A stretch of DNA of 64,000 nucleotides, taken from Pyxidicoccus parkwaysis. Its GTDB lineage: Bacteria > Myxococcota > Myxococcia > Myxococcales > Myxococcaceae. A program made the position numbers and the translations under genes. The notes under the pieces are model-generated. The model made no database searches. It saw nothing but the letters and a program-made list of their open reading frames with translations, and was not told the DNA's origin. Shown here piece after piece: positions 1 to 64,000 of this stretch (within the stretch, counting starts at the first letter, position 1; each line of letters starts with the position of its first letter). Where the stretch lies: the NCBI RefSeq assembly GCF_017301735.1, contig NZ_CP071090.1:10895001-10959000 (forward strand). Reading direction: 5' to 3'.

Positions 1-1091
<1,091 letters not shown>

Positions 1092-1256
1092 CCCCGTTCT
1101 CTTCCATGCCTCCTCACGGGGCGTAAGGGACTCGGGGCCAAGGCCGAGGCTCGAGTGGTGAAAGCCACTCGCCTGGAAGACGCTTCAAATATAGGCACGG
1201 CGAGACTTCACTCGCATGAATTGAAACTTACCCTTTGTATGCACTGTCGCTGATTT
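1092..1256 (+). other. 23S-5S internal transcribed spacer
   Basis: About 165 bases separate the 23S and 5S genes. No tRNA cloverleaf is visible. A perfect 7-bp hairpin lies at 1152-1171 (cgagtgg, a 6-nt loop, ccactcg). It may be part of the processing structure that matures the 23S and 5S rRNAs, but that role is inference. Confidence 0.8.
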
Positions 1257-1372
<116 letters not shown>

Positions 1373-1383
1373 TTCTTTTTGAG

Positions 1384-1423
1384 AACCCCCGTTGCCCTCG
1401 TGGCACCGGGGGTTTTCTTTTTT
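1384..1423 (+). terminator. Rho-independent terminator of the rrn operon
   Basis: A GC-rich stem (aacccccg..., closing with ...gggggtt) encloses a short loop and is followed by a T-rich run (ttttcttttttt-like). It lies about 12 bases after the 5S gene. It is the best-formed intrinsic terminator in the window. Confidence 0.9.
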
Positions 1424-1490
1424 CTGCGTCTGCCTTTGCGCCTCCACGGTCTCGCGTCGGCGGGACCGGTTCGGCGGGCCTGTGCAGCAG

Positions 1491-2459
1491 CTACGGCATG
1501 CGCAGGACCACCTTGCCCACGGTGCCTCGGCCTTCGAGCTGGCGGTGGGCTTCAGCGGCCTCGGCCAGGTCCACGACCAGGCCCGTGCGGACCTGAAGAC
1601 GTCCTTCCGCCAGCTCCGCCCTCAAAGCCTCACGTGCGTGACGCTGCAGTTCCGGCGGGTGATACGTGCGCAGCCAATACGCACTCACCTTCAGGGATTT
1701 CTCATACAGAGACTCCAACTCCACCGGCGGTGGCGCACCACTCGCACTGCCGTAGCTCACCAGGTGCCCGAAGACGGCCAGTGAATCCAGGCTGCTCTGC
1801 CAGGTGTTGGCGCCCACGGAGTCCAGGACGAGGTCCACACCCCGGCCTTCCGTCAGCGTGCGCACCCGCTCGGCGACGTCGCCTTCTTCGTACAGGATGA
1901 CTTCGTCGGCCCCGAGCTCCCTGGCGAGCCGCGCCTTCTCCCGCGTCGACACCGTTCCGAGCACCTTCGCTCCCACGGCCTTCGCGAGCTGTACCGCCAT
2001 GAGCCCCACTCCGCCCGCGGCCGCGTGGATGAGCACGGATTGTCCCACCGACAGTCGCCCCATGGTGTGAATCAGGTGCCACGCCGTCAGCCCCTGCACG
2101 AGGAGCCCGGCGCCTTCTTCGAAGGACACACGCTCGGGGAGCACGAGCAACTCCTTCTCGGGCGCTGTCGTGAGCTCCGCATAGCTCCGCGTCGCCAGCG
2201 CCACCACGCGCCGCCCGAGCCAGGCCGTGTCCACTCCCGGGCCCACGGACTCCACCACTCCGGCTGCTTCGCTCCCGAGGATGCGGGGCAGGGGCACCGC
2301 CGCGTCGTACAAACCGCGCCGGCGCTCGGTGTCGGCGAAGTTCACTCCCGCCGCGTGGACTCGGATGCGCACCTCTCCGGGGCCTGCCACCGGCTCCGGT
2401 ACTTCCTCGAGCCGCAGGACTTCCGGGCCGCCCACCTGGTGATACCGAATGGCTCTCAT
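1491..2459 (-). CDS. Zinc-independent quinone oxidoreductase / medium-chain dehydrogenase
   Basis: The 322-residue protein has the MDR (quinone oxidoreductase, QOR) fold: an N-terminal GroES-like domain starting MRAIRYHQVGGPEVL, and a Rossmann domain with the motif HAAAGGVGLMAVQLAKAVGA. It is expected to reduce quinones or other enones with NADPH in the cytosol. No cysteine-rich structural zinc loop is visible, which favours QOR over zinc alcohol dehydrogenases. The frame is open further upstream, but the ATG at 2459 follows an aggag ribosome site by about 7 bases and begins at the conserved family N-terminus. It stands alone next to the rRNA terminator. The substrate is unknown. Confidence 0.88.
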   Translation of the reverse strand: MRAIRYHQVGGPEVLRLEEVPEPVAGPGEVRIRVHAAGVNFADTERRRGLYDAAVPLPRILGSEAAGVVESVGPGVDTAWLGRRVVALATRSYAELTTAPEKELLVLPERVSFEEGAGLLVQGLTAWHLIHTMGRLSVGQSVLIHAAAGGVGLMAVQLAKAVGAKVLGTVSTREKARLARELGADEVILYEEGDVAERVRTLTEGRGVDLVLDSVGANTWQSSLDSLAVFGHLVSYGSASGAPPPVELESLYEKSLKVSAYWLRTYHPPELQRHAREALRAELAEGRLQVRTGLVVDLAEAAEAHRQLEGRGTVGKVVLRMP

Positions 2460-2745
2460 GCGACGTCTCCTGATGAGGCCCCGTGTGTAACGGCCAACAG
2501 CCGCGCCCGCCCTGCTCGTGTCACACCCGAGGCACGCTCGCGCGACGCGCTCACGCATGGCGACGGCTCTTCCGTGTTTCACACGGCCGACGCCTCGTTG
2601 TCCGCTGAGAGTGTCCGCCTTCCGCTGAGACTGACTCTTCGAAGTGGCGGCATGCGTTTCACATCTGCTGAAGCCACTGTGTGGCTGGTCACGTTGCTCG
2701 CGGCTTGATTGAGTGGCGCTCCCCCGTCACCCAGGAGCCTCTCGA

Positions 2746-3189
2746 ATGAAGCTGCTTCGTCCCTGCCTCGGCGGCCTGTTCGCGGTCGGTCTGTTCTTCG
2801 CCCCCACTGCTTCCGAGGCCGCTGCAGTTCGCGCCTCGCTCGGAGCGAACTACTGGATTGATGAGAGCGCCACCTTCGACTTCACGCTCGGAGTCGAGGG
2901 ACACATCGCGGGCCCGGTCTTCGTCGGCGCGCGCTTCGGTGCGGCACTCATCACGGATGGCAATGACGTCGCCATTCCGCTCGACATCTACCTGCATGCC
3001 AATGTCGCGCGGAGTGTCTACATCCAGGGCCTGGTCGGACCGTGGATTGTCTTCGGCCGCAACGACGAGTTCCGCGCTCACGCCGCCTTCGGATTCGGCC
3101 TGCAGGGCAAGGCGGCCAGCATTGGCGTCGAGGTGGGCTACCTGGACCCGGACCCCATCATCGGCCTGAAGTTGGGCTACAAGTTCTAG
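2746..3189 (+). CDS. Small exported, probably outer-membrane-associated protein
   Basis: The 147-residue product has a clear Sec signal peptide (MKLLRPCLGGLFAVGLFFAP, then ASEAAA as a likely cleavage region). The rest alternates Gly/aromatic and polar residues in short strands (GANYWIDES, VFVGARFGAAL, VEVGYLDPD) and ends in a Tyr-Lys-Phe terminus, typical of small beta-barrel outer-membrane proteins. An aggag motif lies about 9 bases before the ATG at 2746; an in-frame upstream start would carry non-signal residues. No enzyme motif is visible and the specific role is unknown. Confidence 0.78.
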   Translation: MKLLRPCLGGLFAVGLFFAPTASEAAAVRASLGANYWIDESATFDFTLGVEGHIAGPVFVGARFGAALITDGNDVAIPLDIYLHANVARSVYIQGLVGPWIVFGRNDEFRAHAAFGFGLQGKAASIGVEVGYLDPDPIIGLKLGYKF

Positions 3190-3193
3190 CGCC

Positions 3194-3394
3194 TCAGTAG
3201 TGTGGTGGACGCTCCTGCTGCAGGGCGTCCACCAGTCCGGGGTCTCCCGCCAGCTTCCGTTTGAGGAACTCCACCTCCGCCTTCAGCGCGTCGATGGTCT
3301 TCTGCTGGTCGTACAGCACGTCGCTCAACTCCTGCAGCAGGTCCTGCTGCTGCATGTAGCGGAGCTCGAGCTCGGCAATGCGCTTCTCGTCCAT
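3194..3394 (-). CDS. slyX: SlyX family protein
   Basis: A 66-residue, almost wholly helical coiled-coil protein (ELRYMQQQDLLQELSDVLYD, then heptad-like repeats) that ends in PPHY, the hallmark terminus of the SlyX family. SlyX is a widespread small cytosolic protein of unknown molecular function, first noted next to slyD in enterobacteria. It is convergent with the 2746 gene, with only 4 bases between stop codons, so its 3' end holds the hairpin at 3203-3234. Family assignment is firm; function is not known. Confidence 0.88.
   Translation of the reverse strand: MDEKRIAELELRYMQQQDLLQELSDVLYDQQKTIDALKAEVEFLKRKLAGDPGLVDALQQERPPHY
3203..3234. terminator. Near-perfect hairpin at a convergent gene end
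   Basis: A 10-bp perfect inverted repeat (tggtggacgc / gcgtccacca) encloses a further 4-bp stem (cctg ctg cagg). It lies 14 bases after the stop codon of the exported-protein gene and inside the last codons of slyX. There is no T-run, so a terminator role is inferred from position and stability only. Confidence 0.45.
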
Positions 3395-3460
3395 GGGTGG
3401 CTACCCTTAACCCAAAAGAGGCCCGTGGCGTCGCCGTCCCGACGCCCTTCTGTCCGTGCC

Positions 3461-3760
3461 ATGAACGTCCAGGAATACATCCAGCGCTCCCGAGACCTCC
3501 TCGCCCGGGGACAACCCGAGCTGGCGGAGTCCGCTCTCAGTGATGCCATCGACGCGGCCGTCGCCGCCGAGGACATCGTCCTTCTCACCCAGGCACGCTT
3601 CGCCCTCGGGGAGATGCTCTTCCAGCAGGGACGCGACGACGAGGCGCTCCCCTACCTGCAGGCCGTCGTCCGCACCGAGCGCGTGGACGGCTCCGTCGAC
3701 AACGAGGTGAAGTCCTCCGCGCGAATGCTCCGACAGATTCGCGGCGTCGAGCCCCGCTGA
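3461..3760 (+). CDS. Small TPR-like helical protein
   Basis: A 99-residue all-helical protein, MNVQEYIQRSRDLLARGQPE..., with two helix-turn-helix TPR-like units (residues about 4-30 and 36-70; the motif ARFALGEMLFQQGRDDEALP fits the TPR consensus). TPRs mediate protein-protein contacts; the partner is unknown. It is divergent from slyX with a 66-base gap. The ATG at 3461 is the first start giving a clean TPR N-terminus; the frame upstream is antisense to slyX and is not coding. No signal peptide is seen, so the protein is probably cytosolic. Confidence 0.75.
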   Translation: MNVQEYIQRSRDLLARGQPELAESALSDAIDAAVAAEDIVLLTQARFALGEMLFQQGRDDEALPYLQAVVRTERVDGSVDNEVKSSARMLRQIRGVEPR

Positions 3761-3909
3761 CCTCTGTTCATCCTCGTCGCGCATCGGCTTCATCGCATCC
3801 ACGCTGTCACCCGACCCGGGGCCATGTCTCGCGGGCCGCCGCGCAACTGGCGACCCTACGACTCTGGCCTCGTATCGCACGAGCGAGCACCGGACTGGCG
3901 CACCGTGTC

Positions 3910-4824
3910 TCACGGGATGCTGCACGACTGGCGGATGAGGTCCATCTGGCCCGAGAAGCGCCGCTCCAGGTCCATGCGCGTGAGCCTCGCGTCGTTGATG
4001 CGCCGCTGTTCGAGCTGCATCGCGCACAGGGCCGCCAGCGCCCTCGGGTCGTTCAAGTCCAGCCGGTCCGCGTCCCGCAGCGACTCCTCTGCCGCCTCGG
4101 TCTTCCCCAGCCGGTACAGCGCGAGCCCCAGCTCGAAGTAGCCGGCGCTCAGCTTCGGGTCCTCCTCCACCGCCTTGCGGAAGAGCTGCACCGCCTCCGC
4201 GTCCCGCCCCTCGCGCGTCCACACACGGCCCTGCTCCACCAGCAGCCGGGCCCGGGGAATCCGACCTTCGAGCCCTCTCAGCACGGACATCGCCTCGTCC
4301 CCGTGCTTCGCCACGCTCAGCAGCCTCACGTAGCGCAGGCCAATCACCGGGTCTGACGGTGCCTTGCCGTAGGCATGCTTCATGGACTCGGCTGCTCCCG
4401 CGAAGTCGCCGTTCTTCTCCTGCAGGTCGGCCCTCAACAGGTCCGGCCTCGCATCTTGTGGCGCCACCTGCGACGCGCGCTCCAGCGAGGTGCTCACGCA
4501 CCGCTCCATCCGCTCCACGTCGCAGATGCGCGCGAGCAGCAACTGCGTCTCCATCGAACGTGGGTCCCTCCGCTCCGCCTCCTGCGCGAGCTCGTGGGCC
4601 TCCGCCGGGGCGGCTCCGTCCAGTAGCAGCTCCGCGGCCTCGCGCAGGTCGGCGGGCGTGGCCTTCGGGTGCTGCCGCAACGGCATCAGGAAGTGCACCC
4701 GCTCCTCCGCCGTCGTCGCAACGCGAGCGATGGCCAGCTCCTGCTCGGGCATGTTCCGCGGCAGGAAGAGGGGAACGAGGTGGATGAGCAGCGCGACGCC
4801 GCAGATGGCCAGGAGCCTCTTCAT
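3910..4824 (-). CDS. Membrane-anchored TPR protein
   Basis: About 304 residues: an N-terminal membrane segment (MKRLLAICGVALLIHLVPLF), then a string of TPR helices over residues about 40-300, with consensus stretches such as LGLALYRLGKTEAAEESLRD. It is probably an inner-membrane-anchored scaffold facing the periplasm. It follows the DUF2007-type gene (4962-5306) on the same strand at about 137 bases. The start is uncertain: an in-frame GTG about 24 codons upstream has a better purine-rich ribosome site (gagaggga), whereas the ATG at 4824 has agggg directly abutting. No enzymatic motif is present; TPR identity is sure, role unknown. Confidence 0.78.
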   Translation of the reverse strand: MKRLLAICGVALLIHLVPLFLPRNMPEQELAIARVATTAEERVHFLMPLRQHPKATPADLREAAELLLDGAAPAEAHELAQEAERRDPRSMETQLLLARICDVERMERCVSTSLERASQVAPQDARPDLLRADLQEKNGDFAGAAESMKHAYGKAPSDPVIGLRYVRLLSVAKHGDEAMSVLRGLEGRIPRARLLVEQGRVWTREGRDAEAVQLFRKAVEEDPKLSAGYFELGLALYRLGKTEAAEESLRDADRLDLNDPRALAALCAMQLEQRRINDARLTRMDLERRFSGQMDLIRQSCSIP

Positions 4825-4961
4825 CCCCTGGTCCAGCCTGCGCCGGTGCCGCTCCCCGGACTCGCGCGCGTCTGCTCCTGCCGTCACCGACTCCCTCTCT
4901 TCCAGCCCCACTCCATGCCTCCCGAAGAGGACGCCGCCACCGCTTCGCGGGTGTGCCCTGT

Positions 4962-5306
4962 CTACACTGCCCGGAGCCGCGGGCGCAGCCCCGAGGGCAG
5001 CTCCAGGCCACAGCTCCAGCACAGGTCGAAGTTGCCCGGGTTCTCTTCCCGACACCTCGGGCACTCCACGGAGCGCTCCGCTGCCTCCTGGTTCTCCCGC
5101 AGCTCCGCGAGCAGGCTTCGCGCCTGCTCCACCTCGCCCGGAAAGAGCCACAGCTCGACCCACGTCTCTCCGCTCGGAATTTCTCCACTGAGCGGAGCGA
5201 GCGACTCGCCGCGCACCTCCACGGACACGCCCGCGGCTTCCAGCGCTCCCGCCAGCAGCCGTGCTTCTCCCACCGTGCGATGCACGGAGAACTGCACGCG
5301 CTTCAT
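4962..5306 (-). CDS. DUF2007-like protein with C-terminal zinc ribbon
   Basis: A 114-residue protein. The N-terminal 70 residues (SVHRTVGEARLLAGALEAAG, then VELWLFPGEVEQARSLLAEL) match the DUF2007 / PII-like signal-transducing fold. The C-terminus has a CxxC...CxxC zinc ribbon (CPRCREENPGNFDLCWSCG). The ATG at 5306 has gagaggggg immediately upstream. It lies upstream of the TPR gene in the same direction. Function in signalling is proposed for the family from structure only. Confidence 0.75.
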   Translation of the reverse strand: MKRVQFSVHRTVGEARLLAGALEAAGVSVEVRGESLAPLSGEIPSGETWVELWLFPGEVEQARSLLAELRENQEAAERSVECPRCREENPGNFDLCWSCGLELPSGLRPRLRAV

Positions 5307-5398
5307 CCCCCTCTCTTCACAGAAGAACGCACACCCGGCAACCCCACCTGGACCTACGTCCAGCCGAGGCTGCCAGGCGGGCTGCGGCGCTCGCCTGC

Positions 5399-5815
5399 CT
5401 ACTCCTCTTCGCGCAGCTCGTGCGGCCACACCACATGCGCGTGCCGGGGGGCTCGCGCGTGGAGCTCCTGCGTCAGCAGCGCGTCCATCTCCACGAGCAG
5501 CGCGTCGTACACGGGGCCCGCTCCGTGCGCGGGGAGCCCGTGCGTTGCCAGGCGCACGCGGGGCGTCTCCTCGTCCTCGAAGGCGAGCGTGACGGCCAGT
5601 CCATTGGGCCCGCCCGCTCGGGGCAGCAGCACCGCGGGCGCGGGCTCACGTGCGGCCGCTTCCAGCAACGGGCCCAGCTTCAGGACCTCGTCGTCCGTCA
5701 GGGCGCGCTCGGTCACCACCTCGCCCTGCTCCAGCACCTTCAGCAGCTTCAGCCCTTCCACGCGCAGCGCCTGCGCGCCCGTGTTGGTCCGCCCACTGCG
5801 TTCATAGGTCACCAT
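5399..5815 (-). CDS. Hypothetical cytosolic protein
   Basis: 138 residues with no signal peptide or membrane segment and no family I can name. It has a helical N-terminal half (LRVEGLKLLKVLEQGEVVTE), a Pro-rich middle and a C-terminal half ending HVVWPHELREEE. It sits 92 bases upstream of the DUF2007-type gene on the same strand, so the three leftward genes may be one transcript. The start at ATG 5815 has only a weak tgagg ribosome site. A strong gaggaggtg lies 17 bases upstream inside a possible 24-codon leader frame. Base composition is like the neighbours. Confidence 0.62.
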   Translation of the reverse strand: MVTYERSGRTNTGAQALRVEGLKLLKVLEQGEVVTERALTDDEVLKLGPLLEAAAREPAPAVLLPRAGGPNGLAVTLAFEDEETPRVRLATHGLPAHGAGPVYDALLVEMDALLTQELHARAPRHAHVVWPHELREEE

Positions 5816-6025
5816 CCTCACGCGTCCATCACCTCCTCGGGCACGAGGTAGGCACCGTGGCTCGCGGTGGCATCCCGGCCCGCCTTCGTCATGCCGCGCA
5901 CATGCCAGCCGGTCGTGCGTTTCCCGACAGCGCGCGGGCCCTCCGGCCGAGTGTCCTCGAAGGGGCTGCTTCCTAGTTTGCGGCCCTCCCCTGGCACTCT
6001 CGCCAGGGGCTCCCGAGGTAGGTCC

Positions 6026-6268
6026 ATGAGCAAGGACAGCAGCGGCAAGACCCCCAGCTCCAACGATCAGCGCTCCGACACGAAGAACCCCAACAACCCC
6101 GCGCACAAGCACGCGCAGGACAACCGCTCCAACCAGATGAACCCGAACAAGCACTCGGGCAACTCGTCTGACAGCAGCGGCTCCGGTTCCACCACGCCGG
6201 GCCAGGGCGGCAACTGGAACAAGGACCAGCAGGGCAGCAACTGGAACAACACCAAGAAGGGCAGCTGA
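6026..6268 (+). CDS. Small Asn/Ser/Gly-rich hydrophilic protein
   Basis: An 80-residue low-complexity, highly hydrophilic protein rich in Asn, Ser, Gly, Lys and Gln (for example HSGNSSDSSGSGSTTPGQGG, then NWN repeats). It has no hydrophobic core and no signal peptide, so it is probably disordered. Composition recalls hydrophilins and stress-desiccation proteins, but no motif proves that. The ATG at 6026 follows gaggtaggtcc. It is convergent with the lipoprotein gene ending at 6424, and two hairpins lie between them. The codon choice is GC-rich and normal for the window, which supports real coding. Confidence 0.65.
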   Translation: MSKDSSGKTPSSNDQRSDTKNPNNPAHKHAQDNRSNQMNPNKHSGNSSDSSGSGSTTPGQGGNWNKDQQGSNWNNTKKGS

Positions 6269-6312
6269 GCTTTAGCGCTCGCGCCTTCGCGGTGAAGTGA
6301 TTCGCAGTCCAT

Positions 6313-6394
6313 CCAGGACCCGGGAGGTCGGCCCAGGTCCTGGCTTGCTGGCGCGGTGGGGCTCGCGGCGCTCCCTGCCGCGCTCACCGCGCCA
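6313..6394. terminator. Two tandem hairpins between convergent genes
   Basis: First hairpin: ccaggacc at 6313-6320 and ggtcctgg at 6336-6343 (perfect 8 bp). Second: tggcgcggtg at 6349-6358 and caccgcgcca at 6385-6394 (perfect 10 bp), with an inner 6-bp stem cgcggc/gccgcg. They lie between the convergent 6026 and 6424 genes. T-runs are weak (gtgttt), so a bidirectional terminator is inferred. Confidence 0.5.
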
Positions 6395-6423
6395 GCGTGT
6401 TTGCTCTCAGCGTGCGTCGCGGC

Positions 6424-7263
6424 TCACCGGGAGCGGGGGCTGCACTCGCCCTCGCCGCGGTAGTGGCCCACCGTCCGCACCAGCGCCGTGACGAAGTCGC
6501 GCAGGTTGCGCACGTGGCCCACGCCGCCCGTGCCGTACTGGTCCGACGGCAGCTCCGTCAGGTCCACCGCGGCCAACTCCTCCAGCGTGATGTCCCCGTC
6601 CGCGCCCACGATGCCCAGCTTGTCCGCGTCGGCCAGCGCGTTGAAGCGCATCTTCGCGCTCGGCGACTGGAGGTCGTCGAAGAAGAGGTGGTCGCCGTGG
6701 ATGGTGAGCTCCACCTTCTCTTCACCACCGTCCGGCACCGTCACGCCCGCGCCGAGGTCCTCGTTCTCACAGTGCTCGTAGATGGTGTCCGTGGGGAAGC
6801 CCCAGGCGAAGTGCTTCGTCACCGTGCCCTTCGTCGCCGTGCCCTCCACGAAGACGGAGTAGCCCTGCGACTTCATCATCGTCACGTCCTGCGCGTCCGC
6901 ATTGCCGGCTTCCGCCTCGGGCCACGGCGCAATCGCATAGCTGACGTGGTCCCACTCCTTCGCGGGCAAATCGCTGAAGGTCTCCACCACCACCGGCCCG
7001 GGCTTGTGCACGTCGAACACCTTCGACTTGCCCTGCGTCGCGGCTGTCTCCTCGTGCGTGGCCACCGTCACCTCGCCGAGCATGACGAGGAACTTGTCGT
7101 ACTTCACCGTCCAGCCGTCCACGAAGCCGGCCCCGCCGTTGGTGGACGCGGGAATCTGCTTCTCGATGTAGTCCTCTCCGTACGTGGTGAAGGTGACGGT
7201 GCCCTTGCCCTCGCCACACGCGGCCAGCCCGAGGAACGACAGCCCCAGAATCCACTTCTTCAT
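6424..7263 (-). CDS. Secreted lipoprotein of a TonB-receptor cluster (A)
   Basis: 279 residues with a lipoprotein signal (MKKWILGLSFLGLAACGEGK; lipobox LAAC). The mature part is beta-rich with a possible metal or calcium loop near the C-terminus (GADGDITLEEL, EF-hand-like). It has no recognised enzyme motif. Its ATG overlaps the stop of the preceding lipoprotein gene by ATGA, so the two are translationally coupled. The cluster order is His-rich membrane protein, TonB receptor, lipoprotein B, lipoprotein A. A surface or periplasmic ligand-binding role beside the receptor is inference. Confidence 0.75.
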   Translation of the reverse strand: MKKWILGLSFLGLAACGEGKGTVTFTTYGEDYIEKQIPASTNGGAGFVDGWTVKYDKFLVMLGEVTVATHEETAATQGKSKVFDVHKPGPVVVETFSDLPAKEWDHVSYAIAPWPEAEAGNADAQDVTMMKSQGYSVFVEGTATKGTVTKHFAWGFPTDTIYEHCENEDLGAGVTVPDGGEEKVELTIHGDHLFFDDLQSPSAKMRFNALADADKLGIVGADGDITLEELAAVDLTELPSDQYGTGGVGHVRNLRDFVTALVRTVGHYRGEGECSPRSR

Positions 7264-8036
7264 TGCGCGGCTCCTTCTTCCCACGTCACGACGTAGGAGG
7301 TGGTGTCTTCCACGCCGCGCACCAGCGCGTTCCGAGCCTGGCTGTCAGCGGGGAAGGTGTAGATGCCATCCGCGTCCGGGTCGGTCGCGGTTGCGAAGTC
7401 GATGCGGCCCAGCCACGTCCCGAGGTCCACCGCGATGCGGACCCGGCCCGCCTCCATTCCGAGGGACTTCTCGAAGCGTACACCGGCCACCGGCGCGGGC
7501 AGGTCCGCCACCGCGTCGAAGCGCACCGTGCCTCCATCCGCGTTGCGCGCCGTACCCTTCAGCCGCACCGCGTGGCCTCCGAGCACGCCCGTCGCATCCG
7601 TCGAGGCCGTGGGCGCGGCGAGCGTCACTTCCAGCGAGCCGTACTCGCCCGTCACCGCGCTCGCGTCTCCGAGCGGTGCTCCTGTCAGCAGGTTCACAGT
7701 GCTGACGGTCAGCACCTCGCCCAGCGCGTCTCCCGCCACGTAGTGACCGGGGTGCGCCTGCGCCGTGCCGCCAATGAGCGAGTACCAGTCGAAGTTGAAG
7801 CGAGGCGCGCGCTGGGAGAGCAGCACGCGGCCGTTGAAGAAACGCACCGGGCCGATGGAGACGTGCGCGGACTCCAGCGTCACCGTCCAGCCCTTCTCGT
7901 TGGCCGTGGTGGGAATCGTGGCGGCGACTTCGACGGGGAAGGTGCGGCGCTCCGCTTCACTGCCACAGCCGCTCAGGGCCAGGGACGACGCGGCGGCCAG
8001 CGCGAGCGCGCCCGTCAGGACGTGTCTGCGATTCAC
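7260..8036 (-). CDS. Secreted lipoprotein of a TonB-receptor cluster (B)
   Basis: 258 residues with a twin-Arg-like start (MNRRHVLTGALALAAASSLA) and a lipobox LSGC, so it is a lipidated protein. The mature domain is predicted mostly beta, with two features that suggest metal contact: AHPGHYVAGD near residue 93 and the acidic Gly loop DPDADGIYTF near residue 228. The start overlaps the end of the TonB-dependent receptor gene (8033-8036, ATGA) and its own stop overlaps the next lipoprotein start. It is probably a partner of the receptor. The exact ligand is unknown. Confidence 0.75.
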   Translation of the reverse strand: MNRRHVLTGALALAAASSLALSGCGSEAERRTFPVEVAATIPTTANEKGWTVTLESAHVSIGPVRFFNGRVLLSQRAPRFNFDWYSLIGGTAQAHPGHYVAGDALGEVLTVSTVNLLTGAPLGDASAVTGEYGSLEVTLAAPTASTDATGVLGGHAVRLKGTARNADGGTVRFDAVADLPAPVAGVRFEKSLGMEAGRVRIAVDLGTWLGRIDFATATDPDADGIYTFPADSQARNALVRGVEDTTSYVVTWEEGAAQ

Positions 8037-10393
8037 AGGTGGACCTCCAGGGTGAGCGAGGCCATCCGAGGCGACCCCGCGGTGAAATGTCTTGCCGGCA
8101 CGAGGCTCGGCACGGATTCAGGGTCGAAGCGCGAGCTGTAGACGAACTCACCGTCCCGCCAGCGCGAGTCGAGGAGGTTCTTCACCTCCAGCTTCAGGCC
8201 GAGCTCTCCGCGCCGCACCGCCGTGTATGCGTCCGCGAGGAACACGGTGCTGCTGCGCTCGTCGAAGGGCAGGGGGCGCGGGCCGATGAAGGTGAGCCCC
8301 GTGCCCACGGAGAGCGTCGCGCCCGTGCCGCCGAGCCACACCCACGACACCGGGCGCTCCCAGCCCACGTCCGCGCGGGCCACGAGCGGCGCGAAGTAGG
8401 GGAGCAGCGTGTCCGTCGCGGTGACGTACGCGTGCGCCACCGTGGCGCTCACCGCCGCGACAAGCCCATGCACCGGGCGGGCCTGCACGGAGGCGGAGAC
8501 TCCCGAGCGGAGCGTCTCGCCCGTGTACACGGTGGTGCCCACCGTGTGGTCGAAGAAGAAGTCGTTGGCCACCTGCGAACCGAAGAGGCTGAGCTGCGCG
8601 GCCCAGCGCTCGCCGTCCCTTCGCGCGCCGAGCTCCACGCCCTTCACGGAGACGAAGGGGGCTCGCTCTCCCTCGGAGAGGCTGCGTGCCTGCGGTGAAC
8701 GGAAGCCATCACCGTAGCTGGCGAAGAAGCGCCACGCGTCCGCGGACTCGCCGAGCGTGTACTCCACGCCCGCCTTGGCTCCGAGGTGCATGCCGAAGGC
8801 GCTGCGTGCGTAGCCTCGCCCGTCGTAGAAGCGCGGGTCGCTGAAGGCGAGCGCGTCGAAGACCTCCACGCCCAGCGCGTCGGCGCGTCCGCCCAATCGC
8901 AGGGACCAGCGACCCAGGGGCATGCGTGCCTCCGCCCAGCCCCATACGTCCGTCTGGGTGATGCGCGCGTCGACCTCGTCCGCGAAGAAGGTGCCGTCGG
9001 ACTCGCGGTAACGGCGTTGCGTCTGCGTCACTCCGTCCCTGCGCGCACCCAGGCCCAGCTCGAGCGCGACAGGACGGCTGAGCATCGTCACGTTGCGACG
9101 GTGCTCGGCGCGCGCGCCCAGGGTGGTGCCGTCGTTCGTCTGCTCCAGGCCGTCTCCACGGTCGTCCACGCGGTAGCCGGTGAAGTTGTTGCGCAGCCGC
9201 AGGTCCGAGAGGACTCCGAAGACCTCCAGCTTCGTGCGCCCCTTGCCCGAGCGCGGCAGCTCCACGCCGAGCAGGAGCTGGTGCCGCGTCACGTTGCCGC
9301 CCTGCCTCGCCATGGAGGACGAGAAGAACGTGCTCCGGCCCGCGAGCAAATCGTCCTCGCGCACCACGCCCGGTGAGTCGAAGCGCGTGACGTAGCTGCC
9401 CCCGAGCACCCGCACCGTGAGCCCATCACCGACTCGCTGCGTGGCCTGGGCGAGGAGGGAGGCGCGTCCGTAGCCGCGCTGTGTGCCGTAGCCGTCGCCC
9501 TGGCCCAGCTCCACCGCGGCGAAGGTGCCCGGGTCGTCTCCCGGGCGCACCGTGACGACGAGACGCCGCTGGCCGTACTGGCCCAGCGTGCCCGCGAGTC
9601 GGACGCCGGGCTCCTCGACGCCGAGGTCCATGCGCACCGTGCCGGCGACGGCGAAGTCTCCCTGCGACGCGCGGTAGGAGCCCTCCGTGACTTCGAGCGA
9701 GCGCACGACTTCGGGGATGACGAAGTTCGTGTCCGCGTAGCCGAGCGCGTGGATGTGGCTCACCTCGTTCACCGGTAGGCCGCCGACGTCCAATTCGACG
9801 TCCTGGCCGTGCAGCGCATCGAAGCCGCGCAGGAAGAGCTGGTGGGCCTTGCCCTCGCCGCTGTGCTGCGAGGCCACGAGGCCCGGCACCGCGCGGAGCA
9901 GGTCCACGGCGCTGGTTCTGGGCGCGGCGTCGAGGATGTCTCGACCGAGCGTGACTTCCGCCGCGCTCTGCGTGGGACGGCTGCCTCGTACGACTGTGGA
10001 CGGAGGCTCGGTGGGCTTGTTGGTGGCGTCCGGTGGCGGAGTCTCGGAGGCCTCGGGCCTGCTGGCCTGTGCCGAGGTGTCGGTGTCGTGGCTCTGAATT
10101 TCGGAGGGCTGAGACAGGGGGAGAGACTCAGCGCTGTTCGATGCTTCGACGCTTGAAGCCCGTGCGTCCGTGGGCGCCTCGGTGCCAATGGCCCTCGGCG
10201 GAACAGTGCTTCCGGCGTCCGGTGACACCGCTTCGGGCAACACGACGGGCGGAGGCATTCCCTCCTGCTGGGGAATGACAGACGACACGGCAAGGGCACA
10301 CGCCGACAGCGCGGTAACGAAGAGCACGGGCACGCAATGACAGACAGCGGTGTGAGTCGTTCCCAGGGACTCATGCACCCGTGGACACACCAC
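8033..10393 (-). CDS. TonB-dependent outer-membrane receptor
   Basis: 786 residues. After a signal-like N-terminus (VPVLFVTALSACALAVSS) and a Ser/Pro/Thr-rich linker comes a plug domain (about 145-260: ILDAAPRTSAVDLLRAVPGL, then LFLRGFDALHGQDVELDVGG), followed by a 22-strand-type barrel ending in LTLEVHL with the hydrophobic terminal strand of outer-membrane proteins. It imports a ligand across the outer membrane with TonB energy. The start is uncertain; the GTG at 10393 has gggaga about 10 bases upstream, and internal GTG codons would also give the signal peptide. It is followed by two coupled lipoproteins and preceded by a His-rich protein, which points to a metal or metal chelate as ligand (inference). 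Confidence 0.88.
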   Translation of the reverse strand: MVCPRVHESLGTTHTAVCHCVPVLFVTALSACALAVSSVIPQQEGMPPPVVLPEAVSPDAGSTVPPRAIGTEAPTDARASSVEASNSAESLPLSQPSEIQSHDTDTSAQASRPEASETPPPDATNKPTEPPSTVVRGSRPTQSAAEVTLGRDILDAAPRTSAVDLLRAVPGLVASQHSGEGKAHQLFLRGFDALHGQDVELDVGGLPVNEVSHIHALGYADTNFVIPEVVRSLEVTEGSYRASQGDFAVAGTVRMDLGVEEPGVRLAGTLGQYGQRRLVVTVRPGDDPGTFAAVELGQGDGYGTQRGYGRASLLAQATQRVGDGLTVRVLGGSYVTRFDSPGVVREDDLLAGRSTFFSSSMARQGGNVTRHQLLLGVELPRSGKGRTKLEVFGVLSDLRLRNNFTGYRVDDRGDGLEQTNDGTTLGARAEHRRNVTMLSRPVALELGLGARRDGVTQTQRRYRESDGTFFADEVDARITQTDVWGWAEARMPLGRWSLRLGGRADALGVEVFDALAFSDPRFYDGRGYARSAFGMHLGAKAGVEYTLGESADAWRFFASYGDGFRSPQARSLSEGERAPFVSVKGVELGARRDGERWAAQLSLFGSQVANDFFFDHTVGTTVYTGETLRSGVSASVQARPVHGLVAAVSATVAHAYVTATDTLLPYFAPLVARADVGWERPVSWVWLGGTGATLSVGTGLTFIGPRPLPFDERSSTVFLADAYTAVRRGELGLKLEVKNLLDSRWRDGEFVYSSRFDPESVPSLVPARHFTAGSPRMASLTLEVHL

Positions 10394-10533
10394 GAGGCAC
10401 GTGTCTCCCGAAGGGACGGCTCCACCGGCAGGATGGATTCACGGCACAAACGAAGGCTCAGGCCACACAGGCGCCGCTTCGATTGCGCGACACCTACGCT
10501 CCTGGGTGCACCTTGGATGTCTTTTCCGTGTCG

Positions 10534-10926
10534 CTACGGCCCCTGGGGCATCGCCGTCAGGCGCGGTGCCGCACCGGGCGCTCGCGACGGCCCGCGCAGC
10601 ACTTCCGCCACCCACGACAGCACCGGGACGCGCGGCGCATCCACCACCGCCCAGGACGCCGCCACCGCGTGCAGGTGCTCCACCGAGCCCGTCAGGTGCT
10701 GATGCCCACCCGGCCCATGGCCCTTGCCCGGCGCGTGCCCGTCCGGCACGTCCCGCTCGGGGCCGTGCGAGTGCGCCTGCTCGCCCCTGGCATGCACGTG
10801 GACGTGCCGGGCTCCTCCTCCGCCGTGCCCCACCACCGCGTGCACCACCGGTGCGACGGCGAGCCCGTACACCAGGACCATCAGTCCCAGGCACGCCAGG
10901 TCTCGTCGGTCATCACGGTTCAGCAC
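10534..10926 (-). CDS. Histidine-rich membrane protein
   Basis: About 130 residues from a GTG at 10926. One membrane segment (LACLGLMVLVYGLAVAPVV) is followed by a Gly/His-rich stretch with 13 histidines in about 60 residues (ARHVHVHARGEQAHSHGPER and GHQHLTG), then an amphipathic tail. Such His-rich segments bind Zn, Ni, Cu or Co, but the metal cannot be told from the sequence. The gene lies 140 bases upstream of the TonB receptor on the same strand. The start is inferred because no in-frame ATG precedes the membrane helix at a sensible distance. Confidence 0.65.
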   Translation of the reverse strand: MLNRDDRRDLACLGLMVLVYGLAVAPVVHAVVGHGGGGARHVHVHARGEQAHSHGPERDVPDGHAPGKGHGPGGHQHLTGSVEHLHAVAASWAVVDAPRVPVLSWVAEVLRGPSRAPGAAPRLTAMPQGP

Positions 10927-11125
10927 GGAGCCTCGGCCCGGTGGGGAAGGGGTGGGGCGGCCGCCTCCTATCCGTCCGCTCCTGGATACGCAAGGCCGCC
11001 TACCGTGGATGCCTGACCCGCCGTCAACACCCGCCGACCCTCGAGAGCCATACGCGATGTATCGCTCTTGACGCGCCGCAGCGAATTCCACTGCCGTGTC
11101 GGTGCTGTGGCATTAAACTCTCTCC

Positions 11126-12823
11126 GTGCGTTCTGAATCCGCCGCGCTTCGCCAACCGTCGTCCGAGACCGAGGTTCCATCGCCTCCGCCCCGCGCGGAC
11201 CGCCTGCGCGCCCTGGCCTCGCAGGAGTTCGACCTGCTCATCATCGGCGGAGGCGTCGCCGGCTCCGGTTCGGCTCGCGACGCCGCGCTGCGCGGCCTCA
11301 AGGTCGCCCTCGTCGAGCGCGACGACTTCGCCAGCGGCACCTCCAGCCGCTCGTCGCGCCTCATCCACGGCGGGCTGCGCTACCTGGAGCACGGCCACCT
11401 CGGGCTCGTCTTCGAGTCCAGCATCGAGCGCCGGCGCCTGCTCCACCTCGCGCCGCACCTGGTGCGGCCGCTCGCGTTCATCTGGCCCGTGTATCAGGGC
11501 GCGCGCGTGCCCCGGTGGAAGCTCAACGCGGGCCTCATGCTCTATGACGCCCTGTCGCTCTTCCGGAACGTGAAGGGCTACCAGCGCCTCAGCTCGCAGA
11601 AGGTGCAGGAGATGGAGCCGGGCCTGCGCTCGGAAGGTCTCAAGGGCGGCGCCCGCTACTACGACGCCGCCACCGACGACGCGCGCCTCACGCTGGCCAA
11701 CGCCGTGGGCGCGTCCGAGGCCGGCGCCACCGTGCTCAACCATGCCTCCGTGCGCAGCCTCGTCCTGCAGGACGGGCAGGCTCGCGGCGCGGTGGTGGTG
11801 GACCACCTCACGGGCCAGGAAGTCACCGTGCGTGCTCGTGCCATCGTCAACGCCACGGGCCCGTGGAGCGACGAAATCCGCAAGCTCGACGCGCCGGACC
11901 ACAAGAGCTCCGCGGTGCGCGGCAGCAAGGGCGTGCACCTCGCCGTGCCTCGCGCGCGCCTGGGGCATCGCGACGCGCTGACGCTGCTGTCCCCCAAGGA
12001 CGGGCGCGTCATGTTCATCCTCCCCGCCGAGGGCTTCACCATCATTGGCACCACGGAGACGTCCACGCGCGCCCACCCCGCCGAGGTGCGCGCCAGCGAG
12101 GCCGACGTCGCCTACCTGCTCGAGTCCGCCAACGCCTTCTTCCCCGAGGCGAAGCTCACCCGCGAGGACGTGGTGAGCGCGTGGGCCGGCATCCGTCCCC
12201 TCGTGGCCAGCGGCTACCACGGCGCCGCCAACGACGCGGGCAGCGCGAGCCGCGAGCACGCCATCGACGTGAGTCCCTCGGGCGTGCTGGCCATCAGCGG
12301 CGGCAAGCTCACCACGTACCGGGTCATGGCTCGCGACGTGGTGGACGCGGTGGAGCGCCACCTCGGACAGGCCCGCCGCAAGTCGCCCACCGAGACGTTG
12401 CCGCTGCCCGGTGGAGACATCGCCGACCTGGAGGCGGAGTTCGCCGCCGCTCGCGCCGAAGTGGGCGACGACGCCACCGCCGTGCACCTGGTGCGCGCGT
12501 ACGGCAGCCGCTGGCGCCGCGTGTGGGCCCTCACCCGCGAGGAGCCCGCGCTGGCCCGGCCGCTCGCGGAAGGCCTGCCCTACCGCGCCGCCGAGGCCGC
12601 CTGGGGTGTCAGCCACGAGCTGGCGCATACCTTGTCCGACCTGCTCGTGCGCCGGCTCAAGGTCGCCTTCGAGACGCGTGATTTGGGCCGCGCCGCCGCT
12701 CGCGTGGCCGCCGAGGTGATGGCGCCGCGCCTGGGTTGGGACGCCGCCGAGACGCAGCGGCAGCTCGCGACGTACGAAGCTGACGCGCTGCGCATCTTCG
12801 GCGTGGACAGCTCGGACGCCTGA
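11126..12823 (+). CDS. glpD: FAD-dependent glycerol-3-phosphate dehydrogenase
   Basis: 565 residues. After a 35-residue leader comes the FAD dinucleotide fold (FDLLIIGGGVAGSGSARDAA) and the GlpD signature around SRSSRLIHGGLRYLEHGHLG. The central domain has PKDGRVMFILPAEGFTIIGT, and the C-terminal helical DAO_C domain follows from about residue 430. It oxidises sn-glycerol-3-phosphate to dihydroxyacetone phosphate and feeds electrons to quinone at the inner membrane. Length fits the family (500-570). The start is a GTG at 11126. No glycerol kinase or facilitator gene is adjacent. Confidence 0.93.
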   Translation: MRSESAALRQPSSETEVPSPPPRADRLRALASQEFDLLIIGGGVAGSGSARDAALRGLKVALVERDDFASGTSSRSSRLIHGGLRYLEHGHLGLVFESSIERRRLLHLAPHLVRPLAFIWPVYQGARVPRWKLNAGLMLYDALSLFRNVKGYQRLSSQKVQEMEPGLRSEGLKGGARYYDAATDDARLTLANAVGASEAGATVLNHASVRSLVLQDGQARGAVVVDHLTGQEVTVRARAIVNATGPWSDEIRKLDAPDHKSSAVRGSKGVHLAVPRARLGHRDALTLLSPKDGRVMFILPAEGFTIIGTTETSTRAHPAEVRASEADVAYLLESANAFFPEAKLTREDVVSAWAGIRPLVASGYHGAANDAGSASREHAIDVSPSGVLAISGGKLTTYRVMARDVVDAVERHLGQARRKSPTETLPLPGGDIADLEAEFAAARAEVGDDATAVHLVRAYGSRWRRVWALTREEPALARPLAEGLPYRAAEAAWGVSHELAHTLSDLLVRRLKVAFETRDLGRAAARVAAEVMAPRLGWDAAETQRQLATYEADALRIFGVDSSDA

Positions 12824-13050
12824 TTTCTCAACATGTGCGGACCGCAACGTCCGCCGTTCCACGCACGCGCGGTGGAGTGTGCAAAGTCGTTGTTCGGCGG
12901 ATTGGCGCCCGAGCGGCCAGCCGTCATGCGTGCTTAACTTGCGCGCCGGGAACAGGACAGGATGTCCTCTCGTCCTGATACAGCCCCGGTTCCGTGCCGG
13001 AGGGACTGCCCGCACACCACCCGCTGGCCGGGGCGTGTAAGGAGAAAGAC

Positions 13051-14859
13051 ATGAAGCGTTGGGTCTGGCTTGGGCTCGTCGGTGGACTGATGGCCTGCTC
13101 CGAGAAGAAGCCCCCGTCCCAGGTGGAGCCCCAGAACTGTCCGGGGACCACGGAGGAGTCGCTGCCGAACACCGCCCGCGCCCAGGCGCTGTCCTCCGAG
13201 GACGGCCTGGAGGACGTGCTCATCACCTTCCGGCCCCGCGTGTCGGCCAGTGCCAAGGCCAACACGGAGGCGTTCGCCACCGACGTGTCGCGCGCGGGTG
13301 GCCAGGTGAGGCGCCGCTTCCCGAACCTCAACCTCGTGTCCGCGCGGCTGACGCCCGAGGCCCGCGAGGCGCTCGCGCAGAATCCGGACGTGGTGTCCGT
13401 GCGGCCGAACCGCAAGGTGCATGCGTTCGGGATGCCTCGAATCCCCACCAACCTCTTCCTGCGCGGCACTCCCAACACGGCCGGCTCCGTGGGCGAGTAC
13501 ACGCCGGGCGTGAAGATGGTGCAGGCGACGGAGGTCTGGGACGCCAACAACGACGGCGCGTTGGACCCCGGGAGCCCGTCGGGCACCGGCATCAAGGTGT
13601 GCGTCATCGACAGCGGCTGGGATGACCGGCACCCGGAGCTCAAGGCCGCGGTCATCGGCGGCATGGACTTCGTGGACCGCGAGGACGACCTCAAGCCCAC
13701 GGACCCGCCCGGTGACGGACCGCTGGACCGCGAGCTGAAGGGCGGCGCCTACGTGTACGGCGGCGGCCACGGCACGCACACCGCGGGCACCATCGCGGCG
13801 CAGCTCGGCGCGGGCGGCAAGGTTCGCCCGGGGCAGGAGCCCAACGGCGTGGCGGGCGTGGCGCCCACCGTGTCGCTGCTGATTGCCCGCGTGCTGGACG
13901 TGACGGGCAGCGGCAACACGGATGACGTCATCGCCGCCGTGGAGTGGTGCCAGAAGCAGGGCGCGAACATCGCCTCGCTGTCGCTGGGCTCGAGCACCAA
14001 GGATGACGACGAGGAGCTGGCCTTCAACGCGGCACTGCAGGGCGGGATGCTGTCCTTCGCGGCCACGGGCAACTCCGGCGCGGACAAGGTCGCGTTCCCC
14101 GCCGCCTACGCGTCCGTGGTGGCGGTGGGCGCGGTGGACTTCAACGGTGCGTGGGCCTCCTTCTCGCAGTTCGGCCCGCAGGTCTCGCTGGTGGGGCCGG
14201 GCGTGGAGGTGCTGAGCTCCACCATCGTCGGCGCCTCTCCGTTCTCCGAGGTCTCCACGGGGCAGTCGCACTTCGATTCCAACCCGCTGGAGTACTCGGC
14301 CATCAATACCTATACGGGCCGGCTGGTGGACTGCGGCCTGGGGGACAGCATCACCTCGTGTGGTGAGGGTGCCACCTGTGAAGGCTTCGTCGCGTACGTG
14401 GACCGCGGTGGCGGCATCCTGTTCGAGGACAAGGCACGCAATGCCATCCACGCGGGCGCCAAGGCCGTCATCATCGGCAACAACGACGCGGACACCGGTG
14501 AGGGCAACTTCACGCTCAACGCGCCGTCCCCCATCTGGGTGCCCACGACGTCCATCTCGCTGGCGAACAGCCCCGCGATGAAGGCACTCGCCGGGCAGCA
14601 GGTGACGGTGGACGTCTCCGGCACGGACTACCTGGTGCAGACGGGTACGTCCATGGCCACGCCGCACGTGGCGGGCGTCGCCGCGCTGCTGTGGAGCGCG
14701 CGCCGGGACCTCAATGCCAGCCAGATTCGCCAGGCGCTGGAGAGCAGCGCCAAGGACCTCGGCCCCACTGGCCGGGATTCCCAGTACGGCTACGGTCTGG
14801 TGCAGGCGGTGAAGGCCATCCAGTACGCGAACACGCAGTGGCCGCGTCAGGTGCCGTGA
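13051..14859 (+). CDS. Lipidated subtilisin-like serine protease (S8) with propeptide and PA domain
   Basis: 602 residues. Lipoprotein signal MKRWVWLGLVGGLMACSEKK; an I9-type inhibitor propeptide at about 45-125 (VLITFRPRVS..., DVVSVRPNRK); then the peptidase domain with Asp187 (VIDSGWD), His240 (GHGTHTAG) and Ser534 (GTSMATPHVAGVAAL). A PA-like insertion fills about residues 410-510 between His and Ser (FVAYVDRGGGILFEDKARNA). All catalytic residues are present, so it should be active as a surface or periplasmic protease. The ATG at 13051 follows aaggagaaagac. Its gene ends just before a strong terminator, and it appears to be monocistronic. Confidence 0.92.
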   Translation: MKRWVWLGLVGGLMACSEKKPPSQVEPQNCPGTTEESLPNTARAQALSSEDGLEDVLITFRPRVSASAKANTEAFATDVSRAGGQVRRRFPNLNLVSARLTPEAREALAQNPDVVSVRPNRKVHAFGMPRIPTNLFLRGTPNTAGSVGEYTPGVKMVQATEVWDANNDGALDPGSPSGTGIKVCVIDSGWDDRHPELKAAVIGGMDFVDREDDLKPTDPPGDGPLDRELKGGAYVYGGGHGTHTAGTIAAQLGAGGKVRPGQEPNGVAGVAPTVSLLIARVLDVTGSGNTDDVIAAVEWCQKQGANIASLSLGSSTKDDDEELAFNAALQGGMLSFAATGNSGADKVAFPAAYASVVAVGAVDFNGAWASFSQFGPQVSLVGPGVEVLSSTIVGASPFSEVSTGQSHFDSNPLEYSAINTYTGRLVDCGLGDSITSCGEGATCEGFVAYVDRGGGILFEDKARNAIHAGAKAVIIGNNDADTGEGNFTLNAPSPIWVPTTSISLANSPAMKALAGQQVTVDVSGTDYLVQTGTSMATPHVAGVAALLWSARRDLNASQIRQALESSAKDLGPTGRDSQYGYGLVQAVKAIQYANTQWPRQVP

Positions 14860-14889
14860 GGCTCGGCTGAGCCGGTGCTGGAGTGAGAA

Positions 14890-14927
14890 GACCCCCGGCG
14901 CCCTTCGCGGGCTCCGGGGGTTTTGTG
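14890..14927 (+). terminator. Intrinsic terminator after the subtilase gene
   Basis: The stem acccccgg / ccgggggt encloses a GC-rich loop and is followed by ttttgtgttt. It starts about 30 bases after the subtilase stop codon. The complementary strand also shows a stem followed by a moderately T-rich tract, so it may also stop transcription coming from the right. Confidence 0.8.
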
Positions 14928-15006
14928 TTTCTGGGGGCGGCTCGTGTGGAAGGCCGCCATCCCGTGACTGCTGCCTCGGGGCAGCTCGTGTGGAAGCGCG
15001 GCGCGC

Positions 15007-15492
15007 TCAGCGCGAGGAGATGAACGGCGAGGCCACGAGGCATGCGCCCACGGACGCCTCGAGCGCGGCGACGGCCTCTCGCGAGGGGTCCTCGCACGCC
15101 TCGCCCAGCATGGAGGGACGCGTGTCGCGGCCGAAGGGCTCGTCACCGAGCGACGTGGCCCCGCCCTGCGTCAGGCTGAGGCCGACGAAGGCCACGGCGG
15201 CGGTGGCGGCCATCAACATCCGCCCCCAGTTGCTCCATGCGCCCCGCAGGGGCACCCAGGTCGGAATGGCGGGCCGCGAGAGGCGCGCCTCCAGCGCGGC
15301 GAAGTCGAGCGCGGGGCGCGGAGGCATCCGGCGCGCGCGCTGTGCCATCCACCCGCGCTCCAGGCGGAGCCACGTCATGGCATGGCGGCAGGCGGGGCAG
15401 GTGTCCACGTGCGCATCGACGCGCGCGGCGTCCTCGGGGGCCAGCTCTCCGGCGAGCAGCGCGTCCAGGTCTGCTTCACGGCACGCGCTCAT
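15007..15492 (-). CDS. Anti-sigma factor with zinc-finger (ZAS) domain and one membrane helix
   Basis: 161 residues. The N-terminus has the ZAS motif H28-x3-C32-x2-C35 (HVDTCPAC), which clamps ECF sigma factors. A single membrane helix near 105-125 (MLMAATAAVAFVGLSL) precedes a C-terminal periplasmic tail of about 45 residues with two cysteines. Its ATG overlaps the sigma stop by ATGA (15489-15492), so the two are translationally coupled. It presumably holds the sigma factor inactive at the inner membrane until an envelope signal. Nothing in the tail identifies the signal. Confidence 0.85.
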   Translation of the reverse strand: MSACREADLDALLAGELAPEDAARVDAHVDTCPACRHAMTWLRLERGWMAQRARRMPPRPALDFAALEARLSRPAIPTWVPLRGAWSNWGRMLMAATAAVAFVGLSLTQGGATSLGDEPFGRDTRPSMLGEACEDPSREAVAALEASVGACLVASPFISSR

Positions 15493-16103
15493 GGCCGGCC
15501 TCCCACGTGGGCGGCGAGCTGCTCGCGGAGCTGCAGCCGGGCGCGGTGGATTTCGTTCTTCACCTTCTGCAGGGACCAACCCATGACCGACGCAATCTCC
15601 TCGTAGGGAAGGCCGTGGTCGATGCGCAGCAGCAGCGCCGAGCGACGCTCCTCGCGCAGCATGCCGAGCGCCTCGGCGAGCAGGCCTTCCAGCTCGCGGT
15701 CCAGCAGCAGGTCCTCGGGCGTGGGGGTGGGGAGCACGGCCTCCACGCGGCTGGCGTGCTCCTCGTCGTCCACGTCCACGTGCACCCCGCGGCTGCGGCG
15801 CGACTCCAGGTACACGTGCCGGGCGATGCCCAGGAGCCACGAGCCGAGCCGGTCCTCGTCGCGCAGCGCGCCGAGCCGCCCGTGGGCGCGGACGAAGGTC
15901 TCCTGCGTCGCCTCGTCGGCGGCGGCCTCGTCGCGGAGCAAATCCCGCAGGAAGCGCCACACGGCGGGGGCATGGCGCTCGAAGAGCGTCCGGAAGGCGG
16001 CGGGGTCGCCGGCACGCGCACGGCGCAGCAGGGCCCGCTCCCGGTCCATGTCGGACGGAGGCGCACCTGCCAGCACCATCTTCACCGCGGAAAGAAGGGC
16101 CAC
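15489..16103 (-). CDS. ECF-family RNA polymerase sigma factor
   Basis: 204 residues with region 2 (about 25-95: AFRTLFERHAPAVWRFLRDL, then DEATQETFVRAHGRL) and region 4 (about 135-190: LPYEEIASVMGWSLQKVKNE). No region 1.1 or 3 is present, as in ECF sigmas. It is transcribed as a unit with the overlapping anti-sigma gene. The start is a GTG at 16103 with ggaggggcc just upstream; an ATG eight codons later is an alternative. It probably drives its own promoter (candidate at 16145-16172). Confidence 0.88.
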   Translation of the reverse strand: MALLSAVKMVLAGAPPSDMDRERALLRRARAGDPAAFRTLFERHAPAVWRFLRDLLRDEAAADEATQETFVRAHGRLGALRDEDRLGSWLLGIARHVYLESRRSRGVHVDVDDEEHASRVEAVLPTPTPEDLLLDRELEGLLAEALGMLREERRSALLLRIDHGLPYEEIASVMGWSLQKVKNEIHRARLQLREQLAAHVGGRP

Positions 16104-16144
16104 GGCCCCTCCGTGTCACGAGCCGGCCAGGAGTTTCACCGGGC

Positions 16145-16172
16145 CGTGCGTTTTTCCCAAGCGCCGCGTTCC
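16145..16172 (-). promoter_or_regulatory. Candidate ECF-type promoter of the sigma/anti-sigma operon
   Basis: Reading the minus strand, GGAACG (complement of 16167-16172) is separated by 16 bases from CGCACG (complement of 16145-16150), with an A-run just upstream of the latter. ECF promoters often have a GGAAC -35 element and a CG-containing -10 element at 16-17 bases. It lies about 40 bases upstream of the sigma start. The match is weak. Confidence 0.35.
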
Positions 16173-16341
16173 GGGGGGGCTCGTGGGGGGCGCGACATGG
16201 CCGGTGCCGTGTTCCCGGGAGGCTCGCGGGATGAGCACGGCTTGGTCGGTGTCGTGCCCTCTCGTGCGAGTTGCACTGCCTGGGGGCCGTGACCCACCCG
16301 GCGTGAATCAGAAGCAACTGTTACATGGTAGCAACAACGGC

Positions 16342-16671
16342 ATGCGAAACGCCCTGCCGTGCCTTGCCGCCGCCTGGGGCCTGGGGTCCGCCTGCGCGAC
16401 CATTCCCACCGTCGAGCGTGATGGATTCCTCCTGGGCCTCCAGTCCTGGGACAATGACGAGCGCACCATCCGTTCCCAGGCCTCATTCAAGACGAGCTGC
16501 CCCGCCGACCAGCTTCAGCTTCGCGTGCTTTCGTCGACGACCCCTCCCACCATTGCCGGCGATGCGCGAGGCGTGGCGGTGACGGGGTGTGGCCAGAAGA
16601 CGAGCTGGGTGGGCCTCGGAAGCGGAATCTGGTCCTTCAATGGGAACGCGACCGCCGCTCAGTCTCAGTAG
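16342..16671 (+). CDS. Small lipoprotein
   Basis: 109 residues starting MRNALPCLAAAWGLGSACAT, a short lipoprotein signal with lipobox GSAC. The mature part has Cys residues at two places (TSCPADQ and VTGCGQK) that could form a disulfide, and a Gly/Ser-rich C-terminus. It is divergent from the ECF sigma operon and lies 11 bases before another lipoprotein gene, so the two may be co-transcribed. No family is recognised. The AT-richer upstream segment may hold its promoter. Confidence 0.6.
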   Translation: MRNALPCLAAAWGLGSACATIPTVERDGFLLGLQSWDNDERTIRSQASFKTSCPADQLQLRVLSSTTPPTIAGDARGVAVTGCGQKTSWVGLGSGIWSFNGNATAAQSQ

Positions 16672-16682
16672 GCTCCGAGTTC

Positions 16683-17153
16683 ATGACCCGCTCAAACCCG
16701 CGCCTCTGGAGCCTCACCGCGACGATTGCCGCATGTGGGCTATTTCTCGGCTGTGACGAGATTGAAGGAGTCTATCGCACCGTCGGGGTTCGGGCGGACG
16801 TCTCGGAGGCCTGCATCCGTCAGGCACTGGAGGGGGTTCCCGGAGCGACCATTTCGGGAGAGAGCGGCCGGTGGTCCGTCCGGTTGCATGGGAACGAGGA
16901 CGGGCCGCTGGATCCTTCTGTCGTGCTCGCTCGGCGCAATTCCGACACGGAGCTCACCGTGTTCGTTTCGAAAATCGTTTCAGGAGCCACGCGGTACAGC
17001 GCCGCCGAGCTTGCCACTGCCGACAAGTCCACCGCGGACATCATGAACGCGCTGGTCTCGGCATGCCTGCCCCTGGCCGAGCGCATCTCTTCGTCCTGTA
17101 AAATCCAGGCCCGCGCCGTCCCGGGCGGGAAGTGCCAGCACGCGGGGCCGTAA
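16683..17153 (+). CDS. Small lipoprotein
   Basis: 156 residues with a lipobox in TIAACGLFLGCDEIEGVY. The mature domain is compact with alternating helices and strands (SEACIRQALEGVPGATISGE, then VRLHGNED) and two or three Cys that may pair. It follows the preceding lipoprotein by 11 bases and is probably co-transcribed with it. I do not recognise the family and infer only a periplasmic or outer-membrane location. Confidence 0.62.
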   Translation: MTRSNPRLWSLTATIAACGLFLGCDEIEGVYRTVGVRADVSEACIRQALEGVPGATISGESGRWSVRLHGNEDGPLDPSVVLARRNSDTELTVFVSKIVSGATRYSAAELATADKSTADIMNALVSACLPLAERISSSCKIQARAVPGGKCQHAGP

Positions 17154-17342
17154 GGCCCACGCGGCCCGCTCCGGACCCGGGCCGGCGGCATGCCTGCCTG
17201 CCCGCCCAGGAGCCTCCATCCGCCGGGGCCGAGGCGCCCCAGGTCCCCGGTCTTGTTGGAAAATTCACGCGTTGGTAAGAGTCTCGGCGTCGTGCGCGAG
17301 GAGAGGGGACGTGCACGAGAACTCCTGAGGAGAGCCACCGTC

Positions 17343-18581
17343 ATGTCCGCCAACCCTGCCCGCCCGGATGCCGCGGCGGCGCATGCTCCGCGCCTGCAGG
17401 GCCACCTGCCCGTGCTCGACGGTGTGCGAGGCCTCGCCGTCCTCCTGGTGGTCCTCTTCCACACCACGCACCTGAGCGACCAGAGCGCGCTCGGCCGCGC
17501 GACGTGGTGGGTGGCCGGCGCCGGCTGGACGGGCGTGGACCTCTTCTTCGTCCTCTCCGGCTTCCTCATCACCGGAATCCTCTGGGAGGCGAAGGGCCAG
17601 CCGTACTACTTCCGCAACTTCTACATGCGCCGCTTCCTGCGCATCTTCCCGCTCTACTACCTCACCCTCGCCGTCTCCTTCCTGGTGCTGCCGACGCTCG
17701 CCGGCCGCCTCAACCTGGATGAGCGCATCACCACCGAGGGCGCCACCTGGTACCTGCTCTACCTCTCCAACTTCTACCAACTGTGGGTGGACACCACGCA
17801 CCCCATCCTCGGCGTGGTGTGGTCGCTGGCGATTGAAGAGCAGTTCTACATCGTCTGGCCGTTCCTCATCGGCGCGGTGTCCTACCGCGGGGCCATCCGC
17901 CTGTGCCTTGGCACCATCGCCCTGGCCATCCTGGTGCGCCTGGGGCTCACCTTCTCCGGCGCCAGTCTGGAGAGCACCTACGTCGTCACCTTCTGCCGCG
18001 TGGACTCGCTGGCCATGGGCGCGCTGCTGTCCCTCGCGCTGCGCCACCCGGAAGGCCTGGGCCTCAAGGCCTTCCCGTGGATGCGCTACGCCGTGTGGGC
18101 CGCGGTGCCGGTGGTGCTCACCCTGATTGTGCTCCCCGTCGGCCCCGCCTTCGAGACGGTGAAGCGGACCTTCGGCTACACCGCCATCGCCGTCGTCTAC
18201 GCGGCCATCGTGTACAGGGCCGTGGCCGCCGCGCCGGGCAAGGCGCTCAACCGCTTCTTCTCGTCGAAGCTGCTGCGCACCTACGGCAAGTACAGCTACG
18301 CCATCTACCTCATTCACTCGCCGCTGGACGCCATCCTGCGCAGGACGTCATTCCTGCGCACGCCGCTCAAGCCCGTGCTCGGCTCGGACTTCCCGATGCA
18401 GGTGGCCTTCTACGTCGTGGCCGCGGGCATCTCCCTCGGCCTCGCGCTGGTGAGCTGGAATCTCTTCGAGAAGCACCTGCTCAAGCTCAAGGACCGCTTT
18501 CCCTACGGAGAGCATCCCAACAAGGCCAGGGCCGCCGCAGCGGCCTCCGTGGCGGGTGGCTCGCCCGGCGCCGCGAGCTGA
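17343..18581 (+). CDS. Acyltransferase-3 family integral membrane protein
   Basis: 412 residues with about ten membrane helices. The N-terminal signature LPVLDGVRGLAVLLVVLFHT carries the conserved Arg and His of the acyltransferase-3 (OafA/NodX) family; FFVLSGFLITGILW and YMRRFLRIFPLYYLT are further family blocks. It transfers acyl groups (often acetyl) from cytosolic donors to envelope glycans such as O-antigen, peptidoglycan or secreted polysaccharide; the acceptor is not visible. The start ATG at 17343 follows a gaggagagcc site. No glycosyltransferase genes are nearby. Confidence 0.9.
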   Translation: MSANPARPDAAAAHAPRLQGHLPVLDGVRGLAVLLVVLFHTTHLSDQSALGRATWWVAGAGWTGVDLFFVLSGFLITGILWEAKGQPYYFRNFYMRRFLRIFPLYYLTLAVSFLVLPTLAGRLNLDERITTEGATWYLLYLSNFYQLWVDTTHPILGVVWSLAIEEQFYIVWPFLIGAVSYRGAIRLCLGTIALAILVRLGLTFSGASLESTYVVTFCRVDSLAMGALLSLALRHPEGLGLKAFPWMRYAVWAAVPVVLTLIVLPVGPAFETVKRTFGYTAIAVVYAAIVYRAVAAAPGKALNRFFSSKLLRTYGKYSYAIYLIHSPLDAILRRTSFLRTPLKPVLGSDFPMQVAFYVVAAGISLGLALVSWNLFEKHLLKLKDRFPYGEHPNKARAAAAASVAGGSPGAAS

Positions 18582-18585
18582 CTTC

Positions 18586-18606
18586 CGGCGGGCCTCAGTC
18601 CCGCCG
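18586..18606. terminator. Hairpin between convergent genes
   Basis: The perfect 7-bp inverted repeat cggcggg / cccgccg with a 7-base loop lies five bases after the acyltransferase stop and overlaps the stop codon of the small gene on the other strand. No T-run is present. Confidence 0.4.
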
Positions 18607-18888
18607 CTGTCCCAGCGCCTCCGCGACGCGCAGCGCCCAGGCCTCCGCGGAGTCCAGCTCCGCACGCGCGCTCGCGTAGCGGTCCAGGGACTCGTCGGAG
18701 CCATCACGCGCGAAGATGGCGTCGTGCAGCTCCTTCTGTGCGCGAGTCAGCCATTGGCTCGCCTTCTGTCGGAGCTGGGCGGCCCGCTGGGGCGTGAGGG
18801 CCACCTGCTCGGGCGCCATCAGCTCGTGCTCTTCCGGGTACAGCGACGTCGTCTTCGCGAATCCGACATGTACGATGGTCGTAGTCAT
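18595..18888 (-). CDS. Small helical hypothetical protein
   Basis: 97 residues: MTTTIVHVGFAKTTSLYPEE, then two long amphipathic helices (LTPQRAAQLRQKASQWLTRA and DESLDRYASARAELDSAEAW). No signal peptide or catalytic motif is visible. It is convergent with the acyltransferase gene (13 bases apart) and the ATG at 18888 has only a weak upstream purine stretch, so the start could be nearby. Composition is normal for the window. Family unknown. Confidence 0.55.
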   Translation of the reverse strand: MTTTIVHVGFAKTTSLYPEEHELMAPEQVALTPQRAAQLRQKASQWLTRAQKELHDAIFARDGSDESLDRYASARAELDSAEAWALRVAEALGQRRD

Positions 18889-19107
18889 GCTCTGAGAATT
18901 TGCACCCCAGGGCGAGCGGGCACCTGACCGGCTGGGCAATTCGCTGTGCAATTCCCATCAGAGCCCGGGCCTTCTGGATGAGGGAGTTCACTCAGCACGG
19001 CAAAAGCCTGGAACCGCGAGCCGGGGTCTGACTTCACCCGGATTTCCGTGAGTTGTGGCTTTTCTGGAGCATGCAAGGAATTGCAACTCCAGACGGACGC
19101 GGCGGCG

Positions 19108-21180
19108 TCAGGCGCTGGGAATGCCACGGACGCGGGCCCGGACGCGCGCGGCCTCCTCGGAGTTCCCCATCTCCTCCAGGAGTGCGGCGGCGCGGTGATA
19201 CAGCACGGCCGCCTCCAGGTGGCGCAGCGCCGAGGCCTCCGCCTGGGCGGCGGCGATGAGGAACGGCACGGCCCGGCGCGGCTCATTGCCCTCCAGCCAG
19301 TGCTGCGCCACCACCGCCGGCGGCGCCTTGCGCTGCTCCAGCGCCACCGCGAGCCGCCGATGCAGCAGCGCCTCCAGCGAGCGCGGCACGCCCTGGCGCA
19401 CTACTTCGAAGAGCAAGTCGTGAGTGAAGCGCTCGCCCCGGAAGATTTGCGCCGCCTCCAGCTCCGCCACGTGCGTGGCGAGCGCGAGCGCCGGCATCTC
19501 CAGCACCTCGCTGGCCAGCTCCAGCCCGAAGTTCGTCCGCGCCAGCGCCGCCAGCCGCGCCACCTGCACGGCGGGCGGGGACAGGCGCTCCAGGCGCTGC
19601 TGGATGAGCTGCCGCAGGCGCACCGAGGGCGTGACGTGCTCCGGCCAGCCGCGCTCCAGCCCGCCCGTCTCCAGCAAGTCTTTCAGCGTCTCGGTGATGA
19701 AGAGCGGATTGCCACCGGTGTGCCGCGTCACGTCGCGCACCAGCCGCTCGGCGCCGGGCAAATCCAGGCTGCCGAGCAGCGCACCCACCGCGTCCTGTCC
19801 CAGCGGCTCCAGCTCGATGACGACGGCCAGTCCCGCCACCACGAGCTGCTGCACGCGGGCCGCCGCCTCGGGAGACAGCTCGTCTCTGCGGTACGTGTCG
19901 ATGAAGCGCGGGAAGCGGCCGCCCGGCCCGGGCGCGTGGCGGCGCGACAGCATCAGCACCGCGAACTCCGCGGTGGCCGAGTCCATGAACTGCAAGTCAT
20001 CCGCGACGAGCGCATCCACGCCGGAGCAGAGCTGGTAGATGAGCTGGCAGTGGGCCTCGAGGAAGCGGCTGCGGTCCGCCTCGTCCGTCATGGGCGGGGG
20101 CGGCCCCTCCGGCCCGGCCATGTCGGGCAGCAGCCGCGCCAGCTCTCGCCGCACCCACGGCTCCAGCTTCGGGTCGGGCACCTTGGAGAGCAGCTGCCGC
20201 ATCAGCCGCACGTGCGAGGCATACGGCACGTTCAGCTCGCCGGGCCGCGCCTCCAGCATGAAGTGCGTGCCGCGCGACGCGGCGAAGTCATGCGCCAGGC
20301 GCGTCTTGCCCACTCCGGGCTCACCGGCGAGGAAGATGGTCTGCCCGGCATCCCACGCCGCCTCCATGCGCGCCCACTCGCGCTCCCGCCCCACCAGCAC
20401 CGGCGGCCTCAGCACGGACAGCGGCAGCTTCGGCTTCGGCGGCGTGGCGGGCTTGGACGCGGCCGGCCCGCGCTCGATTTCCCGCGCGAGCGCCATCGTC
20501 TCCGGCAGCGGCGTGGTGTCCAGCTCCTCGCGCAGCAGGCGGCGGCAGCGCTCGAAGGCGTTGAGCGCGGCCAGCTTGTCACCCGCCACGTAGTGCAGCC
20601 GCATCAGCCGGCGCCACGCCTCCTCGGAGTACGGGTCCATGCCGAGCAGCCGCTCCGCCAGTGCGAGCGCGCCGGACAAATCCCCCTTCCGCTCGCGCGC
20701 CTCGGACTCCAGTGCCGCGGCGCGGCGACGCAGCTTGTCCAGCCGCTCGCGCGCGCCCTCCAGCCACGCCTGGAACTCGGTGCAGTCCTCGTACTCCAAC
20801 GCACCCAGCAGCACGCCGTCCAGCTCCAGGGCCTGGGCGTGGCGCCCGGCCAGCACGTGCGCCTGTAACTCCGATGCGTCTGCAACCACGCTCTCGCACA
20901 GGGAGAGGACGTCCGCGCCCTGGACCAGCTCCGTGCCCGACGCCAGCCTCAGGCGGCGCAGGAGCTGGCGCATGTTGTTGCGCGCCGTCGTCTCGCTGGA
21001 CTCCGCCCAGAGCAGGCCCGCGAGCCGGTATTTGGGGTGCGGCCCCTCGAGCGCGAGCCACGCCAGCACTCCGGCCGTGCGCCGCTCCAGGGGAATGAGT
21101 GCATTACCGCTCCGGAGCCGGGCTTCGCCCAGCAGCTCCAGACGGAAGCCTGGCGTGCCTGACACGTCGTCTTCTGTCAT
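19108..21180 (-). CDS. SARP/AfsR-like transcriptional regulator with AAA ATPase domain
   Basis: 690 residues. An N-terminal winged-helix/BTAD half (about 1-250: FRLELLGEARLRSGNALIPL, a trans_reg_c-like region, then a bacterial transcriptional-activation helical domain) is followed by an AAA/NTPase domain (about 265-480: Walker A LAGEPGVGKTRLAHDF) and TPR-like helices to the end. Such AfsR/SARP regulators activate antibiotic or secondary-metabolite genes. It is divergent from the FAD monooxygenase (start 21411), a likely target. The ATG at 21180 follows ggggaggac. An upstream in-frame extension of 15 residues is less likely. Confidence 0.8.
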   Translation of the reverse strand: MTEDDVSGTPGFRLELLGEARLRSGNALIPLERRTAGVLAWLALEGPHPKYRLAGLLWAESSETTARNNMRQLLRRLRLASGTELVQGADVLSLCESVVADASELQAHVLAGRHAQALELDGVLLGALEYEDCTEFQAWLEGARERLDKLRRRAAALESEARERKGDLSGALALAERLLGMDPYSEEAWRRLMRLHYVAGDKLAALNAFERCRRLLREELDTTPLPETMALAREIERGPAASKPATPPKPKLPLSVLRPPVLVGREREWARMEAAWDAGQTIFLAGEPGVGKTRLAHDFAASRGTHFMLEARPGELNVPYASHVRLMRQLLSKVPDPKLEPWVRRELARLLPDMAGPEGPPPPMTDEADRSRFLEAHCQLIYQLCSGVDALVADDLQFMDSATAEFAVLMLSRRHAPGPGGRFPRFIDTYRRDELSPEAAARVQQLVVAGLAVVIELEPLGQDAVGALLGSLDLPGAERLVRDVTRHTGGNPLFITETLKDLLETGGLERGWPEHVTPSVRLRQLIQQRLERLSPPAVQVARLAALARTNFGLELASEVLEMPALALATHVAELEAAQIFRGERFTHDLLFEVVRQGVPRSLEALLHRRLAVALEQRKAPPAVVAQHWLEGNEPRRAVPFLIAAAQAEASALRHLEAAVLYHRAAALLEEMGNSEEAARVRARVRGIPSA

Positions 21181-21268
21181 GTCCTCCCCGGCCCCCCGAG
21201 GTTGGGAGGAGCCGCAACGTAACACGGTGGGCCGTAACCTCCGTCACGGGTAGGGTTTGCCCCAGGAC

Positions 21269-21283
21269 TGACAATCCTTGTCA
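21269..21283. promoter_or_regulatory. 15-bp dyad in the SARP/monooxygenase spacer
   Basis: Perfect inverted repeat tgacaa-tcc-ttgtca, in a 230-base divergent spacer. It also contains a possible -35-like hexamer (ttgtca). It is operator-like in size and spacing, but no regulator is assigned. Confidence 0.45.
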
Positions 21284-21326
21284 TGTGGGTTTCCCGCTAT
21301 ACGGCAGCTCGCCACTCTGAGCGGAC

Positions 21327-21380
21327 GCTGTGACAGGCTGTGAACGCGGTCACAGCGTGGTCACACCCTTTGGTTAATAA
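21327..21380 (+). promoter_or_regulatory. CRP-type palindrome and SARP-like direct repeats upstream of FAD monooxygenase
   Basis: TGTGA at 21339-21343, six bases, then TCACA at 21350-21354 exactly fits the Crp/Fnr-type consensus TGTGA-N6-TCACA. In addition, ggtcaca occurs at 21348-21354 and 21359-21365, an 11-bp period, and gctgtga at 21327 and 21337. The second ggtcaca lies 8 bases before the AT-rich ttaataa (21374-21380), a possible -10 region for the gene starting at 21411. Which protein binds is inference. Confidence 0.55.
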
Positions 21381-21410
21381 ATATGTGAGTTATTGCCCGA
21401 GGAGGCCCCC

Positions 21411-22982
21411 ATGGGGTGCGACAGCCAACAGTCGGACATGCAGGTCGATGTCATCATCAGCGGCTGCGGTCCAGTGGGCGCGCTGACCGGAAATCTACTC
21501 GGGCAGATGGGTGTGAGGACGCTCCTGCTGGAGCGCGACGTGGCGCCGCACGGTGAGCCGCGGGCGTTCTCGTGCGACGACGAGGGGCTGCGCATCTACC
21601 AGGCCACGGGCCTGCTGGAGCTGCTCCAGAAGGACATGCGGGAGACGCGCTTCGCGGAGTACGTGGGCGGCTCCGGCAAGCGCTTCGCCGAGGTGCACAC
21701 GGGCGACGCGGACTTCGGCTTCGGGCACACGCCGCTGTGGTTCTTCCACCAGCCGCTGCTGGAGGGGGCGCTGCGCGACGGGCTGCGCCGCTTCCCGCAC
21801 GTCGAGCTGCGCAAGGGCGTGGCCTTCGAGTCGGTGGAGCAGCACGAGGGCGGTGGGGTGACGGTGCACTACCGCGACGTGGCCAGCGGCGAGGAGCACC
21901 AGGTTCGCGCGCGGTACCTGCTGGCCTGTGACGGCGCGCGCAGCGCGGTGCGCAAGTCGCTGGGCATCCCCATGTCGGGCAAGGCCTACGGCGAGCCCTG
22001 GCTGGCGGTGTCCGGCACCATCTCCGGCAACGCGCCCGACATCTGCCGCTTCGTGTGTGACCCGAAGCGCCCCGCCTTCGTGGCCACGGGGGCGGTGAAT
22101 CAGCTCCGCTGGGAGTTCATGATGCTGCCCGGCGAGACGCGCGAGCACCTGGAGAAGCCGGAGACGATTGCGAAGCTCATCGAGCCGTACATCGACCCGA
22201 AGCGGGTGACGATTGAGCGCGCGCAGGTGTACACGTTCCACTGCCTCAGCGCGGCGCGCTGGCGCGAGGGCAACGTCTTCCTGCTCGGCGACGCGGCGCA
22301 CACCATGCCGCCCTTCATGGGACAGGGGCTGGTGTCCGGCCTGCGCGACGCGGCGAACCTCGCCTGGAAGCTGAAGCGGGTGATTCACGGGCAGGCGCCG
22401 GAGGCGCTGCTGGACACCTACGAGCAGGAGCGCCGCCCGCACGTGGCGGACGTGCAGAAGCTCTGCGTGAGCGTGGGGCACCTGTTCCTGGCGCGCAACC
22501 CGGTGGTGGCCGCGGCCCGCGACGCGCTGATGCGCACGATTCAGAAGATTCCGAAGGTCCGCGACTTCATCCAGGGCTTCAAGTTCAAGCAGCCGCCGGT
22601 CCACGAGACGGGCTTCTACTTCGGCGGCAAGGGCACGTACTTCATCCAGCCCCGCGTGAAGCTGGAGTCGGGCGAGGAGGTGCTGCTCGACGACGCCCTG
22701 GGCCACGACTTCACGGTGATGTGCCGCTGGGACGCGCCCGAGGCGGAATTGGCCAGGGCTCGCGAATTGGCGGAGTCGCTGGGCGGCCGGCTGGTGACGT
22801 TCCGCCCCGAGGCCGAGGCTCCCAAGTCCCGGGCCTCGTCCCTGGTGGACATCACCGGGAAGCTGACGGAGTGGTTCTCCCGCCAGGCCGCGGACGTGGT
22901 GGTGCTGCGCCCGGACCGCTTCGTCTTCGGCGCGGTGAAGTCGGAGCGCCTGCCCGAGCTGCGCGAGGCGCTGGGCGTCTGA
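21411..22982 (+). CDS. FAD-dependent aromatic hydroxylase (MhpA-like monooxygenase)
   Basis: 523 residues with the FAD-binding GxGxxG-type motif (VDVIISGCGPVGALTGNLLG), a central DG motif (YLLACDGARSAVRKSLG) and the C-terminal GD motif (VFLLGDAAHTMPPFMGQGLV). These mark class A flavin monooxygenases such as 3-(3-hydroxyphenyl)propionate hydroxylase and polyketide hydroxylases. It uses NAD(P)H and O2 to hydroxylate an aromatic or polyketide substrate in the cytosol. A gaggagg ribosome site is 6 bases before the ATG at 21411; a longer frame would contain that site. It is divergent from a SARP regulator, which suggests secondary metabolism, but no polyketide genes are in the window. Confidence 0.85.
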   Translation: MGCDSQQSDMQVDVIISGCGPVGALTGNLLGQMGVRTLLLERDVAPHGEPRAFSCDDEGLRIYQATGLLELLQKDMRETRFAEYVGGSGKRFAEVHTGDADFGFGHTPLWFFHQPLLEGALRDGLRRFPHVELRKGVAFESVEQHEGGGVTVHYRDVASGEEHQVRARYLLACDGARSAVRKSLGIPMSGKAYGEPWLAVSGTISGNAPDICRFVCDPKRPAFVATGAVNQLRWEFMMLPGETREHLEKPETIAKLIEPYIDPKRVTIERAQVYTFHCLSAARWREGNVFLLGDAAHTMPPFMGQGLVSGLRDAANLAWKLKRVIHGQAPEALLDTYEQERRPHVADVQKLCVSVGHLFLARNPVVAAARDALMRTIQKIPKVRDFIQGFKFKQPPVHETGFYFGGKGTYFIQPRVKLESGEEVLLDDALGHDFTVMCRWDAPEAELARARELAESLGGRLVTFRPEAEAPKSRASSLVDITGKLTEWFSRQAADVVVLRPDRFVFGAVKSERLPELREALGV

Positions 22983-23005
22983 CGCCCGACACCGCCCCAC
23001 GGAAT

Positions 23006-23046
23006 CAACTAAGGCCTTAGTTGACGGACAACTAAGGTCTTAGTAG
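23006..23046. promoter_or_regulatory. Tandem BlaI-type operator palindromes
   Basis: Site 1 (23006-23023) is a perfect 18-bp palindrome, caactaaggccttagttg. Site 2 (23029-23046), caactaaggtcttagtag, is a near-palindrome. The centres are 23 bp apart, about two helical turns. They lie 25 bases upstream of the BlaI-like start, in the typical place for autorepression of a BlaI/MecI operon. Confidence 0.8.
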
Positions 23047-23070
23047 TTTGCTGCTCACGGAGGTACTCAC

Positions 23071-23469
23071 GTGACCAGCAAGCCCGAGCCCGAGGCTCCC
23101 CGGCCGTTGACGCCGGTGGAGCTCGAGCTGATGCAGCTCGTGTGGAAGCAGGGAGAGGTGAGCGTGGCGGACGTGCTGGCGGCGCTGCCGCCGGAGCGCG
23201 CGCTGGCGTACACCTCGGTGTCCACCGTCCTGCGGATACTGGAACAGAAGGGCGTGGTGCAAAGCCGGAAGCAGGGGCGTGGGCACCTGTACTCGGCGGT
23301 GCTGCCGCGCGAGGCGTACGAGGCGCAGAGCGTGCGCCACCTCGTGGACACCCTGTTCGAGGGCACGCCGTCCGCGCTCGTGGCGAGGCTGGTGGAGGCC
23401 GTGCCGCTGGCGCCGGACGAGGTGGAGCAGATCCGCAAGCTGCTCAAGGCGAAGGGGGGCAAGCCATGA
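23071..23469 (+). CDS. BlaI/MecI/CopY-family repressor
   Basis: 132 residues with the winged helix-turn-helix of the BlaI/MecI family (LTPVELELMQLVWKQGEVSV, then AYTSVSTVLRILEQKGVVQS and a C-terminal dimerisation helix). These repressors bind palindromic operators as dimers and are cleaved or displaced when a BlaR1-type sensor is activated. The start is a GTG at 23071. Its operators are the palindromes at 23006-23046. It is the first gene of a three-gene operon: its stop overlaps the next start by ATGA (23466-23469). Confidence 0.9.
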   Translation: MTSKPEPEAPRPLTPVELELMQLVWKQGEVSVADVLAALPPERALAYTSVSTVLRILEQKGVVQSRKQGRGHLYSAVLPREAYEAQSVRHLVDTLFEGTPSALVARLVEAVPLAPDEVEQIRKLLKAKGGKP

Positions 23470-23633
23470 GCGGCGGCCTCCGAATGAGCGTGTCCTGCGC
23501 TGGCGCCCTGGTGCGGCAGGAACGACAGGCCGTCAGTGCGGGTCTTCGGATGAGCGCGTCCCGCGTGGGTGGCAAAGCCACGTGCGTCGATCTCCGCACC
23601 CTGCCCATGGTGCCGAGGGAGGACGAGTCATGA
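23466..23633 (+). CDS. Small ORF between BlaI-like and BlaR1-like genes
   Basis: A 55-residue frame, MSGGLRMSVSCAGALVRQER..., whose start overlaps the BlaI stop (ATGA) and whose stop overlaps the BlaR1-like start (ATGA at 23630-23633). Exact fit on both sides suggests it is translated for coupling, or arose that way. It contains an imperfect internal repeat (SGGLRMSVSCAG / SAGLRMSASRVG). It is not clearly hydrophobic, and no family is recognised. A ggagg-like stretch (gagggagg) for the next gene lies near its end. Confidence 0.5.
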   Translation: MSGGLRMSVSCAGALVRQERQAVSAGLRMSASRVGGKATCVDLRTLPMVPREDES

Positions 23634-25246
23634 GCGCCGTCCTGCGGGAATTGGCCTCCTTCTATGTCGTCGTGGCGCTGCTGTTGCCCGTCGCACTGGT
23701 GCTCTCACGTCTGGCCTTGGCCGTCCTCTCCCGGCTGGGAGCACCGCTGTCCTCGCGTCAGTCCTTGAGCGTGGGGCGGGGCGCGCTGCTCCTGGCGCTC
23801 GTCCTGCCGCTGCTGGCCACGGTGGCGCACGCGGTGTCCCCCGCCGGGCCGCTCTTCACCTTCGAGCGCTCGATGGCGCGGCACGCGGGACGTCTCCCCG
23901 GCGCCGCATGGGATGCGCCCACGGCCCGTCCCGCCGTGCGCCCCAGCGAGGCGGCGCCAGCGTCCATCCCCGTGCTCCCCATCGCCGCGTTTGTGATTGT
24001 GGCCGGGGCGTCTGTCTTTACCGCTCGCGCGCTCGTGCGGCACCGCCGCCTGCTGCGGCGCCTGGAATCACTGCCTCAAGTGCGAAGCGTGGGCCGCGTC
24101 CGCGTGGTGCTCGGAGAGGAGGGCACCCCGGCGTTCTCCGCGTGGTTCCCTCGCCTCCGGAGCAGTCCCTCCGCATGGGTCGTGGTGCCGCCTTCCGTGC
24201 TCGGTGACGCGGAGTCGCTCCGCCTCACGGTGCTGCACGAGCTTCAGCACCACCGTCAGCGCGACACGCACCTGGCCTTCGCGCGCCTCATCCTCACGGG
24301 CGCCTTCTTCTGGCACCCCGCCGCGCACGTGCTGTCGCGCTGGCTCGCCTCGCTCCAGGAGCTGGCGTGTGACGAGGCGCTGGTCGCGGGCGGCCGGGCC
24401 CAGGCGCACGCGTATGCCCGCTGTCTGCTGCAAGCGGCGCTCACCCTTCCGGGAGCGCCGTCGCTACCCGCCGGAGCCACCGGCATGTCCCATCCCACCG
24501 CGAGGAGAATCGAAATGCTGTTCCAACCCCGTCCCTTTCGCGCCCACGGCGCCGCGGCGCTGCTGGCCGCGCTCTCCCTGGTCCTCCTTCCCCTGGCCAC
24601 GCTGGCCCAGGGCGCGGCGCGAGGCCGCACCGTGACGCTCGCCGAGGCGAAGGCGCTCGCCGAGTCCAGCCAGCCCGCCGGAGACCTGCCCGTGGTGGTG
24701 GACGCGGAGGTGGTGGAGCAACTCAACCGCCTCATCGGCACGGAGAAGGGCCGCACCTTCATGAAGCGCGCGCTCACCAACCTGGGCACGAATCGCGAGG
24801 CGCTGCTCGCCGGCCTCAAGGCGAAGAACCTGCCCGAAGGACTGCTCGCCGTGTCGGTCATCGAGTCCGCCGTGACGAACATGCCCGAGACGGACGGCCG
24901 CCCGTCGCTGGCTCCCGGCATGCGCGGAGCGGGCGTGTGGATGTTCATTCCCGAAACCGCTCGCCGCTACGGCCTGGAGGTCAGCGCCACGAAGGACGAG
25001 CGCCTGGACGTGACGCGCGAGACGCAGGCCGCCGCGAGCCTGCTGTCCGACCTGCATGCGCAGTACAGCGATTGGCGCCTGGCGCTCGCGGCCTACAACC
25101 AGGGCGACAAGAAGGTGGACGAGGCCGTCGCGAAGGGCGGCAGCCGTGACGTGTCCGCGCTCATGGCCGCGGGCCACCTCAATGACTACACGGCCACCGT
25201 GCAGGCAGGGCTGCTCATCGTCCGCAATCCGCACCTGCTCGACTGA
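23630..25246 (+). CDS. BlaR1-like M56 metallopeptidase fused to a lytic-transglycosylase domain
   Basis: 538 residues. The N-terminal half has about four membrane helices and the M56 zinc signature H203-E204-L-Q-H207 (LHELQHHRQRD), with a downstream LQELACDEA that supplies the third ligand. After a membrane segment near 305-325, the periplasmic C-terminal half matches a Slt/MltD-type lytic transglycosylase: catalytic Glu412 in AVSVIESAVTN, GVWMFIPETARRYGL, and AAYNQG at 487-492. In ordinary BlaR1 the C-terminal domain is a penicillin-binding sensor. Here the sensor may bind or cut peptidoglycan and relieve BlaI repression by proteolysis (inference). ATGA coupling to the small ORF. Confidence 0.85.
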   Translation: MSAVLRELASFYVVVALLLPVALVLSRLALAVLSRLGAPLSSRQSLSVGRGALLLALVLPLLATVAHAVSPAGPLFTFERSMARHAGRLPGAAWDAPTARPAVRPSEAAPASIPVLPIAAFVIVAGASVFTARALVRHRRLLRRLESLPQVRSVGRVRVVLGEEGTPAFSAWFPRLRSSPSAWVVVPPSVLGDAESLRLTVLHELQHHRQRDTHLAFARLILTGAFFWHPAAHVLSRWLASLQELACDEALVAGGRAQAHAYARCLLQAALTLPGAPSLPAGATGMSHPTARRIEMLFQPRPFRAHGAAALLAALSLVLLPLATLAQGAARGRTVTLAEAKALAESSQPAGDLPVVVDAEVVEQLNRLIGTEKGRTFMKRALTNLGTNREALLAGLKAKNLPEGLLAVSVIESAVTNMPETDGRPSLAPGMRGAGVWMFIPETARRYGLEVSATKDERLDVTRETQAAASLLSDLHAQYSDWRLALAAYNQGDKKVDEAVAKGGSRDVSALMAAGHLNDYTATVQAGLLIVRNPHLLD

Positions 25247-25368
25247 CGCGGCCTCCGTTTCTGCTCGCTGATGATGTCGCGTGACTGACGCGCGGTGCTG
25301 CGCACCCCGTCCACGCAGGACGCGCTCGCGTTCCCTCCGGACGCCGGAGCCTGGAGCGCCGCGTCCAG

Positions 25369-25459
25369 TTCCCCTCTGAAATGGCAGTGCGATGACACCG
25401 TGGCGCGCGGCTTGCTGATGCAGCCACGCACTGGACCCGCATTGCCATTTCAGGGGGAA
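25369..25459 (+). promoter_or_regulatory. Long hairpin leader that pairs the ribosome binding site of the phosphoesterase gene
   Basis: Bases 25369-25391 pair with 25438-25459: about 21-22 base pairs with one bulge and one G-U pair. The 3' arm contains the aggggga ribosome site (25452-25458) nine bases before the ATG at 25468. Alternative pairings exist: cagtgcg (25385-25391) with cgcactg (25427-25433), or gtccag (25363-25368) with ctggac (25431-25436). This would fit a translational switch. No known riboswitch class is recognised. Confidence 0.6.
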
Positions 25460-25467
25460 TCAGACAC

Positions 25468-27144
25468 ATGCCGTCCTCACAATCGAAGTGCCGTGCTGTT
25501 TGGATTCAGGGCTTGCTGCTGTCCGCCGTGCTGGTGTTGCCGTTGGCCGCGAGAGCCGACTCGAAGGGCAGCGCGTGGGTGAGCTCCACCGGGCGGAGTT
25601 ACGAGAACCCTCGGTTCCGGCTGAACCTGTCCGCGCCCGCGACGGTGACGTTGGACCTGATGTCCTCCGTCGACACCTATCTCTACCTGCTCAACCAGGA
25701 CGGCTCGCAGCTCCTCGCCCAGGATGACGACAGCGGAGACGGCTACAACAGCCGGGTGACGGTGTCGTTGGGGGCGGGCAGATACCTGCTCGTCGCGGCG
25801 ACGTACTCCGCGGGCCAGCGCGGCGACTTCACGCTCACCAGCAGTCAGGGCAGCCTGTCCTACTGCTTCCAGGCCTACGCGGACGTCAACTTCAGCGGCG
25901 CGTCCAACACCTTCTGCGAGGGTGGCAGCCAGCCCTTCCAGAACGACGCGTACTCATCCATCCGCGTGCCCAAGGGCCTGCGCGTGCGCGCCTTCGAGCA
26001 CAGCGGCGGCGTGGGGCTGGCGCGCACGTACTACCAGGACGCGCCCAACGTGGGCGCGCTCTACAACGACATGATTTCGAGCTTCTCGTGGTCCAACTTC
26101 CAGACGAACGACTTCTTCATGGTCTTCGCCTCGGACCCACAGTTCTCCTGGAAGCACTGCAACGACGGCGGCGGCCCGCTCTGTGACAGGGAGAACCAGA
26201 CGTTCGCCGGGTGGTCCGACGAGGACCTCGCGCGCTACTACAACACCAACGTCGTCAACGGCATCAACTGGGTGAAGAACCAGGTCGGCGAGTACCGGTT
26301 CGGTGGCCTCGTGGTGAATGGAGACCTGACGGAGTTCGGCAAGCAGGACGTGGACCTGGGCGACTACATCAACATCTACGAGCACGGCGTGCAGTCCAAC
26401 GTCTACCTGGGCCTGGGCAACCACGACTACTCGAACAACGTCAACGACTGCTACGAGAACCAGTGCGCCACGGGCATGGTCTGGTATTTCAAGGATCAGG
26501 TGTGGACGCTCAACACCACGCGCTTCGACTACTCGGAGAGCGGCGTCTATTACGAGTTCCCCAGCAACCGGAAGAACCACTCGGGCAGCCTGGGGTACTC
26601 GTGGGACATCGGCAACGTCCACTTCGTCCAGCTCAACAACTACCCCACGTACACGCGTGACTGGAACGGGTGGAACTTCAGCGAGGCCCGCCGCGACTAC
26701 TTCTCCATCCAGTCCGCCATCAACTGGCTGCGCGCCGACTTGCAGGACGCCACGAGCCGGGGCCAGGAGCTCGTCGTCAACATGCACGACTGGGGCTCGG
26801 GCGCGAGCACGGAGACGATGTCGGCGCTGAACGACTTCCCCGTCTCCGCCGTCTACGCGGGGCACTGGCACGGCACCTATGGCCGGTATGAGACGCGGGG
26901 GATGAACGACGGCAAGGCGATGCCCGTGTTCCTCGCCGGCTCGGCCCACATGGGCACCTTCCTCGTCACGCGCTTCGTGGGCGGGAAGATGTACACGTGG
27001 GTGATGCAGGCCGACCAGTTCAATGGCGGCCAGCTGCGCGTGCTCTACAACGGCAACTCGTACGTCGCGGCCTCCACGCCCGGCCTCTTCGACACGTGCA
27101 GCGGCTGCGCGCGCTACTACCAGGACGTGTTCGACATGCGCTGA
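25468..27144 (+). CDS. Secreted calcineurin-like metallophosphoesterase
   Basis: 558 residues. Sec signal (about 1-30, cleavage near AARADS), then a beta domain (about 33-125) resembling bacterial prepeptidase/pre-domain folds. At about 130-210 there is a region with a SYCFQAYADVNFSGASNTFC stretch like a beta/gamma-crystallin module. The phosphoesterase core follows: D223-x-Q225 (SDPQFSW), NGD286, GNHD (317-320), H440 and GHWH (465-468). All metal-binding motifs are present, so an active two-metal enzyme is expected outside the cell. The substrate (nucleotide, phospholipid or teichoic acid) is unknown. A strong leader hairpin covers its ribosome site. Confidence 0.85.
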   Translation: MPSSQSKCRAVWIQGLLLSAVLVLPLAARADSKGSAWVSSTGRSYENPRFRLNLSAPATVTLDLMSSVDTYLYLLNQDGSQLLAQDDDSGDGYNSRVTVSLGAGRYLLVAATYSAGQRGDFTLTSSQGSLSYCFQAYADVNFSGASNTFCEGGSQPFQNDAYSSIRVPKGLRVRAFEHSGGVGLARTYYQDAPNVGALYNDMISSFSWSNFQTNDFFMVFASDPQFSWKHCNDGGGPLCDRENQTFAGWSDEDLARYYNTNVVNGINWVKNQVGEYRFGGLVVNGDLTEFGKQDVDLGDYINIYEHGVQSNVYLGLGNHDYSNNVNDCYENQCATGMVWYFKDQVWTLNTTRFDYSESGVYYEFPSNRKNHSGSLGYSWDIGNVHFVQLNNYPTYTRDWNGWNFSEARRDYFSIQSAINWLRADLQDATSRGQELVVNMHDWGSGASTETMSALNDFPVSAVYAGHWHGTYGRYETRGMNDGKAMPVFLAGSAHMGTFLVTRFVGGKMYTWVMQADQFNGGQLRVLYNGNSYVAASTPGLFDTCSGCARYYQDVFDMR

Positions 27145-27159
27145 AGCGCGCGTCGAAGC

Positions 27160-28551
27160 TCAGCTCCGCGGATACACCCGCGGAGCCGGGGCTCCGCGCC
27201 AAAGCGTCTCCATCGTCTTCGGCTTGAAGCGCACGCGCAGCATGTCGGAGCCGTCGACGGCGAACAGTCCATCCGCCGTCAGCGGAGACAAGCGCCGGTC
27301 GGGCCGGCCCGGACGCATCATCCAGAGCGAGCCCTCGCGCAGCGCCACCTCGAAGTCTCCGTAGCGCCCGGCCAGGGACTTCAGCCGCTCCACCGGGACG
27401 GTGGTCGGACGGAGGCGGGCCTCGACATCGAGCCGCGCCCACTCGTAGTCCGCGAGCGCTTCGGGAGACACGCCCGGTGCTTCCGACAGGCGCTTCAGCG
27501 CGAGCAGTTGGGCGGTCTCCAGCGCCTGCGTGGGCGGGGCCTCCACGGTGGGCAGCACGCCGACGCCCTCCCAGTTGGTGTTGCTGATGGCGTGGACGGG
27601 GCGGCCGAAGGAGACGCTCAGCACGAAGCCCGGGCGGATGGGGACGTAGCGGTTGTTGTTGGCCGCGCCCACCGTCTTCGCGCCCACCAGCTCGCCCAGC
27701 TTGAACTGCGCCACGTCATACGCGAAGGCCTCGCCCGCGGAGGCCACGTTGCCGTCGATGAGGACGTAGAGCGGCTTGCCCTTCAGCCGTCCCGCCGGCA
27801 CGTGCTCCAGCGTGCGCGACTGCACCGGCGGATTCTTTCCCGCGAGGAAGGTCAGCTCCAGCACGTCCCCGTCGAGGAAGTGGCTGACCAGGTAGCGCAC
27901 GGCCGCGTGCTCACCGCCGCCGTTGCCTCTCAGGTCGATGATGATGGCGTCGCCGTCCTTCAGGAAGCGCATCGCGTCGTCGTAGACGGTGCCCGTCTCG
28001 TCGCGGACCCACTCGAAGCCGGTGATGCGCAGGTAGCGCAGGTTGCCGGGCAGCAGCTTCATCTCCGAGAGGCCGTGGTGGTCTCTCAGGGCCTCGCGGC
28101 GGAGGAGCTCGTCGGGGCCTGCGGCCTCATCTGGTGTCCCGTGCTCGGCACGTTGCTGCTCGGCGGCGTACTGCACCGGGTCGTGGTTCAGGTAGAGGTG
28201 ACGGTCCGAGCTCGCGGCCTGCAGGTCCACGGTGATGCGCTCGGAGAGGACTCCGGCGTCCTCGAGGTCATAGCGCCCGGCCTTCCGGGACTGCTCCAGC
28301 CGCTCGATGATGGCGGGGACCTTCTCCGGGAAGACGTAGGACTCGCGGAGGGCCGCGGCGATGGCCGTGAGCGCGGCGTCGCGGTCCGCCTTCGACATTC
28401 CGCGCGGCGCGGGGCGCTCACTGCCTGGGGACGTGGGCGGCGCACGACGTGGCGGCATGCGCGGGGCACGCGGAGGCTCGGCTTGCGCGAGCGCGGGGCC
28501 ACTGGACAGCGTGAGCAGCAGTGCGGCGGTCAGGCTTCGGGCTTTCATCAT
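27160..28551 (-). CDS. Exported S41-family (C-terminal processing type) serine peptidase
   Basis: 463 residues with signal peptide MMKARSLTAALLLTLSSGPA. An N-terminal helical domain (about 55-150: SKADRDAALTAIAAALRESY) is followed by the S41 core: LRGNGGGEHAAVRYL near 207-222, nucleophile Ser271 in DGNVASAGEAFA, and a Lys-rich FKLGELVGAKTVGAANNN segment. No PDZ domain is evident. It probably trims or degrades peptides in the periplasm or outside. It is 37 bases downstream of a MarR-type gene on the same strand, so it could share its transcript. A start two codons in is equally possible. Confidence 0.85.
   Translation of the reverse strand: MMKARSLTAALLLTLSSGPALAQAEPPRAPRMPPRRAPPTSPGSERPAPRGMSKADRDAALTAIAAALRESYVFPEKVPAIIERLEQSRKAGRYDLEDAGVLSERITVDLQAASSDRHLYLNHDPVQYAAEQQRAEHGTPDEAAGPDELLRREALRDHHGLSEMKLLPGNLRYLRITGFEWVRDETGTVYDDAMRFLKDGDAIIIDLRGNGGGEHAAVRYLVSHFLDGDVLELTFLAGKNPPVQSRTLEHVPAGRLKGKPLYVLIDGNVASAGEAFAYDVAQFKLGELVGAKTVGAANNNRYVPIRPGFVLSVSFGRPVHAISNTNWEGVGVLPTVEAPPTQALETAQLLALKRLSEAPGVSPEALADYEWARLDVEARLRPTTVPVERLKSLAGRYGDFEVALREGSLWMMRPGRPDRRLSPLTADGLFAVDGSDMLRVRFKPKTMETLWRGAPAPRVYPRS
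27163..27186. terminator. Hairpin at convergent gene ends
   Basis: The perfect 9-bp inverted repeat gctccgcgg / ccgcggagc with a 6-base loop lies 18 bases after the phosphoesterase stop and inside the last codons of the S41 gene. There is no T-run; a terminator role is plausible but unproven. Confidence 0.4.
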
Positions 28552-28588
28552 GGGGTCCTGTGCGGGGATGGGAGGAGAGGTGCCGCGC

Positions 28589-29089
28589 CTACTCGCGGGA
28601 CTTGCCCTTGCGCGGCGGAGGCTTCAGCTTCGCGGCGGCCTTCTCCAGCCGCGCGTCGAAGGGCTCGCGCTCCAGCGCTTGCAGTGCCTCGGCGAGGACG
28701 CGGGACAGTGGCGCGGAGAGCTCCTTGTCGAGCTGCTCCGCCGCCGCGTTGGTCGCCGCCCACTGGCGCTCCAGGGCGGGGAGCATGGTCCGGGCTCGCG
28801 GCGTCAGCGCGACGATGCGCTCGCGGGCGTCGGCGCCGGGCTGGAGCTCCACCAGGCCCGCGTTGACCATCTGCGACACCGTCTGACTCACGGCGGAGTG
28901 GCTGACCTTCGCCTGCTGGGCAATGGCGCGGATGGAGACCGGGCCCTGCGCCATCAGCGTCCGGATGATGGGCGTGTAGCGCGGGCGGTAGTCGAGGCCC
29001 GCGCTCTGGTACGCCTGCTCGACGGCGCCGTCGAGCTGCTCGATGAGGGTGCGCAGCAGCGTTCCAAGCGTGCGGGGTCCGGTGCTCAT
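28589..29089 (-). CDS. MarR-family transcriptional regulator
   Basis: 166 residues. The winged helix is visible (VSIRAIAQQAKVSHSAVSQT, then VSQMVNAGLVELQPGADARE, with the acidic Asp-Ala-Arg-Glu-Arg wing) between N- and C-terminal dimerisation helices. The C-terminus is Lys/Pro-rich (KLKPPPRKGKSRE). An upstream extension is open but lies in the AT-rich operator. A dyad (29100-29117) lies just upstream of the ATG at 29089. Likely targets are itself, the S41 gene downstream and the divergent GH43 gene. Confidence 0.87.
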   Translation of the reverse strand: MSTGPRTLGTLLRTLIEQLDGAVEQAYQSAGLDYRPRYTPIIRTLMAQGPVSIRAIAQQAKVSHSAVSQTVSQMVNAGLVELQPGADARERIVALTPRARTMLPALERQWAATNAAAEQLDKELSAPLSRVLAEALQALEREPFDARLEKAAAKLKPPPRKGKSRE

Positions 29090-29099
29090 GCGGGCAGAT

Positions 29100-29117
29100 A
29101 TATAAGCGCTGTTATAT
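29100..29117. promoter_or_regulatory. MarR-type operator candidate
   Basis: Inverted repeat atataa-gcgctg-ttatat, 18 bp with a palindromic centre agcgct, in an otherwise GC-rich region, about 10 bases upstream of the MarR start codon. AT-rich half-sites like this are typical for MarR-family operators and may also hold the promoter -10 element. Confidence 0.65.
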
Positions 29118-29220
29118 TGGGTCAACTGATGGTCATTTGGCTGGTTCTTGGAAAGCGTGTCTAGCTGACCTGTCTTGAATTTCGTGCTAGCTCGCGCCCC
29201 TCCATCTGGAGGTGGTTCGC

Positions 29221-30660
29221 ATGAGGAAGTTCCCTCGCATCCTGGCTCTCACCCTGTTGAGCGCCGTCTCTGCCTTCGCATCCGGCTGTGGCGATGAGCG
29301 CATCGACACCCCGCTCGCGGAGGCCGGCAGCGTCAGTGCTCCGCTCGTGTGCAGCACTCGCATCACCTACGGCGAGCGGTGGATTCGTCCCTCGGGGCAC
29401 ACCGCGCAGTACGACATCGCGAGTGATTTGGTGACGTGGGACGGTACCTGCGTCAACGAGGGCAGCAACTCGTACGCGGTGCTCTCCAACGGGTGGAAGC
29501 CGTACTTCACTGGCAACAACGCGTGTGTCCTGGCGCTCGACACGGACTGTGCCGGGGCCACCGCGTGCTCGACGCGCGTCACGTATGCGGCGTCGTGGCT
29601 GCACCCGTCGGGGCACACCGCGCAGTACGACGACGTGGGCGGGCGCGTGTTTTGGGACCGGGGCTGCACGAACTCGGGTAGCAATTCGTACGCGTCGCTC
29701 TCCAACGGGTGGGCGCCGTACTTCAGCGGCAACAACGCGTGCGGCATGTCCTTCCGCTACACGGGCTGCGGCGGGCTGTACCAGAACCCGGTGGTCTCCG
29801 TGGACTGCGCGGACCCGGGCGTCATCCATGATGGGACGCGGTACGTCGCCGCGTGCACGTCGGGTGGCGCGGCGAACGCGTTCCCCCTGCGCACGTCGAC
29901 GGACCTGGTGACGTGGACGAGCGCGGGCTCCATCTTTCCGTCCGCGTCGAAGCCCACGTGGGCGACGGGCGACTTCTGGGCGCCGGAAATCCACAAGGTG
30001 GGGACGCGCTACATCGCGTACTTCACCGCTCGGCACTCGGACGGGAAGCTGTCCATCGGCGCGGCGACGTCGGCGAGCGCGCTCGGGCCGTTCACGGACC
30101 TCGGCCGGCCGCTCGTGCACGACACGACGATGGGGATGATTGATGCCACCTTCTTCACCAGCACCACCGGCGCGCCGTACCTGGTGTGGAAGGCGGACGG
30201 CAACGCGGTGGGGCAGCCGACGCCCATCTACGGGCAGGCGCTGGCGGCGGATGGCCTGTCGCTGGTGGGCACGCGCCAGACGCTCATCAGCAACAACCTC
30301 TCGTGGGAGGGCGGCGTCGTCGAGGCGCCGTGGGTCGTCGCTCGGGGCGGTTACTACTACCTCTTCTACAGCGGTAACTCGTATGCCAACAGCACCTACG
30401 CCGTGGGCGTCGCGCGGGCGACGAGCCCGCTGGGCCCGTACACCAAGCTGGGCTCGCCGATTCTCAAGACGGCCGGCGGCTGGACGGGGCCGGGACACAA
30501 CTCCGTCGTCACCGCGCCGGGCGGAGACACGTACATGGTCTACCACGCGTGGAACAGCGCCCACACGGCGCGGGTGATGCTCGTGGATGCCATCACGTGG
30601 CCCAATGGCTGGCCCGCGGTTCCGTCCGCGCCGTCCGCGGGCTCGCGGCCCATGCCGTAG
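29221..30660 (+). CDS. Secreted GH43-family glycoside hydrolase lipoprotein with duplicated N-terminal module
   Basis: 479 residues. Lipoprotein signal with lipobox ASGC. Two tandem modules of about 68 residues follow (each starts CSTR-x-TY and carries PSGHTAQYD and SNGW-x-PYF-x-GNNAC). The five-bladed GH43 domain then runs from about residue 190: catalytic base Asp in CADPGVIHDG, the pKa-modulating Asp in GMIDATFF, and the acid Glu in GVVEAPWV. It probably cleaves arabinan or xylan-type glycans outside the cell. The ATG at 29221 follows tctggaggtgg. Divergent from the MarR gene. Confidence 0.85.
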   Translation: MRKFPRILALTLLSAVSAFASGCGDERIDTPLAEAGSVSAPLVCSTRITYGERWIRPSGHTAQYDIASDLVTWDGTCVNEGSNSYAVLSNGWKPYFTGNNACVLALDTDCAGATACSTRVTYAASWLHPSGHTAQYDDVGGRVFWDRGCTNSGSNSYASLSNGWAPYFSGNNACGMSFRYTGCGGLYQNPVVSVDCADPGVIHDGTRYVAACTSGGAANAFPLRTSTDLVTWTSAGSIFPSASKPTWATGDFWAPEIHKVGTRYIAYFTARHSDGKLSIGAATSASALGPFTDLGRPLVHDTTMGMIDATFFTSTTGAPYLVWKADGNAVGQPTPIYGQALAADGLSLVGTRQTLISNNLSWEGGVVEAPWVVARGGYYYLFYSGNSYANSTYAVGVARATSPLGPYTKLGSPILKTAGGWTGPGHNSVVTAPGGDTYMVYHAWNSAHTARVMLVDAITWPNGWPAVPSAPSAGSRPMP

Positions 30661-30671
30661 CGGCTTCGCTG

Positions 30672-31562
30672 TTACTGCCTCCGCGCCGCGGCCTCATGTG
30701 CCACGGCGCGGAAGTGCGCGGCGGCGGGTGAGGGCTGCTTGCCCGCGAAGGCAATCGACAGCTCCGCATGGCCCGAGGCATCTCGCAGCGCGCGGAAGAC
30801 CACGCCCTTCGGACGGAGCGCCTGGGCGGACATGGGCGCAATCGTGAGCCCGAGCCCCGCTTCCACCATGCCGATGACCGAGGTCCACGAGGTGGCTTCC
30901 TGGACGATGCGCGGAGAGAAGCCCGCGGCGAGGCACATGCTCGTCACCGTGTCGTGCAGACCGGGCGCTGAGTTCCGAGGGAAGAGGACGAAGGGCTCAT
31001 TCGCCAGCGAGGACAGCGCGACGGCTTGCTGACGTGCCCGGGGATGCCTCGCCGGGAGCGCAAGCGCGAAGCGCTCCCGTAGCAGCCGCTCCACCGTCAC
31101 GCCCTCGTGCTGGAAGGGCGCGCGGATGATGGCCAGGTCCAGCTCGCCGGTGGTGAGCGCGGCGCCGACGTTGAGCGTGTCCCGGTCATCGACCTCCAGC
31201 TTCACCGCCGGGAATCGCGTCCGGAAGCGGAGCACGATGTCGGGCAACACGCCGAAGGCGGATGAGGCAGCGAAGCCCACTCGCAAGGTCCCCGTCTCTC
31301 CGCGCGCCGCCTGACGGACGGTGGTGATGACGTCCGCGCGCTTCGCCAGCAGCGCGCGAGCGTCCTCCAGCAGTCTGCTTCCGGCGGGCGTGAGGGCCAC
31401 GCGTCGGCTCGTGCGGGCGAGGAGCTGCACGCCCAGCTCCGACTCCAGCCTGCGAATCTGCTGACTGAACGGAGGCTGCGCCATGCCCACCCGCGCGGCG
31501 GCCCGGCCGAAGTGAAGCTCCTCCGCCACGACGATGAAGAGCTGGAGCTGACGGAATTCCAT
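30672..31562 (-). CDS. LysR-family transcriptional regulator
   Basis: 296 residues. The N-terminal winged helix (MEFRQLQLFIVVAEELHFGR, AAARVGMAQPPFSQQIRRLE) and the inducer-binding periplasmic-binding-protein fold from about 90 to 295 are clear. The ATG at 31562 is the canonical start; upstream in-frame codons lie in the divergent promoter region. It is divergent from the S9 peptidase gene with 76 bases between, containing a direct repeat atatcc at 31561 and 31572 (11-bp period), a possible operator. The effector is unknown. Confidence 0.88.
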   Translation of the reverse strand: MEFRQLQLFIVVAEELHFGRAAARVGMAQPPFSQQIRRLESELGVQLLARTSRRVALTPAGSRLLEDARALLAKRADVITTVRQAARGETGTLRVGFAASSAFGVLPDIVLRFRTRFPAVKLEVDDRDTLNVGAALTTGELDLAIIRAPFQHEGVTVERLLRERFALALPARHPRARQQAVALSSLANEPFVLFPRNSAPGLHDTVTSMCLAAGFSPRIVQEATSWTSVIGMVEAGLGLTIAPMSAQALRPKGVVFRALRDASGHAELSIAFAGKQPSPAAAHFRAVAHEAAARRQ

Positions 31563-31638
31563 ATCCAGACGATATCCGTCTCGATGGGCGTCGAAAGAGA
31601 TATTGGTATTACAGAATCGGGCTCCATACCCTGAGGGC

Positions 31639-33831
31639 ATGAGCAGCCCATTCCTTGCTGTCGGCCTCCTGGTGACGACCCTGGCGAGCGCGCCCGTCGC
31701 GACGCCACTGACTCCGGACGCGAGGCTCCAGGAGCGGTTGGAACTCGCCGACCGGTTCGTCCGGATGCCGGAGCTCATGCGCGACAGCCTCGTGCCGCCG
31801 AAATGGCTCAGCGAGGGAGACCGGCTGGTGTTCTGGTCGGAGGATGCCGGGACGTGGGTCCTCTTCCACGGCCGGACGGGAGCGATGAAGCCGCTGCTCT
31901 CTGGTGCCGAGCTGCGGGCCCAGCTCTCGGGACTGGTGGGGCATCCGGTCTCCTCGCTCCGGTTCACCGACGTCGCCATTGCTCCGGACCAACGGAGCAT
32001 CGTGTTCCGTCACGAGGGCAAGGTGTTCGGGCTGGGGCTGACGGACGGCCGCGTGTCCGCCATTGCTCCGGAGGCCCTGTCCGCGCTGGCCCTGTCGTGG
32101 AAGCACTTCATCTCTCCGACGGGTGGCGCCGTCGCGGAACAGCGAGACGAAGGCTTCACCGTGCGTCGCGCGGACGGGAGCGTGGTGGTGGAGCGCGGCG
32201 GTGAGGAGCACTACGGCTGGCGCATTCCGGAGAACCCGTGGTCACCGGACGGCCGCTTCCTGGCTGTCATACGCGATGACCTGCGCGGCGTGCACAAGGT
32301 GCCGGTGGTGGACTACTCCTCCGCGCTGGAGAAGGTGACGTGGGTGCCCTATGCGAAGTCGGGGACGCCGCTGCCGAAGCGCGAGCTCCACATCATCGAG
32401 GTGGCGACGGGCCGTGTGACGGACGTGGCTCCCGCCGAGGGCGAGACGCACGACTTCTTCATCGGCTGGCGTCCCGACAGCGGCGAGGCGCTGAGTCTCC
32501 ACCTCTCTCGTGACGGCAAGCGGTTGGACCTGACTGGAGCGGAGCCGGTGTCCGGCAAGCGCCGGCGCGTGCTGCGCGAGGAGCGGCCGGAGACGTTCGT
32601 GGTGGGGCTGGATTTGGAGGTGGGCGGCTTCGCGAAGCAGGTCCGCTTCCTGCCGGACAGCAAGAGCTTCCTCTGGATGTCGGAGCGCGACGGCTGGCGG
32701 CACGTGTACCTGTATGACGTGACGGGCCGGCTCGTGCGGCAGGTGACGCGTGGGGCCTTCCCGGTGCACGAGGTGTTGGGCGTGAGCGGTGACGCGGTCT
32801 TCGTGCTGGCCTCCGCCGACAGCGGCGCGCCGTACGAGCAACTCTTCTACCGGGGCAGCCTGAAGGGCGGCGCGCTGAAGCGGCTGTCGCCGGGCTCGGG
32901 CATGCACCGAATCACGCTGGCACCGTCGGGGGCGTACTACGTCGACGCGTGGTCCTCACGGACGCAGCCGCGTCTGCGGGAAGTGGCCTCCACGGATGGA
33001 AAGACGCGCGTGCGCCTCACGACGTCGGATGCGAGCGCACTCGTGGAGCTGGGCTACAAGCCACCGGAGGCGCTCACGGTGATGGCCGCCGACGGTGTGA
33101 CGCCGCTGCATGGAGTGCTTTACACGCCGCGCGACTTCGACCCCTCGAAGCGCTACCCGGTGATTGCATACATCTATGCCGGGCCGTTCATGACGATTGT
33201 TCCCTGGAGCTACGTCAGCTGGCCCGGTGCGCTGTGTTCCTCGATGGCGCAGATGGGCTTCGTGGTGGTGATGCTGGACCCGCGAGGGACGCCGGGCCGG
33301 AGCAAGGCGTTCCAGGATGCGAACTACGGCCGCGTGGGCCAGACGGAGATTCCCGACTACGTCGCGGGACTGAAGCAGGCCGCGGCCACGCGCCCGTGGA
33401 TGGATTTGGAGCGGGTGGGCATCCACGGCCATTCCTGGGGCGGCTACTTCGCGCTGCGCGGCATGCTGACGGCGCCGGAGTTCTTCAAGGCCGGCTACGC
33501 GGGAGCTCCGGGCGCGCTGGAGGAAGAAGCCATCATCAACGAGCCCTACCTTGGACTGCCGGGCGTGAATCCGGCGGCCTACGAGGCGGGCTCCAACGTC
33601 GCGCTCGCTGGGAAGCTCCAGGGTCAGCTCAAGATGATGCACGGCACGAGCGATGTGAATGCGACGCTCTCCACGACGATGCGCATGGCCGAGGCGCTCA
33701 TCCGCGCGGGCAAGCACTTCGAGCTGCTCATCATGCCGGGACAGCCTCACGGCCCCGTGCCGCCCGCGGACCGTTACTACCGCGATGACGTGCTCCAGTT
33801 CTTCGTGCGGACCCTGGGTGGTCCGCGCTGA
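31639..33831 (+). CDS. Exported prolyl-oligopeptidase/dipeptidyl-peptidase IV-type S9 serine peptidase
   Basis: 730 residues. A signal peptide (about 1-22) precedes an eight-bladed propeller-like domain (about 40-460), then the alpha/beta hydrolase core: nucleophile Ser599 in GIHGHSWGGYF, Asp672 in GTSDVN and His704 in PGQPHGPVP. This order matches DPP-IV/S9B peptidases that trim Xaa-Pro or Xaa-Ala dipeptides in the periplasm. All catalytic residues are present. The ATG at 31639 follows ccctgagggc. Likely controlled by the divergent LysR gene. Confidence 0.87.
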   Translation: MSSPFLAVGLLVTTLASAPVATPLTPDARLQERLELADRFVRMPELMRDSLVPPKWLSEGDRLVFWSEDAGTWVLFHGRTGAMKPLLSGAELRAQLSGLVGHPVSSLRFTDVAIAPDQRSIVFRHEGKVFGLGLTDGRVSAIAPEALSALALSWKHFISPTGGAVAEQRDEGFTVRRADGSVVVERGGEEHYGWRIPENPWSPDGRFLAVIRDDLRGVHKVPVVDYSSALEKVTWVPYAKSGTPLPKRELHIIEVATGRVTDVAPAEGETHDFFIGWRPDSGEALSLHLSRDGKRLDLTGAEPVSGKRRRVLREERPETFVVGLDLEVGGFAKQVRFLPDSKSFLWMSERDGWRHVYLYDVTGRLVRQVTRGAFPVHEVLGVSGDAVFVLASADSGAPYEQLFYRGSLKGGALKRLSPGSGMHRITLAPSGAYYVDAWSSRTQPRLREVASTDGKTRVRLTTSDASALVELGYKPPEALTVMAADGVTPLHGVLYTPRDFDPSKRYPVIAYIYAGPFMTIVPWSYVSWPGALCSSMAQMGFVVVMLDPRGTPGRSKAFQDANYGRVGQTEIPDYVAGLKQAAATRPWMDLERVGIHGHSWGGYFALRGMLTAPEFFKAGYAGAPGALEEEAIINEPYLGLPGVNPAAYEAGSNVALAGKLQGQLKMMHGTSDVNATLSTTMRMAEALIRAGKHFELLIMPGQPHGPVPPADRYYRDDVLQFFVRTLGGPR

Positions 33832-33849
33832 GCGCTTCGATGAACCGGG

Positions 33850-35031
33850 TCAGTCCCCGAATTCGACGTTCGCACACAGCGCCCAGAGTCGCTCCCGCAG
33901 CGTCTCATCTTGCAGCTGGTGGCCGAGGCGAAGTCGCTCGAGATGTCGGAAGGCGCGTGCGTTCGCGAGGAGGGCCTTCGCGCCCTCGTCCGTCATCGTC
34001 CCATTGGACAGGTCCAGCTCCCGCAGTCGTGACAGGAGCGCCGAGCCGGGGAGTTGCTTGCAGAGTGCGTCCGAGAACCCCAGGTCTTGCAGTGTGAGCT
34101 TTCGGAGGTTCGGCATTCCCACTCCGTCAAGCAGGGGCAGGAGCTCCGGGAGTCCGCTCTCCGGAGTTTCGTAGTCCCAGCCCATCGAGAAGCTCAGTGA
34201 TTCGAGCCGAGGCAGCTCGGCGCTTGCGATAGACCTCGCCACCGCGGGCCGCAGCATACCCCTGTGGCCCTCGGGAGAGAGGGTGAGCTCGCGAAGCTCC
34301 GGCAGTCGCAGCGCCCCCAGCTCCAGCCTGCTTCCCTGAAGCACCAGCTTGTGGAGCCGGGGCAGCCGTGAATAGAGCGGCTCCAGGCTGCCCGCCCCCG
34401 CGTCGCGGAGATGCCTGGTCAACGGGATGTCGCCGGCGTACAGGGAGAGCGTCTCCAGCGTCTGGGGGCATCCAGTCTCCGCGAGGGCCTCGATGGCACT
34501 GACGTACCCGGCCTCGTCCACGTGCGAGAGGGAGATGTCCAGCCTTCTCAGGAAGCGCGCCGAGGCATGGGGCAGTAGCTGCCGGAGGAGGGCGGCGACC
34601 CCGGACTCCTCGGGGGGCTCCTGAGTTTGAGAGGCTCGGCCTTCCATGACCGCTCTGTGGATGAAGCCGAGCCGCCAGTGCATTGTGCACTCCATGATGA
34701 ACCTCAGGCCCTGCCACCACGATGCACGCACCATGAGATGCGGCGGTTTGTCTGACTCCTGTCCCCAGTACACCTCGTTCCCGCGCACTTGACGCGCCAG
34801 CGCCTTGCCGAGCAGCTCCTCCATGTGTCGGAAGAAGAATGAGAGGATTTGAACCCGGAGCGGGCCGGCCTGGGATTTGCTCGCTTGCTCCAGCTCGTGC
34901 ATGAGCTGGATGAGCTCACCCTGCGGACGTCCCTGGCCCTGAAGCCAGTCGCCATAGACGAGGTAGGCCTCCGCGTCATCCGGTGCACGGAGGATGGCGG
35001 CTTCCAGCTCCGGGTGGCTCGGGTCGGACAT
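33850..35031 (-). CDS. Leucine-rich-repeat protein with TIGR02996-type N-terminal domain
   Basis: 393 residues, cytosolic. The first 45 residues (DPSHPELEAAILRAPDDAEA, YLVYGDWLQGQGRPQGELIQ) match the TIGR02996 domain found before LRRs in Myxococcales. LRR units follow from about residue 190 to 390 (LRELTLSPEG, LRKLTLQDLG, LRELDLSNGTM). LRRs form protein-interaction arcs; no target is known. Two starts are possible; ATG 35031 gives the conserved domain N-terminus, and another ATG lies 14 codons upstream. It is convergent with the S9 gene. Confidence 0.8.
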   Translation of the reverse strand: MSDPSHPELEAAILRAPDDAEAYLVYGDWLQGQGRPQGELIQLMHELEQASKSQAGPLRVQILSFFFRHMEELLGKALARQVRGNEVYWGQESDKPPHLMVRASWWQGLRFIMECTMHWRLGFIHRAVMEGRASQTQEPPEESGVAALLRQLLPHASARFLRRLDISLSHVDEAGYVSAIEALAETGCPQTLETLSLYAGDIPLTRHLRDAGAGSLEPLYSRLPRLHKLVLQGSRLELGALRLPELRELTLSPEGHRGMLRPAVARSIASAELPRLESLSFSMGWDYETPESGLPELLPLLDGVGMPNLRKLTLQDLGFSDALCKQLPGSALLSRLRELDLSNGTMTDEGAKALLANARAFRHLERLRLGHQLQDETLRERLWALCANVEFGD

Positions 35032-35367
35032 GGGCTGGAGATAGAATGGCTCACGTCGTCCGGAGAAAGCCATACCCCTGCGCTTCAGTCTGTCATTGGG
35101 CCGGGAACGCAAGTCCCGGAGTGGGCTCGGGGCTATTGGCTGCGCGCTGATGGTCGCGGTTGACCTGGCCCTCTGTCAGGTCAGGGTACAGAACAGACAT
35201 TGCCAGGGTTCGCCTGCGAAGAGCCCGGCGCTGACGGACACGCTCCAACGCGCTACCTGCATTGCTCCATGAGAACCCTCGGCCCGGTCACCACGTCAGT
35301 CCCGTGACACCCGAGGCGTCGGAGCCGTGCCGCTGATGGACGGGCGGCTCGTGCTCGGAGGTGTCTC
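35032..35367. other. 336-base intergenic region without a gene
   Basis: No credible coding frame is seen. It holds a dyad tgacctg-(9 nt)-caggtca at 35161-35183, which may be an operator for one of the divergent flanking genes, and a short hairpin ccggga-(7 nt)-tcccgg at 35101-35119. The VWA-gene ribosome site cggaggtg is at its right end. Confidence 0.6.
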
Positions 35368-36189
35368 TTGGACAAGCTTTCGCGGCTGGACCTCGTCTTC
35401 TGTGTGGACCTGACCAGCAGCATGACTCCCTTCATCGCGCAGGCGCGGGCGCACGTGCGGCGCATCCTCGATGCGCTGACCGCCGTTCCGGGCCTGGACC
35501 TGTGCGTGGCCCTCTCCGGCTACCGCGACCACGGCTTCCCGGAGGTGCTCGAGGTCCATTCCTTCACCCGAGACACCTCCGCGCTCGCCAGGGCCCTCGA
35601 TGCCGCCCAGGTCTTCAGCCACGCGTCCAACACCGATGCGGCCGAGGCCGTCTTCGCGGGCCTCGATGCCGCGTCGAAGCTCCCCTGGCGCGAGGGTGCC
35701 TTCAAGGTCGTCGTCCTCGTGGGCGATGCGCCTCCGCATGCTTGCGGCGGTGATGGCGGCCACGTTCCGGACCGCTTCCGTGACAAGGACCCGAGCGGCT
35801 GGGACCTCGACGGCCTCACCAACCACCTGGAGGCCGAGGGCATCTTCCTGCATGCACTCGCCATGGTGCCCTCGGTGCATCCGCACTACGACGCCGCGCT
35901 GGAGCGCGCCTTCCGTCGCCTGTCCATCTCCACTGGCGGCACCTACCGCTCCGCTAGCGGCGCGGATGCCGCGCTCGCCATCGTGGAGGCCCTCGTCCAG
36001 CGCACCTCCGTCGAGTTCGCCTTCGACCGCCGCGTGCATGGCGCCATCGAGGCGCTACCCCTGCTCGAGCGCGGCAGCCCCACGCTCCGTGAGTCCCTGG
36101 CGAAGCAGCTCGGCGGCACGGAGGTCACCATCTCCGCGGCCCTGATGCGCCTGCGCCAGCGCCGGCTGCTCCCGGTGGGCGTGGAGTAG
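35368..36189 (+). CDS. Von Willebrand factor type A domain protein
   Basis: 273 residues. The metal-ion-dependent adhesion site is complete at the N-terminus: VFCVDLTSSMTPFIAQA has Asp14-x-Thr16-x-Ser18 (the DxSxS form with Thr). A beta/alpha fold continues through YRDHGFPEV and VVVLVGDAPPHACGG to about residue 200, and the tail has a winged-helix-like segment near 245-265 (VTISAALMRLRQRRLLPVG). The start is a TTG at 35368 after a good ggaggtg site. No signal peptide, so cytosolic. VWA proteins often partner with AAA ATPases, but none is adjacent. Function unknown. Confidence 0.75.
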   Translation: MDKLSRLDLVFCVDLTSSMTPFIAQARAHVRRILDALTAVPGLDLCVALSGYRDHGFPEVLEVHSFTRDTSALARALDAAQVFSHASNTDAAEAVFAGLDAASKLPWREGAFKVVVLVGDAPPHACGGDGGHVPDRFRDKDPSGWDLDGLTNHLEAEGIFLHALAMVPSVHPHYDAALERAFRRLSISTGGTYRSASGADAALAIVEALVQRTSVEFAFDRRVHGAIEALPLLERGSPTLRESLAKQLGGTEVTISAALMRLRQRRLLPVGVE

Positions 36190-36286
36190 GGCGGGCACGT
36201 GAAGTACCGGAGCGCCCACACCGGGGGACCCCCTCCATTTTTTCGATGTCCCAACTCCCGCGGCCTGCGTGTCCAATGCGGCAGAG

Positions 36287-36802
36287 ATGCCCCAGGCGTT
36301 GAGCGCGGCGGAGCTCCAGGAACTGTATGACCGGTATGCCCCTGGCATGTACCGGAGGGCCATCGCCTTGCTCCAGCGCGAGGCGGATGCCTGGGACGCC
36401 GTGCAGGAGGCGTACATCCGCCTCATCCAGTCCGCTTCCGACTTCCGGCGCGAGGCCCGGCCGATGACCTTCATCTACCGGGTCACCACCAACGTCTGCC
36501 TCAACATGCTCCGCTCGCGCGCCCTGCACGACGTGGCCGCCGGGGAAGACGCGGCGTCGGAAGGCTCCGTGGACGCGCTCGCCTCTACCGAGTGCAGGGA
36601 CTTCCTGATGAAGCTGTCCCGCGAGCTGGACGAGCGCGGCCTCACCGTGGCGGCGCTGTACTACCTGGACGGGATGTCCCAGGAGGAGATTGCCCAGGTG
36701 CTGGGGCTCTCCCGGAAGACCATCGTGCGCGACGTGCAGCGCATCAGCGCTCTGGCCCGTGCCCTGGGTGAACCCAGGAGCGTGCGAGGAGGTGGCAGAT
36801 GA
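36287..36802 (+). CDS. ECF-family RNA polymerase sigma factor
   Basis: 171 residues from ATG 36287 (a GTG six codons upstream is possible). Sigma region 2 (about 10-80: LYDRYAPGMYRRAIALLQRE, then DAWDAVQEAYIRLIQ) and region 4 (about 110-160: VAALYYLDGMSQEEIAQVLG, LSRKTIVRDVQ) are clear, without region 3, as in ECF sigmas. Its stop overlaps the anti-sigma start by ATGA (36799-36802). A gggacc-N-tgtc arrangement near 36225-36250 may be its own promoter, but the match is weak. It heads the operon that ends in the caspase gene. Confidence 0.88.
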   Translation: MPQALSAAELQELYDRYAPGMYRRAIALLQREADAWDAVQEAYIRLIQSASDFRREARPMTFIYRVTTNVCLNMLRSRALHDVAAGEDAASEGSVDALASTECRDFLMKLSRELDERGLTVAALYYLDGMSQEEIAQVLGLSRKTIVRDVQRISALARALGEPRSVRGGGR

Positions 36803-37560
36803 GTGAACACCTGTCGGACCTCGTCTTGGACGAGGTGATGGACGGCGGCCCCAGGCCCCCACACCTGGACGCCTGCGGCGCCTGCCGCGAGCGCGAGTCC
36901 CTCCTGCGCACCCATGTGGAGGGTGTCCGGGGCTCGCCCCACTTCTCCCGCGCCCGCGCCCGTGCTCTCTCCGAAGCGGCGGCGGTACAGCGGCCCTCTC
37001 AGCCCCGGGCGTCGTGGTTCTCCGCCTGGCTGCTCGTCCCCGCGCTGGCCACCCTGGCCACGGTGGTGGTGCTGCGCGCCCCGCTGGCGGCCGACACCGC
37101 GAGCACGGTGCCGGTGGTCCCGCCTCGCACGGACCTCCGCGTGAAGGGCCCGCCCGGCGTGGAATTGCTGCGACTGGTGGATGGCGAGGTGAACCCCGTC
37201 CTCCACGAGGGAGAAGAGGTGGCGCTGCGGCTGAGGAGCGGAGGCCGCCGCTACGCGCTGGTCGTCTCCATGGACGGCGGGGGACAGGTGGAGGCACTCT
37301 GGCCCTCGGGGGCCGTGCGCAGCGGCGAGCTGGATGCCGGGCAGCCCGCGCCCCTGTTCCAGGTGACTCGGGGGGACTTCGCCGTGCATGCCATCTATTC
37401 GGAGACGCCGCTGCGGCTCGAGGAGGTTCGCGACTGGCTGGCCACGCACGCGCCGGAGTGCTCCGGCGCTTCGGGCTCGGCGGCGTGCCAGGAGCCCGCG
37501 GGGCTTCCCTCGGGTGCCGCGCACGCGGCGGTGTCACTCCAGGTCGAGGGGCGGCCATGA
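36799..37560 (+). CDS. Anti-sigma-like membrane protein with zinc-binding motif and DUF4384-like C-terminus
   Basis: 253 residues. The N-terminus has H22-x3-C26-x2-C29 (HLDACGACRE), the zinc anti-sigma motif. A membrane helix near 76-95 (WLLVPALATLATVVVLRAPL) leads to a periplasmic domain (about 110-225) of beta-strands such as LHEGEEVALRLRSGGRRYAL, resembling DUF4384 modules seen with peptidase-like effectors. It should tether and inhibit the sigma factor. Its stop overlaps the caspase start by ATGA (37557-37560). What signal the external domain senses is not known. Confidence 0.75.
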   Translation: MSEHLSDLVLDEVMDGGPRPPHLDACGACRERESLLRTHVEGVRGSPHFSRARARALSEAAAVQRPSQPRASWFSAWLLVPALATLATVVVLRAPLAADTASTVPVVPPRTDLRVKGPPGVELLRLVDGEVNPVLHEGEEVALRLRSGGRRYALVVSMDGGGQVEALWPSGAVRSGELDAGQPAPLFQVTRGDFAVHAIYSETPLRLEEVRDWLATHAPECSGASGSAACQEPAGLPSGAAHAAVSLQVEGRP

Positions 37561-39089
37561 CGCTCGCACTGCTTCTGGCGGCCTTGGTGGCGGCGCAGCC
37601 CGTGGCTCCGCAGGCGGATGCGACGCCGCGCCGGTTCGCCCTCTCGGTGGGCAACAACCGGGGCACCGGCGCGGATGCTCCGCTGCGCTACGCGGAGCGC
37701 GATGCGCGCGCGGTACTGAGTGTGCTCGAAGAAGTGGGCGGGCTGCGGCGCGAGGATGCGCTGCTGGTGCTCGGCACCGACGCGGACGCGGTGCGCGACG
37801 CCCTGGCCCGACTGGAGCGCCACCTCGTGGCGAACGCCCGGCCTGGAGACCAGCTCTTCGTCTACGTCTCCAGCCACGCGGACGCGGGTGAGCTGCACCT
37901 GGGCGGCTCGCGCCTTCCCCTGAGAGAAATCACTCGCTTCCTCGAAAGCGCTCCCGTGAGCGTGGCCCTGCTCGTGGTGGACTCATGCCAGTCCGGTGAG
38001 GCGGCGCGCCTCAAGGGGCTCAAGCCCATTCCCGGCGTGCTGGTGAACCTGGAGCGGCCGGAGCTCGCCGGGCGCGTCATCATCACCGCGTCCGCCGCGG
38101 ACGAGTCCGCGCAGGAGTCGGACTCGCTCGCCGGTTCCATCTTCACGCACCACCTGGTGGCCGCGCTGCGCGGGGCCGCGGACGTGTCCGGGGACGGCCG
38201 CGTCACGCTGGCGGAGGCCTATACGTATTCGTATGCCCGGACGGTGGAGTCCTCGCTGCTGTCCCGCGCGGGCACGCAGCACCCCACCTTCCACTTCGAC
38301 CTCCAGGGGAAGGGAGACCTCGTCCTCTCCGCGCCCGCGCGCGCCACTTCGCTGCTGACGCTCGCCATCGACGAGCCTGGTGACTGGACGGTGTCCACGC
38401 TCGCGGGAGAGCCCATCCTCGGCCACGTGCGCAAGGGCGCGGGCGCCGCCACGCTGGCGCTTCCCGCGGGCAGCTACATCCTCACCACGCGCGGCGAGCA
38501 CTCCGCCCTGGTGGCGCGCGTGCAGGTGCCCGATGCCGGCCGCGCGGAGGTGACGCGCGCCCAGCTCCGTCCCCAGAAGCTGGAGGCCAACGCGCTCAAG
38601 GGCACGCTGTCCCCGACGTGGATGGTCCACCTGGGCGTCAGCGCGGGCTCGCCGCTGGTCGACTCCTTCGGGACGATGGTGGGCGGCACCTTCGCGCTCC
38701 AGCGCACGTGGGGGCCGTCCATGGTGAACCTGGTGACGGCCACGCTCGACGTGCGCCATGGGCGTCATTCCTCCGGAGACCTCGGGCAGAACGACCATGC
38801 ACTGCGGTTGGGCGTGGGCCACCTCGTGCAGGACTGGCACGGACTGCACCTCCAGCTCGCCGTGGAGGCCGGCGCCGTCCTGTCCAGCCAGCGGGATTAC
38901 GGCAATGGCGAGACGGGGCTCGCCCTGCAACCCTATGTCGGCGCGGCGGGCGGAGTGTGGCTGCCGGTGAGGGGGCCCTTCGCGGTGTCGCTGCTCGGCA
39001 GCGCGGGGCAGACGTGGGTGCGGACGGCGACGGGTTCTCCAACCTCGCTGTCCCTGGGCGGAAGTGTCGGCATCGGCTGGCTGCGCTGA
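37557..39089 (+). CDS. Exported caspase-family (C14) cysteine peptidase with C-terminal barrel-like domain
   Basis: 510 residues. A signal-like start (MTLALLLAALVAAQPVAPQA) is followed by a caspase p20-like domain (about 25-240) with His107 in YVSSHAD and Cys144 in VVDSCQSG, both in the expected order for the dyad. A middle beta domain (about 260-340) precedes a C-terminal half (about 350-510) of short amphipathic strands resembling an outer-membrane barrel. It is coupled to sigma and anti-sigma genes by ATGA overlaps. Possible role: proteolysis in the cell envelope. The active-site motifs are visible; the target is inference. Confidence 0.8.
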   Translation: MTLALLLAALVAAQPVAPQADATPRRFALSVGNNRGTGADAPLRYAERDARAVLSVLEEVGGLRREDALLVLGTDADAVRDALARLERHLVANARPGDQLFVYVSSHADAGELHLGGSRLPLREITRFLESAPVSVALLVVDSCQSGEAARLKGLKPIPGVLVNLERPELAGRVIITASAADESAQESDSLAGSIFTHHLVAALRGAADVSGDGRVTLAEAYTYSYARTVESSLLSRAGTQHPTFHFDLQGKGDLVLSAPARATSLLTLAIDEPGDWTVSTLAGEPILGHVRKGAGAATLALPAGSYILTTRGEHSALVARVQVPDAGRAEVTRAQLRPQKLEANALKGTLSPTWMVHLGVSAGSPLVDSFGTMVGGTFALQRTWGPSMVNLVTATLDVRHGRHSSGDLGQNDHALRLGVGHLVQDWHGLHLQLAVEAGAVLSSQRDYGNGETGLALQPYVGAAGGVWLPVRGPFAVSLLGSAGQTWVRTATGSPTSLSLGGSVGIGWLR

Positions 39090-39169
39090 TGTCCCAGGAA
39101 TGCGGCTCTCCGTGTCCAAGGCATGGCAGACGCATCTGCCTCCTCCGCATCCTGCGCCACGAGGTCTCC

Positions 39170-41017
39170 ATGCATTCCCGCCGTCTCCGCTCCTGGATGT
39201 CCTTGCTGCTCTTCGCGGCCCTGGGGCTCTCCGCCTGTGACAGCTTGAAGTCCGAGCCGACTCCGAAGCCGGTGGAAGAAGAGCCGCCTCCTCCCGAGCT
39301 CCGCATCTCCGTGTCCACGGAGGGGCCGGCGTTGTGCCGTGAAGGCACGTGGACGCTCACCGTCTCCGTGGCGGGCGGTGTCGTGCCGCAGCGTGTGGAG
39401 TTGGTCAGGGACGGCGGGTACGGCCGGTACACCACGCCGCTCGAAGGCCCGTACCGCTACACCATCGACTGTGCCACCTATGTGGAGGGGAGCTGGTCCT
39501 TCATCGCGCGTGCCGTGGCGAAGGACGTGAGCGTCGAGAGCCAGAGCGTCTCGGTGGTGGTGGACCGGCAGGGGCCCTTCATCAAGTCGTGGAGCCCGGC
39601 GCGGAAGCAGAACTCGCTGGGCGAGCCCTACCCGCGCGTCGATGCGCCGCTGGAGATTGTCTTCTCCGAGCCGCTGCTGCCCTCATCCCTCCAGGCCGCG
39701 CCCACGGTGCTCCGGGATGGCAATGGCTTCACGGTGGCGCACACGGCGGTGCTCAGTGAGGACGGACGTGTCCTCCGGCTCACGCCGGCGTCACCGCTTC
39801 GGGTGCCCGAAACGCTCCGCATCGAGCTGGCGCAGCGGAACATGACCGACCTCGCCGGAAATCCGCTCGCCCCGGACTCCGGAGTCGAGCACCGGGTCGA
39901 TTACTGGCCCTTCGCCCAGGCGGTCCCCCCATTGTCCAACGGGAACTGGGACTGGCTCCGCTTCGCTTTGCAGCGCTTCTTCCCAGAGCGGCCCGTCGCA
40001 GCCTTCGTCGAGTCGGTCCTCGTTGACGGTGCATACAGGAAAACGCTCGTCGTCCAGGTCCTGAAGGACGGCACGTGGGAGCGCCTCCCTTCGCCCCTGG
40101 GCCCGGATGGGGACGCGAGTGATGTAAGGCAGCTGCAGCTCGAGGTCTACGGAGAGCGCATCGTGCTCGCATGGGTGGTCGAGGGCGCCGCGGGCCTGCA
40201 AGTGATTCACGTGTCCCGGTTCGACGGCACGTCCTGGAAGGCCCTGGGGGCGCCGCTCGGTACCGGGTCTGCCTTCTCCGAGTACCAGATGGTGCTGGAC
40301 GGGGAGGGGAACCCCGTCATGGTCTACCGCGAGGACGACATCGACCTGCGCGTCGTCCGGTGGGCCGAGGGCGATTGGCGGATGCTCGGACCCGCGCTCA
40401 GTGGCTATCCGGGGGTTGGGACCTCGGCGTGGTACCCGGCCATCGCCGTGGACTCCTACAGGATGGTGGTGGCCTGGTCGGAGTACTCCTCCGAGCCGGA
40501 CGCTCTTGGCGGGGTCTTCGTGATGGAGTTCCAGGATGGGGGCTGGAGGCAGCTCGGCTCGCCGCTCCTTGGTGTGGCGGCACGTGGGAGGTTCACGGGG
40601 AGGGTTGCCATCGCCCTGCCCTACATTTCCGCTGGCCCCGTCGTTGCCTGGGTCGAGAACTCGTACCTCGAAGCGGATGGAGACGCGTATGTGTACGTCG
40701 CGTCCTGGAAACCGAGTCCCAACGTTGGGACTCCCGGGACCTGGACGCATGCGGAGGAGCTCCAGGGTGCGCACCCGCGCGTCAGTCACTATGGGCTTCG
40801 GGTCCTCATGGACTCCCAGAATGAGCCCTGGGTGGTGTGGGAACGCTCGGAGGGGTACTCCGGCGGGGTCACCTACTATCGCAAGCACCGCCCCTCGGGA
40901 TGGGAGCCGGAGCAGCTCGTGGTGAACACGTCGGTGACTGACTTCCGGCTGGATGCGAACGACTTCCCCTGGGTCACGGGGGGATGGTGGGACCCCACCA
41001 TCCTCCGACCGCAGTAG
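39170..41017 (+). CDS. Large surface lipoprotein with Ig-like and propeller-type repeats
   Basis: 615 residues. Lipobox in FAALGLSACDS. After a Pro/Glu linker comes a bacterial Ig-like region (about 45-230; SbsA/Big_5-like at 145-230 with VFSEPLLPSSLQ and LRLTPASPLRVPETLRIELA). Then a series of short repeats (about 240-610) of the type VAWVVEGAAGLQVIHVSRFD, WRMLGPALSGYPG, WRQLGSPLLGVA suggests a beta-propeller or exo-alpha-sialidase-like fold. There is no catalytic motif that I can identify. It lies 80 bases after the caspase gene on the same strand, probably on its own or as a last operon member. Confidence 0.72.
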   Translation: MHSRRLRSWMSLLLFAALGLSACDSLKSEPTPKPVEEEPPPPELRISVSTEGPALCREGTWTLTVSVAGGVVPQRVELVRDGGYGRYTTPLEGPYRYTIDCATYVEGSWSFIARAVAKDVSVESQSVSVVVDRQGPFIKSWSPARKQNSLGEPYPRVDAPLEIVFSEPLLPSSLQAAPTVLRDGNGFTVAHTAVLSEDGRVLRLTPASPLRVPETLRIELAQRNMTDLAGNPLAPDSGVEHRVDYWPFAQAVPPLSNGNWDWLRFALQRFFPERPVAAFVESVLVDGAYRKTLVVQVLKDGTWERLPSPLGPDGDASDVRQLQLEVYGERIVLAWVVEGAAGLQVIHVSRFDGTSWKALGAPLGTGSAFSEYQMVLDGEGNPVMVYREDDIDLRVVRWAEGDWRMLGPALSGYPGVGTSAWYPAIAVDSYRMVVAWSEYSSEPDALGGVFVMEFQDGGWRQLGSPLLGVAARGRFTGRVAIALPYISAGPVVAWVENSYLEADGDAYVYVASWKPSPNVGTPGTWTHAEELQGAHPRVSHYGLRVLMDSQNEPWVVWERSEGYSGGVTYYRKHRPSGWEPEQLVVNTSVTDFRLDANDFPWVTGGWWDPTILRPQ

Positions 41018-41028
41018 AACCGCGTGCC

Positions 41029-41502
41029 ATGAGCGACCGCACCGTCACGCACTCCACCTTCGTCATCGAGCGCACCTACGCCGCGTCACCCGCACGGGTG
41101 TTCTCGGCGTGGGCCACGCCCGCCTTCAAGGCGCGCTGGTTCGCGTGTCATGACGACTGGCAGCCGAGCCTCTTCGAGCTCGACTTCCGGGTGGGCGGAC
41201 GCGAGCGGCTGCACACCGGCCCGGCCGGTGGACCGGTGCATGCCTTCAACGGCGTGTACCAGGACATCGTCCCGGACCGGCGCATCGTCTGGACGTATGA
41301 CATGCACCTGGATGCGCAGCGCATCTCCGTCTCGCTGGCCACCGTGGAGCTGCACCGCGAGGGCACCGGCACGCGGCTCGTCTTCACGGAGCAGGGCGCG
41401 TTCCTGGACGGGCTCGCGTCCGCGAAGGAGCGGGAGGAGGGCACGCGCATCCAGCTGGACAACCTGGAGGCGGCGCTGCGCCAACCGCTCGCGAGCGCGT
41501 AG
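41029..41502 (+). CDS. AHSA1/SRPBCC-family protein
   Basis: 157 residues with the AHSA1-type start region (HSTFVIERTYAASPARVFSA, WATPAFKARWF) and family landmarks RVGGRERLHTGP, VWTYDMHLDA and FTEQGAFLDG, giving the helix-grip fold with a hydrophobic pocket. Such proteins bind small hydrophobic molecules or act with ArsR-type regulators; here no ArsR gene is adjacent. It follows the lipoprotein gene by 11 bases, so it may be co-transcribed. A second AHSA1 gene lies at 51447. Confidence 0.8.
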   Translation: MSDRTVTHSTFVIERTYAASPARVFSAWATPAFKARWFACHDDWQPSLFELDFRVGGRERLHTGPAGGPVHAFNGVYQDIVPDRRIVWTYDMHLDAQRISVSLATVELHREGTGTRLVFTEQGAFLDGLASAKEREEGTRIQLDNLEAALRQPLASA

Positions 41503-41512
41503 CAGGCGCGCT
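41494..41512. terminator. Short hairpin between convergent genes
   Basis: The 6-bp inverted repeat agcgcg / cgcgct with a 7-base loop spans the AHSA1 stop codon and the end of the opposing glycosyltransferase gene. Weak evidence; no T-run. Confidence 0.3.
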
Positions 41513-43022
41513 ACTCCGGGCTCCTGCGCTTCCACACGAGCCCGTCGCGGGTGAAGTGCTCCTCCAGCCAACGCTCGCTCGTCGCGGAGAGCTGCCACTC
41601 TCCGCGCCCGTTCAGGATGACGTAGTCGCAGCGCGCGAGCAGCGGAATCACGGAGCGCTGCGAGCGCTCGTCCTCGAACGCGTTGTTCACATGGGAGAAG
41701 CGCTCGGGGCCGTCGAGGGCGTCGTGCAGCATGAGCCCATACACGTCCACGAGCGCGGGCGCACCGCGAGGCAGTCCGGGCAGCCGCCCCGCGACGATGG
41801 ACCACGAGGGCTCGAAGGTGCAGAGCGCCGCGTCCTTCGGGATGGAGGCCCGCAGCATGCTCCCCAGCGCGAGCAGTCCCCGGTCCTTCTGTTTCGCCAG
41901 CTCGATGACAGCCCGCAGCGGAGACAGCACCGCGACGCCCACTGCTAGCGCCACGAGCGCGGCCACCTTGCGCGAGCGCCGTTCCGCGAGGCCCAGCACC
42001 CACGCGGCGCCCAGTCCGGCGAGCACCGCCTGCGACGCCGCGAGCTGCGCGTTGTAGTGGACCCAGTAGCTCTTCGAGGACAGGAACGTCGCGAGCGTGA
42101 GCAGCCAGGCCGCGCTGAAGAGCCGCTCGGCCACGGCCTCCCGCCGGCGCATGCGCGCCAGGGCCACGGCCAGTCCCACCGCGCCGAGCACGGAGATGCC
42201 GATGTGGCGCTCACCCACCGCCGCGACGAACCGGCGCCACACGTCCAGCTCGCCATCGGGTGGTCGCAGCAACTGGAAGCGCAGCAGCCCGTCCACCATC
42301 GCCTCCGGCGCGAGCACGAAGAAGGGCCCCAGCCACAGTGCTCCCACGCCAGCGGCCACGCCCACTGTGCGCAGCACGCGCCGCCACTCTCCCGCCCCGC
42401 CGCGCGCCCACACCGCCGCGAGCACCCACGCTCCCGCCGTCAGCTTCACGGCGCACGCGGTGGCGAGCAGCACTCCGGCCCACACGTCCCGCCGCCGCGC
42501 GTCTCCCGGACGCAGCCACACCCACGCCGCCGCGAGGCAGGTGAGGTTGAGCATCGGCTCCAGGAAGGGCCCTCGCTCGGCGGCCGTGGCCTCCGGATAG
42601 AGGGCGTAGACGAGCGCCGCCACCACGCCCGCGCGCGTGCCCCAGCGCTCCTGGGCGAGGCGTCCGCTCAGCGCCGCGCTCGAGGCACCCAGCACGGGGA
42701 TGAGCCAGCGCACCATCGTGTAGACCACGGCTGTGTCGAAGCCGTGCGTGAGCGCGGCCACGGGTGCGAGCAGCACGGTGAGGCCGGGCGGGTGGACGAA
42801 GAAGTAGTCCCGGTACGGCAGCACGCCGTGAGACAGGAGCGCGGCGGCGGTGAAGTAGACGCCCTCGTCGTAGTCCACCGGGTATTCGAAGGCACCGCCC
42901 CGGTGGAAGAAGCCCGAGGCCCTCACCAGCCACGCCACCGCCGCGACGAGCACCAGCGGCCACCAGGGCAGGCGCGGTGTGGCGGGGACGGAGGGAGAGG
43001 GCTCGGAGATGTCGGGACGCAC
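41511..43022 (-). CDS. Polytopic membrane glycosyltransferase (GT39/ArnT-like)
   Basis: 503 residues with about ten membrane helices. After the first helix comes the acidic external loop with VDYDEGVYFTAAALLSHG; the Asp-Glu pair is the expected catalytic acidic motif of GT-C enzymes. YRDYFFVHPPGLTVLLAP follows, as in PMT/ArnT-like proteins. They use polyprenyl-phosphate sugars and glycosylate lipids or proteins at the outer face of the inner membrane. The start is a GTG at 43022. It lies 43 bases downstream of the SDR gene, so it may be part of that transcript. Acceptor unknown. Confidence 0.78.
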   Translation of the reverse strand: MRPDISEPSPSVPATPRLPWWPLVLVAAVAWLVRASGFFHRGGAFEYPVDYDEGVYFTAAALLSHGVLPYRDYFFVHPPGLTVLLAPVAALTHGFDTAVVYTMVRWLIPVLGASSAALSGRLAQERWGTRAGVVAALVYALYPEATAAERGPFLEPMLNLTCLAAAWVWLRPGDARRRDVWAGVLLATACAVKLTAGAWVLAAVWARGGAGEWRRVLRTVGVAAGVGALWLGPFFVLAPEAMVDGLLRFQLLRPPDGELDVWRRFVAAVGERHIGISVLGAVGLAVALARMRRREAVAERLFSAAWLLTLATFLSSKSYWVHYNAQLAASQAVLAGLGAAWVLGLAERRSRKVAALVALAVGVAVLSPLRAVIELAKQKDRGLLALGSMLRASIPKDAALCTFEPSWSIVAGRLPGLPRGAPALVDVYGLMLHDALDGPERFSHVNNAFEDERSQRSVIPLLARCDYVILNGRGEWQLSATSERWLEEHFTRDGLVWKRRSPE

Positions 43023-43065
43023 CGACGCCGCGCGTACCAGAGGGCACGCGCGGTGTCGAGGGACG

Positions 43066-43830
43066 CTACCGGTGCGGCGCGTTCACGTACGCGAGCCCGC
43101 CGTCCACGGGCAGCTCGGCGCCGGTGGTGAAGGTCGCCTCGAAGGCGAGGAACAGCGCCGCCCTCGCCACCTCCTCCGACGTGCCGATGCGGCCCATGGG
43201 AGTGACGGTGTTCCCCTCCTGCTCGAAGGCCGCCAGCTCCTCCGGGGTGGCCTTGGCCACGCCCAGCGTCGGCGTCTTGATGAAGCCCGGGCTCACCGCA
43301 TTCACGCGGATGTTGCGGGACAGGAGCTCGGCGGCGAACCCCTGCGCGAACGAGCGGACCGCGGCCTTCGTGCCCGAGTACACGCTCATTCCGGGATAGC
43401 CCATCACGTTCGCCACCGAGGTGGTGAACACGAACGAGCCACCGTCGCGGACCAGCGGAGCGAGCTTCTGCACCGTGAAGTACGCCCCCTTCGTGTTGAC
43501 GTTGAACATGTCGTCGTAGTCCGCCTCGGAGACCTTCCCCAGCGGCGTGAGCTGTGCGACGCCCGCGTTGATGAATACGAAGTCCACGCGGCCGAGCTTC
43601 TCTTCGACGGTGCGGGCCAGCGCCTCGATGTCCGCGAGGCTCGACGTGTCCGAGCGCACCACGTGCGCCCGGGGCCCGAGCTCGCGGCGCGCCGCTTCGA
43701 GGTTCTTCTCGTTGCGTCCCGTGAGCAGCACCTCGGCGCCTCCGGCGAGGAGCGCCTTCACCGTGGCGAGTCCCATTCCAATCGTCCCGCCCGTCACGAC
43801 GGCCTTCTTCCCTGCGTACCTGCTGTCCAT
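43066..43830 (-). CDS. Short-chain dehydrogenase/reductase
   Basis: 254 residues with a Rossmann fold: cofactor motif [10 protein letters not shown] in [20 protein letters not shown], the NAG motif in FINAGVAQL, catalytic Ser in FTTSVAN and Tyr-x-x-x-Lys in [12 protein letters not shown]. An Arg at the end of strand 2 (LLTGRNEKN) favours NADP. The C-terminus [16 protein letters not shown] fits classical SDRs. It begins 23 bases after the imine-reductase-like gene on the same strand. Substrate unknown. Confidence 0.88.
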
Positions 43831-43853
43831 GGTGTCCTCCGGATGATGGGGTG

Positions 43854-44753
43854 TCACTGCGGCTTCGAGCGGCGGATGACCTCGACGAGGCTCGCGAGGG
43901 CGTGGCCTCCATGGCCCTTCGCGACGGCGCGGTCGAAGAGGGCCTTGAGGGAGCCCGGCACGTCGGAGGTGAGCCCCTGCTCCTCGCTGGCGTGGACGAG
44001 GTGCCCGAGCCCCACCGCGCTGATGCCGAGCGTGGAGACGTCCGTCTCGTAGTCGCCGCTGTCCACCTGCTCCGCCATGCGCGGCAGGAAGCCCGCCACG
44101 GCGGAGAGCCAGCCGGTGGCCATCGGGACGAAGGTCGTCGCCGGAATCTTCTCCGTGCCGACCAGCGCGGCGGCGTGGAAGAAGCCGGCCAGCGTCGACC
44201 ACATGATGCCCAGCAGGGCCAGGTCATACAGCGCCGCGAGCCCTGCATCCGTGCCCAGGTATGTGCCAGTACCCAGGCACGACAGCGCCGGCTGCCAGTC
44301 CGTGAAGGCCGAGCGCGAGCCGCTGTAGAGCAGCGTGGCCTGCGGCCGGCCGACGCCCTGTGGGATGTCCATGATGGCTCCGTCGAGGTAGTCGATGCCG
44401 CGCGCCGAGGCCCAGGCGGCTGTCTCGCGGGCCTGCGCCGGAGTCTCCGAGGTGAGGTTCACGAAGACGCGGCCGGTGAAGGCGTCTCCGGCGTTCTGGA
44501 GCACCTCGCGCACGGCGTCGTGGTCCAGCACGCAGAGCACCACCAGCGGGCTCGCGCGGATGGCTTCGGAGAGGATGGCCGCGCGGGTGGCGCCCTTCGC
44601 GACGAGGTCATCCGCCTTCTTCGCCGAGCGGTTCCACACCGTCGTGGGGTGGCCGGCCTTCAGGAAGGTGCGCGCCAGCGCCGCGCCCATCAGGCCCAGG
44701 CCGATGACGGTGATGGGGGCACGTGGCTCGTGGGTTTTCGTATTCGTGTTCAT
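43854..44753 (-). CDS. Imine-reductase / beta-hydroxyacid-dehydrogenase-like oxidoreductase
   Basis: 299 residues. Rossmann motif [18 protein letters not shown], then [16 protein letters not shown] with the Asn-Arg-Ser motif for NADP(H). The C-terminal helical domain (about 170-299) resembles imine reductases and 6-phosphogluconate-dehydrogenase-like enzymes. The usual catalytic Lys of hydroxyacid dehydrogenases is not obvious; IREDs use Asp or Tyr instead, which fits [18 protein letters not shown]. It is divergent from an AraC-family regulator and upstream of the SDR. A hairpin containing its ribosome site lies at 44759-44774. Confidence 0.82.
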
Positions 44754-44758
44754 GCGTG

Positions 44759-44789
44759 GGTCCTCGGGAGGACCGGTGGAGTCACCGGT
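44759..44789. promoter_or_regulatory. Two abutting palindromes upstream of the IRED-like gene
   Basis: ggtcctc-gg-gaggacc (44759-44774) overlaps accggtg-gagt-caccggt (44772-44789). The first contains the minus-strand gagga ribosome site of the gene starting at 44753. They may be an operator for the divergent AraC regulator or a structured leader. Confidence 0.45.
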
Positions 44790-44926
44790 GCGTTCGAGCT
44801 CGCGCACAGTGCCTCCGGCGCTCCGGGCGTTCGCGCACGAACCGATGACCGCTGGACACGTTCCGCTGAGGATGCCGTCGACGCGGCCCGGGCGCCGGGA
44901 CAGACTCGGCGTTAGGAGTGCATGCC

Positions 44927-45784
44927 ATGAGGACACAGGCCGCCTTCGCGCCGCCCTTCAACACCGACGCGCTGCCACCACGAGACGAGCTCCGGGCACG
45001 GCTCGGACTGCGCGTGGACCTGCGCACGACGCCGCCCGGGACGGTCTCTTTCGAGGCCCTGCCGGACCACCGCCTGAAGGTTCACGCGGGAGCTCCCGTG
45101 CGGGGCGCGTGCCGCACCACGCAGTTCGTATACACGCGCGGCGACATCGACATCTTCCCTGCCGGGCAGTCGGACGTCTGGGAGGAGGAGACGGAGAACA
45201 CGTCGCTCGTCGTGCGGCTGGCCCCCGCGCTGCTGCGTCGAGCGGCGGAGGACATGGGATTGAATCCAGACCGTGCCGGGCTGGAGCCGCGCCACCACTT
45301 CCGCGACGCGCGCATCGAGCACATCGCCTGGGCGCTGGAGTCGGACCGCGAGGACGGCCACCCGGGCGGGCTGCTCTACACGGAGAGCCTGGGGCTGGCG
45401 CTCGCGTTCCATCTGTTGGGCCGCTACCCGGCGCAGGACACGAGCGTGCGCGGCCTGTCCGCGTCACAGTTGAAGCGCGTGACGGAGTACATCGAGGAGC
45501 ACCTGGACCAGAACCTCTCACTGGTCCGGCTGGCTGGCGTCGCGGGCGTGAGCGAGTCTCACTTCCGGGCCCTCTTCAAGCGCTCCACGGGACTGCCGGT
45601 GCACGAGTACGTCATCCAGCGCCGCGTGGAGCGCGCGAGGACGCTGCTCCTGCGCGGCGAGTTGCCCGCGAGCCAGGTGGCGCTCGAAGCGGGCTTCTCG
45701 CACCAGAGCCACATGGCCCGGTGCATGCGGCGCGTGCTCGGCGTGACGCCCACGTCGCTGGTGCGCGGCGCGCGGGCCCGGTGA
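44927..45784 (+). CDS. AraC-family transcriptional regulator
   Basis: 285 residues. The C-terminal pair of helix-turn-helix motifs is clear (about 180-285: LSLVRLAGVAGVSESHFRAL, FKRSTGLPVHEYVIQRRVER, then SHMARCMRRVLGVTPTSLV). The N-terminal half has no signal and binds an unknown effector. The ATG at 44927 follows taggag by 8 bases. An in-frame GTG at 44918 lies inside that ribosome site and is less likely. Divergent from the IRED-like/SDR operon, its likely target. Confidence 0.86.
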   Translation: MRTQAAFAPPFNTDALPPRDELRARLGLRVDLRTTPPGTVSFEALPDHRLKVHAGAPVRGACRTTQFVYTRGDIDIFPAGQSDVWEEETENTSLVVRLAPALLRRAAEDMGLNPDRAGLEPRHHFRDARIEHIAWALESDREDGHPGGLLYTESLGLALAFHLLGRYPAQDTSVRGLSASQLKRVTEYIEEHLDQNLSLVRLAGVAGVSESHFRALFKRSTGLPVHEYVIQRRVERARTLLLRGELPASQVALEAGFSHQSHMARCMRRVLGVTPTSLVRGARAR

Positions 45785-45870
45785 GTGAGTCCTTCGCGCG
45801 CTTCCGGCAACGAGTCCCCGGGGAGCGGGAAGGTTCAACCCGGTGACTCCGCCGCCGTACCGCTTACTGC

Positions 45871-46824
45871 TCAGTGCTGGTGCCCCAGCCGCACGTCCAC
45901 GTTGGGGTGCGCCGTGGCGAAGGCGCGCAGCTTCTTGAAGCTCTCGACGCCGCGCGGGCCATCGGCGGTGAAGGTGCCGGGCTCCACGTCGTGCTCCCAG
46001 CCCCACCGCGTGTGGCTCGCGTCACCCGTCAGCAGCACCGGGCCCTTCGTGGAGCGCACCAGGTACGCGGTGCTGCCGGGCGTGTGGCCGGGCACCCAGA
46101 GCGCCCACACCGAGCCGTCACCGAAGATGTCCACTGCGCCGTCGAACAGGCCATTCGCCTCGGCCTGGTAGGCCCACTCCGACAGGGCCGGCTTGCCCTC
46201 CAGCGCCCGGTCGGTGCTGCCCTTCACGGCGGCGTTGAGGAACATGCGCGCGGACGCCTCGCCGGGGCCGGTGTAAACGGGCGTGCCCGCCGGCACGTCC
46301 ACCATGCCCGTGACGTGGTCCAGGTGCAGGTGCGTGAGGAAGACGCCCTTCAGCGGCTGCCCCTGCTTCGCCAGCCACTCGCCGAGCGGCGCGTTCACCT
46401 TCAGCTTCTCCATGTGCATCGCGCTCCGCACCAGCCCGCTCATGGCCGACTGCTCCGGCGCGTCGCGCAGCGCCTTCTCCACCCCCGTGTCCACGATGAA
46501 CAGCCCGTACCGCGGGTGGCGGAGGGCGTGGAAGTAGACCTGGATGGGCTCGTCACCGTCCGTCAGGCCGGCCGACTTCGAGGTGGGGTGGCTCAGGTTG
46601 ATGAGGCCGCTGCGCTCCACCGCCCAGTCCGCCGAGTTGACCGTCTCCAGCTCCACCGGGCCGGGCTGCTCCAGCAGGGCGAGCAGGTCCTTCGCCGGGC
46701 GGGCCACGCCGAGCGCGGACTTCTGGGTTGCGTGCGAGGAGGCCGCGAAGCCGACGACACCGGCGGCGGCGAGGGAGCCGCCGAGGATGGCGGCGATGGA
46801 GAGGGCGATGTTCCTGGGGCGCAT
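45871..46824 (-). CDS. Exported MBL-fold metallo-hydrolase
   Basis: About 317 residues from ATG 46824 (an in-frame ATG at 46851 lacks a ribosome site). Signal-like N-terminus with IALSIAAILGGSLAAAGVVG. The metallo-beta-lactamase motif THLHLDHVTG gives HxHxDH; WVPGHTPGST and TGDASHTRW supply further ligands, and RLGHQH at the C-terminus supplies the last. All zinc ligands are present. Probably a lactonase or other hydrolase in the periplasm. Divergent from a LysR gene. Confidence 0.82.
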   Translation of the reverse strand: MRPRNIALSIAAILGGSLAAAGVVGFAASSHATQKSALGVARPAKDLLALLEQPGPVELETVNSADWAVERSGLINLSHPTSKSAGLTDGDEPIQVYFHALRHPRYGLFIVDTGVEKALRDAPEQSAMSGLVRSAMHMEKLKVNAPLGEWLAKQGQPLKGVFLTHLHLDHVTGMVDVPAGTPVYTGPGEASARMFLNAAVKGSTDRALEGKPALSEWAYQAEANGLFDGAVDIFGDGSVWALWVPGHTPGSTAYLVRSTKGPVLLTGDASHTRWGWEHDVEPGTFTADGPRGVESFKKLRAFATAHPNVDVRLGHQH

Positions 46825-46895
46825 GGGGCGTGCTCCGTGACGTCGAGACATGCGTAAGGTAGCGATGCCAGAATGGATGGAAAACGGCGATTACG

Positions 46896-46909
46896 GCATG
46901 GGGTCATGC
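46896..46909. promoter_or_regulatory. Possible LysR operator between MBL and LysR genes
   Basis: The short dyad gcatg-gggt-catgc lies just upstream of the LysR start. It is short and could occur by chance. Confidence 0.3.
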
Positions 46910-46913
46910 ATTC

Positions 46914-47798
46914 ATGGATATCTCCTGGGATGACGCGCGGCTGTTCCTGGCCATCGCGGAGACGGGCAGTCTGAGCGAGGCGGCGCGGCGCCTGCGAGTG
47001 GGCCAGCCCACGGTGAGCCGGCGGCTGGCGGCGCTGGAGTACTCGCTGGGCACCGCGTTGTTCCGGCGGAGCGTGGACGGTGCGGCGCTCACGGCGGCGG
47101 GCGAGCGGCTGGTGCTCCCGGCGAAGAAGATGGCCGAGTGGGCGGGCGAGCTGCACCGTGCCGCCGAGTCCGCAGACAACTCACCCAAGGGCCTGGTGCG
47201 CGTGACGGGGAGTCCCTACGCCTGCTTCGACTTCCTGGCGCCCTTCGCGGCGCACGTCTGGCAGAAGCACCCGGGCCTGCGGCTGGAGGTGCTGTCGACG
47301 ATTCAGTACCTCGACCTCGCGCGAGGCGAGGCGGACCTCGCCCTGCGCATGAAGCCGCCGACGAACGCGGACCTGAAGCGCGTCCACACGCTGCACACCC
47401 CGAACGCCGTCATGGTGTCGAAGTCCCTCAAGGCGAAGTTGCCGAAGAAGCCGACGCTCCAGCAGATACCCTGGGTGGCGTGGTCGCCGCCGTTCGAGGC
47501 GGTGCCGCCCAACCCGCAGCTCGAGTCACTCATCCCGGGCTTCTCGCCCGTGTTCACCGCCGACAACTTCCTGGTGATGCTGTCGGCGGTGGAGGCGGGC
47601 GTTGGGGCCATGGTGCTGAGCAAGCTCGCGCACCGCTTCAGCCGGGACCGGGGGCTGGTGCCGCTGGACATCGACCTGGGGCCGTACGCGAAGGGAGAGA
47701 CGCACCTCGTGTGCGCGAAGTCCGCGCTCGACATTCCCCGCGTGAGGAAGGTGTCGGAGCTCCTGGTGGAAGAGATGGAGCGGATGCAGCGGCGGTGA
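46914..47798 (+). CDS. LysR-family transcriptional regulator
   Basis: 294 residues. Winged helix at 5-65 (WDDARLFLAIAETGSLSEAA, RRLRVGQPTVSRRLAALEYS) and a PBP-type effector domain to the end (for example GSPYACFDFLAPFAAHVWQK). It fits the LysR subgroup that often lies beside a divergent target, here the MBL-fold hydrolase. The ATG at 46914 overlaps the dyad-bearing spacer. Convergent with the next gene, with 5 bases between stops. Confidence 0.88.
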   Translation: MDISWDDARLFLAIAETGSLSEAARRLRVGQPTVSRRLAALEYSLGTALFRRSVDGAALTAAGERLVLPAKKMAEWAGELHRAAESADNSPKGLVRVTGSPYACFDFLAPFAAHVWQKHPGLRLEVLSTIQYLDLARGEADLALRMKPPTNADLKRVHTLHTPNAVMVSKSLKAKLPKKPTLQQIPWVAWSPPFEAVPPNPQLESLIPGFSPVFTADNFLVMLSAVEAGVGAMVLSKLAHRFSRDRGLVPLDIDLGPYAKGETHLVCAKSALDIPRVRKVSELLVEEMERMQRR

Positions 47799-47803
47799 GC
47801 CCG

Positions 47804-49579
47804 TCAGGGTGCTCGTCGCAGGCGGATGCCCTTGAAGGTGAGCCAGTCACCGTCGGATGCGTGCTCGACGCGGAGGACCTCGCCCCGGCCCCGGCCCCGG
47901 CCCGCCACCACTGCGAGGGTGTCTTCCTCGGGATTCAGCACCGCCACCACGGGGCCGGCGTAGAGCACGCCCGTGAAGGTCATGACCAGGAGGCCGCCCT
48001 CCTCGCTCAGCACGACGGCGTCGAGCAACTCGCGCGAGGCACCTGGCGGGACGGTGTACGTGCCCAGCCGTGCGCGCCAGGACTCCGGCATGACGGCGGG
48101 GTGGACTCGCGTCCCCAGCACGCCCTCGCCCTGCGACTCCGAGTAGCCGAGCAATAGGGTGTGACTTCCGGCCTGCCGGAAGGAGAGCCACAGCGGCGTG
48201 TCCTGCACCATCGCCTTGAAGTAGCCCCGCTGGTGCGGCACGAGGTTCAGCACGAGGTCTCCCGCGGTGGCCTTCAGCGTGGCGCCCTGTACCTCGATGA
48301 GCATGGGGCCCGCGTCCGTCGCATAGAGGCCCGCCCACGTGGACAGTGTCTCGGGCGTCTGGGGTTCCGGCTCCGCCGTGATGGGCTGTGATGCGACGAC
48401 CTTCGCGCCTGTCTTCGCCGCGAGCGCACGTGCGAGCACCTCGCGGGCGAGCCCATTGACGAGCCCACCGGAGCCCTCGGTATTGCAAAGCACCACCACG
48501 CCGAGTTTGTGCTCCGGCAGCAGGGCCAGGTCCGCGTTGAACTGGTAGGCGCCGCCGTCGTGCTCCACCAGTCGCACGGTGCCGCCGCCCTCCAGCGGCA
48601 GGTCGGACAGGTCCCAGGCGAGGCCGATGCGTGTGCCGACATCGAGCGGGTGGCCTGCGTTCTGCTCGCGCCACATCTCCTGGAGGGACTCGGGACGCAG
48701 CACCTGCTGGTTCTCGAAGCGGCCCTCGTTGAGGAGCATTCGGACGTAGCGGCTCAGGTCATCCGCGGAGGCGCGCAGGCCTCCCGCGGGCCCTTCGCTC
48801 TCCAGCCAGTAGGGCGGGAGGCTCTCGGGAGAGGGAGCCCCGTAGCCCTTGGCCAACCGCTCGACGATGGCGGGCGTCAGGCGGAACGCGGAGTGCTGCA
48901 TGCCCAGCGGGCCGAAGATGTGCTGCTGCATATACGTGTCGAAGTCGCTCGCGGAGGCCGTCTCCACCGCGCGGCCGGCGATGACGAAGCCGGTGTTGCT
49001 GTAGGCGTAGACGGTGCCGACGGGCCAGACGCGGTACTCGTCACGGAGCGCTTCCACGCGCTCGGTGAGCGTGAGGGGGCGGGGCGAGAAGCCACCTTCG
49101 AGCTGCTCGGGGATGCCTGCGTGGTGCGTGAGCAGGTTGCGCAGGGTGATGGGCTCGCTGGAGAAGCGGGCCCGCATGCTGAAGCCTGGGATGGCTTCTT
49201 CGATGGGGCGGTCGAGATTGGCGCGCTGCTGCTCGACGAGCTGCATGACGGCGGACGTGGTGAAGACCTTGGCCACCGAGCCCACGTTGTAGACGGTGTG
49301 CTCGGAGGCCTGGACGCCGGACTCCGCGTCCGCCACGCCGAAGCCCCGGGCCCAGACCACCTCGTCGCCGTCCACCAGCGCGAGGCTCAGTCCATTCACT
49401 CCGGCCTGCTGCATTGCGAAGGGGATTTCGCGCCCGAGCTCGCGCTTCAGCGTGGAGTAGTCCGTGCCTTGCGAGGGAGGGTCGTCGTCATCGCAGGCGG
49501 AGGCAAAGGCGCAGGTGAGTAGCAGCGCGAGGAGGTAGCGGCGCGTTCGCCGCCCGGTGTCGGAACGTTCAGGGTGCAT
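47804..49579 (-). CDS. Class-C beta-lactamase-like serine hydrolase lipoprotein
   Basis: 591 residues. Lipobox in AFASACDDDD. Serine-hydrolase signatures of the class C/esterase fold: Ser101-x-x-Lys104 (NVGSVAKVFT), Tyr193-Ser-Asn195 (YAYSNTGF) and an HDG motif in VEHDGGAYQF. The first about 380 residues form the catalytic domain; the last about 200 are a beta-rich extension of a lipocalin-like type seen with many such esterases and D-peptidases. True beta-lactamase activity is not implied. It is the last gene on this strand after the ArsR-kinase pair, with an 88-base gap. Confidence 0.85.
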   Translation of the reverse strand: MHPERSDTGRRTRRYLLALLLTCAFASACDDDDPPSQGTDYSTLKRELGREIPFAMQQAGVNGLSLALVDGDEVVWARGFGVADAESGVQASEHTVYNVGSVAKVFTTSAVMQLVEQQRANLDRPIEEAIPGFSMRARFSSEPITLRNLLTHHAGIPEQLEGGFSPRPLTLTERVEALRDEYRVWPVGTVYAYSNTGFVIAGRAVETASASDFDTYMQQHIFGPLGMQHSAFRLTPAIVERLAKGYGAPSPESLPPYWLESEGPAGGLRASADDLSRYVRMLLNEGRFENQQVLRPESLQEMWREQNAGHPLDVGTRIGLAWDLSDLPLEGGGTVRLVEHDGGAYQFNADLALLPEHKLGVVVLCNTEGSGGLVNGLAREVLARALAAKTGAKVVASQPITAEPEPQTPETLSTWAGLYATDAGPMLIEVQGATLKATAGDLVLNLVPHQRGYFKAMVQDTPLWLSFRQAGSHTLLLGYSESQGEGVLGTRVHPAVMPESWRARLGTYTVPPGASRELLDAVVLSEEGGLLVMTFTGVLYAGPVVAVLNPEEDTLAVVAGRGRGRGEVLRVEHASDGDWLTFKGIRLRRAP

Positions 49580-49667
49580 CGGTGTCTCCCGTGGCCCGTG
49601 CTTCGGGCTCGCGGGGACTCTTCACAGGGGGAGACGCGCGGGGCCGTCGGAGTCGCGTCAGCGATTG

Positions 49668-51074
49668 TCACCGTTTGTCACCGAGCCCCACCGGGAGTCG
49701 GGGCCACGACAGCACGACGCGAGCACCTCCGAGCGGCGCCTCCGCCACCCGCGCCTGTCCCTGATGCGCCTGCATCACGCGCTGGACGATGGCCAGCCCC
49801 AGCCCATGTCCACCCGTCTTCTTGTCCCGGCTCTCATCCAACCGGGTGAACGGAAGGAAGAGTCGTTCCCGCTCGGCGGCGGGAATGCCGGGCCCGTCAT
49901 CATCGACGGCGACGCTGTTCCCGGACGCATCCTGCGCAAGCTGTACCCGCACCTCCGCCCTCGCATGCCGCTGCGCATTGCGGATGAGATTGCTGATGGC
50001 CCGGCGCAGGTAGCGCGGCGAGCCTTCGACCTCCACGGTGCCAGCGGCCTGTACCTGGAGCCGCAGATTCGGACTGAGCACGGAGAGCTGGCGGACCAAT
50101 TCAGTCACCAGCGCCGTCAGGTCCACGCGCTCCCACTCCAGCGGCGGTGCATCGCGATGCAGGCGCGTATACGTGAGCAGCTCCTCGGTGAGCTGGTCCA
50201 GTTCCTCCACGTCCTGCACCATGTCCGCGAGCTGCGCATGCACCGCCGCAACCTCCGGCGTCTCGCGAGCCAGGTGCAGAGCGAAGTGCAACCGCGAGAT
50301 GGGCGTGCGCAGCTCATGCGAGATGGCCTGCAGGCTGGCCTGCTGCTCCTGGCTCATGCGCTGGATGCGCTCCGCCATGTCGTTGAACGTCCGAGCCAGA
50401 TGCCCGATGGGCTCCGGAGCCCGAGCCTCCGCACGGGCCTGGAAGTTCCCCTGTCCGAACGTGCTCGCCGTGGCCGCAAGCCGCGTCACGTGCCGGTACA
50501 GCGGCCACGTGAGCACCAGCACCGCGAGCCCGAGCACCACCAGCAGCACGGACGTCTCCGGCGCGAGGAACTCCAGCGCCCGCTCCGGACTGGGGCCGAC
50601 CCGCAACTCCTGCACCACCACCTGCTCCGACCCGCGCAGCGGAAGGAACAGGTACACCTCGTCCCCCGTCACCCCTGAGGACTTCAGCCACGCGGAAGGC
50701 ACGCCCCGCGCCAGCCGCTCGCGCACGCGCATGGGTGGCCCCATCCGTAGCACTTCGTCTCGAGGACGCAGGTGGATGGGATAGTCGAAGTGCTCCCGCC
50801 ACCCGGCCACCGTCTCCACCCAATGCTCCCGAGGCTGCGACAGCAACTCATGCTCGATGAGCCACTGGAGCCCCTGCGTGAGCCCCTCCAGCTCCCGGCC
50901 TGACGTCTCCGCGTGAGCCTCCGCCTGCGCCGCGTCGAGCGACTGTGGCGGCAGCCGCCGCGTGGACATCCCCACCATCACCAGCAGCGCGATGACGATG
51001 GCGACGATGATTCCGGCGTACATCCGAAAGAAGAGGCCGCCCAGGCGGCGGAGCGAACGCACGCGCGGATTCAT
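49668..51074 (-). CDS. Sensor histidine kinase (RstB-like)
   Basis: 468 residues. Two membrane helices (about 16-36 and 173-192) bound a periplasmic domain of about 135 residues. A HAMP region (about 192-245) leads to the DHp H-box ISHELRTPIS with His253, and the ATPase shows N-box SNLIRNAQRHA and G-box DDDGPGIP and GLGLAIVQ. It phosphorylates a response regulator, probably the one at 51955. Its start overlaps the ArsR stop by ATGA (51071-51074), so it is coupled to ArsR rather than to the regulator. Confidence 0.9.
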   Translation of the reverse strand: MNPRVRSLRRLGGLFFRMYAGIIVAIVIALLVMVGMSTRRLPPQSLDAAQAEAHAETSGRELEGLTQGLQWLIEHELLSQPREHWVETVAGWREHFDYPIHLRPRDEVLRMGPPMRVRERLARGVPSAWLKSSGVTGDEVYLFLPLRGSEQVVVQELRVGPSPERALEFLAPETSVLLVVLGLAVLVLTWPLYRHVTRLAATASTFGQGNFQARAEARAPEPIGHLARTFNDMAERIQRMSQEQQASLQAISHELRTPISRLHFALHLARETPEVAAVHAQLADMVQDVEELDQLTEELLTYTRLHRDAPPLEWERVDLTALVTELVRQLSVLSPNLRLQVQAAGTVEVEGSPRYLRRAISNLIRNAQRHARAEVRVQLAQDASGNSVAVDDDGPGIPAAERERLFLPFTRLDESRDKKTGGHGLGLAIVQRVMQAHQGQARVAEAPLGGARVVLSWPRLPVGLGDKR

Positions 51075-51394
51075 TCCTCGAGGTCCGCCTTCAGCCGGGC
51101 GAGCAACTGCACCGCGCCCTGCGCATAGCGGCTGATGTACCGCTCATGAATCTCCTGGATGGGCAGCGGATTGAAGTAGTTCCACCGCTGCCGTCCCTCC
51201 TTCTTCGGGATGACGAGTCCCGCCTTCTCCAGCACGCCGAGGTGCTGCATCACCGTGGTGCGGTCCAACTCCGGGAAGTGCTCCACCAGCTCGCCCGTCG
51301 TCATCGGACGCACCTTCAGCAGGTCGAGCACGGCGCGACGCCGGGAGTCCCCCAGTGCCTTGAACACCGCGTCGTGGGCGTCGTCGCTTGACAT
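51071..51394 (-). CDS. ArsR-family winged-helix repressor
   Basis: 107 residues. The wHTH is typical (VFKALGDSRRRAVLDLLKVR, then ELDRTTVMQHLGVLEKAGLV). No obvious metal-binding Cys pair is present, so it belongs to the AHSA1-linked, possibly non-metal, ArsR subgroup. Its ATG overlaps a perfect operator dyad (51393-51412), suggesting a leaderless or very short 5' end and autorepression. Divergent from an AHSA1 gene and coupled to the kinase. Confidence 0.9.
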   Translation of the reverse strand: MSSDDAHDAVFKALGDSRRRAVLDLLKVRPMTTGELVEHFPELDRTTVMQHLGVLEKAGLVIPKKEGRQRWNYFNPLPIQEIHERYISRYAQGAVQLLARLKADLEE

Positions 51395-51412
51395 GTTATA
51401 AACCTATAACAT
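51393..51412. promoter_or_regulatory. ArsR operator dyad in the divergent ArsR-AHSA1 promoter
   Basis: Perfect inverted repeat atgttata-aacc-tataacat (8-bp arms) in the AT-rich spacer. The left arm holds the ArsR start codon. On the plus strand TTGACA (51388-51393) lies 17 bases before atattg, a possible promoter for the AHSA1 gene that overlaps the dyad. Confidence 0.8.
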
Positions 51413-51446
51413 ATTGACCTTGAACGCACGAACTTCGGAGGCACGC

Positions 51447-51929
51447 ATGGCACAGGAGCAGAGCGGGAAGTCGTCGGCGCAGGGGGAGCTGGAGCTCAAG
51501 TTCCAGGTCTACGCCAAGATTGCGAAGCCGATCTCCGAGGTCTTCGACGCCGTCTACAACCCGAAGAAGCTGAGTGGATACTTCACGACCGGCGGAGCGA
51601 GCGCCCCGCTCGACGCGGGCACCACGGTGACGTGGGACTTCGCGGACTTTCCCGGCGCGTTCCCGGTGCACGTGCGCCAGGTGGAGCGCAACCGCTTCAT
51701 CGAGTTGGAGTGGAAGGCCGGAGACGGCGACTACAACACGCAGGTGCGCATGGAGTTCGAGGCGCTCGACGACAAGTCGACGCTGGTGCGCATCGCCGAG
51801 TCCGGTTGGAAGAAGACGCCGGAGGGGCTGAAGAGCTCCTACGGCAACTGCATGGGCTGGTCGCAGATGCTCCTGGCCCTGAAGGTGTTCGTGGAGCAGG
51901 GCACCAACCTGCGCGCGTTCCTCTACTGA
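51447..51929 (+). CDS. AHSA1/SRPBCC-family protein paired with ArsR
   Basis: 160 residues with the AHSA1 fold: YAKIAKPISEVFDAVYNPKK near the N-terminus, VTWDFADFPG, and IELEWKAGDGDYNTQVRMEF in the core. A hydrophobic ligand pocket is expected. ArsR-AHSA1 divergent pairs are common in bacteria and the ligand is generally unknown. The ATG at 51447 follows acttcggaggcacgc. It lies between the response regulator and kinase genes on the opposite strand. Confidence 0.85.
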   Translation: MAQEQSGKSSAQGELELKFQVYAKIAKPISEVFDAVYNPKKLSGYFTTGGASAPLDAGTTVTWDFADFPGAFPVHVRQVERNRFIELEWKAGDGDYNTQVRMEFEALDDKSTLVRIAESGWKKTPEGLKSSYGNCMGWSQMLLALKVFVEQGTNLRAFLY

Positions 51930-51954
51930 CGAGCCGGAGCGCGCCGGCACGTCA

Positions 51955-52659
51955 CTAGTCCGGCGTGCAGAAGTAGCCACGGCCGCGCACCGTCTTGATG
52001 ATTCGGTGTGGCGGCTCCTCGTCTCCGAGCTTCCGGCGCAGCTTGGAGATGCGCATGTCGATGGAGCGGTCCAGTCCATCGTGCTCGATGCCGCGCAGCG
52101 CGGAGAGCAAATCATCGCGCGTGAGCACCTCCGGCGCGCGGCGGGCCAGCAGCCACAGCAAGTCGAACTCCGCGTCGGTGAGGAGCACGGGCTCATCCGC
52201 GAGGCTCGCCGTGCGCAGCGTCCCGTCGATGCGCAGACCCACGGACGGAAGCCACCGGCTGTCACGCGACGGCGCGGCAGCGGCTCCGCGCGTGGAGCGA
52301 CGGAAGAGGGCGCGCAGGCGCGACAGGAGGACATGCGGCCGCACGGGCTTGGTCAGGTAGTCATCCGCTCCAGTGTCGAGCGCCACCACCTCGTGGATGT
52401 CCTCATCCTGCGCGGTGAGCATGAGAATCCAACCGGAGTAGAGGACGCGGGCCTGCCGGCACACCTCGATGCCATCCATGCCGGGCAGGAGGATGTCGAG
52501 GATGAGGCAGTCCGGGGGCTCGCTCCGGAGCGCGGCGAGCGCGTCCGGGCCATTGCCCACGCGGCGCACCTGGAAGCCCTGCCCCTCCAGGAAGGAGCTG
52601 ACCAGCCGGGCCAGCCGTTCATCGTCTTCGACGAGGAGGATGCGCGAAGGGGGTTCCAT
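51955..52659 (-). CDS. OmpR-family response regulator (RstA-like)
   Basis: 234 residues. Receiver domain (about 1-120) with acidic patch VEDDE, phospho-acceptor Asp55 in LILDILLPG, Thr82 in MLTAQD and Lys104 in YLTKPV. The winged-helix DNA-binding domain follows from about 140 to 232 (LTDAEFDLLWLLARRAPEVL, then SIDMRISKLRRKLGDEEP and TVRGRGYFC). It is on the same strand as the kinase at 49668, but the divergent ArsR-AHSA1 module lies between them. Confidence 0.92.
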   Translation of the reverse strand: MEPPSRILLVEDDERLARLVSSFLEGQGFQVRRVGNGPDALAALRSEPPDCLILDILLPGMDGIEVCRQARVLYSGWILMLTAQDEDIHEVVALDTGADDYLTKPVRPHVLLSRLRALFRRSTRGAAAAPSRDSRWLPSVGLRIDGTLRTASLADEPVLLTDAEFDLLWLLARRAPEVLTRDDLLSALRGIEHDGLDRSIDMRISKLRRKLGDEEPPHRIIKTVRGRGYFCTPD

Positions 52660-52779
52660 GGCGTATTCCCGGAGCGAAGTGCGGGCGACTCCCGGTTACA
52701 GTCGGCCGCCAGCAGCTTCAAGCACCAGGAACACTGGGTGAAGCGACACGTGTCACCCGTAGCTCAGGAGACGATTCTC

Positions 52780-53601
52780 ATGGCCGACCTCAAGGGAAAG
52801 ACGCTCTTCATCACCGGTGCCAGCCGCGGTATCGGCAAGGCCATCGCGCTCCGGGCTGCCCGGGATGGAGCGAACATCGTCATCGCCGCGAAGACGACGG
52901 AGCCGCACCCGAAGCTGCCCGGCACCATCTACACGGCGGCGGAGGAAATCGAGAAGGCCGGCGGCAAGGCGCTGCCCTGCATGGTGGACATCCGCGACGA
53001 GAACCAGATTGCCGCCGCCGTGGCGAAGGCGGTGGAGACGTTCGGCGGCATCGACATCCTGGTGAACAACGCGAGCGCCATCAGCCTGACGGGCACGCTC
53101 GAAACGCCGATGAAGCGCTTCGACCTGATGCATGGCATCAACACGCGCGGGACGTTCGCCTGCTCGCAGGCGTGCATCCCGCACCTGAAGAAGTCCAGCA
53201 ACCCGCACATCCTCAACAACTCGCCGCCGCTGAACATGGAGGCGCGCTGGTTCTCGCCTCACGTGGCGTACACGATGGCGAAGTTCGGCATGAGCATGTG
53301 CGTGCTCGGCATGGCGGACGAGCTCAAGTCGGACGGAATCGCCGTGAATGCCATCTGGCCGCGTACGGTGATTGCCACGGCGGCGGTGCAGAACCTGCTC
53401 GGCGGAGATGAGACCATCCGCGGCTGCCGCTCGCCGGAAATCATGGCCGACGCCGCGTACGCCATCCTCACGAAGCCGAGCCGCCAGTTCACCGGCAACT
53501 TCTGCATCGACGAGGAGGTCCTCCGCGCCGAGGGCGTGAAGGACTTCTCCAAGTACCAGATGGTGCCGGGCGCGGAGCTCCTCCCCGACTACTTCCTCTG
53601 A
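52780..53601 (+). CDS. Short-chain dehydrogenase (HSDL2-like)
   Basis: 273 residues. Cofactor motif TGASRGIGKA in KTLFITGASRGIGKAIALRA, NNAS motif in ILVNNASAIS, and YTMAKFGM gives Tyr-x-x-x-Lys; Ser in LNNSPPLNM lies at the catalytic position. Sequence features PHPKLPGTIYTAAEEIEKAG match the hydroxysteroid-dehydrogenase-like 2 (HSDL2) SDR group. The ATG at 52780 follows caggagacgattctc. Divergent from the response regulator and separated from it by 120 bases. Confidence 0.88.
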   Translation: MADLKGKTLFITGASRGIGKAIALRAARDGANIVIAAKTTEPHPKLPGTIYTAAEEIEKAGGKALPCMVDIRDENQIAAAVAKAVETFGGIDILVNNASAISLTGTLETPMKRFDLMHGINTRGTFACSQACIPHLKKSSNPHILNNSPPLNMEARWFSPHVAYTMAKFGMSMCVLGMADELKSDGIAVNAIWPRTVIATAAVQNLLGGDETIRGCRSPEIMADAAYAILTKPSRQFTGNFCIDEEVLRAEGVKDFSKYQMVPGAELLPDYFL

Positions 53602-53652
53602 GACGCGGGGGCGCCGCTCCGGCACTTCACCGGAGCGGCCCCACCGTCTCAG
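53598..53652. terminator. Symmetric bidirectional terminator at convergent genes
   Basis: Long dyad: ctgagac (53598-53604) with gtctcag (53646-53652); inside it gccgctccgg (53613-53622) with ccggagcggc (53630-53639) and a 7-base loop. The stop codons of both converging genes lie inside the outer arms. This is a likely terminator for both directions even without a strong T-run. Confidence 0.75.
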
Positions 53653-54008
53653 GTGCGCCGCGACTTGATGCGGCTGCGCGAGGTGCCCGTCTTCGTGGCA
53701 CGCCGCAGGGCCGTGGCCCTCCTCGCCATGGCCTTGCGCGCGGCGGCGACGCCGGTCACCCGCTTCAGCAGCTTTCTACCGCCCGTCGCCGTGCGCTTCG
53801 CCTGCGTGCGGGCGCGGGTGCTCGTGGCCCGCCTCACCTTCGGCTTCACCGTCGTCCGCTTCGTCGACTGCTTCGAGCGCACGCCGCTCGTGCGTGCCGC
53901 CGGGCTCTTCCGCGCCACGCGACGTCTCAAGGTCCGGCGCTTGGCCGTCGACGTGCTTCTGTACCCCGGCGTCGTCCGCGTCTGTGCTCCATACCTTCCC
54001 TGCGTCAT
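53649..54008 (-). CDS. Histone H1-like basic DNA-binding protein
   Basis: 119 residues, extremely rich in Arg, Lys, Ala, Thr and Ser (for example KRRTLRRRVARKSPAARTSG, then KRTTVKPKVRRATSTRARTQ), with repeated Lys/Arg-Ala-Thr patterns like eukaryotic H1 tails. It has few acidic residues and no hydrophobic core. It probably binds DNA nonspecifically and compacts it. The ATG at 54008 follows gaggggggcacg. Upstream in-frame extension lacks this composition. Confidence 0.7.
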   Translation of the reverse strand: MTQGRYGAQTRTTPGYRSTSTAKRRTLRRRVARKSPAARTSGVRSKQSTKRTTVKPKVRRATSTRARTQAKRTATGGRKLLKRVTGVAAARKAMARRATALRRATKTGTSRSRIKSRRT

Positions 54009-54184
54009 CGTGCCCCCCTCGGGAAACGGGTGCGCTTCACTTACGCAATCCCACGCGGAGCGTAGGTAGCGTGTGCCGCCGTGCGGAGTCCCCTCGCAAG
54101 ACAGTCCGCGCCACATGACGCGGACCTGCCCCACCGGACAAAGCGCCGTGAACACCTGCGCTGGCTTCGAGGATGAAGGACGGT

Positions 54185-55372
54185 TCAGTCGATGCCAGAC
54201 GCGCCGAACAAGGACACCTCGCGCAGCCGTGAGAACTGGCCCGGGCCCGAGCTGCCATCCGTGTACCGGCTGTCCATGAACAGCCGGATGCGGCTCACTA
54301 CGGGAGCCTCCGCCGAGAGCGTCACGTCCACGTACTGTTCCTGGTCGGACAGCTCCGCCGGGTCGTCGGCGTAGGGCGGGTGCGAGAAGCCATGGGGCAG
54401 GAGGGGACCGTTCCCCAGCGGCAGCCACGTCTTGCCATCCACGGAGCCCTCCACGTGGAGCACGTCACCAAACGCCTCCAGCCCCCGGAGGATGAGCCGG
54501 CGGGGCCGCACGGGCTCCTTCAACGTGAGGAAGAGCTCCTTGGGCAGGACGTCATCGCCGATGCCCACCTGCGTGAGCGCGAGCTTTCCATCCGTGAAGG
54601 GGCACGTCGTGAAGGCCCGGGACTTCAGCGAGCACGCCGCGCCACGGCTCGCCGGCACCCCGGGCGCGAGGGACAGCGGCACCGGGGGCGACTCGGAGAC
54701 GGCGTCGTAATACAGCGAGGTCCTGAACCAGATGCGCGAGCCTCGGGCCACGGCCTGTACGCGGGCCTCGCGGGTGAAGTCCTCCAGCATCTCCGGCCTC
54801 AGCCAGGGTTCGCCCTCGCCCACGTGGACCTGCCAGGCGGGGCCGTCCTCGCCACGCAGCAGCACGAAGTACTGAGGCTCGGGGATGTCCGCTGTGGGAG
54901 ACATTGGCTCCCAGGACAGGCGGACGCCGCCCGCTTCGTCCACGGTGTGCACGCTGCTGTCCCAGGGACGCAGCGGCGGCAGGTCCACGTCGCTCGCGAA
55001 ATCAAACGAGAGGAAGTCCCTGCCTCCGTCCGCGCGTGGCAGGTGGAGCTGGAAGAGGGTGTCGGACGTCCACGGGCTCGGGCGCGTCACGAAGTCCGCG
55101 CCGACGTCGCGCGCGTTGACGCGGTGGAGGAAGAGGCCGTCCGCGTCCGTCGTCACCTCGGCCCAGGGCTCGAAGCGCGTCGCGTAGAGCTCCTGGTTGT
55201 ATTCGTTGACGTGGACGTCCACCTTGCGCGGGCGCATCAGCGTGAGCGGCCCGCTGTGCCAGGGCGAGCCGTCCGCCTCCAGCGCGGTGCCGGAGAGGTA
55301 GATGGGGTCATCCGGCTCCAGCGCGCAGCCGGACAGGGCGAGGCAGAGCGGAAGCAGTCGCGACAGTCGCAT
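54185..55372 (-). CDS. Lipoprotein encoded after a TonB-dependent receptor
   Basis: 395 residues with lipobox LSGC in MRLSRLLPLCLALSGCALEP. The mature part is beta-rich; the C-terminal about 130 residues resemble a discoidin-like (F5/8 type C) fold (LFLTLKEPVRPRRLILRGLE..., then VVSRIRLFMDSRYTDG), which often binds carbohydrates. It begins 2 bases after the receptor stop, so the pair is a tight operon. The partner role, surface ligand capture for the receptor, is inference. I do not recognise a named family for the N-terminal half. Confidence 0.78.
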   Translation of the reverse strand: MRLSRLLPLCLALSGCALEPDDPIYLSGTALEADGSPWHSGPLTLMRPRKVDVHVNEYNQELYATRFEPWAEVTTDADGLFLHRVNARDVGADFVTRPSPWTSDTLFQLHLPRADGGRDFLSFDFASDVDLPPLRPWDSSVHTVDEAGGVRLSWEPMSPTADIPEPQYFVLLRGEDGPAWQVHVGEGEPWLRPEMLEDFTREARVQAVARGSRIWFRTSLYYDAVSESPPVPLSLAPGVPASRGAACSLKSRAFTTCPFTDGKLALTQVGIGDDVLPKELFLTLKEPVRPRRLILRGLEAFGDVLHVEGSVDGKTWLPLGNGPLLPHGFSHPPYADDPAELSDQEQYVDVTLSAEAPVVSRIRLFMDSRYTDGSSGPGQFSRLREVSLFGASGID

Positions 55373-55374
55373 GG

Positions 55375-58131
55375 TCAGAAGCTCCCCTTCACGCCGAGGG
55401 TGGGCAGAATCACCGGCACGCCCACCGTCGTCTTCTTCAGCCCCGTGGGCTTGCCGTAGCCGTACTCGTAGGAGAGGACCTCCTTGCGCGCGGTGACGTT
55501 GAAGACATCCAGGTATGCCTCCAGCACGAAGCGGTCGAACACCCAGCTCTGGGACGCGCGCACGTCGAGCCGGAAGAAGCCGGGCAGCCGGCCCACCGAG
55601 CCACGGTCCACGGGCATCCACTCGGGGTTGCCATCCGCGTCCACGCCCTCGCGCCGGGTGCGGTAGCCGAACTGGCCGCTCTCTGGCCGGCCGGTGTTGA
55701 AGTGCGCCACCGCGCCCAGCGTGGCGAAGGAGAAGCGGTAGCTGAGCGCGGCATTCACCGAGTGCGCCTGCTCGAAGACGAAGGGCAGGTAGCCCTCCGC
55801 CGGGCCCAATTCCTCTCCATTCGGCCCCAGCCGCGTGTAGTGCTCGTAGCGGCGGCTCTGGTTGAAGCCATACGTGAGCCAGCCGAACCAGTGGCGCCCG
55901 AGCGGCCGGCGCACCATCAACTCCACGCCGTAGGAGTAGCCGCGGCTCTGGACGTCCTCGGCCTCCAGGCCCCGGCGGCGCACGTTGCTCACCACGTCCT
56001 CGAAGTTGAACTCCAGCGTGCGCAACAGCGGGTTGAAGTACGCCTCGGCGGACAGCTCCCATTCCTGCGAGGGCCGCCACTCCGCACCCGTGGAGAGCTG
56101 CAACGCGCGCTGCAGGCCGCGCTCCAGCGCGAGCATCTCTCCCGCGGGCACGGGCAGCAGCACGGTGGCGGGCTGATGGTAGAGGCCCGCGCCGGCCTTG
56201 AGGGTGAGCGTGTCCGTGAGCGCGTGCCGCACCGCGAGCCGGGGCTCCAGCGCGACGTACGTGTCCAGTCCGAAGCCGTGGTAGCTGTCCAGGCGCAGGC
56301 CGGGCACCAGCGTCCAGCGCGCGGAAGGACGCCATGTCGCCTGTGCGCCCACGCCCGCGAAGGTGGCGAGGATGTCCGGCCGGCTGTACGCGTCGCGGCC
56401 GTCGATGGGGCCCACGGGACGGAAGAGGCCCGTGGCCGTCAGGCCCGCGTTCCGGCGCTCGAGCTGGCCGAAGGCCTCGAGGGTCAGCGAGGAGGACAGC
56501 TCGCGCGTGTAGCCGGTGCGCAGGGCCACGCTGCCCTGGGTGAGCTCGTACTTGCCGCTGTCACTGCCGCCGCTCTCGACGAAGGCGACCCCGAGCCGGT
56601 CATATCCGAGCGTCAGTCCCACCTCCGCCTCGCCGCCCGCGAGCGGATGGCGGCCGCGCAAATCCAGACGGTGGAAGAGCAGTCCCACGCCGCCGCTCTC
56701 GTGGTCGGGATGGCGCGCCGTCATGCCCACCGCATCCGACGAGCCCATGACGAGCAGCCGCACCCGTCCCTCGTCGCCCACGCGCTGCTCCACGCGGGCC
56801 TGGTAGTCCCAATAGTCCGCGTAGAGCTTGGGCTCGCCCTCGTCCGGGTACTGCGTCCCGTCCGGGGCCGTGTACACGGAGGGCGCGGTGATGGCGTTGG
56901 CCACGCGTGTGACGACGAGGCCGGTGTAGCTGATGCGCGCGGCGGCGGTGACGGTGGTGCCCGTCTCGGGGAAGGGCACCTCCAGGAAGGCACCGCTGTT
57001 GATGAGGTCGAGATACACGCTGCCGCGCACGCCGTCCTCGCGAGGCCGGCTCACCTGCGCATCCACCGCGCCGCCGAGCAGGCTGCCATAGCGCGACGAG
57101 GGCACGCCCACTTGAAAGTCGAGCGTGTCGATGAAGTCTGGATGGATGACGGCGTTGCCGAAGAGCAGGTGGTAGAGGAAGGGCACGCGCACGCCGTCCA
57201 CGTAGAAGGCGCTGGCGGCGGGCTGCACCCCGCGCACGACGGGGTACGAGAGGCCCGAGGCCAGCGTCGTCACGCCGGGCATGAGCATGACGACGCGGAA
57301 CGGGTCGCCCATGGTGCCGGGCACCTCGCGCAATTCCTGGTCGTGGAGGGTGACGCGGGAGACCTCGGTGCGGGGCCGGTCCGCGCGCACCACCGTCTCG
57401 TAGGGATTCACCTCCAGCGGCTCCAGGCCGTAGAGGACTTCGAGGTGCTGGTGCGCCTCCAGCGTCTCGTCGACGTAGAGCGGCTGGTGGCCCGGCGCGG
57501 AGATTTTGAGCCGCGTCTTCCCGGGAGGCATGTCCAGGCGGAAGAGGCCCTGGGCGTCCGTCTCCGCCGCGGCGTCTCCTGCCTGCACGGTGGCACCTGC
57601 AATCGGCTTGCGGGTGCCCTTCTGGCGCACGCGGCCGGTGAGGAGGGCGCGCGGGGCCGGAGGCTCGAAGCGGTAGGAGTAGGGCAGGCGCACCGTGACG
57701 GGGGCGCCGTTGGACGTGGCGGGGTTGAAGCGCAAACGGCGCGCGGCCTCCAGCGCGGCCGAGGCGAGCTCGGGCGGCGCGTCACCGGTGACGGTGGCCT
57801 CGGTGACTTCGCCGGCCTCGCTGACGGTGAGCTCCAGTTGCACCACCACGGGGGCGGTGAGCGTGAAGCCCTCCGGAAGGCGCGCGGGCGCGTCCTCTCT
57901 CAAAGTGGGAGGGACGAGGGGCGCGGAGGCGGCGTCGGTGGTCGGGGCCGAGGAAGCGCCCGGTTCAGGGGCTCCCGCGGCCGTGCCGGTCGGCGCGGAA
58001 GCCGCTGGCGTGGAGCCTTCGGGCGTGGCCGCGTGAGCTGCCTCGTCGGTGGCGGCCTGTGCGGGCGTTTGCGCCGGGGCGGGTGGCGCGCTCAGGGCAA
58101 GCGCGAGGAGCAGGGGAAGGAAGCGCGTCAT
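55375..58131 (-). CDS. TonB-dependent receptor with N-terminal TonB C-terminal-like domain
   Basis: 918 residues. Signal peptide, then an Ala/Pro/Thr-rich linker; a TonB_C-like domain (about 85-155: FTLTAPVVVQLELTVSEAGE, ASAALEAARRLRFNPATSNG); a carboxypeptidase-like regulatory beta domain (about 165-235); a plug (about 250-370); and a barrel ending in LPTLGVKGSF. A TonB_C domain in front of an outer-membrane receptor is unusual compared with standard receptors, but is known in myxobacterial annotations. It imports an unidentified ligand. Followed by a lipoprotein gene 2 bases on. Confidence 0.85.
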   Translation of the reverse strand: MTRFLPLLLALALSAPPAPAQTPAQAATDEAAHAATPEGSTPAASAPTGTAAGAPEPGASSAPTTDAASAPLVPPTLREDAPARLPEGFTLTAPVVVQLELTVSEAGEVTEATVTGDAPPELASAALEAARRLRFNPATSNGAPVTVRLPYSYRFEPPAPRALLTGRVRQKGTRKPIAGATVQAGDAAAETDAQGLFRLDMPPGKTRLKISAPGHQPLYVDETLEAHQHLEVLYGLEPLEVNPYETVVRADRPRTEVSRVTLHDQELREVPGTMGDPFRVVMLMPGVTTLASGLSYPVVRGVQPAASAFYVDGVRVPFLYHLLFGNAVIHPDFIDTLDFQVGVPSSRYGSLLGGAVDAQVSRPREDGVRGSVYLDLINSGAFLEVPFPETGTTVTAAARISYTGLVVTRVANAITAPSVYTAPDGTQYPDEGEPKLYADYWDYQARVEQRVGDEGRVRLLVMGSSDAVGMTARHPDHESGGVGLLFHRLDLRGRHPLAGGEAEVGLTLGYDRLGVAFVESGGSDSGKYELTQGSVALRTGYTRELSSSLTLEAFGQLERRNAGLTATGLFRPVGPIDGRDAYSRPDILATFAGVGAQATWRPSARWTLVPGLRLDSYHGFGLDTYVALEPRLAVRHALTDTLTLKAGAGLYHQPATVLLPVPAGEMLALERGLQRALQLSTGAEWRPSQEWELSAEAYFNPLLRTLEFNFEDVVSNVRRRGLEAEDVQSRGYSYGVELMVRRPLGRHWFGWLTYGFNQSRRYEHYTRLGPNGEELGPAEGYLPFVFEQAHSVNAALSYRFSFATLGAVAHFNTGRPESGQFGYRTRREGVDADGNPEWMPVDRGSVGRLPGFFRLDVRASQSWVFDRFVLEAYLDVFNVTARKEVLSYEYGYGKPTGLKKTTVGVPVILPTLGVKGSF

Positions 58132-58237
58132 CGTCAGGAGCGGGGCGAAGGCGGCTGTGTCTGACGCCGCACCCCGAGTTCCTGATCAAATCTTCTCGGG
58201 GCCCCAGCCCCTATACGCGCGGAGGCGCGTCAACGGG

Positions 58238-58600
58238 TCATCCGAGGTTGCTGCTGAGGCGCCGGGCGCAGACGGCATCCACGGCCGTGGCCGCGAGGAC
58301 GTTGCTCAGCGTGAAGCCGACGCTGCCCTTCTTCGGGTTGTTCTTCAGGGCCCTGCCCAGGCCCACGATGTCCAACACGTCTCCGCCCACGCGCGCCCAG
58401 ACCCACGGCGTGGGCCGGGCCGGCGACATCAGGATGCCCACGCCCGCCGCGATTTCCCGCAGCCCGAAGAAGCGCAGCAGTCCGGTGCGCTCCTCGCTCA
58501 GCCCCAGGAATCGGGCGAGCGCGCGAGGCGCAATCAGCTCCGTCAGGCCCAGGCCGATGCTGAACCACCCGAGTCCCCGCGCCAGTTTCTTGGCGTTCAT
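58238..58600 (-). CDS. Small membrane protein (DUF4267-like)
   Basis: 120 residues with about three membrane segments: LARGLGWFSIGLGLTELIAP, FLGLREIAAGVGILMS and VGFTLSNVLAATAVD. It starts MNAKKLARG at ATG 58600, after gagggcatcg. It resembles small inner-membrane proteins linked to cyclase/dehydrase proteins. Function unknown. It is divergent from mltA. The upstream frame to 58702 lacks a ribosome site. Confidence 0.7.
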   Translation of the reverse strand: MNAKKLARGLGWFSIGLGLTELIAPRALARFLGLSEERTGLLRFFGLREIAAGVGILMSPARPTPWVWARVGGDVLDIVGLGRALKNNPKKGSVGFTLSNVLAATAVDAVCARRLSSNLG

Positions 58601-58899
58601 CGATGCCCTCCTCCCGTCCAGGTGCGCGGGCGAGCCCATTCGCACACGCATGCGTGCCACCAGCGGAAGTTGTGGATGACTCCCGGCCCTGGGGCCCCGC
58701 ATGCCGAAGCAGACGGCTGGCCAGGCAGGCGAGCGTTCACCATGCCCCTCAGTGCGACGCTGCCTTCACGGCGGACCATCTGTGTCGGTGTCCACGGAGG
58801 CGAGGGAGCCTGTCGAGGGGGGGCCGTTCGAGGGAACGCCACCCTCTCCCGGTCTCGTCTCGCGTTCGACGCTCCGCGTGAGGTAGGTACGCGGGACTC

Positions 58900-60102
58900 A
58901 TGTCCACGCCGTACGCCCGAGTCCTCCTGCTGGCGGCCTGTGCCCTCCTCTTCACAGCCTGCCCTCGTCCCACGCGCGCGCCCATCACGAAGCCCGAGGA
59001 GGCGCTCATCCCCGTCGCCGACTCGCTGAAGCTGCGCGACGACGGAGAGCCCGCGGCGCTGCGGGCCGCCATCGCGCAGAGCGTGTCGTGGCTGCGCACG
59101 CGGCCCGCGGACCAGGTCTTCGTCTACGGCCCCCGGCAGGTGACGGCGGGCGTCCTCCGGGCCGCGCTGGAGCGCCTGTCCGCGCGCATCGTCGACGGCA
59201 TGTCGCCCGAGGAGTTGACGGCGCGCGTGTACGAGGAGTTCGAGCCGATGGAGTCCGCCGGAGGCGACGACGGCCAGGTGCTCTTCACCGGCTACTACGA
59301 GCCCACGCTCGAGGCGAGCCTCACCCGGACGGCCGAGTACTCGGTGCCCATCCACGGTGCGCCGCAGGACCTGCTCGAAATCCCGCTGGAGCCCTTCGCG
59401 GAGCGCTTCAAGGCGGAGCGCGTCTTCGGGCGGCTCGACGGGCGGAAGGTGGTGCCCTACTGGACGCGCGGAGAGATTCGCGGCGGCAGGCTGGACGGCC
59501 GGCGTCTGGAATTGGCGTGGGCGAAGGACCCGGTGGCGCTCTTCTTCATGGAGGTGCAGGGCAGCGGCCGGTTGCGGCTGCCGGACGGGAGCGAGCGCCG
59601 CATCGGCTATGTCGCGTCGAACGGGCGGCCGTACCGGAGCATCGGCACGCTGCTCATCCAGGAGGGCGCCATTCCCAAGGAGCAGATGTCCATGCAGGCG
59701 CTGCGCGCGTGGCTGGCGACGAACCCGGCGCAGTGCAACCGGGTGCTCGACTTCAACGAGTCGTATGTCTTCTTCCGCTATCTGGATGGCCCCGCGGAGG
59801 GCTCGCTGGGGAGGCCGGTGACGCCGGGGCGCTCCATCGCCACGGACGCGCGGCTGTTCCCCAAGGGCGGGCTGGCCTTCATCCACACCGAGCACCCCGT
59901 GAGGCTCGCGGATGGGACGGTGGAGTGGCGGCCGCTGTCGCGCTTCGTGCTCAACCAGGACACGGGCGGCGCCATCCGTGGCGCGGGCCGAGTGGATGTC
60001 TTCTGGGGCCCCGGCCCCGAGGCGGAGCTGGCCGCGGGGATGATGAAGCAGAAGGGACAACTCTTCTTCCTCGTGCCGCGCGCGGTGCCGGCTACACGCT
60101 GA
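58900..60102 (+). CDS. mltA: Membrane-bound lytic murein transglycosylase A
   Basis: 400 residues. Lipoprotein signal with lipobox FTAC. MltA core domains: VLFTGYYEPTLEASLTRTAE (conserved GYYEP), FFMEVQGSGRLRLPDGSERR, LRAWLATNPAQCNRVLDFNE and the 3D domain with the catalytic Asp in LNQDTGGAIRGAGRVDVFWG. It cleaves peptidoglycan between MurNAc and GlcNAc, leaving 1,6-anhydroMurNAc. Length (365 in E. coli, 400 here) is typical. The 3' end overlaps the convergent osmC-like gene by 11 bases. Confidence 0.93.
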   Translation: MSTPYARVLLLAACALLFTACPRPTRAPITKPEEALIPVADSLKLRDDGEPAALRAAIAQSVSWLRTRPADQVFVYGPRQVTAGVLRAALERLSARIVDGMSPEELTARVYEEFEPMESAGGDDGQVLFTGYYEPTLEASLTRTAEYSVPIHGAPQDLLEIPLEPFAERFKAERVFGRLDGRKVVPYWTRGEIRGGRLDGRRLELAWAKDPVALFFMEVQGSGRLRLPDGSERRIGYVASNGRPYRSIGTLLIQEGAIPKEQMSMQALRAWLATNPAQCNRVLDFNESYVFFRYLDGPAEGSLGRPVTPGRSIATDARLFPKGGLAFIHTEHPVRLADGTVEWRPLSRFVLNQDTGGAIRGAGRVDVFWGPGPEAELAAGMMKQKGQLFFLVPRAVPATR

Positions 60103-60547
60103 GCTTCATGGCGATGTGCACGGGCGTGGGGTTGGCGAGGTTGTCGCTGACGGGGCAGCGCGCCTCCACCTCGCTCTTGAGCTTCGCGAGCTGGTCCGCG
60201 TTGGCGGTGCTCTTCACGTGGATGGTGACGTCGAGCGACTGGTAGCCGGCGCGCACGGAGCGGTCCGTGCCGGCGAACTTCGCGGGGTCCAGCGAGCCGC
60301 GCACGGTGATTTCCGTCCCGGACACGGGAATGCCCAGCTCCTTCGCGATGAAGAAGGTCATGTAGTTCAGACAGCCCGCGTGCGCGGCGAGGATGAAGTC
60401 GAGCGGGCTGGGGGCGCCATTGCGGCCTCCGAGCTCCACGGGCTCGTCCATGAAGATTTTGAAGGCGCCGGCCTCGGTGGTGCTGCGGGCCATGCTCTCG
60501 CCGAACGTGCGAACCTCTCCGGTGTACAGCTGCTTTTCATTTGCCAT
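60092..60547 (-). CDS. OsmC-family peroxidase
   Basis: 151 residues. Both redox cysteines are present: Cys59 in AAHAGCLNYM and Cys131 in VEARCPVSDN. These positions match OsmC/Ohr thiol peroxidases that reduce organic hydroperoxides in the cytosol. Subgroup between OsmC and Ohr is not decided. The start ATG 60547 has gaggagaccgcgtc upstream. Convergent overlap with mltA (60092-60102). A divergent spacer leads to the 2OG oxygenase. Confidence 0.88.
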   Translation of the reverse strand: MANEKQLYTGEVRTFGESMARSTTEAGAFKIFMDEPVELGGRNGAPSPLDFILAAHAGCLNYMTFFIAKELGIPVSGTEITVRGSLDPAKFAGTDRSVRAGYQSLDVTIHVKSTANADQLAKLKSEVEARCPVSDNLANPTPVHIAMKLSV

Positions 60548-60811
60548 GACGCGGTCTCCTCGCGAGAGGCATACGCGCCCGGTGGGCATTCCTGGCTGTC
60601 GCATGTCTGCGATTGGCCTGGGGTGGACAGCCCGTCCATCCGGCCGGTGGAATCCGGCCGTACCCGGCGAGCAGGGGAGGGAGCACGCGTGGGTGGCGGG
60701 CACACTCCGAAACCGGGCAGTATTGGGGCCAGCTCCAGCGGCCGGGGTCCTACGCGTCCCCGGCCCGCGCCCACTCCGGTGTGGCGCCGTGACGAGACAG
60801 AGGCATTCGGG

Positions 60812-61903
60812 ATGAGCAGCGAAGCGGTGGAGACGAAAGACGGAGTCGTGGTCCTCGACTACGCGAAGCTCTCGGCGGGCGTGGACCTGTCGGCCGCCAT
60901 CGAGCGCGCCTATGGGCCGGATGGCATCGGCCTGCTGGTGGTGCGGGGCATCCCCGGGCTGGTGGAGCTGCGCAACGGCTTGTTGCCGCTGGGGTTCCGC
61001 TTCGCGGCGCTCCCCAATAAGGTGAAGGACAAGTACGTCCACGCGCGCAGCAGCTACTCGTTCGGCTGGAGCCACGGGAAGGAATTGCTCAAGCCGGGCC
61101 AGTTCGATGAGTTCAAGGGCTCGTACTACAACAACCCCCAGTACGACGTGCCACAGGCGGACGCGTCGCTGGTGGAGAAGTACCCGGAGAACTACCACCC
61201 CAACGTGTGGCCGGAGGCGGACTTCCCGGAGCTGCGTCCCGCGTTCATGACGCTGGGCCAGCGCATGGTGGACGTGGGCGTGCTGGTCGCCGAGCAGTGC
61301 GACCGGTACGTGCGCTCGAAGCTGGGGGACAGGCTGTCTCCGGACGCGCGGCTGGCGCAGACGATTCGCGAGTCGCGCGCGTGCAAGGCGCGGCTGCTCT
61401 ACTACTTCGCCATCAACGAGGACGCGACGCCGCGCACGCGTGACTCGTGGTGTGGCTGGCACAGCGACCACGGCTCGCTGACGGCGCTCTGCCCGGCGAT
61501 GTACTTCGAGGCGGAGCCGGGGGCGTCCGAGCCGGCGCGCTCGGACATTCCGTTGCCGGACCCGGAGGCGGGGCTGTACGTGCGGACGCGCAACGGGCAG
61601 GAGCGGAAGGTGGTCATCCCGAAGGACTGCCTCGCGTTCCAGATTGGCGAGAGCTCGCAGATTGTGACGGGTGGGTTGTTGCGGGCGACGCCGCACGCGG
61701 TGCAGGCGCTGGCGCATCCGGCGAGCCGGAACATCTCTCGCTCGACGTTCGCGGTGTTCATGCAGCCGGACAACGACGCGCACCTGCGAGCGCCGGAGGG
61801 CGCGGACCCGCAGGAGCAGCGGGTGGGCGCGTTCCAGCCGGGGATGACGTTCGGCGACTTCGCGCGGGCGACGTTCGCGAAGTTCTACAATCCCTACGCG
61901 TGA
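60812..61903 (+). CDS. 2-oxoglutarate/Fe(II)-dependent oxygenase (IPNS-like)
   Basis: 363 residues. Facial triad: His217-x-Asp219 in GWHSDHGSL and distal His295 in RATPHAVQAL; the RST motif (NISRSTFAVF) supplies the 2-oxoglutarate contact. The N-terminal region resembles the DIOX_N domain (YGPDGIGLLVVRGIPGLVEL). It fits the isopenicillin-N-synthase-like clade found widely in eukaryotes and some bacteria. The substrate is unknown. Standalone gene after a 264-base divergent spacer. The ATG at 60812 follows a weak purine stretch. Confidence 0.85.
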   Translation: MSSEAVETKDGVVVLDYAKLSAGVDLSAAIERAYGPDGIGLLVVRGIPGLVELRNGLLPLGFRFAALPNKVKDKYVHARSSYSFGWSHGKELLKPGQFDEFKGSYYNNPQYDVPQADASLVEKYPENYHPNVWPEADFPELRPAFMTLGQRMVDVGVLVAEQCDRYVRSKLGDRLSPDARLAQTIRESRACKARLLYYFAINEDATPRTRDSWCGWHSDHGSLTALCPAMYFEAEPGASEPARSDIPLPDPEAGLYVRTRNGQERKVVIPKDCLAFQIGESSQIVTGGLLRATPHAVQALAHPASRNISRSTFAVFMQPDNDAHLRAPEGADPQEQRVGAFQPGMTFGDFARATFAKFYNPYA

Positions 61904-61954
61904 GTGAATATTCGTCCACGGGCTCGCGTCGGGGCCTGGATGGAGGAGGTCTCG

Positions 61955-62284
61955 ATGCGTGCTCTCTGGATGGCGGTTGCTGTGTCGCTGGTAGGGATTC
62001 CCGTGGTGGGACAGGCGGCTTCGATGCGTTGCGGCACGGGGCTGGTGTCTGACGGGGCGTCGAAGTCGGACGTGGTCGCGAAGTGCGGGGAGCCGGTGTC
62101 GAAGGAGTCCCGCACGGAGTCGGAAGAGGTGAAGACGCGGGACGGGGACACCTCGACGAAGCGGGTGGTGCAGAAGACGTTCGAGGAGTGGACGTACAAC
62201 TTCGGGCCCAACCGCTTGATGCAGGTGGTGGTGTTCGAGAACGGCAAGCTCATCGAGGTGAAGAGCACCGGGTACGGGCGGTAG
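61955..62284 (+). CDS. DUF2845 family exported protein
   Basis: 109 residues with signal peptide MRALWMAVAVSLVGIPVVGQ and the DUF2845 pattern MRCGTGLVSDGASKSDVVAK then CGEPVSKES, with two Cys that may form a disulfide. It ends with the family motif WTYNFGPNRLMQVVVFENGK. Small periplasmic protein of unknown function. The ATG at 61955 follows gaggaggtctcg. An upstream in-frame start gives no signal peptide. Confidence 0.85.
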   Translation: MRALWMAVAVSLVGIPVVGQAASMRCGTGLVSDGASKSDVVAKCGEPVSKESRTESEEVKTRDGDTSTKRVVQKTFEEWTYNFGPNRLMQVVVFENGKLIEVKSTGYGR

Positions 62285-62299
62285 TCACGGCCCTGGGCG

Positions 62300-62986
62300 C
62301 TAACCGTCGCTCGGTTGCTGATGCGGCGGCAGGATGCCCAGCGGGTCCCAGACGTATTTCTCGATGGGGATGAGTGCCATGTGGCTCATGGCATGTCGCT
62401 CGGCGAAGCGCTTGAAGCGCTCGGAGACGAGGACGATGCCCCACATGCCGCGCGGCCGGAACACGTCTTCACCGTTCCAGGTCCCTTCCTCCAGGAAGAG
62501 GCCGTCGATGGCGTCCGGGCCGGCATAGCGGCACCAGGTACAGGTCGCGGGCTTCTTGGTGAGGATGCGGCTGCGCGCGAGGTCCAGGGCAGGCTGTCCG
62601 TAGGCCAGCGTGACGTAGAGGTAGTTCGGAGGAGGGCCGGGCTTGGGGCCACGGCCTCCCCTGTGGCGGACCTTTTTCACCTCAACCGGGTGGAAGCCGC
62701 TGAGTCCCGTGAGTCCTTTTGCCTTGAAGTCCTCGGCGAAGCGCTCGGTGATGATGAGGCCGCTGGGGCCATCCATGAGGTCGCCGAAATCCGTGCCGTA
62801 GAGCTCCAGCTCGCCCTGGTAGGGGGGCTCCCAGCTCAGTGAGCCGATGATGCCGCCACATTGAGGACAGCGCAGCGCGGGGCCGAAATTCGAGCTGGTT
62901 CTGCTGAACTCGGTGTCGTGCTTGCCTTCGTTCTGCTTATCCAGGAGGTAGAAGTGCGCAGAGGGGAGTATGGCTTCAGAAGCCAT
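62300..62986 (-). CDS. Double-CXXCG-motif immunity protein (SitI6-like)
   Basis: 228 residues. Motifs Cys40-x-x-Cys43-Gly (CPQCGG) and Cys149-x-x-Cys152 (CTWC) match the Myxococcus double-CXXCG (Gmx_para_CXXCG/SitI6) family; the second pair lacks the following Gly. Cytosolic, no signal peptide. It overlaps the toxin gene upstream by 11 bases (62976-62986), the usual toxin-then-immunity arrangement. It should neutralise the adjacent nuclease-type toxin (inference from family). Confidence 0.82.
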   Translation of the reverse strand: MASEAILPSAHFYLLDKQNEGKHDTEFSRTSSNFGPALRCPQCGGIIGSLSWEPPYQGELELYGTDFGDLMDGPSGLIITERFAEDFKAKGLTGLSGFHPVEVKKVRHRGGRGPKPGPPPNYLYVTLAYGQPALDLARSRILTKKPATCTWCRYAGPDAIDGLFLEEGTWNGEDVFRPRGMWGIVLVSERFKRFAERHAMSHMALIPIEKYVWDPLGILPPHQQPSDG

Positions 62987-64000
62987 GGGGGAACCTCGCT
63001 CGCATGGCTGGGCGACTGTAGATTTCTCGCAAGAAGGACTCGAACTCTTCGGGTGTTGCTCTATCAAAGCGCTTCAGCCAGGCGACGACTTCCTTATCTA
63101 CATCGCGGTGCCACTTCTGGTAGCCGTTATGGGCAGCTTTGTCGGCGGCTCGCGTGACGAAGCGTGGGTCCCTCGCGGTGTAGTGGCCACGGAGAGTGTT
63201 GTGCTCTTCAAGTGCCGCCGCGATCCTCTTGGAAATCACATGATGCAACTGCCCGCTCGGAGCTGATGCCGCCGAACCTCCGCTCATCTCTTGCGCCACC
63301 ATGGCAACCGCGGTGGCAGGCAGGGAGATGGCGACGGTATTTCCCACGACGGCCACCGAGGTCACCTGCCACACGTTGGTCAGATTCATGCCCAGCTGCG
63401 AGGCGCTCACCGCCGCTGCCTCCGGGAAGCTGGGCAGCATCGACACCCGCGAGGCCAGCCAGGCGGCGCCCCCGGCCATGCCGTGGCTCACCGCCATCGT
63501 CACCGCGAGGACGAAGACGCGTGCCACCTCCGGACCGACGCGGTTCGCGAAGCGTCGGCCGGCCTGTTCCAACTCCAGGGGCATGGTGGACCTGTCCGTC
63601 GTCCGCTTCAGCTCGCGGCACGCATCCACCACTTCGAGGAAGGTCTCCAATCCCAGGTAGATCAACATCACCGCCGAGACGATGGCGGCCGCCTTGGTGA
63701 AGACGGGCTCGGGGTTCGCGGCCAACACGGCCCAGCTCACGAGGCCCGTCGAGATGACCGCGTAGAAGAGCTGGGGAGCCAGGGTCTCTTCCACGGCCCG
63801 GGAGATGCTCTCCTTCATCGGGTCGAGCGACAGGGCCAGGGCGACTCCCAGCTTGTCCCACTCGCCCATGCCCATCGCATCGTCGAGCAGCGACAGGCAG
63901 TCTCCTCTTCGCTGTCCCGCCTTGCAGAGGCCTCCGAAGCTCTTGCCCATGAGGCGCTGCCATCCCACGTCGCCGCCGTTGGCAGGATACGAGACACGCT
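62976..64000 (-). CDS. SitA-type polymorphic toxin (5' end outside window)
   Basis: At least 341 residues; the frame stays open to the window edge, so the lipoprotein signal lies outside. The visible N-part has a hydrophobic stretch (LFYAVISTGLVSWAVLAANP, IVSAVMLIYLGLETFLEV) as in SitA middle regions. The C-terminus has LHHVISKRIAAALEEHNTLR and NGYQKWHRDVDKEVVAWLKR, resembling HNH/ENDO VII-superfamily toxin domains. SitA lipoproteins are transferred between cells by TraA/TraB outer-membrane exchange and kill non-immune siblings. SitI-like gene follows with an 11-base overlap. Confidence 0.78.
   Translation of the reverse strand, partial: RVSYPANGGDVGWQRLMGKSFGGLCKAGQRRGDCLSLLDDAMGMGEWDKLGVALALSLDPMKESISRAVEETLAPQLFYAVISTGLVSWAVLAANPEPVFTKAAAIVSAVMLIYLGLETFLEVVDACRELKRTTDRSTMPLELEQAGRRFANRVGPEVARVFVLAVTMAVSHGMAGGAAWLASRVSMLPSFPEAAAVSASQLGMNLTNVWQVTSVAVVGNTVAISLPATAVAMVAQEMSGGSAASAPSGQLHHVISKRIAAALEEHNTLRGHYTARDPRFVTRAADKAAHNGYQKWHRDVDKEVVAWLKRFDRATPEEFESFLREIYSRPAMRARFPHGF

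Follow-up and report, generated by a model that had tools for sequence, protein, structure and literature searches.

The BlaR1/MecR1–BlaI/MecI pairs are the Staphylococcus switch for penicillin resistance, in which the extracellular sensor is a penicillin-binding domain, and BlaR1 is usually viewed as an antibiotic-resistance device. BlaR1 has a prominent extracellular loop that competes for the active site of the sensor; its protease cleaves BlaI at the Asn101-Phe102 bond, and the protein also cleaves itself, its sensor being shed by signal peptidase (PMC9834060). Bacillus BlaI binds a peptidoglycan dipeptide, which shows that fragments of the wall can be relevant to repressors of this family (PMC3305447). 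In Myxococcus xanthus, transglycosylases have been knocked out, with 14 such enzymes listed (PMC11444678) and two that matter for sporulation (PMC12265050). For a fusion of an M56 protease to a transglycosylase, we found no description in the open-access literature, a search outside which most subscription journals lie.

Such a fusion is encoded in the 64,000-nucleotide stretch of Pyxidicoccus parkwaysis DNA analysed here (the window, C1:10895001-10959000), which belongs to a genome of one contig of 13.2 Mb with close relatives in Pyxidicoccus and Myxococcus. The locus shares with the BlaR1/MecR1–BlaI/MecI systems of S. aureus and Bacillus licheniformis a BlaI-family repressor beside an M56 zinc protease with four transmembrane (TM) helices, as well as a periplasmic C-terminal domain, identical active-site residues, operators that cover the promoter, and a predicted fold that matches the BlaR1 cryo-EM structure. 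It differs from them in that the C-terminal domain is a lytic transglycosylase and the penicillin-binding sensor domain is absent, in that the operator is AACTAAnnnnTTAGTT and no beta-lactamase or PBP2a target was found, and in that the BlaI residues aligned with N101-F102 are R106-L107.

Architecture of the operon and of the fusion protein

The initial annotation had read the locus as a BlaI repressor followed by a BlaR1-like M56-transglycosylase fusion, and profile searches bear this out. The repressor combines a Penicillinase_R domain with an M56 partner gene and operator-like dyads at its own promoter, and the partner carries in one frame both Peptidase_M56 (residues 122-297, 54 bits against a Pfam cut-off of 31) and SLT (residues 397-507, 58 bits against 21). 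The NCBIfam BlaR1 equivalog profile gives the fusion 18.4 bits, below its cut-off of 400. The coordinates are collected in Table 1.

Table 1. Features of the blaI–fusion operon, in positions of the window
Feature	Position	Strand	Basis and remarks
Operator 1, AACTAAGGCCTTAGTT	23007..23022	+	Overlaps -35 element; sequence; tandem pair in 27/27 genus genomes
Inferred sigma70-type promoter	23021..23049	+	TTGACG 23021-23026, 17-bp spacer, TAGTTT 23044-23049; read from sequence
Operator 2, ACTAAGGTCTTAGT	23031..23044	+	In promoter spacer, 23 bp from operator 1; sequence
Shine-Dalgarno-like GGAGG ahead of blaI	23059..23063	+	Sequence
blaI, BlaI/MecI-family repressor, 132 aa, GTG start	23071..23469	+	Pfam Penicillinase_R, E 9e-32; alignment with MecI structures
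BlaI R106-L107	23386..23391	+	Aligned with MecI/BlaI scissile bond N101-F102; invariant in 44 orthologues
Lineage-specific insert between blaI and fusion gene	23470..23629	+	Orthologue gap lengths; imperfect repeats
M56-SLT fusion gene, 538 aa, ATG start	23630..25246	+	BlaR1-like sensor protease joined to a lytic transglycosylase
Periplasmic loop TM2-TM3, residues 70-113	23837..23968	+	Model secondary structure, pLDDT, alignment
M56 active site, H203-E204-L205-Q206-H207 to E244 and D248	24236..24373	+	Invariant, 37 sequences; BlaR1 alignment
MltD-like lytic transglycosylase domain, residues 348-538	24671..25243	+	E412 at 24863-24865 invariant

An insert of about 164 bp splits blaI from the fusion gene in the source genome; the two genes overlap by ATGA in most orthologues, and inserts of 55-103 bp are found in three others. 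The insert of the source genome contains imperfect 33-nt repeats and opens a 54-aa frame ending on the fusion start codon.

The model of the fusion, computed with AlphaFold2 on a 37-sequence alignment, has a mean pLDDT of 84.8 and falls below 50 only in residues 72-113, in the periplasmic loop. Four TM helices are predicted at residues 3-35, 42-69, 115-147, and 307-331, in agreement with hydropathy. On both counts the layout is that of BlaR1: TM3 and TM4 flank the protease, and the C-terminal domain, here the transglycosylase, follows TM4. TM4 terminates in a short stretch of small residues. By structural comparison, residues 8-292 match S. aureus BlaR1 (Z 17.6, 242 residues, 4.5 A) and residues 348-538 match Pseudomonas aeruginosa MltD (Z 19.6, 178 residues, 2.3 A, 28% identity), so that the C-terminal half, as first proposed, does model as a transglycosylase; MltD bound to bulgecin A is among its top matches. 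Sequence comparison with solved structures likewise pointed to MltD in the C-terminal part; in the protease part it gave a weak match to BlaR1. The domain, at first described as Slt-type, is MltD-like (family 1D), not Slt70-like. With MltD it shares, beyond the fold, the catalytic Glu-Ser pair and the AAYNxG motif; unlike MltD, it has no LysM repeats and belongs to a protease whose TM helices anchor it.

The motifs singled out from the sequence are all in place: HELQH at residues 203-207, the intact catalytic-type Glu, E412, in VIESA, and AAYNQG. Residues H203, E204, H207, E244, D248, E412, and S413 are invariant, together with further catalytic-site residues, in 37 sequences from several phyla, as is transglycosylase residue G492; Y489 and N490 are conserved in at least 90% of them. 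Three elements show little or no variation among 43 aligned Myxococcaceae sequences: the block HELQHHRQRD, a second block downstream of it, Q-E-x-A-C-D-E, and the pair E412-S413. The TM2-TM3 loop, which corresponds to the extracellular loop of BlaR1, contains a short conserved juxtamembrane motif in the alignment.

Spread of the fusion among bacteria

A homologue search over 145 genomes of the order recovered the full-length fused frame in 27/27 genus genomes and in about 50 Myxococcaceae genomes overall, at 57-90% identity; in the 43 aligned family sequences the fusion is kept with blaI adjacent, the ATGA overlap being present in most. An alignment-based scan of genome contigs extended the domain pair to MAGs and isolates labelled Bdellovibrionales, Oligoflexia, and Acidobacteriota, the last including Sulfidibacter, Acanthopleuribacter, and Holophagae. 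These distant homologues are 27-35% identical to the query, and almost all have blaI immediately upstream, HELQH, and the transglycosylase E-S pair. A few MAGs labelled Gammaproteobacteria also yield homologues, labels that we regard as doubtful because at least one (L163 in G148) belongs to the sampled phylum group of G152. Recurrence at 57-90% identity in Myxococcaceae and 27-35% in other phyla is far above chance. Judged from these sequences, the M56-transglycosylase/blaI pair is conserved across at least three phyla—Myxococcota, Bdellovibrionota, and Acidobacteriota—and is ancient.

Two separate genes, or a frameshift artefact, can be ruled out as the origin of the fusion, since the halves form one open frame in every intact relative examined; the two split cases (G057 and G067) appear to reflect breaks in the frame or ends of contigs. 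Weak matches outside the family were rejected as the same fusion, the regions read being standalone MltD-LysM proteins with the exception of the broken G057 fusion. One genome (G047, L232:3618-4300) resembles a natural knockout, in which operator and blaI are intact and foreign sequence interrupts the fusion frame after about 22 residues.

Operators and their targets

Two ACTAAGGnCTTAGT copies lie 23 bp apart upstream of blaI, the first touching the TTGACG element and the second in the spacer, and a similar promoter geometry can be read upstream of orthologues and of the deacetylase genes described below. With at most one mismatch, the source genome holds three ACTAAGGnCTTAGT sites, two at the blaI operon and one at C1:12402080, and with at most two mismatches every one of the 26 other genus genomes has a single tandem pattern, the source genome two. 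Across the family, the tandem AACTAAnnnnTTAGTT operator is present in 54/96 Myxococcaceae genomes, once in each except the source genome; its position before blaI was checked for the 27 genus copies and a further set of family copies. The exact AACTAAnnnnTTAGTT sequence is found solely at the blaI–fusion operon in 14/15 distant genomes, the exception being Sulfidibacter. In the Bdellovibrionota group, 34/291 sampled genomes contain the tandem operator, and 29/30 examined operator loci start with blaI, followed by an M56 gene in nearly all where the locus reaches that far. At one Bdellovibrionota site (L207, G578:C67:3862-3897), the tandem operator has neither blaI nor an M56 gene in its vicinity. 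Four Acidobacteriota operator matches at 20-bp spacing were rejected as members of the same system: they belong to other BlaI-M56 pairs, with no SLT domain seen in the partial loci.

The source genome has seven BlaI genes (L066-L072), each with operator-like dyads of its own, such as TTACGCGCGTAA and TACGACnnnnGTCGTA. Operators of the six others are unlike AACTAAnnnnTTAGTT, and the seven apparently constitute an orthogonal set. Tandem operators occur in the source genome only at the blaI operon and before a deacetylase gene, none preceding a beta-lactamase or resistant transpeptidase, in a search that degenerate or single sites may escape. From this distribution, the operator set appears near-closed, with the circuit controlling little besides its own operon, and a conserved pair of this kind is probably a self-contained cell-wall sensor.

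The third site of the source genome also proves to be a tandem pair, with a degenerate second copy, and the gene directly after it encodes a secreted polysaccharide deacetylase (L041:4106-5077, in region L041:4106-5118). In Sulfidibacter, an acidobacterium, the extra tandem likewise lies just upstream of a secreted deacetylase gene (L183:5348-6331). Both promoters repeat the blaI promoter geometry as read from the sequence, and the two proteins, both Polysacc_deac_1 members, share 42% identity along almost their full length. They resemble CE4 peptidoglycan GlcNAc deacetylases such as PgdA and Bc1974, a family assignment made by sequence and with scores well below the curated NCBIfam cut-offs for the named enzymes. 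These CE4 deacetylases are the sole other genes found right behind a tandem operator, in two genomes, and a wall circuit is favoured because their nearest solved relatives act on peptidoglycan. The link is patchy: close relatives of the source-genome deacetylase exist in only a few myxobacteria, homologues in other myxobacteria have no operator upstream, and a close homologue is missing from most of the 15 distant genomes.

Possible roles of the circuit

We consider it fairly probable that the operon is a one-protein circuit of the BlaI/BlaR1 type, in which an MltD-type sensor domain reads glycan strands and derepresses its own operon and, in some cases, a deacetylase of the wall. The transglycosylase domain would engage glycan strands of uncrosslinked or otherwise altered peptidoglycan and thereby displace the periplasmic TM2-TM3 loop, activating the cytoplasmic zinc protease by analogy with BlaR1. 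The protease would then cut BlaI near R106-L107, where the known cleavage site of BlaI/MecI falls. With BlaI lost, both genes of the operon would be derepressed, as would the secreted CE4 polysaccharide deacetylase in a few genomes. As these targets are its own operon and a few deacetylases, the output would mainly be more sensor-transglycosylase, with occasional wall-glycan deacetylation, and the circuit could be reset, BlaI being a product of that very operon. A mechanism shared with BlaR1 is something we infer from the analogy. Against this reading of the operon speak the cleavage-site residues, R-L vs N-F, and a deacetylase link known from two genomes. The initial suggestion of a peptidoglycan-directed circuit is partly supported, by the domain in sensor position, its fusion in all intact relatives, catalytic centres invariant across phyla, the operators, and the CE4 targets, whereas sensing and BlaI cleavage are, for now, what we infer. 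The operators, the near-closed regulon, and the spread over phyla had no place in the initial annotation.

A strictly conserved catalytic Glu is no less to be expected of an enzyme than of a receptor, and the transglycosylase could be the effector. The M56 part would then respond, by way of its own TM helices and loop, to something else, such as the state of the membrane or envelope, with autoregulation setting the dose of a dangerous wall-cutter. Invariance of this Glu and its neighbouring motifs across phyla is in keeping with such a role, as are operators that control almost nothing beyond the blaI–fusion operon and the fact that most M56 paralogues of the source genome, by reading, have no obvious enzyme-like sensor. 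We nevertheless find the effector role rather unlikely. The domain occupies the sensor position of BlaR1, and dose control would not require the enzyme to be fused to a protease in every relative. Moreover, other M56 proteins with HELQHHRQ, recovered by the same contig scan, carry a PBP2-type transpeptidase domain in the same place (L166:3907-5799 and L167:3680-5539); they share with the fusion the M56 signature and a blaI partner, and differ in their operators. Given these proteins, the transglycosylase is most simply read as a detector. Its full catalytic site, kept in all relatives, may then mean that turnover is the signal, or that the enzyme is also an output. The two M56-transpeptidase pairs are also, in their own right, possible BlaR1 systems of Gram-negative bacteria.

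The architectural parallel with BlaR1 can be taken further, the domain being to lytic-transglycosylase inhibitors—bulgecin-like natural products—what BlaR1 is to inhibitors of penicillin-binding proteins. A conserved active site would preserve inhibitor binding, and the match to bulgecin-bound MltD is in line with this. Yet neither the operon nor the genes that follow the operators include one for resistance, and the system is spread over many lineages without known exposure, which makes a receptor for the inhibitors themselves very improbable. Broadened to a receptor for such inhibitors or for the glycan state that they cause, answering with more of itself, the idea is still improbable; if true, detector, switch, and response would lie in one polypeptide, mirroring penicillin sensing by BlaR1. 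Least credible, to the point of being scarcely tenable, is that there is no switch and that protease and transglycosylase are separated by signal peptidase or self-cleavage and act independently. Both kinds of cleavage have their precedent in BlaR1 (PMC9834060) and the small-residue end of TM4 would suit them, but fusion, operon order, and operator geometry have been kept together over phyla.

A BlaR1-type protease with a wall-cutting enzyme as its probable detector in at least three phyla suggests that reading the wall is a general use of such proteins, with penicillin sensing as one version of it. Since the operators point almost only to their own operon and to one deacetylase in two phyla, the circuit is small enough for complete testing in a laboratory strain. 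The fusion is a candidate for peptidoglycan-state sensing in some Gram-negative bacteria, including several that belong to predatory groups.
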